A stretch of 25,248 nt of DNA, taken from IMG/VR virus record IMGVR_UViG_3300050821_000499, positions 1 through 25,248 of that record. One strand, written 5' to 3'. Of this stretch, positions 1 to 25,248 are shown in pieces (positions within the stretch are counted from its first letter, which is position 1; the number at the start of each line of letters is the position of its first letter). The DNA is from a virus. Both the position numbers and the translations under genes were made by a program. The notes beneath the pieces are model-generated. The model was not told the origin of the DNA and did not search any database. It saw only the letters and a list, made by a program, of their open reading frames with translations.

Positions 1-52
1 TACACGAATGGCGTCAGTTAACGAATACCTCAGATGGAGGAAAGAAGCATGA
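1..52 (+). CDS. C-terminal end of an upstream gene (partial)
   Basis: Frame 2 is open from the window edge to a TGA at 50-52, and the last residues read RMASVNEYLRWRKEA. The TGA overlaps the ATG at 49 as ATGA, the junction used again and again by genes in this window, so this is probably the tail of a gene starting before the window. Frame 1 also closes nearby, at a TAA at 19-21, so the frame choice rests on the overlap pattern alone. Too little is visible to suggest a function. Confidence 0.4.
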   Translation, partial: TRMASVNEYLRWRKEA

Positions 53-312
53 CCGTCTGGACAGAATTTGAGCTGATAACCGGCTGGAAGGATCAAGGCG
101 ATTGCCCCAGCTTCGGACCTGCGAAGCATTGCTTCCTCGATAACCAGCGCGGCCTTCATTACATAAATGAGGATCAGGCGCGCGCCATCATTGAAGCCAA
201 AGAAGGATCGCCGGTGCTCGGAGTCTTTAAGGGCGCTATGTGGGGGTTATTGCTCCTCTTCATCCTCGCATGCGTTGCGGCTGCCGCATGGGAACTGTGG
301 AGGCTGCTGTGA
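49..312 (+). CDS. Small C-terminally membrane-anchored protein, unknown function
   Basis: The protein has 87 residues. I chose ATG 49 over ATG 34 because a strong Shine-Dalgarno (GGAGG, 36-40) lies 8 nt before it and because ATG 34 would place that site inside the gene. The N-terminal ~60 residues look soluble and hold two cysteines. The last ~25 residues (GAMWGLLLLFILACVAAAAW onward) form one strong hydrophobic helix, so the protein is probably tail-anchored in the host inner membrane. It overlaps the next tiny gene by GTGA. I do not recognise the family. It could belong to the host-takeover or superinfection-exclusion class of phage membrane proteins, but that is only a guess from position and topology. 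Confidence 0.7.
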   Translation: MTVWTEFELITGWKDQGDCPSFGPAKHCFLDNQRGLHYINEDQARAIIEAKEGSPVLGVFKGAMWGLLLLFILACVAAAAWELWRLL

Positions 313-404
313 AGATTCCGGAGTTGACCCCAACCCAGAAGCAATGTCTAGGAATGGGTATAGCTGCCGCGCTAGGACTGATCGCGTGGAGGTTATGGCT
401 ATGA
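309..404 (+). CDS. Putative 31-residue single-helix membrane peptide
   Basis: A GTG start at 309 overlaps the previous stop (GTGA), and the TGA at 402-404 overlaps the ATG of the next gene (ATGA). The 31-residue product has a short polar N-terminus and then a hydrophobic segment (CLGMGIAAALGLIAWRLWL), consistent with a single-pass membrane peptide. Support comes from the two precise overlaps, which bridge the flanking genes with no gap, and from the membrane-like composition. No conventional length filter would find it, and the function is unknown. It could instead be a coupling leader with no useful product. Confidence 0.5.
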   Translation: MKIPELTPTQKQCLGMGIAAALGLIAWRLWL

Positions 405-556
405 TCCGCAAGATATGGCTGAGCCTGTTTCCCAAGCGGTGCGAAGAGTGCGGGGGCAGCGGAGTTATGGCTCTTGAGCTGATGACTTCATGGGGATTGG
501 ATTACGTGGAACTTGTCTGTCGCGTATGCCGCGGCAAAGGAAAGGTAAGGAGCTAA
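401..556 (+). CDS. Small DnaJ-type zinc-ribbon protein
   Basis: The product has 51 residues and two Cys pairs, CEECGGSG (about residues 17-24) and CRVCRGKGK (about 41-49). This CxxCxGxG pattern, seen in DnaJ central domains and many small phage proteins, should bind one zinc ion. ATG 401 is preferred because its ATGA overlaps the preceding stop; ATG 395 in the same frame is an alternative and adds two residues. A longer in-frame ORF reaches back to 167 but would run through the previous membrane gene, so it is not supported. It could bind nucleic acid or act as a protein adaptor; its partner is unknown. It sits directly upstream of the ERF recombination gene. Confidence 0.65.
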   Translation: MIRKIWLSLFPKRCEECGGSGVMALELMTSWGLDYVELVCRVCRGKGKVRS

Positions 557-559
557 GTT

Positions 560-1321
560 ATGGCAATTCAACAAATGCCTCTGGCGGGAATGCAGGAGTA
601 CGAAAAGCCCGCCTTGCTTACTCCGATGGCTCTCCTGCAGCTTGCCATTGAAAAAGACACTGCCATCGACGTCATTGAGCGCCTGGCTATTTTGCAGCGC
701 GAAGAGCGGCAGTACCAAGCAAATGTCGACTTTGACAACGCGCTCAATTCATGCCAGCAGGCGATAGGGCGCATCGCCCCGAATCAGAAGCGAAACGACA
801 CGGGGTCCTCTTGGTCTGATTATGCCAACCTTGACAGGACAATCCGTCCAATCTACACGGCTGTCGGGTTCTCCGTCAGCTACTCGCAGGTTCCCCCAAT
901 AACTCCCGGCAAGATTGGGGTTCGCGGCACGCTTTCTCGAGCGGGGATATCCCGCGACCACTACTACAGCGAGATCACGCCCAGCACCACTGGCCCCAAA
1001 GGGGGAGTAATGGCGACGGCTACAGATGCTGATGCTATCGCCGCCTCGCGAGCAAAGCGCTATGTGCTGCTCGACATGTTCAATATTGCCGTAGGCATCG
1101 ACAAAGAAGAAAAACATGGCATCCCTGAAGGCAAGGATCTGCCAGAGGCTGAAGTGGTCGAACGCCTCGATTGGATCGCCCAGGCCACAGACAACGCCGA
1201 CCTAAAGAATATCTACACCGATGCGCTCAGGTGGGCTCAAGAGGCCGGCGACAAGCGAGCGGAGAAGGCAATCATCGAGGAAAAGAACAAGAGATGGAAG
1301 GTGCTAAATGCGCGTCATTGA
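560..1321 (+). CDS. erf: ERF-family single-strand DNA annealing protein
   Basis: The protein has 253 residues. The core segment WSDYANLDRTIRPIYTAVGF (about 85-104), followed by SVSY, matches the conserved ERF signature, in which a tyrosine-containing loop leads into a helix and a G-[FL]-[SA]-V strand. The GGVMATATDADAIAASRAKRY segment (about 147-167) fits the second conserved part of the ERF core. ERF proteins form rings on single-stranded DNA and anneal complementary strands for phage recombination, replication and genome circularisation. The C-terminal ~70 residues are charged and helical, as in relatives. It overlaps the YqaJ exonuclease gene by 14 nt, giving the usual exonuclease-annealase pairing analogous to lambda Exo-Beta. 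The start is the ATG just after the preceding gene, with AAGGTAAGGAG upstream. Confidence 0.9.
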   Translation: MAIQQMPLAGMQEYEKPALLTPMALLQLAIEKDTAIDVIERLAILQREERQYQANVDFDNALNSCQQAIGRIAPNQKRNDTGSSWSDYANLDRTIRPIYTAVGFSVSYSQVPPITPGKIGVRGTLSRAGISRDHYYSEITPSTTGPKGGVMATATDADAIAASRAKRYVLLDMFNIAVGIDKEEKHGIPEGKDLPEAEVVERLDWIAQATDNADLKNIYTDALRWAQEAGDKRAEKAIIEEKNKRWKVLNARH

Positions 1322-2021
1322 TTGTGAACAGGGCTCTGCCCAATGGCTTCAGGCGCGTCTCGGCCTGATAACCGCATCCCGCATCTCGGATGTAATGAAC
1401 TACCTGAAGAAGGGCGGCGAGGGCGCAGACCGCCGTAACTACCGCCGCGAACTAGCCGTGGAGCGTCTAACCGGGCGCTCCATAGAGCATTTCGTTAGTC
1501 AGGCGATGGAGTTTGGAACGGAGCAGGAACCATTTGCCAGAGCAGCCTATGAGCTGCACTCGGGTGAGATGGTCGAGCAGGTCGGGTTCGTGCTGCATCC
1601 GTCGCTGGACATTGCTGGCGCATCCCCTGATGGTCTAGTTGGTTCGGACGGGATGATCGAGATTAAGTGCCCCCAGGCGACAACCTACCTCGATTGGCTT
1701 TCCGCTGGCACTGAGCCAGAACAGCACTACGACCAGATGCAGTGGAATATGGCCTGCTGCGAGCGCGAGTGGTGCGACTTCGTTGCATATCAGCCGCTGT
1801 ACCCAAGAGAGAAGCGCCTGCTTGTGGTTCGGGTGAAGCGCGACGACCAACGCATCGCCGAGATTGAGAACGAGGTTACAAAGATCGCGGGCGAAGTAGA
1901 GGCCATGTTAGCGGCGATTGGCCTCCCTGGTTATCGGGCTGCGGCAACACCTGAACCAGAAATGACTAGCGACGAAATGCTCGCCTCGCTCATGCAGGAC
2001 CTGGACACGGTAATCCCATGA
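1308..2021 (+). CDS. YqaJ-like phage recombination exonuclease
   Basis: A 237-residue PD-(D/E)XK nuclease of the YqaJ/lambda-exonuclease family. Visible family features are QGSAQWLQARLGLITAS near the N-terminus (8-24), GTEQEPFARAAYE (70-82), the catalytic aspartate in GASPDGL (D108) and the EIK motif (E118, K120). This class degrades one strand of duplex DNA from an end, leaving single-stranded tails for the annealase. Its ATG lies inside the end of the ERF gene, so the two are translationally coupled. The C-terminal ~40 residues are acidic and may mediate contact with the partner. Length is normal for the family and all expected active-site residues are present. Confidence 0.9.
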   Translation: MRVIDCEQGSAQWLQARLGLITASRISDVMNYLKKGGEGADRRNYRRELAVERLTGRSIEHFVSQAMEFGTEQEPFARAAYELHSGEMVEQVGFVLHPSLDIAGASPDGLVGSDGMIEIKCPQATTYLDWLSAGTEPEQHYDQMQWNMACCEREWCDFVAYQPLYPREKRLLVVRVKRDDQRIAEIENEVTKIAGEVEAMLAAIGLPGYRAAATPEPEMTSDEMLASLMQDLDTVIP

Positions 2022-2362
2022 AGCGCACCCCAGTACGCAAGATCCGCCCCACGCTACGCCGTGGAGAGCTAACGCCGATGGAGAAGACTGCGCTTCGGTT
2101 GACGGTCTTTGAGAGAGCGCAAGGCGTCTGCGAATTGGGTTTCAAAGGATGCTTCGGCCTAGTCGGTTGGGACTATGGCCATTTAGTTCACATGCGGGCG
2201 AAGCGCCGGTTCGGGTTTCTCCCCAGCAAAGATCAGCAGGTCGTGTGGGGTTGCGCCAACTGCCACCTTATCGGCCTGCATAACCCGAAGCCGTGCCCCA
2301 AGAAAGGAGCGGTTAGTGGATGGCTGAATGGAATGAATGCTTCTACTGCGGAAGAGCCTTGA
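2018..2362 (+). CDS. HNH-type nuclease-like protein (NinG-like role possible)
   Basis: The protein has 114 residues, starts with ATGA coupling to the exonuclease gene, and has a basic N-terminus (MKRTPVRKIRPTLRR). The segment from VFERAQGVCELGFKGCFG through YGHLVHMRAKRRFG to WGCANCHLIGLHN has the order of an HNH/zinc-finger nuclease: a first Cys pair, a GHxxH-type histidine segment, then CxxCH with a terminal His. HNH proteins of this size next to recombination genes often process branched DNA, as NinG does in lambdoid phages, but that link is inferred from position. It overlaps the following HNH gene by 43 nt in another frame. Confidence 0.7.
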   Translation: MKRTPVRKIRPTLRRGELTPMEKTALRLTVFERAQGVCELGFKGCFGLVGWDYGHLVHMRAKRRFGFLPSKDQQVVWGCANCHLIGLHNPKPCPKKGAVSGWLNGMNASTAEEP

Positions 2363-2538
2363 GGTTTAAGGAGATCACGTTTGACCATGTGATCCCGAAG
2401 TCTTGGGGTGGGCACGCGATAGTAACGGCCTGTAAGGAGTGCAACAACTTGAAGGGCGAGTCATCGGTGGATGAGTTTCGGGAGTTTTTAGGCGCCGAAT
2501 CCTTTCACGGCGAACGGATGGGATGGACGCCTTGGTAA
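2320..2538 (+). CDS. Compact HNH endonuclease-like protein
   Basis: The protein has 72 residues. It shows the compact HNH layout: CFYCG (7-11), then ITFDHVIPKSWGG (about 19-31, with the DHVIPKS signature typical of HNH enzymes), then CKECNNLKG (38-46). The two CxxC pairs would bind structural zinc and the DH histidine would be catalytic. It begins 43 nt inside the preceding HNH gene in a different frame, so two HNH-type proteins are produced back to back. It could be a free-standing homing-type nuclease, a packaging-associated nickase or a recombination nuclease. The sequence does not separate these. Confidence 0.75.
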   Translation: MAEWNECFYCGRALRFKEITFDHVIPKSWGGHAIVTACKECNNLKGESSVDEFREFLGAESFHGERMGWTPW

Positions 2539-2610
2539 TGCAAACAGTTTGGCGCCATAACTGGAACAGAACTACCGCAGCACTGTAGCTATTTACGGTT
2601 GGAGTGGGCC

Positions 2611-3447
2611 TTGAAAGCACCAGCATTTCAGTGGTACGCAGCTGATTACCTAGCCGATGAGCACGTTCAGCTAATGACCCTAGAAGAAGAGGGCATCTAT
2701 GTACGCCTCATGTCCTATTGCTGGCGCGAGGGCAGCATCCCCGCCGACATAAAAGCGCTATCGAGGCTTTGCAAGGGCGCATCCCCTGAAGCCCTGGCGA
2801 TCGTCAAGGATAGGTTTATTGAGCACCCTGGCGATCCCAATAGGTTGACTCACAAAAGGCTTCAGGCTGAGCGCGAGAAGCAGGAAAGCTGGCGGTCTAA
2901 GCAGTCAGATAACGGGAAGAAGAGCGGCGAGGCTCGTAAATCAACCATCGTTGAACCATCGTTGAACCATCGTTCAACCGCCGTTGAACCATCGCCCAAC
3001 TCTTCTATTGCTTTTGCTTCTTCATCTTCTTCTTCAAAACAAGAACAACCCCCGTCGGGCGATGCTTCGCTAAACTCGCGGATGCTTTGCGAGAAGGTCG
3101 GTTGCTTTGACATGCGCGAGCAGTCCGCGGTGACGCAGGTGATGGATTCCTATTCCCGCCACTCGAAGAAAAGCCTTGAAGAGTCACGCGATTACCTGAT
3201 TGCCCAGTGGGTCAAGTACGGCGCGATGTCTGCACGGCTGACCTGGGTTTATGGCTCAGCTTACAAGTTCTTCATGTCGGGCAAGTGGGATAACCCCGAT
3301 GCGTGGCCGTGGAAGCCCGGAGAATCCCCGCCGCCGAAAAACAAGGCGGACCCGATGAAGGCAAAGGCGGATAAGTGGCTGAAGGAGATGGAAGATGCCC
3401 GAATCAAGAGCGAAAGAGAACGCGCGGAGGACGCAATTCGTGTGTGA
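2611..3447 (+). CDS. DUF1376 phage replication protein, TTG start
   Basis: The protein has 278 residues. I chose TTG 2611 because GGAG (2601-2604) sits 6 nt upstream and because DUF1376 proteins typically begin M-K-[AS]-P-A-F-Q. An in-frame TTG at 2599 has no such site. The N-terminal DUF1376 domain (about 1-90; MKAPAFQWYAADYLADEHVQ, then LEEEGIYVRLMSYCW) is followed by a low-complexity linker with a duplicated 11-residue unit and a serine run, then a helical C-terminal domain (about 175-235). Proteins with this domain sit where phages place replication initiators or replisome organisers. The linker is encoded by five 11-bp tandem DNA repeats and a pyrimidine-rich tract, which suggests an origin inside the gene. 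Confidence 0.8.
   Translation: MKAPAFQWYAADYLADEHVQLMTLEEEGIYVRLMSYCWREGSIPADIKALSRLCKGASPEALAIVKDRFIEHPGDPNRLTHKRLQAEREKQESWRSKQSDNGKKSGEARKSTIVEPSLNHRSTAVEPSPNSSIAFASSSSSSKQEQPPSGDASLNSRMLCEKVGCFDMREQSAVTQVMDSYSRHSKKSLEESRDYLIAQWVKYGAMSARLTWVYGSAYKFFMSGKWDNPDAWPWKPGESPPPKNKADPMKAKADKWLKEMEDARIKSERERAEDAIRV
2941..2995 (+). repeat. Five tandem 11-bp direct repeats (iteron-like)
   Basis: Five contiguous units read TCAACCATCGT, TGAACCATCGT, TGAACCATCGT, TCAACCGCCGT and TGAACCATCGC. Variation is confined to unit position 2, two central bases in unit 4, and the final base. The period is 11 bp, about one helical turn and not a multiple of three, so the array reads through all three frames and yields an 11-residue protein repeat only every 33 bp. 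That points to a DNA-level function, as with replication iterons. Confidence 0.9.
2941..3050 (+). other. Candidate replication origin within the replication gene
   Basis: The five 11-bp repeats are followed at once (3001-3050) by a strand-asymmetric tract of TCT/TTC-type runs ending in an A-rich stretch. It contrasts with the GC-richer surroundings. Repeats plus an easily melted pyrimidine-rich tract inside a replication gene repeat the layout of the lambda origin inside gene O. The role is inferred from that analogy. A recombination-prone linker with no origin function is the alternative. Confidence 0.5.
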
Positions 3448-3568
3448 AAACGAGTTATGCCGCGGCCAAAAAGTAAAGCTCGCTTTCGAGTGGTGGGTGG
3501 TAACTGACCGCACGCCGATCGACTGCAACGAAAAGTTCCAATGGCTGTATCAAGCGGAGGCGCTATGA
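3395..3568 (+). CDS. Small hypothetical protein, 57 residues
   Basis: ATG 3395 lies 52 nt inside the end of the replication gene in another frame and reads to a TGA at 3566-3568 that overlaps the next ATG (ATGA). The product contains an ENELCRGQKVKLAFEWWVV segment with one CxxxxxxC-spaced cysteine pair (about residues 17-22) and a beta-rich look. A later start is possible. The exact ATGA junction and the filled gap between 3447 and 3565 support it. I do not recognise a family. Confidence 0.5.
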   Translation: MPESRAKENARRTQFVCENELCRGQKVKLAFEWWVVTDRTPIDCNEKFQWLYQAEAL

Positions 3569-3789
3569 AGCTGAAAGCACTGCTGGCCCGCTGGCGTAAG
3601 CAATACAACGCCTTCATGGATGAGCCGATGTCCGCACCGGGCCCCGAACCGCCAACGAAGGCCGGCCTCTTCTGCGCGAAGTGCGACAAGCACATCAAGC
3701 GCAGCGACCGCTACAAGATCAAGGCCGTCGAGCACGTGGACTGCGCCAACCCGAAGCTGGAAAGGAAGGACGAATGCCCAGAGATATAG
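3565..3789 (+). CDS. Small CxxC zinc-binding-like protein
   Basis: The product has 74 residues. ATG 3565 is chosen over the in-frame ATG at 3541 because GCGGAGG (3554-3560) lies 4 nt upstream and the ATGA overlap couples it to the previous small gene. The N-terminus is basic and helical (MKLKALLARWRKQYNAF). A CAKCDKHIKRSDRYK segment (about residues 38-52) holds one CxxC pair, and later cysteines at about 60 and 70 may complete a zinc site. It overlaps the next gene by 16 nt. No function can be given. Confidence 0.65.
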   Translation: MKLKALLARWRKQYNAFMDEPMSAPGPEPPTKAGLFCAKCDKHIKRSDRYKIKAVEHVDCANPKLERKDECPEI

Positions 3790-4124
3790 AAAGGCGCCGG
3801 GAGTGCGTGAAGAAGTCACTCCAAAAGGTCAGGGCAGCACGAAAGGCTGCAGGGCTGTGTCGGTGGTGTACCAAGCCGAGAACAGATCGGCAACTCTGCG
3901 AGAGCTGCTGGGCCAAACATGTGCAGTACGGCAAGGTTTATTACCAGAAAAATCGGGAGCGCATTCTAAAAAGAATCCGCGATTATCGCAAGCGGCAGGC
4001 GGTCGAGAAGTGGAAGAGTATGCCTCCTCCGGTAATTCCTGCTCCCTCAAAACCAGCGCCTTCCAGGATAAACCGCATCGCCAAAATCGAGCGCATGCTA
4101 GAGCTCGCCCAGAGGGTTGCATGA
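3774..4124 (+). CDS. Basic protein with a four-cysteine zinc finger
   Basis: The product has 116 residues, starts at ATG 3774 inside the previous gene and stops at 4122-4124, overlapping the methyltransferase ATG. The segment GLCRWCTKPRTDRQLCESCW (about residues 27-46) is a clear four-Cys zinc knuckle (CxxC, 12 residues, CxxC) of a kind often seen in small phage proteins. The sequence after it is very basic (YYQKNRERILKRIRDYRKRQ), then a proline-rich linker and a short C-terminal helix follow. Nucleic-acid binding is likely from charge and zinc finger; the target is unknown. Confidence 0.7.
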   Translation: MPRDIERRRECVKKSLQKVRAARKAAGLCRWCTKPRTDRQLCESCWAKHVQYGKVYYQKNRERILKRIRDYRKRQAVEKWKSMPPPVIPAPSKPAPSRINRIAKIERMLELAQRVA

Positions 4125-4762
4125 GAATGCTTGATCTGTTCTGCGGGCGCTGGGGCTGGTCGAAAGCATTCGCTGAGCGTGGCTGGGAATGCGTAGGCGT
4201 GGATCTGGTTGAGCCGCCCGAGATACCGGATGGCTGCCGATTCCACAATTGGGACGTGATGAACCTGACTGTTGAATCAGTCAAGCACTACGACTTCGTC
4301 TGCGCCTCATCTCCCTGCGAGCAATTCAGCGTTCATGGGATGCGTCATTTTCACCCGAACCCAAAGTACCCCGATCTGGGGATCAAGCTTTTCAACCATA
4401 CACGCTCACTGTGTGAAGCATCAGGCGTGCCCTATGTCATGGAGAACGTCAGGGCAGCGCAGCAGTTTGTAGGCAATGCGGTGAACCATTGCGGGCCGTT
4501 CTACCTATGGGGCAATGGAGTGCCGCCGCTCATGCCGCAGGGTATTTCCAAGGGCATGACTCGGAAGGCATGGGGCGCTCGGGAGTTCAAGGGCCAGGAC
4601 GGGTGGAACCGGAAGCATGAGGCACCCAGAGAGAGCAATTCTTATTGGTCCAACAGCAAGGGGCGGCGGGATGCTGTGGCGGCAAATGCGACGATACCCC
4701 CATTACTAGCTGCCGCAGTAGCTGATTACGCAACACGGCTTTATGAAGCGAGGGTTGCATGA
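4121..4762 (+). CDS. Cytosine-C5 DNA methyltransferase
   Basis: The protein has 213 residues. Motif I, the SAM-binding loop, is MLDLFCGRWGWSKAFAERGW (3-22). Motif IV with the catalytic Pro-Cys is in CASSPCEQFSVHG (about 61-73). The ENV motif VI appears as MENVR (about 107-111). A C-terminal motif X-like helix, IPPLLAAAVADYATRL, closes the fold. It would transfer a methyl group from SAM to cytosine C5. It is short compared with restriction-linked enzymes, and no large target-recognition domain is evident, as is common for stand-alone phage enzymes that mask the phage genome from host restriction. The ATG at 4121 overlaps the previous stop; a longer in-frame ORF starting at 3620 would run through two other genes. 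Confidence 0.85.
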   Translation: MRMLDLFCGRWGWSKAFAERGWECVGVDLVEPPEIPDGCRFHNWDVMNLTVESVKHYDFVCASSPCEQFSVHGMRHFHPNPKYPDLGIKLFNHTRSLCEASGVPYVMENVRAAQQFVGNAVNHCGPFYLWGNGVPPLMPQGISKGMTRKAWGAREFKGQDGWNRKHEAPRESNSYWSNSKGRRDAVAANATIPPLLAAAVADYATRLYEARVA

Positions 4763-5085
4763 GCGCACGCAATCAGGTCGACGGCGGCGCCACGAAGCAA
4801 GTGCTCGACTACCTGGCAGCAAAGCACATTCTCGCATTCCGCATGAATACAGGGATGGCGCGATTTGATGGGCGCTTCGTGAAGTTCGGCGTGAAGGGCA
4901 TGGCGGATATCTTGGCATTCTTCCGCGGATGGAATGGGGAGCCGGTAATTCTGCCCGTCTGGATCGAAACCAAGGCCAAAGATGGGCGCCAGTCTGAGTA
5001 TCAAAAGAGCTTCCAAGCCCTAGTTGAATCGCATGGCCATCGCTACATTATCGCAAGGTCGATCGACGACCTGGGTGAATTATGA
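4759..5085 (+). CDS. VRR-NUC domain nuclease
   Basis: The product has 108 residues, about the length of a stand-alone VRR-NUC domain. The order of elements fits the family: an N-terminal helix (GGATKQVLDYLAAKHI), the GMADILAF segment carrying an active-site Asp (about D50), the WIETKAKDGRQSEYQKSFQ core with the E-x-K catalytic pair (about 69-71), and a C-terminal strand with GHRYIIARS. Such domains cut DNA, in some phages at branches or nicks. It overlaps genes on both sides by ATGA (4759-4762 and 5082-5085) and sits between two DNA methyltransferases. A role in recombination or in telling methylated from unmethylated DNA is possible, but the second idea is speculation. Confidence 0.85.
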   Translation: MSARNQVDGGATKQVLDYLAAKHILAFRMNTGMARFDGRFVKFGVKGMADILAFFRGWNGEPVILPVWIETKAKDGRQSEYQKSFQALVESHGHRYIIARSIDDLGEL

Positions 5086-5690
5086 AGCCTTATTACGAGC
5101 ACGCAGGCATCACGATCTATCACGGTAACTGCCGCTTGTTGCTTCAGGAAATGCCGCAGGTTGATGCCGTGATTACTGATCCTCCATACGGCCTCGGTAT
5201 TGCCTCGGAATTATTCAGGGCAGCACGAAGACGGATGGAGCCGTTAGCTTGGGATGACTCTCCCACAGACGTGGCCTTTCTCCTTCCCGTTGCCCAGCGC
5301 CTCGTTATCTGGGGTGGTAATTATTTCCCACTCCCGCCCTCGCGGGGATGGTTGAGCTGGTATAAGCCAGATTCACCGCCAACAATGGCCGATTTTGAAA
5401 TGGCATGGACGAACCAAGATCGCAACGCCAGACAAATCTCCTATTCAATCGCAGCGACAAATGCGGAGCGCGTCCCACATCCGACGCAAAAGCCCAAAGC
5501 GGTCATGCGGTGGACGATTCAACAGATAGCGCCTGATGCCCAAACGATCCTCGACCCCTTCATGGGCAGCGGCACAACGCTGGTAGCTGCGAAGAACTTA
5601 GGCCGCAAGGCAATCGGCATCGAGATAGAAGAAAAGTACTGCGAAATAGCCGCTAAAAGGCTGTCGCAGGAGGTGTTCGACTTCGCATGA
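5082..5690 (+). CDS. Adenine-N6 / cytosine-N4 DNA methyltransferase
   Basis: The protein has 202 residues. Catalytic motif IV, DPPY (33-36), precedes HPTQKP (about 132-137) and the SAM-binding motif DPFMGSGTT (158-166), the beta-class order of N6/N4 methyltransferases. The C-terminal IGIEIEEKYCEIAAKRL helix is typical of the fold. The region between catalytic and SAM motifs is short, with little room for a target-recognition domain, so its sequence preference may be relaxed or set by the core. It is coupled to the VRR-NUC gene by ATGA. Protection from restriction or epigenetic timing are the likely roles; DPPY alone does not separate adenine from cytosine-N4 activity. Confidence 0.9.
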   Translation: MKPYYEHAGITIYHGNCRLLLQEMPQVDAVITDPPYGLGIASELFRAARRRMEPLAWDDSPTDVAFLLPVAQRLVIWGGNYFPLPPSRGWLSWYKPDSPPTMADFEMAWTNQDRNARQISYSIAATNAERVPHPTQKPKAVMRWTIQQIAPDAQTILDPFMGSGTTLVAAKNLGRKAIGIEIEEKYCEIAAKRLSQEVFDFA

Positions 5691-5896
5691 AGCTAATCCT
5701 ATTTCTCTTTATCTGCCTGGAAGTTGTACTCGCATCAGTTCAACACTCAAGGCGTGAGGTTGCGCGCGGAGTAATCAGTATTCAGATCGACGGCAACGCG
5801 GTTTACATCCCGCAGGACATCTGGGAGCGCGAGATCCGCCGGCGAACGAAAGCGGTACCTGAACCCCAAGACATATTTCCCAAGGAGCAACTATGA
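5687..5896 (+). CDS. Small protein with N-terminal membrane or signal segment
   Basis: The product has 69 residues and starts by ATGA coupling to the methyltransferase gene. Residues 2-16 (KLILFLFICLEVVLA) form a hydrophobic stretch after a single lysine, compatible with a signal peptide or membrane anchor. The remaining ~50 residues are soluble and charged. The stop overlaps the next ATG (ATGA, 5893-5896). An exported or membrane-tethered role is inferred from the N-terminus only; no family is recognised. Confidence 0.65.
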   Translation: MKLILFLFICLEVVLASVQHSRREVARGVISIQIDGNAVYIPQDIWEREIRRRTKAVPEPQDIFPKEQL

Positions 5897-6276
5897 GCGA
5901 CTGTTCACCACTAGACGTTCGCCTGCATGTGTTTGATGGCCAGAACTACGTCAGCGAGGCTAATTACCGGGCGAAGCATGAACTCGCTGAAGGCTTCAGG
6001 CTAGAGCGCAACATCGAGCAGGAAATAGCGATGAAGGCGCAAGCGATGCTAGACATCCGCTCTATCGAGGTAGCCAATCTAGAGAAGTTGCGTGATGCAG
6101 AACTTGCCGAAGCGCAGGCTGAGGGGCGCAGGCAGGGAGCTAACGAGTGGTTTCGAATCGCTAAGTTGTACCGAGAGGTCCATACCGAAACCTGCCGGTG
6201 CTCAATGTGCTTGCGCTATAACGCGGCCCTACTTGAATCACCAAATACGTCACCCGCGCCACAGGAGGAGAACTAA
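5893..6276 (+). CDS. Coiled-coil hypothetical protein
   Basis: The product has 127 residues. Residues ~30-85 are rich in Glu, Ala, Leu, Arg and Lys with heptad-like spacing (EQEIAMKAQAMLDIRSIEVA then LEKLRDAELAEAQAEGRRQG), indicating a long helix or coiled coil. A CRCSMC cysteine cluster (about 104-109) follows, then a proline-rich tail. Similar proteins, with a long helix and a terminal Cys cluster, are frequent in phage early regions and have no assigned role. It is coupled to the previous gene by ATGA. Confidence 0.7.
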   Translation: MSDCSPLDVRLHVFDGQNYVSEANYRAKHELAEGFRLERNIEQEIAMKAQAMLDIRSIEVANLEKLRDAELAEAQAEGRRQGANEWFRIAKLYREVHTETCRCSMCLRYNAALLESPNTSPAPQEEN

Positions 6277-6399
6277 ATGTTAACTATCATCATCTTCATC
6301 GTAATAAGTGTTTTCACGCCTGACTACGTGCGACGTTGCCCAAATAAACCGTGTCCCGCTCCGGGAATATCGAGCCAGTTAAAGAGGGGGCAGCCATGA
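6277..6399 (+). CDS. Putative 40-residue membrane peptide
   Basis: ATG 6277 directly follows the preceding TAA and has a very strong Shine-Dalgarno (AGGAGGAG, 6263-6270) 6 nt upstream. The TGA at 6397-6399 overlaps the next ATG. The 40-residue product opens with a hydrophobic segment (MLTIIIFIVISVF) and continues as a short Cys- and Pro-containing tail. The strong ribosome site and exact coupling make translation likely. No function is known. Confidence 0.6.
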   Translation: MLTIIIFIVISVFTPDYVRRCPNKPCPAPGISSQLKRGQP

Positions 6400-6554
6400 G
6401 ATGCCAGACCTGCTATCGAGAGGTTAACCCAAGCTATGAAATGGTCTATGCCGCGTGGGACGACTCCGCTATGTGCGGGGAATGCTATGAGCGAGCTTGG
6501 CCTATACCCACAGACGACGCAGGGGTTGAGGTGGAGAGGAAGGAGTTGGAATGA
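6396..6554 (+). CDS. Small four-cysteine zinc-ribbon protein
   Basis: The product has 52 residues. MRCQTCYREV at the N-terminus and MCGECYERAW (about 27-36) provide two CxxC pairs that would bind one zinc ion. ATG 6396 is used because it overlaps the previous stop (ATGA) and has AGAGGGGG (6383-6390) 5 nt upstream; the in-frame GTG/ATG codons further upstream would invade the preceding gene. The stop overlaps the DUF551 start. No specific function is recognised. Confidence 0.65.
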   Translation: MRCQTCYREVNPSYEMVYAAWDDSAMCGECYERAWPIPTDDAGVEVERKELE

Positions 6555-6775
6555 GCGATTGGATTAGCGTTCAAGAAAGGCTTCCGGAAGACGATTCCGA
6601 TGTTCTTTACGTTACCAATGAGCCGCTGGTAAACCTCGGATACGTGCATCGGCATACCGGCGAATGGATTGGATATTTCCACCATGGCGTGGACTTGGAA
6701 GAGGGCGTAACGCACTGGATGCCCCTGCCAAAATCGCCTAACGCCTCGCCTGATTCCAGAAGGGAGAAGCCATGA
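6551..6775 (+). CDS. DUF551 domain protein
   Basis: The 74-residue sequence begins MSDWISVQERLPEDDSDVLY and carries GVTHWMPLPKSP near the end (about 52-63). The opening W-I-S-V-x-x-R-L-P and the closing T-H-W-M-P-L-P are the signature of DUF551, a very common small protein of phages and prophages in Gram-negative bacteria. No biochemical role is established. It is coupled to both neighbours by ATGA overlaps. Confidence 0.85.
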   Translation: MSDWISVQERLPEDDSDVLYVTNEPLVNLGYVHRHTGEWIGYFHHGVDLEEGVTHWMPLPKSPNASPDSRREKP

Positions 6776-7032
6776 CCGAGCCAATCACCTACACAAGCGA
6801 TCAGCTAGGCGACCTATATGCCCAGCAGGTTCAAGATTCAGAACAAGTAGCCCGATGGATGGGGCGAGCGCTGGTAGCGGAGTTCAAGGTCGAAGCGCTG
6901 ATGGATGCAATACAGATGACCTTAAAGGGCGAATATAGCGAGGGTCAGCGCGTAATGATGATTACCGACGCCGAATGGCTCACTCTCTGCCAGGAAGCGC
7001 TGGCGGCGAAGACGCGAGAGGAGATGAAGTGA
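6772..7032 (+). CDS. Hypothetical protein, 86 residues
   Basis: An acidic, mostly helical protein starting by ATGA coupling to the DUF551 gene and ending in GTGA with the regulator gene. Its sequence (for example QDSEQVARWMGRALVAEFKV) suggests two or three amphipathic helices. No cysteines, membrane segment or recognisable motif are visible. Its position immediately before an XRE-type regulator might mean a functional link, but there is no direct evidence. Confidence 0.65.
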   Translation: MTEPITYTSDQLGDLYAQQVQDSEQVARWMGRALVAEFKVEALMDAIQMTLKGEYSEGQRVMMITDAEWLTLCQEALAAKTREEMK

Positions 7033-7328
7033 CCCCGTTGAAGGTTGGCTCTAAGTACATCCAGACAGAAGAAGAGCAGCAGTATCATCGGGAGCTGGCA
7101 TGGCGTCTCCGGCAAGCGCGGATAGCGAGAGGTCTAAGCCGACGCGACTTAGAAGCTATGACAGGAATACACCGAAACTCGATTGCCAACCTCGAAAACG
7201 GCTGTTCGGTGCGGCATTGGACGGTAATTCGCATCCGGCAAGCGCTAAAGGATGCGCCCGTCACGAAAGTTGACACAACATCTTGTGCAACTGACGCATT
7301 TACTGTTGACGAGAAAGCCCGCCTATAG
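7029..7328 (+). CDS. XRE-family helix-turn-helix transcriptional regulator
   Basis: The product has 99 residues. GTG 7029 is the chosen start because it overlaps the preceding stop (GTGA); an ORF extending back to 6975 would overlap the previous gene. Residues ~23-75 form a Cro/CI-type HTH_3 domain: LAWRLRQARIARGLSRRDLE, then AMTGIHRNSIANLENG, where the SIANLENG-type helix is the usual recognition segment. The C-terminal ~20 residues are short and lack an oligomerisation or cleavage domain, so it is Cro-sized rather than CI-sized. It is the last gene of the early cluster and precedes a structured gene-free gap, a sensible place for a switch protein. Its operator is not identified. Confidence 0.8.
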   Translation: MTPLKVGSKYIQTEEEQQYHRELAWRLRQARIARGLSRRDLEAMTGIHRNSIANLENGCSVRHWTVIRIRQALKDAPVTKVDTTSCATDAFTVDEKARL

Positions 7329-7340
7329 CATTCTGCATCT

Positions 7341-7399
7341 GAGATACCCCCAAATCTCCGGGATCGTTTGCAGGCGCGATCATCCCCTACGCAGTGGGG
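7341..7399 (+). ncRNA. Hairpin series in the gap after the XRE gene
   Basis: Three consecutive stem-loops can be drawn: GAGAT (7341-7345) with ATCTC (7354-7358); GATCG (7362-7366) with CGATC (7377-7381); and CCCC (7384-7387) with GGGG (7396-7399). None is followed by a U-tract. Together with the element that follows at 7400, they make most of the 234-nt gene-free gap look structured at the RNA level. Stability has not been calculated. Confidence 0.4.
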
Positions 7400-7543
7400 C
7401 GCGGCATACCCTAAGTCGCGGCGTCTTCAAAAGTTTGCAGCAGCGGGTTTCACCGGGTGCGAGCAGCCGACCTGAAATCGGTTGAAGCACGAGAACAACT
7501 CGCAATTTACGTCACCGCCTAGAGCGTGATTATGCTGCTGCAA
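7400..7543 (+). ncRNA. Structured element A, first copy of a duplicated RNA/leader module
   Basis: A 6-bp hairpin CGCGGC/GTCGCG (7400-7405 with 7415-7420, one G-U) is followed by CGTCTT and then by a 10-bp perfect stem, TTGCAGCAGC (7435-7444) with GCTGCTGCAA (7534-7543). Inside that stem lie GTTTCACC (7447-7454), a possible 7-bp hairpin CAGCCGA/TCGGTTG (7464-7470 with 7478-7484) and GCCTAG (7517-7522). The same ordered blocks recur at 9796-9920, with an A-T pair of the long stem replaced by G-C. The stem ends 19 nt before ATG 7563, which lacks a clear Shine-Dalgarno. It could be a cis-acting leader, an antitermination element or a stand-alone small RNA. I recognise no known RNA family. Confidence 0.6.
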
Positions 7544-7562
7544 TTAGTTTGGCCGTCAGATA

Positions 7563-7880
7563 ATGCGTACCCAAAACATACAGTTACAGAATGCAGACTG
7601 CTCGCACTGCCGCTGGATCAGCATGCCCGAGGCTGCGCGCCTTGAGCAGCAAAAGGACGCCTTTCGTGTTACGCGCCTGAAGGCCAAGAGAACCATTTAT
7701 AGGCTTGCATGGTATCCCGAAGCCTCCGACTCCCCCGAAAGCCCCGCGCACATTACGCTGGGCGACACATATCGCGTTGCCGGCGTATTGCCGATGAATG
7801 AGATCCAGCGCGAACGGCTGATTGGCTTGAACCTAATCCCAGTTCCCCCAGAACTGCTAGCCGCGGAATGCCAAGTCTAG
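7563..7880 (+). CDS. Hypothetical protein downstream of element A
   Basis: The product has 105 residues. It holds a single CxxC pair (CSHC, about residues 13-16) and a helical segment, PEAARLEQQKDAFRVTRLKA, in the first half. The second half is beta-like with a proline-rich end. ATG 7563 is the only plausible early start but has no good Shine-Dalgarno; the upstream 19 nt separate it from the closing stem of element A, so initiation may depend on that structure. No family is recognised. It opens the second small gene cluster. Confidence 0.65.
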   Translation: MRTQNIQLQNADCSHCRWISMPEAARLEQQKDAFRVTRLKAKRTIYRLAWYPEASDSPESPAHITLGDTYRVAGVLPMNEIQRERLIGLNLIPVPPELLAAECQV

Positions 7881-7893
7881 ACGAGATACCGCG

Positions 7894-8913
7894 ATGGGCC
7901 TGAAAGGCGATCGTGCAAGCAACAGGATGCCGGTTGAAATAGAGCGGCAAATCCTAGAGCTGGTCGTAAGCGGCAAGTCGCATCCAGAAATAGCAGACCT
8001 CCTGGGGGTCAACAAGAATACGATCTGGCGTGTAGTGAAACGCGCAAAGACAGATCCATACCTGCAGCCATCGAAGAAGATTGGCGAGTTCAACTGGCGC
8101 GAGGTTATCCCCCACGTTGAGGGAATGCAGGGCGTCAAGAAGAAAGCATCATGGTCACAAGAACGCGCAGAGATAGCGCTTGGTGACGGTAAGCGCCCGG
8201 TAATCTTGGTTGGCTTCGGCGATCAGCACATCGGCGCCTATGGCTGCAATTACCGATCGTTCCAAGAGATTACCGACGAGATTCTAGCCACGCCGAATCT
8301 GTACGTTGCCCTGATGGGCGACTATCTTGAGATGGCGATTCGTCTCCGCGGCGTGCTTGAGGTTACCGCGCAAGTTCTGACACCGGAGATGCAGGAAGCA
8401 TTTCTCGAATCCTGGCTCAAAGAGATTCAGCCGAAAGTCGCATTCGCCACCTGGGACAACCACGGCATCATGCGGCAAGAGAATCAGTCAGGCGTATCCA
8501 GCCTAAAGAACCTGCTTAGCCGCAACGTGCATTATTTCAACGGCATAGGGCACGCTGACCTAAAGATTGGCTCTGAGATTTACAAGTCGGCCGCATCGCA
8601 CAAGTTCCGCGGCAGCTCGATGTACAACCGCACCCATGCTCAAGGCCGATATATCCGCATGGAAGCTGTCGACCGCGAGCTGGTACTGATGGGTGATATT
8701 CACACCTGGGGATTCTCGCAGTACGCCGAGGGCGGAATTGAGCGCACCTGCATCACCGGCGGCACGCTGCACGAAAACTCGGGCTATGCAAAGCGGTTCT
8801 TTAGCCTGCACGACTCGCCGTATTATCCATGCGCAGTTCTGCATCACGACAGGCACGAAATCGTGCCATTCAAGACCGTGCGACAAGCGCGGCAGTATTT
8901 AGGCCTGAAATGA
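7894..8913 (+). CDS. HTH-metallophosphoesterase fusion
   Basis: The protein has 339 residues. Residues ~12-52 form a helix-turn-helix of the resolvase/Hin type (QILELVVSGKSHPEIADLLG, then VNKNTIWRVVKRA). The rest is a calcineurin-like metallophosphoesterase with GFGDQHIG (D110, H112), MGDYLEM (D143), WDNHG (N189, H190), SHKF (H236) and MGDIHTWG (D268, H270). These match the five metal-binding blocks in order, as in SbcD/Mre11-type nucleases, except that the last block reads GDxH instead of the usual GHxH. A DNA-targeted nuclease or phosphatase is the natural reading. ATG 7894 has no strong ribosome site; ATG 7927, giving MPVEIERQ, is an alternative. Confidence 0.8.
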   Translation: MGLKGDRASNRMPVEIERQILELVVSGKSHPEIADLLGVNKNTIWRVVKRAKTDPYLQPSKKIGEFNWREVIPHVEGMQGVKKKASWSQERAEIALGDGKRPVILVGFGDQHIGAYGCNYRSFQEITDEILATPNLYVALMGDYLEMAIRLRGVLEVTAQVLTPEMQEAFLESWLKEIQPKVAFATWDNHGIMRQENQSGVSSLKNLLSRNVHYFNGIGHADLKIGSEIYKSAASHKFRGSSMYNRTHAQGRYIRMEAVDRELVLMGDIHTWGFSQYAEGGIERTCITGGTLHENSGYAKRFFSLHDSPYYPCAVLHHDRHEIVPFKTVRQARQYLGLK

Positions 8914-8953
8914 CAAGCTATACATTGCAATTCTGCCTCGGGATGACAAGCTA
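8911..8953 (+). repeat. Two copies of TGACAAGCTA flanking an intergenic spacer
   Basis: The 10-mer TGACAAGCTA occurs at 8911-8920, where its TGA is the stop codon of the phosphoesterase gene, and again at 8944-8953, just before the next ATG at 8957. A third exact copy lies at 9565-9574, across the stop of the gene ending at 9575. The spacing of the first two is 33 bp. They may be protein-binding sites or traces of a small duplication. No promoter can be assigned to them. Confidence 0.5.
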
Positions 8954-8956
8954 AAG

Positions 8957-9190
8957 ATGGCGATCGATACGTGGATTGAGGCGATATGGCATGGCCAGGA
9001 ATCTCCGAAGACGACGGTGACGAGGAATGGGGATTCGATGGAGATTGGCTTGGCTGGCGGCCATTACAAGATCGTGTTGAGTCGCGGCCAGCGGGAATGG
9101 AAGAGCGAAGACGGCTACAGCGGCCGGATCGATCCGAACACGGTAGCTTGGGCGCTCGTGGATAGCGTTCTAGGCGGGATGGATAAATGA
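8957..9190 (+). CDS. Hypothetical protein, 77 residues
   Basis: A compact protein with a tryptophan-containing N-terminal helix (MAIDTWIEAIWHGQ) and beta-like strands after it (VTRNGDSMEIGLAGGHYKIV). No cysteines or membrane segment are present. The ATG follows the second TGACAAGCTA repeat, and the only upstream purine run is a weak AAAG. The stop overlaps the next start (ATGA, 9187-9190). No family is recognised. Confidence 0.6.
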   Translation: MAIDTWIEAIWHGQESPKTTVTRNGDSMEIGLAGGHYKIVLSRGQREWKSEDGYSGRIDPNTVAWALVDSVLGGMDK

Positions 9191-9402
9191 GCGAACTGCT
9201 GGGCGCTAGGGCATACGAAGCGCTATTTGAAGGTAATGGCGATTCAGTAATGACGCGCCTGAAGCTCGCGGAGCGGACGATCGAGCAGCACGAGAAGACT
9301 ATGGAGTTTTGGCGCGGCGTATCCACAAAGCTGCTAGTTGCCTCACTCGCCTCATTCTTGGGCTCACTGGCCCATATCCTCTTCCAAGTCTTGAAGCATT
9401 AG
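9187..9402 (+). CDS. Small protein with C-terminal membrane helix
   Basis: The product has 71 residues. The N-terminal ~48 residues are soluble and helical (a stretch around MTRLKLAERTIEQHEKTMEF has coiled-coil character). Residues ~49-69 (LLVASLASFLGSLAHILFQV) form a single hydrophobic segment. This topology, soluble coil then one membrane helix, recalls small phage anchor or holin-like proteins, but one helix and no lysis neighbours are not enough to call it a holin. It is coupled to the preceding gene by ATGA. Confidence 0.65.
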   Translation: MSELLGARAYEALFEGNGDSVMTRLKLAERTIEQHEKTMEFWRGVSTKLLVASLASFLGSLAHILFQVLKH

Positions 9403-9404
9403 CA

Positions 9405-9575
9405 ATGACGAACTGCCGCAACGTGCCAATTAGAAGGCCGGATCTTGAACCAGCGACACTTGAAGAGCTGATCGAAGCCCACAAATTCCTGTGCACTTCG
9501 CTTGAAGAATTGGCAAATCTCGTTAGGGAATTAGCCCTGCTGATTGTGGAAGACGGCAAGGAATTGACAAGCTAG
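9405..9575 (+). CDS. Small hypothetical helical protein
   Basis: The product has 56 residues. ATG 9405 comes 2 nt after the previous stop; a longer in-frame ORF from 9309 would overlap the preceding gene completely and is not favoured. The sequence is acidic and helical (TLEELIEAHKFLCTSLEELA then LVRELALLIVEDGKEL) with regularly spaced leucines, suggesting a two-helix hairpin. The stop lies within the third TGACAAGCTA repeat and at the foot of a perfect hairpin (9575-9593). No function is known. Confidence 0.55.
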   Translation: MTNCRNVPIRRPDLEPATLEELIEAHKFLCTSLEELANLVRELALLIVEDGKELTS

Positions 9576-9593
9576 TCGTAGTCAAACTACGAC
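9575..9593 (+). terminator. Perfect 8-bp hairpin at the end of the small cluster
   Basis: GTCGTAGT (9575-9582) pairs perfectly with ACTACGAC (9586-9593) around a CAA loop. The stem starts on the last base of the preceding stop codon. No U-tract follows, so it is not a standard intrinsic terminator; it could protect the mRNA 3' end or be the first stem of the structured gap. It is typed as a terminator only for its position. Confidence 0.35.
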
Positions 9594-9620
9594 CTGGCGA
9601 CAAGATTTAAGTTAACCAAG

Positions 9621-9693
9621 CTGCGCGGCGGTTCCCAGTGCGCTCATACCTGAGCCGGACACCCGCCAAAACTGACGAGCAATCGCCGCGCGG
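9621..9693 (+). ncRNA. Candidate structured RNA with 13-bp closing stem
   Basis: Bases 9621-9633 (CTGCGCGGCGGTT) pair with 9681-9693 (AATCGCCGCGCGG) over 13 bp with two G-U pairs. The enclosed 47 nt can form GCTCA/TGAGC (9642-9646 with 9651-9655) and CGG/CCG (9656-9658 with 9663-9665), giving a branched fold. A further stem GCCGC/GCGGC (9700-9704 with 9715-9719) follows. The gap holds no convincing gene and ends in an intrinsic terminator at 9796-9821, so 9576-9821 may be a terminated small RNA. No known RNA class is recognised. Confidence 0.5.
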
Positions 9694-9795
9694 AAACATG
9701 CCGCAAGAAGCCGGGCGGCTGTGAAAAGTACTTCGTTGCTGGTGGAGGCGCGAATACCGGCTCCAAGCTTCGGCAGAGCGAACGTCACTTGCTCG

Positions 9796-9821
9796 CGGGG
9801 CCTAATAAGCCCCGTCTTTTT
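9796..9821 (+). terminator. Intrinsic terminator in the gap before the packaging genes
   Basis: CGGGGC (9796-9801) pairs with GCCCCG (9809-9814) around a 7-nt CTAATAA loop and is followed by TCTTTTT (9815-9821). This is a good Rho-independent terminator on the + strand. It would close transcription of the 7563-9575 cluster and the structured RNA, separating it from the packaging genes. It also forms the first hairpin of duplicated element B. Confidence 0.8.
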
Positions 9822-9920
9822 CAAGTTTGCAGCGGCAGCCTGGAGTTGCACCAAAGCGTTGCGGCGTTGATCGGTGCGGCAGAGTAAAGGGCCTAGGCTT
9901 ACCTGTCGCGGCCGCTGCAA
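9796..9920 (+). ncRNA. Structured element B, second copy of the duplicated RNA/leader module
   Basis: After the 6-bp terminator hairpin come a CGTCTTTTTCAA linker and a perfect 10-bp stem, TTGCAGCGGC (9827-9836) with GCCGCTGCAA (9911-9920). Within it are AGCCT/AGGCT (9837-9841 with 9895-9899) and GCACC/GGTGC (9848-9852 with 9873-9877). The blocks GTTGCACC (9845-9852), TCGGT (9871-9875) and GCCTAG (9891-9896) match element A in order. The stem ends 19 nt before ATG 9940, exactly as element A does before ATG 7563. The terminator is stronger here than in copy A. Leader regulation or antitermination of the packaging operon is possible but not shown. Confidence 0.6.
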
Positions 9921-9939
9921 TTCGCGCATTACCTGAAAC

Positions 9940-10134
9940 ATGAACGACGACAAGAAAACAATCTCGGGTTATTGGCCTCACGCAATACCTGAGAAAGAAA
10001 AGATTTACGACTTACAGCCTTATCCCCCAGAAATAAGCGTGGAGCAGATACTCAATGATCTGGCTAATCCTCATCTACGGCTCAATTGCTGCACTGACGC
10101 TGGGATTGTTGTGGCTGCAGAAGCAAGTGAATGA
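9940..10134 (+). CDS. Small hypothetical protein downstream of element B
   Basis: The product has 64 residues, with a polar, Pro- and Tyr-rich first half (ISGYWPHAIPEKEKIYDLQP) and a short Cys-Cys-containing end. There is no membrane segment or recognised motif. The ATG lacks a clear Shine-Dalgarno and lies 19 nt after the closing stem of element B. A second ORF (10055-10213) overlaps its last 80 nt in another frame. It may be real or may mainly serve to bring ribosomes to that overlapping gene. Confidence 0.5.
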   Translation: MNDDKKTISGYWPHAIPEKEKIYDLQPYPPEISVEQILNDLANPHLRLNCCTDAGIVVAAEASE

Positions 10135-10213
10135 GTTGCACGCCACAGTCATTACTCTGCTGGGTATCTGTATCGAATTAAAGGCTAACGAGACAAATGG
10201 GAAGACCAAGTGA
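10055..10213 (+). CDS. Overlapping small membrane protein
   Basis: ATG 10055 opens a 52-residue frame to TGA 10211-10213, overlapping the preceding gene by 80 nt and the small terminase gene by 17 nt. GGAG (10041-10044) lies 10 nt upstream. Residues 1-20 (MIWLILIYGSIAALTLGLLW) are strongly hydrophobic, and a helical tail (LQKQVNELHATVITLLGICI) follows, so it looks like a membrane-anchored short coil. The overlap with flanking genes on both sides is in keeping with this genome. A lysis-related role is conceivable but unsupported. Confidence 0.55.
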   Translation: MIWLILIYGSIAALTLGLLWLQKQVNELHATVITLLGICIELKANETNGKTK

Positions 10214-10637
10214 CTTCAAACCAGAATACGTAGAACAGGCGCGAAAGCTCTGTCTTCTCGGCGCAACTGACCAGCAAATAGCTGATTTCTTTGAAGTTAA
10301 TGTCGCAACTATCTATCGCTGGAAGATTACTCAGAGCAAGTTTTGCGAGGCCCTAAAGGTTGGCAAGTCGGAACCTGATCAACAGGTTGAACGCTCGCTT
10401 TTGAATCGCGCACTTGGTTACGAGCATGATGCGGTCAAGATCTTCTGCTCGAAAGATGGCGATGTTACGCAGGTTCCGTATCGCGAGATTGTCCCGCCAG
10501 ATGTAACGGCATGCATCTTCTGGCTCAAGAATAGAAAGCCTGAGGAATGGCGAGACAAACAGGACCTGGGATTCGGGGGCTCAGTCGATCTAGCGAAACT
10601 GCTAGCAGCAGCTCGGAAGCGTCTCGAAGAGAAGTAG
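10197..10637 (+). CDS. terS: Terminase small subunit
   Basis: The protein has 146 residues. The N-terminal MGRPSDFKPEYVEQARKLCL followed by LGATDQQIADFFEVNVATIYRWK is a homeodomain-like helix-turn-helix (about 5-45) typical of DNA-recognising small terminases. The central SLLNRALGYEHDAVKIF (about 67-83) and PDVTACIFWLKNRKPEEWRD (about 101-120) segments are family hallmarks. It would bind the packaging site and deliver DNA to the large subunit encoded next. The ATG lies inside the end of the previous small gene. Length is typical and the domain is intact. Confidence 0.92.
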   Translation: MGRPSDFKPEYVEQARKLCLLGATDQQIADFFEVNVATIYRWKITQSKFCEALKVGKSEPDQQVERSLLNRALGYEHDAVKIFCSKDGDVTQVPYREIVPPDVTACIFWLKNRKPEEWRDKQDLGFGGSVDLAKLLAAARKRLEEK

Positions 10638-12193
10638 CAGAAGTCATTGCGGGGCTAGTGTCTGATCCGCTCGGCTTTGCGCGCTTTGCTTATCCATGGG
10701 GCGAAGCTGGACCGCTCGAGCATTACGCCGGCCTGAGGGTTTGGCAAGCTGACATCCTTGGCGTAATCCGCGAGCATCTGCAAGGCTCGGATCGCTTTGA
10801 GCCGCTACGCATTGCTGTAGCGTCTGGCCATGGTATTGGCAAGACGGCGCTGATTGGCATTATCGCCAACTGGGCAATGTCGACTTGCGATGACTGCCGC
10901 GTAATGATCACGGCAAACACTGAAGACCAGCTCAGCACGAAGACCTGGCCCGAAGTAAGCAAGTGGTTTGGGCTGAGCATCAACAACGATTGGTGGGATG
11001 CGGGAACGACGCGCATCACATCGAAGCAGCGCGGGCATGAGAAGACTTGGCGCCTCGATCGCGTTACGTGGTCCGAGAACAACACAGAAGCGTTTCAAGG
11101 CCTGCACAACCTCGGTAAACGCATTGTCGTCATCTTCGACGAGGGCTCGGCAATCCCCAAAACCATTTGGGATGTAGCAGAAGGCGCGCTGACAGACGAA
11201 GGCACAGAGATTATCTTCGTGGTCTTCGGCAATCCAACGCAGAACGGCACACCGTTTGCCGCCTGCTTTGGCGCGATGAAGCATCGCTGGGTGACGCGGC
11301 ATATCGATGCGCGAACCGTGCCGGGAACGAATAAGGCGCAGATAGATAAGTGGATTGAGGACTTTGGAGAGGATAGCGACTTTGTCCGCGTCCGCGTTCG
11401 CGGCGAGTTTCCCCGGGCGGGCTCGAGTCAGTTCATTGCGCAGGACGTCGTAGCAGCCGCAAGAAAGCGCCAGGCTGAAGCGTCAGGCTACAAGATTCTG
11501 ACCTGCGATGTAGCGCGGTTTGGCTCAAACCAGACAGTGAGGCTATTAAGGCATGGCCAGGTGGCGCGCGTGCTTGGCCGAATGCGCGGGGCAAGCGTTG
11601 CAGAGACAGCACATCGCGTTGCAGACGACATCATCGAGACTTCGCCGCGTTGTTGCATCATCGATGGCGATGGTATTGGCGGTGGTGTGGTCGATATGCT
11701 GCGAAGCTGGCTGCCAAGGCCGAATCAGCCGCGAAAGGAATGGCCAGACACAAGGCTAGCGAAGTGGTTCAGCAGCAATCCATGGTTCACGCTGCAGGAG
11801 TTTCATGGCGCCGTTCCCCCGGCGGACCCGTTCATGTGGTTCAACAAGCGCGCCGAGGTCTGGGGCCTGATGCAGAAGTGGCTAGTGGATGGCGATATCC
11901 CAGACGAGCCAGAGTTTGAGGCTGACCTGACCGGCATCGAGTATTACCACTCAAACAAGAATCAAATCCAGCTTGAGCGCAAGGAAGAGCTGGAAGCGCG
12001 CGGGCTAGCAAGTCCAGACAATGGCGACGCGCTGGCAATGAGCTTTGCCGCATTCCCCGCAGGCGAGACGCGAGAAGAGAAGACGGTACGCGAGCAGGCG
12101 GCAATTCAAGATCCGATGGAGCTGCACTTCGCAAGGCTTAGGGAAACACAGCGGCGAGAGAAGCTGAAGCAGCCGGGAAATTACTGGGAGTAG
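10547..12193 (+). CDS. terL: Terminase large subunit (packaging ATPase-nuclease)
   Basis: The protein has 548 residues. Walker A is GHGIGKTA (94-101), Walker B with the catalytic glutamate is RIVVIFDEG (192-200), and a coupling motif reads FGNPTQ (228-233). The C-terminal RNase H-like nuclease has D321 in TCDVARFG, D373 in IIDGDGIGGG and a final DNGDALAMSF (about 505-514), so all expected metal-binding acidic residues are present. It pumps DNA into the prohead and cuts at the end. The start at ATG 10547 overlaps the small-subunit gene by 91 nt; the next ordinary in-frame start, GTG 10658, would cut off part of the conserved N-terminus. The true start may lie between if an unusual codon is used. 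Confidence 0.95.
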   Translation: MARQTGPGIRGLSRSSETASSSSEASRREVAEVIAGLVSDPLGFARFAYPWGEAGPLEHYAGLRVWQADILGVIREHLQGSDRFEPLRIAVASGHGIGKTALIGIIANWAMSTCDDCRVMITANTEDQLSTKTWPEVSKWFGLSINNDWWDAGTTRITSKQRGHEKTWRLDRVTWSENNTEAFQGLHNLGKRIVVIFDEGSAIPKTIWDVAEGALTDEGTEIIFVVFGNPTQNGTPFAACFGAMKHRWVTRHIDARTVPGTNKAQIDKWIEDFGEDSDFVRVRVRGEFPRAGSSQFIAQDVVAAARKRQAEASGYKILTCDVARFGSNQTVRLLRHGQVARVLGRMRGASVAETAHRVADDIIETSPRCCIIDGDGIGGGVVDMLRSWLPRPNQPRKEWPDTRLAKWFSSNPWFTLQEFHGAVPPADPFMWFNKRAEVWGLMQKWLVDGDIPDEPEFEADLTGIEYYHSNKNQIQLERKEELEARGLASPDNGDALAMSFAAFPAGETREEKTVREQAAIQDPMELHFARLRETQRREKLKQPGNYWE

Positions 12194-12195
12194 CG

Positions 12196-12357
12196 ATGAT
12201 CTATCAAACCCCGAATTGGCCATACGATCTTTCGGCACAGCAGCAGGACGAGGAAGAGCACGCGCTGGTTGCGGAGATCAACGAAACGTGCAGGCGCATC
12301 AACGAAACGATGGCGCCGCGGATTATGGCGCTGATCGGCAAGGCCTTGTATGAATAA
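12196..12357 (+). CDS. Small hypothetical protein after terL
   Basis: The product has 53 residues, starting 2 nt after the terminase stop with GGGAG (12186-12190) 5 nt upstream, and ending in TAA 12355-12357 across the next ATG. It opens with an aromatic segment (MIYQTPNWPYDLSAQQQDEE) and continues as an acidic helix with a repeated INET motif (INETCRRINETM). Position and ribosome site support translation. No family or function is recognised. Confidence 0.6.
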   Translation: MIYQTPNWPYDLSAQQQDEEEHALVAEINETCRRINETMAPRIMALIGKALYE

Positions 12358-12595
12358 CGACCTCCGCGGACTACTGCGAAAGCTGATCGGATGGGACGAG
12401 CCTAGGCCGATTGATCCACTCATTCTCAACACTTTCAAGGCGATACAGGAAAAGCTCGCTGAGCTTGAAGCCAAAGTCGAGAGCCAGAAGAATCGCGGCC
12501 GCGACAAGGCGGGCGCGCCCATTGTGATCACAGATTGGGAAACGATTCAGGCGCATTACGCCAGCAATCCAGACAACTTTAAGGAGCAAAACTAA
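12350..12595 (+). CDS. Hypothetical protein, 81 residues
   Basis: The gene begins 8 nt before the end of the previous ORF. The first half is hydrophobic and helical (MNNDLRGLLRKLIGWDEP), the middle holds a predicted coiled segment (TFKAIQEKLAELEAKVESQ), and a polar end follows. Its place between terminase and portal genes suggests a packaging or connector accessory, but no motif confirms this. The stop TAA shares its last base with the ATG of the histidine-rich gene. Confidence 0.65.
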   Translation: MNNDLRGLLRKLIGWDEPRPIDPLILNTFKAIQEKLAELEAKVESQKNRGRDKAGAPIVITDWETIQAHYASNPDNFKEQN

Positions 12596-12954
12596 TGTCG
12601 ACAGCAGGATACAAGATGCATTGGGGCTCAGGCTATCGGAGCAAGAAAGAGCCCGACGAGACTGCGGGCCCAGAACCTGAGGTTCATCAGGAAGACCCGG
12701 CCGACGCTGGCCATGATGGCCACGAAGAGATTCACGAGCACTTGGCTTCGATGCACGCGGCCACTGGCCATGCTCATAGCCACGTCGAGCACCACGGCGA
12801 CGGTAAGCACACAAGCTATCACGTCGACGACGCCGGTCAAGTCAGCGGGCCTCACGAGCATGGCAGCCTTGAAGAACTACACTCGCACATGAGTTCGCTG
12901 CACGGCGAAGGTGAAATGGCGGATCAGGGTATGGACGAGCGGGAGGCAATGTGA
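12595..12954 (+). CDS. Histidine-rich protein between terminase and portal
   Basis: The product has 119 residues, 19 of them histidine, plus many Asp and Glu, and one cannot miss the metal-binding composition. Two similar segments, EEIHEHLASMHAATGHAHS (about 44-62) and EELHSHMSSLHGEGE (about 92-106), share an ExxHxHxxSxH pattern, suggesting an internal duplication. AAGGAG (12581-12586) gives a good ribosome site. Zinc, nickel or iron binding is inferred only from composition. It might also be a disordered, pH-sensitive virion or assembly factor. I recognise no named family. Confidence 0.7.
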   Translation: MSTAGYKMHWGSGYRSKKEPDETAGPEPEVHQEDPADAGHDGHEEIHEHLASMHAATGHAHSHVEHHGDGKHTSYHVDDAGQVSGPHEHGSLEELHSHMSSLHGEGEMADQGMDEREAM

Positions 12955-13142
12955 AACGGGTTAATCCCACAAGACAGCGCGCCCACTTCATCGAGAAGGC
13001 GCACAGGGAATTGAGTGCTGGCCCTCTCGGGCTCCGCCTTACAAATAGTCAACTACGGGCTATGGCTAAGACTATGGTCATTCGCGAAATCTCTCGCATC
13101 CGCGAGTCGCATGCAAACCGTAACTGGCGTTCGGCAGCTTAA
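12951..13142 (+). CDS. Small basic hypothetical protein
   Basis: The product has 63 residues with a GTG start at 12951, overlapping the previous stop (GTGA) and preceded by GGGAGG (12941-12946) at 4 nt. It is strongly basic and helical (RQRAHFIEKAHRELSAGPLG, then RAMAKTMVIREISRIRES), so DNA or RNA contact is possible. No motif is recognised. The next gene starts directly after its TAA. Confidence 0.65.
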   Translation: MKRVNPTRQRAHFIEKAHRELSAGPLGLRLTNSQLRAMAKTMVIREISRIRESHANRNWRSAA

Positions 13143-13463
13143 ATGCCCTTTGTCTCGAAGGCGCAAGCGCGATGGGGAAATTCGCCCGCCGGACGCAAGG
13201 CGCTTGGCGACGTTGACGAGTGGAATCGCTCAACGGACTTCCACCACTTACCGGAGAAACACAGCATGGCAACACACAACGTCGACTTGGGCAAAAAGGG
13301 CTCGTTCAAGGTGAAGGAGGGCTCTTTGCATCGCATGCTCCACGTCCCTCAGGGCGAGAAGATTGGCGAGGAGAAGATGAAGAAAGCCTCGCACTCATCG
13401 AATCCCACACTGCGCAAGAAAGCAATTAGCGGGCTCGGGTTGAGCCATATGCATCATGGCTGA
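13143..13463 (+). CDS. Conserved phage protein upstream of the portal
   Basis: The product has 106 residues. The N-terminus MPFVSKAQARWGNSPAGRKA is a form often seen in small phage proteins, where it usually reads MPFVSKAQ-[AR]. The second half (FKVKEGSLHRMLHVPQGEKI, then SSNPTLRKKAISGLG) matches another pattern common in proteins encoded near terminase or portal genes. The two may be a fusion of short domains. It is basic and His-containing. It overlaps the portal start by 8 nt. The biochemical role is unknown; a packaging or head-assembly role is inferred from position. Confidence 0.75.
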   Translation: MPFVSKAQARWGNSPAGRKALGDVDEWNRSTDFHHLPEKHSMATHNVDLGKKGSFKVKEGSLHRMLHVPQGEKIGEEKMKKASHSSNPTLRKKAISGLGLSHMHHG

Positions 13464-15966
13464 TATTCCCGCAGCGGCACCTGAGCGCGAAGGCTATGTT
13501 GAGAGCGAAGGCTCCGCAGAGGGTCGCGGTTCCCACCTCACGCCTATTGACTTCGAAGCTATCGGCTACGTTCCGGGCGACAAGGCACCGTGGCGTTGTT
13601 CTACCGCGGATTGCTATGGGCCGGATGAGCTGGGCGAGTTGCGCGGTGCGATCGATGAGCTGATCACTGGCACCGAGAAGGCAGATGCCGCAGCCCGTAT
13701 CTGGGAGGTATTGCAGGCATGGGAGCAGAGGCTATTCAGACGGAACTATCACTTCCTGAACGTTGGCTGGAAAGGTTGGGGTATGTTCGGTGGCTCTTCG
13801 GGCACCACCGGGGCATCCATATTGCAGACTCAGAATTCCATGAAGCTTTTCTCGTGCAACGTTTACGGCGCGCGACACAAGAAGATAACAGCGCTGCTCA
13901 GCCGCGAAGTTCCTCCGTGTGAAGTCGTTGCCGAAGACGACGAAGACACGATGGATCAGCAGGCCTCACAAGAGGCTGTGCCATACCTGAAAGCATTCCG
14001 CGAGCAGGCAAAGATTCGCCGCCGCATGGCCGACGCGGCCAGTTATCTCTATACCGATGGCTCTGCTGTGTTCATCACGTACACTGTGGCAGACCGCAAG
14101 TTTGGCCAGGAAGTAGACGATAGCGGCGATCCGGTTCCAGCGCGGCGCGAAGAAGTTGAAGTGTTTGGCAAGCTAGAGCGCAAAGTTCCGCTGATGTCGG
14201 ACACGCTGGAAGATATGGGCTGGATCCGCTGCAGCCGTGAGCGCAACCGCAACGAGCTGCGCGGCCGCTATCCATGGGTACGCGACAAGATCGGCGGCGG
14301 CGCGAATAAAGACGCGATGGGCCAGCTTGACCGCATGGCGCGTGCAAACGTCAGATTGGCAGTGCAGGCATCGAGTACAAGCGGCGAAGCATACCAGCAG
14401 GACACGACCGAGAGCGTCTTCTTCTTTCGCCCGTATCAGTATGAAGGCGTTGCCGATGAAGACATGCGGCAGATGCTGTACGACGAGTTTCCGTCGGGCC
14501 TTGAAGTCTGGACAGCCGGCGGCGAGATTGCTTTAGTGCGCGAAGGCGCAATGGATGACCACGTCTCCATGTGCCACGCAACACCAGGCGACGGCCAGAA
14601 CCGCGAGAGCATTGGCTGCAACTACCTGCCAATCCAGAAGGTATTGAATGCGACCATCTCGCTTTATGATCGCTACTTTCGCGGCGCTGTCGCGCGTCGT
14701 TGGGGTGGTGAGCCAGTTATCGATGTGGAGGCTATAAACTCGACGGCTAATGATCCCGCCAAGATAAGTCCCTTCGACCTGGAATGGTGTATCCAGCACA
14801 ACGTCGATCCCGCAAAGGCCACGATGGTCGAGAACGTTCCGCAGCCGAACGACGCCATTCTGATGTACATCCAGTGGCTGATCAATGGCGCTCCGGAAGC
14901 GATGGACGGCGGCTCTCCTGCAGTGTTTGGGATTGAGGCTGAGGAAGCCGGCAAGGGCACGTTTGGCGAAGCGCGGCTCAACCGCGACCAGGCGTTGCAA
15001 GTCTTCTCGTTGCCGTGGGGCGATATGGCCATGGCAACCGCATGCTTCTCGGCGCAAGCGATCAAGTCTGCCGCGGAGAATCGCGTCTCGGACTTCTCGG
15101 TAGGATTGCCCGGTGAGCGTGTTCGGGTCCAGGTAAGCAAGCTGAAGGGCAGTGTTCTGGTATGGCCTGCTTCGACAGAGATTCCGCCGACACTGGCTGA
15201 GCAGCAGGCCGAGATTGGCAACATGCTGGCGAGCATGGGCACTGTGCCGTTCTATGGCCAAATCCTGAGCGACCCGCGCAACCTTGAATTACTGCGGCGC
15301 CTGCCTTCATTGTCGGGCATGAAGATTCCTGGCATGGATGATGTTGAGCGGCAGATGGAGGATAACCAAAAGCTGCTTTCTGAAGCGCCATTGCCGAACC
15401 CGCAAGTCGAGCAGCTGAAAGAACAGTTGATGATGCTTGACCAGCAGGCGCGGCAAGCGGCTCAGATGAACCCGGCCATGCGCGATCAGATTATTCAGCA
15501 GGCCACGCAGCAAGCTCAGGCGCTTCAGCAGCAAATGCAGCAACTTCCACCGCTTATCTCCAGCGTCCAAGTTCCGCAGGATGCCTCCCAGGATCACGCG
15601 ATCCGCGCAGCCATAGCCTTGGCATGCATGAAGTCAGCCAAGGGCGCAGCGATGCAGGCGGGCGACGAACGGCAGCAAGCCGGGTTCGCCAACCTGGCAT
15701 TGAACTGGCAAGAGCACGCGCAGATGGCGCAGAAGCTCACGCCGCCGCCACCGGTTGAGATGCGGGCCAGCGTCACCGTTGACCCGACGAAGCTTCCACC
15801 GGCCGCGCAGGCGATTGCATTCGAGAAGCTAGGCTTCCAGATGCCGCCGGTAGCGCTGCAGGTGCAGGAGCAGACGCACGAAGTAACTGAGGAGACGGAA
15901 GGCTTGAATCAGGATGGTGTACCCACGAAGCGCAAAGTAAGCGTCGTCGGTAAGCCGTTGAACTAG
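13456..15966 (+). CDS. Portal protein (large type)
   Basis: The protein has 836 residues and follows the terminase cluster, where the portal is expected. Supporting segments are a central wing/stem-like region with NRESIGCNYLPIQKVLNATI (about 376-395) and FGIEAEEAGKGTFGEARLNR (about 491-510), which fits the RxQ/T-type conserved portal core, and a Gln-rich helical C-terminus (about 650-700). A C-terminal helical barrel of that type is known in P22-like large portals. It would form the 12-subunit DNA gate at one head vertex. The size is larger than siphovirus portals and points to a podovirus-like or similarly built virion. The family link is inferred; identity was not tested. Confidence 0.82.
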   Translation: MADIPAAAPEREGYVESEGSAEGRGSHLTPIDFEAIGYVPGDKAPWRCSTADCYGPDELGELRGAIDELITGTEKADAAARIWEVLQAWEQRLFRRNYHFLNVGWKGWGMFGGSSGTTGASILQTQNSMKLFSCNVYGARHKKITALLSREVPPCEVVAEDDEDTMDQQASQEAVPYLKAFREQAKIRRRMADAASYLYTDGSAVFITYTVADRKFGQEVDDSGDPVPARREEVEVFGKLERKVPLMSDTLEDMGWIRCSRERNRNELRGRYPWVRDKIGGGANKDAMGQLDRMARANVRLAVQASSTSGEAYQQDTTESVFFFRPYQYEGVADEDMRQMLYDEFPSGLEVWTAGGEIALVREGAMDDHVSMCHATPGDGQNRESIGCNYLPIQKVLNATISLYDRYFRGAVARRWGGEPVIDVEAINSTANDPAKISPFDLEWCIQHNVDPAKATMVENVPQPNDAILMYIQWLINGAPEAMDGGSPAVFGIEAEEAGKGTFGEARLNRDQALQVFSLPWGDMAMATACFSAQAIKSAAENRVSDFSVGLPGERVRVQVSKLKGSVLVWPASTEIPPTLAEQQAEIGNMLASMGTVPFYGQILSDPRNLELLRRLPSLSGMKIPGMDDVERQMEDNQKLLSEAPLPNPQVEQLKEQLMMLDQQARQAAQMNPAMRDQIIQQATQQAQALQQQMQQLPPLISSVQVPQDASQDHAIRAAIALACMKSAKGAAMQAGDERQQAGFANLALNWQEHAQMAQKLTPPPPVEMRASVTVDPTKLPPAAQAIAFEKLGFQMPPVALQVQEQTHEVTEETEGLNQDGVPTKRKVSVVGKPLN

Positions 15967-15975
15967 CAGCAAAAA

Positions 15976-15987
15976 GGAGACAACATG
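15976..15987 (+). promoter_or_regulatory. Ribosome binding site of a recurring type
   Basis: GGAGACAACATG occurs here, at 16401-16412 and at 19219-19230, each time including the ATG of a gene in the morphogenesis region. A variant, GGAGACAGCAAAATG, precedes the gene at 20486. Identical 12-nt initiation regions imply matched, high translation of these genes or common descent of the upstream segments. Confidence 0.8.
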
Positions 15988-16266
15988 TTCAACCAAGAGA
16001 AGGAACAGAAAGCGGTGTGTGCCGCCCCGACGCGGCCATACGCCAACGCCAACCTGCAGGCGCAATGCGGCCAAGCAACCCAAGCAGTCGTGGGCCTCGG
16101 TGCTTATCGGCAACCAACACCAACATTGCGGGAAGAATCTGAGAAGCGCGTTGGCTATCACCGCGAGCAAGCTGACAAGCATGATCGCGGTGCGGCGTTC
16201 TTTCGCGAAAATCCGGCCTTCGACGAGTTCATCCGCCTGATTCGTGCGGGTGCAATTCAGTTCTGA
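15985..16266 (+). CDS. Hypothetical protein after the portal
   Basis: The product has 93 residues with a strong ribosome site (AAAAAGGAGACAAC before ATG 15985). The first half is Ala/Gln rich with two cysteines; the second half is a charged helix (REESEKRVGYHREQADKHDR) followed by FFRENPAFDEFIRLI. No membrane segment or known motif is present. The location between portal and scaffold genes suggests a head-assembly or connector accessory. It could also be unrelated. Confidence 0.65.
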   Translation: MFNQEKEQKAVCAAPTRPYANANLQAQCGQATQAVVGLGAYRQPTPTLREESEKRVGYHREQADKHDRGAAFFRENPAFDEFIRLIRAGAIQF

Positions 16267-16409
16267 GAACTAGGCTCGCACGCTGGAACGACTGGACGCG
16301 GGAGACGTTCAGCAGACCCGAGAAATCATGCTCGGCATTGCGGTTCCTACGCTCCGCAAGGATGCAGATGGCACAGCGTGCGGGTTCTCCCGCGTAACAA
16401 GGAGACAAC
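16267..16409 (+). other. Non-coding spacer with hairpin before the scaffold-type gene
   Basis: No convincing gene is found in this 143-nt spacer; one frame is open through most of it but has no start before ATG 16328, and the 30-residue product is unconvincing. A hairpin GCGGG/CCCGC (16380-16384 with 16389-16393, loop TTCT) ends 7 nt before the Shine-Dalgarno at 16401. It has no U-tract and could shield the upstream mRNA end. Confidence 0.4.
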
Positions 16410-17687
16410 ATGGCAACTGAAGCACTAGTCCCAGACTTAGGACTCGAGCAAGTAGAGTCGCAGGGCGGCGAAGTCCAAGAGACACAGACGCAGCCCGATC
16501 CGAAACAGGCTGACCGCGAATACTCGCAATGGATCAAGGGCCTGAAGGAAGACGGCGACGCGGGCAAGCATTACCGCCGCATCAAAGATGATTACGGGCG
16601 CCTTCAGGCAATCAGCCGTCTCGACCCAAAGGGCATTGACGGTGTCCGCGAGCGTTACGCCGCGATCGATGGCATAGCCTACAGCGAGAAGAAAGGCCTC
16701 GACGCTGTTACTGCCATGCAATCGGCCCTGGCTGAGAGCCAGACAGCGCTGGACGCGATTGCGCAGGGCGACGTTGACTCACTCAGTGAGGACACGCAGG
16801 CGGGATTAGCCCGCATGGCTCCGGCAATCCTCAATCGGCTTGCGGAATCAGACGCAGATGCGTATACCGCAGCCGTTCTGCCGCATTTTGTAGAAGCGCT
16901 AAAGGGTTCAGAGCTCGCCTCATCGTTCAACGGGCTGGTGGATGCTCTGAACGAGAAGCCGCCGGCATGGCTGAAGCCCGAGCAGCGGGCGGAATGGACG
17001 AACGACAGGCTTTCCCGTGTGCTTGAGCATGCGGGAACGATGGGCAAGTGGTTTCAGGCGCAGGAACAGCGCGTCAAAGAGCTCGGCAAGGATGGCGGGC
17101 AGGCAAAGCCGAAGCTCGATGGCCAACCCGGGGAAAAATCAGAGGGAAGCACGACCGCCAACCCGCAATTCTGGAAAGAAAATGTCTATCCAGAGACAAA
17201 CGCTCATGCGGAGCAGGCTTTCGACAAAGAATTGCGGCCGTGGGCTGAAAAACTCGCAAAAGCTGGCTTCCGGCTCTCCGATGCGAAGAAAACAGCGCTT
17301 GCGAGCGAGTTCGTGCGCGGCGTGATTGCCGAAGCAGTCAAGAATGGCGATTACACGAACCAGATGGGACGTTACAACCGCCAGCGCAGCCCGGATAGGG
17401 CTTCTGTGGTGTCGCTCTTCCGCTCAGAGTTCAACAGGCATGCTTCTCGAGTGCTGGAAGGCCTCATCAAGCGCGATTACGGCCAAGTGCTTGATAAGCG
17501 GACCGCAGCGAAGCCAGCTGCGCAGCCCGCGACGAAAAGCGCGCCGGTCGTGCCACAAAAGGGCGTGAAGCTGGTCAGCATGAAGCCGCAGCGCAGCGAT
17601 ATTGACTTTCCCAGGACGCCAGCAGACTGGATTTATCAGAACAAGTGGCGACTGAAAAATGGGGACGTGGTGCAGTTCAGGCCATAG
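16410..17687 (+). CDS. Probable scaffolding protein
   Basis: The protein has 425 residues and lies directly between portal and major capsid genes, where tailed phages usually encode the scaffold. It is highly charged and mostly helical, with acidic, Gln/Glu-rich N-terminal (about 10-50) and Lys/Ala/Pro-rich linker segments (about 350-385), no cysteine, and no enzymatic motif. This composition fits scaffolds, which are poorly conserved, helical and leave during maturation. A basic C-terminus, which scaffolds often use to bind coat protein, is present. Alternatives include an internal head protein. No homologue is recognised from sequence alone. Confidence 0.6.
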   Translation: MATEALVPDLGLEQVESQGGEVQETQTQPDPKQADREYSQWIKGLKEDGDAGKHYRRIKDDYGRLQAISRLDPKGIDGVRERYAAIDGIAYSEKKGLDAVTAMQSALAESQTALDAIAQGDVDSLSEDTQAGLARMAPAILNRLAESDADAYTAAVLPHFVEALKGSELASSFNGLVDALNEKPPAWLKPEQRAEWTNDRLSRVLEHAGTMGKWFQAQEQRVKELGKDGGQAKPKLDGQPGEKSEGSTTANPQFWKENVYPETNAHAEQAFDKELRPWAEKLAKAGFRLSDAKKTALASEFVRGVIAEAVKNGDYTNQMGRYNRQRSPDRASVVSLFRSEFNRHASRVLEGLIKRDYGQVLDKRTAAKPAAQPATKSAPVVPQKGVKLVSMKPQRSDIDFPRTPADWIYQNKWRLKNGDVVQFRP

Positions 17688-17809
17688 CAAGTTTCGCAAT
17701 GAAATCAAAGGGTTCCGGTTACCGTCCACGCGGAAAAACTGGTTTACGATCCCGAACCCAGACGAGAGACACATGCACGGACCGCTGAGACAGAGCGTGT
17801 CGCGTAGCT

Positions 17810-17824
17810 CACGTTTGGAACGTG
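17810..17824 (+). promoter_or_regulatory. Hairpin directly before the major capsid gene
   Basis: CACGTT (17810-17815) pairs perfectly with AACGTG (17819-17824) around a TGG loop, ending 4 nt before ATG 17829. The only Shine-Dalgarno-like sequence (GGA, 17817-17819) is in and beside that loop. The 141-nt spacer 17688-17828 holds no convincing gene. The hairpin could moderate or time translation of the capsid protein, or present the site to the ribosome in its loop. Confidence 0.5.
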
Positions 17825-17828
17825 GATC

Positions 17829-19184
17829 ATGGCAGCTCTTGGTACAGAATTAGCAGTCCAGGCAATCGAACTGGAATCCTTCGTCGAGAAGATCGCAGAC
17901 CTTCAGGAGCATTTCAATAAGCTCCAGACGCGTCTCGATCGCGACGGCAAGAAAATTCAATGCTCTAACTCAACCGCGCGCGGCGGCGTCACACGCGCAC
18001 CGTTCTGGGTGCCGGTACGTGTCCAGGGCGGCGCCGGAATTCAGCAGTTTGCCGCTGATACTTCGGGAACCGTAGCCTCATGGCCTCGCGGGTCCGCATC
18101 GCAGTTTGTTTCGTTTGCGGCCAGCCCGGTGCGTCTCATCAACGTTTGCGAAATCTCCAACCTGTCTATTGAGGCTACCTCTGATAAAGAGAGGGGCCTG
18201 GTGAAGTTCAGCCGGGAAGAGATGGACAAGAGCCTCCTGTCTTTCGAGAATGGCAGAGAAGCCCTGCTCAACTCGGACGGCACAGGCACGATTGACGTCA
18301 TTCCGTCGACCGCAACCATCAACAACAACACCGGCACAGGTGCGCAGACTTCCAGCATTGTGGGCCTGCCCAACGCGCCACGCTTTGTTGACCAACAAGG
18401 CATCCTGGTATTCCAGGCAAACGGAACGCAGCGGACGGGCGGCATTACCCAGCCACTCATCAGCTATGTGGATCCGGTGAATCTGACCGTCTACTTCTCG
18501 ACGGCGCTTCCGACTTCTACCGCTGCAACCGATCTCCTGGTTGTTGTCGGTGCAACGGGCACAGCGGGCTCCTCGGTCTACGGCAAGAATTACTGGATCA
18601 ACAACTCGGCAACGGGTACTCGGGCTGGTGTGACCATCTCGAGCTATCCCGGACGCTTCCAGACGCCGGTCATCAACTTCAACGGCAGCGGCTCAATCGT
18701 CAACTCGACAGCGCAGCGCGTGGAGTCAATCCGCATGCGGGCACTGGGCGACGATTACGATGCCAACGAGAAGTCCTTCTGGTATACGAATCCGGTTCAG
18801 GGCGTAGCTCTGGCGGATGAGTTCTACAACCCTGGCTACACTCGTCTCGACGAGGGTGGAAACAAGGAAATCCCAGACCTGGCGCGCCGGAAGATGCAGC
18901 CGACGTGGGGCGATCGCGAGATCGTCTACTCCTCAACCGCCGACAATAGCCGCATGGACCTGTTTGTGCCGGAAGACTGGTACAAGGGCGAACTGTTCCC
19001 AACCCGCCTGCATGAGTGGACACCCGGCAATCCCATCGCCGCCGTGCCTACCAATGACGGCACCGGAACGACCACGTACTTTGATTCGCAGATGTTTGCG
19101 TATGAGTGCGGCGAGAACTGGATCTGCAGCAACTCCAAGCGTCAGTTCAGCTTGCAGGGTCTGCCGGTTCCGGCTAACTCGTAA
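17829..19184 (+). CDS. Major capsid protein
   Basis: The protein has 451 residues. It follows the scaffold-type gene and precedes a terminator, the normal place for the main coat protein. The sequence alternates strands and loops throughout; the N-terminal ~45 residues are helical with an LQEHFNKLQTRLD stretch. The segment GLVKFSREEMDKSLLSFENG (about 119-138) could be a spine-helix region of an HK97-type fold, and a Gly/Thr/Ser-rich middle (about 160-260) may be an inserted domain. The HK97 fold is expected from gene order, not demonstrated. ATG 17829 is the first suitable start, but it lacks a standard ribosome site (see the hairpin at 17810-17824). Confidence 0.78.
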   Translation: MAALGTELAVQAIELESFVEKIADLQEHFNKLQTRLDRDGKKIQCSNSTARGGVTRAPFWVPVRVQGGAGIQQFAADTSGTVASWPRGSASQFVSFAASPVRLINVCEISNLSIEATSDKERGLVKFSREEMDKSLLSFENGREALLNSDGTGTIDVIPSTATINNNTGTGAQTSSIVGLPNAPRFVDQQGILVFQANGTQRTGGITQPLISYVDPVNLTVYFSTALPTSTAATDLLVVVGATGTAGSSVYGKNYWINNSATGTRAGVTISSYPGRFQTPVINFNGSGSIVNSTAQRVESIRMRALGDDYDANEKSFWYTNPVQGVALADEFYNPGYTRLDEGGNKEIPDLARRKMQPTWGDREIVYSSTADNSRMDLFVPEDWYKGELFPTRLHEWTPGNPIAAVPTNDGTGTTTYFDSQMFAYECGENWICSNSKRQFSLQGLPVPANS

Positions 19185-19191
19185 TACCTCG

Positions 19192-19214
19192 GGGCCGCTT
19201 CGGCGGCCCTATTT
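19192..19214 (+). terminator. Terminator after the major capsid gene (UUCG hairpin)
   Basis: GGGCCGC (19192-19198) pairs with GCGGCCC (19203-19209) around a TTCG tetraloop, followed by TATTT (19210-19214). The stem is very stable but the T-tract is short, so it probably ends or lowers transcription only partly. It would leave capsid mRNA more abundant than mRNA for the downstream genes. Confidence 0.7.
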
Positions 19215-19227
19215 ATCAGGAGACAAC

Positions 19228-19596
19228 ATGCAATTCCCGCGTAAGCCATTCCTCGACCGCGTGATCGTGGAAGTAACGCCGATTGAACAGATTTTCGAGC
19301 AGTCTGCAGTTGAAATCGATCTTCAGAACGCGACGACAAACGCACGCTCAGACCGCGGCATCGTGAAAGCGGTGGGCGACGGCGTAACAATGGGCGGCGT
19401 CTTTATCGAGATGCCGGTTCAGGTGGACGACGAAGTATTCTTCGACCCTGACACGGCATATGCCGGCGTCATCTACCTGCTGCCTTCCGATCAGTACCGC
19501 AAGGGCCTGCCGACATATCTCGAACTTCGCGTTGGCGATCTGCTGGGACGCGGGTTGCGCGCGAATGAATTTGAACCGGATGGAGTCTGTGAATGA
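19228..19596 (+). CDS. GroES-like co-chaperonin
   Basis: The product has 122 residues. Its blocks match the Cpn10 fold in order: LDRVIVEV (9-16, as GroES LHDRVIVK), a Gln/Asn-rich stretch 25-40 in the position of the GroEL-binding mobile loop, RGIVKAVGDG (43-52, as RGEVLAVGNG), VQVDDEVFF (64-72, as VKVGDIVIF), and YLELRVGDLLG (97-107, as the closing LIM..DILAIV strand). Phage proteins of this kind, such as T4 gp31, replace host GroES to fold large capsid proteins. The gene follows the capsid gene directly. ATG 19228 is chosen because GGAGACAAC lies before it; a longer frame from 18817 overlaps the capsid gene. The mobile loop lacks an obvious GroES IVL tripeptide. Confidence 0.75.
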   Translation: MQFPRKPFLDRVIVEVTPIEQIFEQSAVEIDLQNATTNARSDRGIVKAVGDGVTMGGVFIEMPVQVDDEVFFDPDTAYAGVIYLLPSDQYRKGLPTYLELRVGDLLGRGLRANEFEPDGVCE

Positions 19597-19769
19597 CAAC
19601 TTACGATGAGTTGTTAATTGCCCTGCGAAAGTATGCGAAGGATCAGGAAGAGTGCGGAAACCCAGCGAGGATGCAGGATCTTTGTGAGTTCCGCCAATGG
19701 AAGAATATGTGGCAAAACTCTGCCGAAGATGCGCAGATTCTAGCCGCAGCAAAAGAGGTTATGCGGTGA
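19593..19769 (+). CDS. Small hypothetical protein, 58 residues
   Basis: ATG 19593 overlaps the previous stop (ATGA) and the TGA at 19767-19769 overlaps the following GTG (GTGA). The product is an acidic, helical protein (MTTYDELLIALRKYAKDQEE, then WKNMWQNSAEDAQILAAAKE) with two cysteines. The exact overlaps on both sides make translation likely. No family is recognised. Confidence 0.6.
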   Translation: MTTYDELLIALRKYAKDQEECGNPARMQDLCEFRQWKNMWQNSAEDAQILAAAKEVMR

Positions 19770-20473
19770 TTCGGGAATGCCCCGGATGGTTTCAGGACGA
19801 GCTCACGCGTGTTGGCGGAACAAATCGTTACGGCGACCCGCTATTCAAGCTCGTATGGTCCAGCGAGCCGCGCACGATTGTTGGCGGCCGCTTTGCCGAT
19901 GGCTTTGTTGGCTATCGCAATATGCCCGCGATCCCTGGCGAGCCATGCTGGGCGCTGATGATCTGGGAAGGGCCAGAAGCGTATGGCGATCCCCTCGAGT
20001 GGGAGTATCAGTACCGCCAGCCAGACACCGGATGCCTCGATTGCGGCTCCTTTCCGAAGGAAGGCCGCTACCGCTTGCTCAAGCAATTCATGCACCGTGA
20101 GCTGGTACGGCAGGAAGTCTGGAAGATTCAATACAACTGGAAACGCCGCAAGCGTGAGCGGGTTCTCGTGCAGCGTCCGCAGCTGGTCACGACCAAGATG
20201 GAACCCTGCGGATTGATTCTCGACCTAATGATTCCGATGCTGCAGGCGTGGCGGCGGTTGACATTCGCACAGAAGCTCGAGGCCGTAGAAGACCGCAAGA
20301 AGCGTCAGGATGCCGAGCGAGATCGCGTGACGAAGGACGCTATGCATGATTCTCGCGTGCGACGTGGAAGCCAGCTTGTGCAGAAACGGGCAGAACTGAT
20401 CGAGAAGGGCATGGATCAGGCAATGAAGATTGCCTCGCAGTATGGGCGCGGCATGGTTACGGCTTTGAACTAA
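19766..20473 (+). CDS. Conserved virion-region protein, unknown function
   Basis: The product has 235 residues. GTG 19766 is preferred over ATG 19697 because it is coupled to the preceding gene and has AAGAG (19753-19757) upstream. The first half is rich in Trp, Gly and Pro (CPGWFQDELTRVGGTNRYGD, then FGVYRNMPAIPGEP-type loops) with a CLDC pair (about 92-95). The second half is a long, charged helix rich in Arg and Lys (QKLEAVEDRKKRQDAERDRV). It looks like a protein with a globular domain and helical tail. Position suggests a structural or assembly protein, but no named family is recognised. Confidence 0.7.
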   Translation: MIRECPGWFQDELTRVGGTNRYGDPLFKLVWSSEPRTIVGGRFADGFVGYRNMPAIPGEPCWALMIWEGPEAYGDPLEWEYQYRQPDTGCLDCGSFPKEGRYRLLKQFMHRELVRQEVWKIQYNWKRRKRERVLVQRPQLVTTKMEPCGLILDLMIPMLQAWRRLTFAQKLEAVEDRKKRQDAERDRVTKDAMHDSRVRRGSQLVQKRAELIEKGMDQAMKIASQYGRGMVTALN

Positions 20474-20485
20474 GGAGACAGCAAA

Positions 20486-21280
20486 ATGGCAAAGACAATC
20501 TTTGAAAAAGGCCCATCGGCCGGCGAGATGCGGGCCAAGAATCCAGACGAGTTTTCTGCGGACTTCAAGGGCCCGGTTCGCTACCGCATCGATGGGCAGG
20601 TCTATATCTTTTCCGTCGCCAAACGGAATTTCTGGGTCAATCAGACATTGTTCCCGAAGACGGAATTGATGGGCTGCATAAATGGCGAGCGCTATGTTCT
20701 AGCGACTACGGTAGCGGATCCCGTTCCGCAGGCTGCCCCAGACCTTGAGCGCGGCGGCAAGCGCGTGGATTACGAGGACGGTTGGCGTGCATCGATTGGA
20801 CTACTGCATCCCGAGCATCCAATGGGCGGCAATGGCGACTGGTGGACCGGTGCCGATCAAGGCACTATGTCTGATGGCGTCAACCTCATCGCGCAGGGAC
20901 TCTTTCCAAGCCGCACGAACCCGCCAAAAGAGGAAGACATCCGGCGTGCCGAGCAGTTCCGCGACAAGCGGTATCGCAGGTTGACGGACATGGCATTTCA
21001 GGCGTCCGCGAAGGGGTCGAGATACCTGGCTGACTTTCTGCGCATGCATGAAGACGTTGCCGACGCGATGGATGCTTTAGGGCTGACCGCAGACTGGCAC
21101 CGTGGAAACCGGAAGGTCAAAGCCGAATGCCCCAACTGCGGCGATGAGATTTCCCCGTCGCTGGCATTCCACAAGTCAAGTGCGGGTGTGCTCTGCGTGA
21201 TTGATCCGGTTCGTGCATTCAAGGCCGGCGCGATTACGAAAGAGCAGATGGAAGATTTAGCAACCGCTCCGGCGGTCTAA
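20486..21280 (+). CDS. Conserved virion-region protein with zinc-ribbon-like end
   Basis: The product has 264 residues and starts at ATG 20486 after GGAGACAG (20473-20480). The N-terminal ~70 residues look beta-rich (KGPVRYRIDGQVYIFSVAKR). The middle is charged and helical, and a CPNCGDEI segment (about 216-223) with a later Cys (about 237) suggests a C-terminal zinc ribbon. It lies between the 235-residue protein and the connector-type gene. No family is recognised. A role in head completion is guessed from position. Confidence 0.65.
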   Translation: MAKTIFEKGPSAGEMRAKNPDEFSADFKGPVRYRIDGQVYIFSVAKRNFWVNQTLFPKTELMGCINGERYVLATTVADPVPQAAPDLERGGKRVDYEDGWRASIGLLHPEHPMGGNGDWWTGADQGTMSDGVNLIAQGLFPSRTNPPKEEDIRRAEQFRDKRYRRLTDMAFQASAKGSRYLADFLRMHEDVADAMDALGLTADWHRGNRKVKAECPNCGDEISPSLAFHKSSAGVLCVIDPVRAFKAGAITKEQMEDLATAPAV

Positions 21281-21290
21281 CAGTCTTCAC

Positions 21291-21350
21291 CGGGGCAGAA
21301 TGGCCGCAGCGTTGGGACTGTCTCCCCCAATGACACCGCCTGACGCCCCG
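21291..21350 (+). promoter_or_regulatory. Nested stem structure before the connector-type gene
   Basis: CGGGGC (21291-21296) can pair with GCCCCG (21345-21350), enclosing TTGGG/CCCAA (21312-21316 with 21326-21330). The structure ends 17 nt before ATG 21368, and a weak AAGGAAA ribosome site lies between. No gene is seen in the 87-nt spacer. It might regulate translation or simply be a gene-end structure. Confidence 0.35.
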
Positions 21351-21367
21351 CGTGAAGTAAGGAAACG

Positions 21368-22210
21368 ATGCCCAATCAAGCAATGATCGGCGGGAACATC
21401 AGATACCCCACGCTGCAGGGGATCTGTGACGATTTTCGGGCGTCGATCAATGACACATTCAACAACTCGGGCGGATCAGGGACGGGTCAGGGCGGCGGCG
21501 CGGGGCTGATCATGCCCAACACAAACCCTGATCTTCTCGTTCTCCTGAATGCGGCAGTTCGCGATACCTATGCCGAGCTGCGCAACGTTGGCGCGCCAGA
21601 GCTGATTCTCGATAACTACATCGTGTCTGGACTCCCCGCGCTCACCGCGCCTGATCCGAGCGTTCAGGTAGGCCTAAGCTATGCAGGATTCTTTGACGGG
21701 TTCCAATGGCACTCGCAATGGACGCTGCCGATCGGCCTCTCGCGGATGCTGGCTGTCTCGCAGCGGATAACAAACAGCGGCAATGACTTCAGCATGCTGC
21801 AGCACTTTCCTGCCGGGATTCCGGGCGCGCTGCAAGGCCTGCTGAACTACGGCTGGGAGATGCGGCAGGGCATTCTCTGGATGAACGGCGCGACGTCGAT
21901 CATCGATCTGCGCATTCGCTGCCGGATCACGTACCCCGACTTCCAGAGCGCCGCGGCGAGTGCGATCAACTTCTCGACGGCATATGTTCCGCTGTTGGAT
22001 AGCCTCAACGCAATTTCCGCGAAGATGCTCGTCAAGTACGCGCGGCGATTTGCCCCGGAGCTCTTGACGACCGCAAAGGATGCCGAAACGGACTACATGG
22101 GCAAGCTGAAGCTGGAAGCGAGTCGCGAACGGCAATCGCAGGAAAACCAGCGCGCAGGTTTTGGAGATGAAGCGGTCGCCGATTTTGCGATTGCGTGGTC
22201 ATGGTTATGA
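21368..22210 (+). CDS. Probable head-tail connector or adaptor protein
   Basis: The product has 280 residues. The N-terminal part, YPTLQGICDDFRASINDTFN, followed by NPDLLVLLNAAVRDTYAELR (about 54-73), resembles the helical opening of phage adaptor proteins that have a 'decide where the domain ends, then LLN-A-YRD' pattern. A beta-rich middle (LPIGLSRMLAVSQRITNSGN, then MRQGILWMNGATSIIDLRIR) and a charged C-terminal helix follow. It fits a connector between portal and tail in podovirus-like order, but this is inferred from layout and pattern. AAGGAAA lies 5-6 nt before the ATG. Confidence 0.55.
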   Translation: MPNQAMIGGNIRYPTLQGICDDFRASINDTFNNSGGSGTGQGGGAGLIMPNTNPDLLVLLNAAVRDTYAELRNVGAPELILDNYIVSGLPALTAPDPSVQVGLSYAGFFDGFQWHSQWTLPIGLSRMLAVSQRITNSGNDFSMLQHFPAGIPGALQGLLNYGWEMRQGILWMNGATSIIDLRIRCRITYPDFQSAAASAINFSTAYVPLLDSLNAISAKMLVKYARRFAPELLTTAKDAETDYMGKLKLEASRERQSQENQRAGFGDEAVADFAIAWSWL

Positions 22211-22257
22211 TAACAAAGGACTTAACAGTAGCCCGAGAAGGGTGACTAACCGTAATC

Positions 22258-22274
22258 CGCGCCGAGGAGGCGCG
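22258..22274 (+). promoter_or_regulatory. Hairpin holding the ribosome binding site of the next gene
   Basis: CGCGCC (22258-22263) pairs perfectly with GGCGCG (22269-22274) around a GAGGA loop. The Shine-Dalgarno GAGGAGG (22264-22270) fills the loop and two bases of the stem, and ATG 22280 comes 9 nt later. Translation may depend on opening this hairpin. The 69-nt spacer contains no gene. Confidence 0.6.
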
Positions 22275-22279
22275 CACAA

Positions 22280-23155
22280 ATGGCAAACGCAGGGCAATTC
22301 GTTCTTCAGGTTTCCGACTTCACTCTCGCGGGCATCGATAAAACCAATCGCACGCTTCGCGTCAAAGGTAACGCAATCCCGATCATCGTTCCGGGCAGCG
22401 TCCTTGCCGGCACCGTAGTAGCCGGAGGGTCAGGCTGGGTAGTGGGAGATTTGCTTACAGTGGCTCATGCGCCAGGGGCGATTCTCAAGGTTGCTACTGT
22501 AAGTTCCGGCGCAATCGCTACCGTGACCGTAGTCAAGCCCTCCGGGGGGGCGACGGCAACCACCGCAGATGTAGCCACGGCCATTGCTCCTTCGGCTGGC
22601 ATCTCTGCAACCATCACCACAACCGTAAACGCCGGCTCTGGCGGACTGCTCATCATTACCGGCTTCTCGATCACGTCCAGCGTGGTTACCTTCAACGTCG
22701 TCAATTCCCTCACTGGCGGCGGCGGGCAGACGGTCATCGTTCAGGGCTTTACCGGTCCCTATTCCTACCTGAACGGTTCCTACACAACCGCATCGGCGAC
22801 GGCCACGACAATTACGGCATCAATCACCGCTCCGAATGTCGGCCAGACTGTGGTCTATGCCACGGTAACCGTGCAGCCGACTTACATCACGGGCGGCATT
22901 CCGATCAGCTGGCAGTTTGTGGATCAGGCCGGCAATCCGCGGCCTATCGCTGGGATTGGGCCTCTTGCTAACCCAAACTGGCTGACGCTGCAGACAAAGA
23001 TCGCATCGTCTCTGACGTATGCCACCAACCTCACGCAGACAAACATCACGCCGCTAGTAAAAATTCTCAGCAGCGGAACAGAGTTATCGAACGCTGCGTC
23101 GATAACGGCAGATGTGGTTGGCTTCCTAGCTGAGTTTGCTTTCGGAGCATTCTAA
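22280..23155 (+). CDS. Beta-rich virion (tail-type) protein
   Basis: The product has 291 residues, with no cysteine and high Ala, Val, Thr, Gly and Ser content and almost continuous beta strands. A Gly-turn repeat region (VVAGGSGWVVGDLLTVAHAP then VATVSSGAIATVTVVKPSGG, about 49-92) is of a type often seen in phage fibre and baseplate proteins. A module GFTGPYSYLNGSYTTASATA (about 155-174) resembles an Ig-like structural repeat also hinted at in the following gene. A tail, fibre or decoration role is inferred. It ends with TAA 23153-23155, and the next gene continues in the same frame from the following codon. Confidence 0.65.
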   Translation: MANAGQFVLQVSDFTLAGIDKTNRTLRVKGNAIPIIVPGSVLAGTVVAGGSGWVVGDLLTVAHAPGAILKVATVSSGAIATVTVVKPSGGATATTADVATAIAPSAGISATITTTVNAGSGGLLIITGFSITSSVVTFNVVNSLTGGGGQTVIVQGFTGPYSYLNGSYTTASATATTITASITAPNVGQTVVYATVTVQPTYITGGIPISWQFVDQAGNPRPIAGIGPLANPNWLTLQTKIASSLTYATNLTQTNITPLVKILSSGTELSNAASITADVVGFLAEFAFGAF

Positions 23156-25248
23156 TTGCACGGAACATCTCCAGGGGAAGCAACTATCCCGATAACCTCG
23201 TTCGGCGGGCTAGTTACGCTCGCCGTGCCCGAGAGCTTGCCGGAAGGCGCTTCCCCGCGCACATGGAACACTGATTTTCTCGTCGGCGAAGTGAACACGC
23301 GCGACGGCCTGACGAGCGTCTATAACCATCAGACCTCGTCGGTGGGGCCAAACGGCGGCGGCGCTGCTTCAAGTTCCACGTGGAGCAACCCCGCGTCGTT
23401 ATTGTCCTCTGCTGGATATGCCAGCTTCACGCCAGCATCTACGCCGAATAGCGTAGACGTGACAGAGTTCGGCCTCGCATTATCGGAAGCCGTTTCCGTT
23501 ACCGGCATTCAAGTTCAAATTACCGGCTACGCCAATGCCCCAGCGCTCTTGCTGGCGGAGTTGATAGTCAACGGCAATGTCCTGGCCTCAAAGGAAGTCT
23601 TTTGGCCAGCAGTGGCCGGTGCGGGCCTTGTCCTGGGATCGCTCACTGATTTGTGGGGCATTCCCTGGATTGTCGACACCGTCAATGCGGTCTCTTTTGG
23701 CATCCGGCTAAGCCTGCAGCCGACAGGCGGATTCACCGGCGTAACGGCTTATGCGCAAAATGTTCTGATAACGATTGGCACCAACACCGGCCAGCAGACC
23801 ATGCAGCCGTTCTCGACCTTCACCGATCAGAATGGCTTGCGTTATAACCTCGTACTCGATCAGGGCGGCAACCTCTGGGTTGAGCAGTTGGACTTCGATC
23901 CCGGCACGCTGACTCTGTCACGTAGCGGCATCCAGCCCGGCTCGATGGCCGTAACGGTGCAGGGCGAAGGCGTCGAGTATATGGCCTTCGTTAAGCCGTT
24001 GTTGCCTGGCGGCTCGGACATGCCGCTGCAGTGGTCGCCGGAATGGACTGACCGCATTACGCAGGTAGGCCCGGGCGCGGCGCCGGTCTTTACGCCGTCG
24101 ACAGCATCGGATATTGATTATCCCATCGCCTCGATTACGCAGCCCGCGGCACATTCGCAAGGCTCGTCATATTTCCTGCAATCCGCGGGGCCTGGCTCGA
24201 ATCAGCCTGGCAATGTCGTTACGTTCTATTACCTCGACGCGACCGTGGCGCCTGGCCCTGACGCGGATCTGGTAACGGCGTTCAATTCCGGGTTCCCGAC
24301 GTATGTCTATGCGTCGTTTACCGGAAGCCCTACAACTTTTGGCCCGGAAGTGGTTCAGGTCACTGCGGTAGGCGAAGCGCAGCCACCAGGGCAGCCACGC
24401 AACTTCTACTACTTTTGCTTTCAGGTCACCTCGACGGCCTACACGTATTACGCAGGCTCAGGCCATCCCGCATACACCGCGGCCTATCAGCGCACTCTGG
24501 CCACGCTGACTACGACCGTTCCGGTTCCGAATCTGGAAGTGGGCAACCAGATGGCAGTCACTGGCGTCACGCCGAGCGACTGGAATGCCACTTGGACGGT
24601 AAGCCAGACGCCGAACGCCTCGGAAATGGTCATTACCGGCTCACAGGTGACGGCCGGCGTCGCGACATTCAATTATGCGGTGACCAACGGGACCGCCAAC
24701 CCTGCCGTGGGCGAATTGGTCACGATTACCAACACCCTGAACGCGGGCGGGGCGCTTAATGTGACGCAGTGGCCTATTGCTTCGGTTTCTGGTGGATCTA
24801 CAGGCACATTCACTGTCGACGGCTACCCTGGAACCTTGACGGCCGGATTTCAGACAGAGAACGGCTATGCGGACACTGCAGGAACGATCTTCGACTTCGA
24901 CCCGGGCGCGGCTCTCGTGGGAACGTCGACGAATCCCATCTTCGGCAATGCCGGATCGGGCGGCGATGTAGTGTTCAACGCTTCCGGAGTCTTTATCGAT
25001 CCGGGCACCTATCAGGGGACGCAATTCTTTATCCTGCGTGACGGAAGTTACACGTTCCCCGCACCGCCAGTAACCTTTACGGTGCCGGACAACACGACGC
25101 AGATTGTAGTGACGCAGCTAGCTATCGGGCCGCCAAACGTCTACGGGCGCGGCATCTCAATTACAGAAGCTGGCCAGAATGGCGTGCCGGGCGCGAACTT
25201 CTTCACGCTGCCGGATGCGGTGAATTTCTATGTGAACGGAGTGAAGCA
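23156..25248 (+). CDS. Large beta-rich tail-type protein, TTG start, partial
   Basis: A frame with no stop runs from TTG 23156 to the window end (697 codons so far, 3' truncated). No early ATG exists, and GGAG (23144-23147) lies 8 nt before the TTG, so I accept it. Residues ~100-215 form a beta-sandwich-like domain (EAVSVTGIQVQITGYANAPA, then FGIRLSLQPTGGFTG). Around 440-550 two Ig-like modules follow each other, with VGNQMAVTGVTPSDWNATWT and VGELVTITNTLN. Such modules are typical of phage tail and host-contact proteins. The final part (about 560-697) is Gly- and Asp-rich. It directly continues the frame of the preceding gene after its TAA. The specific role is not determined. Confidence 0.7.
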   Translation, partial: MHGTSPGEATIPITSFGGLVTLAVPESLPEGASPRTWNTDFLVGEVNTRDGLTSVYNHQTSSVGPNGGGAASSSTWSNPASLLSSAGYASFTPASTPNSVDVTEFGLALSEAVSVTGIQVQITGYANAPALLLAELIVNGNVLASKEVFWPAVAGAGLVLGSLTDLWGIPWIVDTVNAVSFGIRLSLQPTGGFTGVTAYAQNVLITIGTNTGQQTMQPFSTFTDQNGLRYNLVLDQGGNLWVEQLDFDPGTLTLSRSGIQPGSMAVTVQGEGVEYMAFVKPLLPGGSDMPLQWSPEWTDRITQVGPGAAPVFTPSTASDIDYPIASITQPAAHSQGSSYFLQSAGPGSNQPGNVVTFYYLDATVAPGPDADLVTAFNSGFPTYVYASFTGSPTTFGPEVVQVTAVGEAQPPGQPRNFYYFCFQVTSTAYTYYAGSGHPAYTAAYQRTLATLTTTVPVPNLEVGNQMAVTGVTPSDWNATWTVSQTPNASEMVITGSQVTAGVATFNYAVTNGTANPAVGELVTITNTLNAGGALNVTQWPIASVSGGSTGTFTVDGYPGTLTAGFQTENGYADTAGTIFDFDPGAALVGTSTNPIFGNAGSGGDVVFNASGVFIDPGTYQGTQFFILRDGSYTFPAPPVTFTVPDNTTQIVVTQLAIGPPNVYGRGISITEAGQNGVPGANFFTLPDAVNFYVNGVK

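Follow-up and report, generated by a model that had tools for sequence, protein, structure and literature searches.

Two structured elements in the intergenic gaps

The window, meaning the whole stretch of 25,248 nucleotides that was analysed (IMG/VR record IMGVR_UViG_3300050821_000499), comes from an uncultivated phage. Two of its intergenic gaps (7329-7562 and 9576-9939) each contain one unit of about 100 bases, whose predicted RNA fold is a branched hairpin. These units, here called elements A and B, have the following parts. L105 is a related phage record described below.

7431..7545, + strand: element A, 115 nt, AAGTTTGCAGCAGC...GCTGCTGCAATT; absent from the orthologous L105 site
7435-7444/7534-7543, + strand: closing stem P1 of element A, a perfect 10-bp inverted repeat
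~7457-7490 and ~7511-7530, + strand: inner hairpins of element A, the second with CTAG in its loop (7519-7522)
9823..9922, + strand: element B (module M2), a three-way junction; 91% identical copy at L105:5006-5104
9827-9836/9911-9920, + strand: closing stem P1 of element B, a perfect 10-bp inverted repeat
9838-9875, + strand: P2 of element B, an arm of the three-way junction
9876-9909, + strand: P3 of element B, with the CUAG apical loop at 9893-9896

The gaps, the blocks that they share and the coordinates given in the original prediction were all correct on recheck. The two 10-bp stems that it claimed are indeed perfect inverted repeats, and the compensatory difference between them, A-T in one and G-C in the other, is real. 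A further IMG/VR record of 4603 nt (L044) is identical throughout to positions 7289-11891 and may be the same phage.

Elements A and B have common ends, AAGTTTGCAGC...GCTGCAATT, and are closed by the same 10-bp stem. The 11-mer AAGTTTGCAGC was found in the window only at 7431 and 9823, even when one mismatch was allowed, and outside the ends only about 60% of the bases are shared. The score of the local alignment between the gaps was equalled in 8 of 2000 dinucleotide shuffles and reached by 14 of 1950 pairs of random segments. Taken alone, an inverted repeat of 10 bp arose in 1.6% and 4.9% of the shuffled sequences; the two gaps carry one each, and it is the same one. Folded at its exact limits, element A had an energy z score of -2.9 and element B a modest -1.3; longer windows gave no significant values (z -0.9 and -0.7).

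Homologues in other phages

We searched for homologues by a pattern scan of viral contigs with AAGTTTGCAGC...GCTGCAATT, and obtained L105 and two more intergenic matches, in L102 and L104. L105 is a 32.7-kb record with the same early gene order as the window, and its positions 5006-5104 are the copy of element B. Most other pattern matches were set aside, as they look like coding sequence and are without further stem pairing.

L102 and L104 come from phages whose proteins resemble those of the window little or not at all, and the closing stem is preserved in both. By our own estimate about three chance matches to the search pattern were expected in the collection. As a null for both we used a relaxed pattern in 397 host genomes, where the 20 matches had stem extensions as expected by chance: 19 of them had at most two further stem pairs and one had four. 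The L104 match has four added Watson-Crick pairs (p ~0.004), occupies an intergenic site within the structural region and shares GTTTGGC 3' of the element with element A; on this evidence it is very probably a family member. L102 has three added pairs (p ~0.02-0.05) and lies with a terminator on one side and a lysis cassette on the other, with GGGCCTGAGCC at the place of GGGCCTAGGCT in B. It is probably a member as judged from the pairing, and could be a chance match to the pattern.

Five copies are thus known (A, B, the L105 copy, L102 and L104), one or two per genome, all intergenic and co-oriented with the flanking genes. Their ends are conserved and their interiors variable: in A, L102 and L104 the interior helices could not be aligned to those of B. 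The gene 3' of the element differs between phages.

Pairing is retained between homologues

Element B and its L105 copy differ by eight substitutions and one indel. All stem substitutions (7/7) retain pairing in a common three-way junction and none breaks it. Two pairs have undergone double changes from G-C to A-U, one in P1 and one in P2, and three pairs are altered via G-U. When substitutions of these kinds were simulated 5000 times, only 10 runs retained pairing as well as observed, 56 had two double changes and 389 reached the shared fold energy. P1 is fully paired in five of the five copies, and its ninth pair, which is G-C, A-U, G-U or U-A, is always paired. Since the seven outer P1 pairs are fixed by the search pattern, they carry no weight for L102 and L104.

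The wobble pairs form on the + strand only, which favours a + strand RNA rather than single-stranded DNA or the other strand. Each of the seven folds computed for the + strand (the five elements and two copies of the module M1, see below) lay below its own shuffle mean. When B was folded alone, its best structure had a P2 unlike that of the shared fold, and the two-sequence pair-shuffle control (136/500) had no power. Therefore, P1 and P3 are firmer than P2. What emerges by comparison is that the closing stem, AAGUUUGCAGC...GCUGCAAUU, is conserved, that it encloses a branched interior, and that the structure forms on the sense strand.

Database and genome searches

The original prediction had described a conserved structured phage RNA of no recognised family. 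This agrees with the compensatory changes through which the homologues retain the stem, and with the Rfam comparison: no family in Rfam 15 matched the whole window at the gathering threshold, or positions 7300-10000 at E values up to 5. In L104 the only Rfam match was a tRNA. Gap B had no blastn match among phage and plasmid records. A covariance model run against 99 terminase-relative loci (1.07 Mb of viral contigs and bacterial genomes) found only L105's own copies, and the M2 core had no match in 85,000 genomes. The nearest terminase in a bacterial genome belongs to an Acidobacteriaceae MAG. In 396 Acidobacteriota genomes there were no pattern matches and one weak model match, which we judged to be chance.

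Several known classes were considered and rejected. A tRNA search of the window was negative, which speaks against a tRNA or tmRNA. A cos or pac site does not suit A, L102 and L104, which do not adjoin a small terminase gene, and an integron attC site lacks its RYYYAAC/GTTRRRY ends. The elements end in AATT with no T run, so neither A nor B is an intrinsic terminator.

Features of the site and features of the module

The remaining features concern the surroundings of the elements.

9795..9822, + strand: intrinsic-terminator-like hairpin with a T tail, directly before B; a feature of the site, not of the module
7354..7432, + strand: left flank of the present/absent site of A, identical to L105 over its 79 bp; contains CGTCTT and the 7400-7420 hairpin
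7572..7660, + strand: right flank of the present/absent site of A, 89 bp identical to L105; 5' part of ORF 7563-7880
9617..9699, + strand: second structured module M1, CAAGCTGCGCGGCGGTT...AATCGCCGCGCGGAAACA, with a 13-bp closing stem and a fold z of ~-3.2

The leading hairpin and CGTCTT had been counted among the parts of the module. However, L105 keeps the 7400-7420 hairpin and CGTCTTCAAAA, including CGTCTT, unchanged although element A is missing there, so both belong to the site. A scan of the window for terminators (GC-rich hairpin, short loop, T run) found only 9795-9815 before B, and in L105 no terminator hairpin precedes the B copy. We found no promoter-like sites on the + strand of either gap.

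The 19-nt spacing between the stem and the next gene was correctly read before ATG 7563 and ATG 9940, but is not conserved: the distance from the stem end to the next start codon is 19 nt for A and for B, ~87 nt for L105 and ~106 nt for L104. On these distances, the value common to A and B is a coincidence. B and its L105 copy are followed by unrelated genes, and a tie to a particular downstream gene is not supported. A gene-specific riboswitch was rejected for the same reason.

The elements behave as cassettes

The 89-bp and 79-bp flanks of element A are the two longest exact matches between the window and L105. Between them lie 139 nt in the window and about 16 nt in L105. At the empty site of L105 the left junction is clean, while the right junction differs (22 nt versus 6 nt, plus two mismatches), and there is no clean target-site duplication at element A. 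Direct repeats AGTTTG are present at both ends of A and of L104. Judging from the two sequences, element A is a recent gain or loss.

In the second gap the order of the modules is exchanged: M1 precedes B in the window and directly follows the B copy in L105. M1 and M2 are each ~91% identical between the two phages, their limits of homology are the stem ends and their surroundings are rearranged, while the TerL genes are only ~65% identical at the DNA level. M1 has one double change between the window and L105. The simple local duplication named earlier as the alternative is a less fitting description than a discrete cassette subject to gain, loss and reordering, given the empty site and the exchanged order.

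M1 contains CUGACGA and GAAA, and a hammerhead ribozyme was considered; the bases of its stem II are used by the closing stem and we rejected it. A third noncoding stretch, M3, is weakly conserved (9731-9782 in the window, 4851-4907 in L105). The orders M1-M3-M2 in the window and M3-M2-M1 in L105 resemble circular permutations, as from a tandem duplication with loss. In L105, positions 4947-5001 hold a 17-nt inverted repeat, TTGATGTATACGTCAAA / TTTGATCCATACATCAA, directly before the B copy at the place of the terminator, a possible operator.

Interpretation and alternatives

We favour, with about even confidence, the reading that A and B represent a previously undescribed family of modular phage RNAs of ~85-115 nt, which would work in cis, stand at transcription-unit boundaries and act on the transcript or the polymerase. 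Since the copies all lie between genes and run in the direction of these, they suit a cis-acting RNA within the transcript. B and L102 follow terminators and would therefore be placed at boundaries of transcription units; together with the lack of promoter-like sites, this favours a leader or intercistronic element. While the downstream polycistronic mRNA is being transcribed, such a unit would fold within the 5' leader or between the cistrons of that mRNA, and its target would be the transcript or the polymerase and no particular gene. Because it would work as a self-contained unit, the element could be gained, lost and reordered. Its most likely role would be to mark and protect the 5' end of the downstream mRNA segment, in processing or stability, and the next possibility would be a put-like modification of RNA polymerase. 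The retained pairing speaks for this reading, as does the ~91% identity of M1 and M2 in phages whose TerL genes have diverged much further. Against it we count that the copies number only five, with L102 possibly a chance match, that the interior helices of three copies do not match those of B, that B folded alone prefers another P2, that the gaps yielded no promoter, and that L105 manages without element A. A broader version, in which self-contained ~100-nt structured RNAs move as minimal cassettes between gene borders as well as between unrelated phages and bring cis-acting control with them, M1 being a second type, is offered tentatively and seems unlikely from the present comparison.

In layout, the nearest parallel is the extended start-associated sequences (ESAS) of Cluster K mycobacteriophages. 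These are phage-specific inverted repeats with a variable spacer before start codons, nearly all in one orientation, at several genes per phage, with one gene family member lacking the site; the 17-bp repeats are tied to the 13-bp GGGATAGGAGCCC at the start codon, and there are many copies per genome (PMC3203893). Our elements likewise have inverted repeats in the intergenic gaps upstream of starts, with arms of 10-11 bp that stand 65-89 nt apart. However, the stems of A and B have 10 bp, there are one or two copies, and the distance to the start codon is not fixed. The defining 13-bp SAS fails here, as GGGATAGGAGCCC had no match in the window with up to two mismatches. The mycobacteriophage mobile elements (MPME) are also small, with inverted ends, and vary in presence at the gene borders of phages that are related, but they are ~440 bp long and carry a 123-residue ORF (PMC4351075). 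The A/B units have ~100 nt, no ORF and covariation of the RNA type. The packaging RNA of phi29 is a three-way junction closed by a terminal helix, which binds the portal and the packaging ATPase. B shares this architecture and precedes the terminase genes; in contrast, Rfam gave no match to it, the window phage has ordinary TerS/TerL genes for a two-subunit terminase, and the other copies are distant from the small terminase gene.

The nearest functional parallel is the put RNA of HK022, ~70 nt with two adjacent stem-loops, which counters termination in cis and needs no protein factor for this (PMC9378689). By this analogy A and B would have the hypothetical antitermination role that the original prediction suggested, as leaders heading the middle and late operons, the nascent RNA modifying RNA polymerase so that terminators are read through. 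Like putL and putR of HK022 (PMC9378689), they are two related structured RNAs near the heads of transcription units in one phage and are not bound to a gene; a long late operon follows B, and the downstream genes are interchangeable. We nevertheless consider this improbable. The family has a single 10-bp stem closing a branched fold of 86-115 nt where put has two adjacent stem-loops, the terminator adjoining B is upstream of it with no promoter seen before B, L105 has the same genes downstream without A, and the L104 copy sits within the structural region.

A possible, though on balance unlikely, explanation is a non-autonomous mobile DNA hairpin whose ends, AAGTTTGCAGC / GCTGCAATT, are nearly palindromic. 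Either an enzyme acting in trans or recombination at the borders of genes would move it, and it would have no regulatory role of its own. The presence and absence of A between identical flanks, the exchanged order of M1 and M2 with homology ending at the stems, the conserved ends around variable interiors, the AGTTTG repeats and the probable membership of L102 and L104 despite their slight or absent protein similarity would all suit it. However, the copies are always co-oriented with genes, and the wobble pairs, like the compensatory changes of the interior, are a sign of selection on the RNA. There is no clean target-site duplication, no enzyme was found, and the element has only one or two copies per genome and is absent from the host genomes searched. 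Still less probable is an independent small RNA or trans-acting decoy encoded in the gaps. Its self-contained fold, variable order and neighbours, and the irrelevance of the downstream gene agree with that, yet a trans-acting RNA would need no co-orientation with genes, and no promoter or terminator of its own was recognisable around the element. The idea that the likeness is due to chance, or to a local duplication that has no function, could draw on the ~60% identity of A and B outside the ends and on the modest fold z of B alone. We regard it as very improbable: the conservation and compensatory changes in L105 already disfavour it, as do the further members and the shuffle tests.

Structured RNA is poorly known in the phages that infect uncultivated soil bacteria. 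An RNA element shared by mostly unrelated phages, independent of the gene and exchanged whole, would reveal how phages trade regulatory parts at module borders, and the A/B family would supply a defined motif with which viral metagenomes could be searched by covariance.

Neighbouring genes

Histidine-rich proteins without a known family are encoded near the structural genes in the window (12595-12954) and in L104 (7060-7518). The gene at 7563-7880 differs from its L105 counterpart (ATG near 2360) by 41 bases, 32 of them at third positions, with only three amino-acid changes. Its product is an unusually constrained small protein to which no family was assigned. The frame of this gene is open upstream in L105, from a TTG (2288-2360); in the window (7368-7562) element A puts a TGA into that upstream frame. 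The next gene, 7894-8913, encodes a phosphoesterase with an N-terminal helix-turn-helix, and at the same place L105 (2888-4161) has a different metallophosphoesterase and an apparent HNH nuclease.
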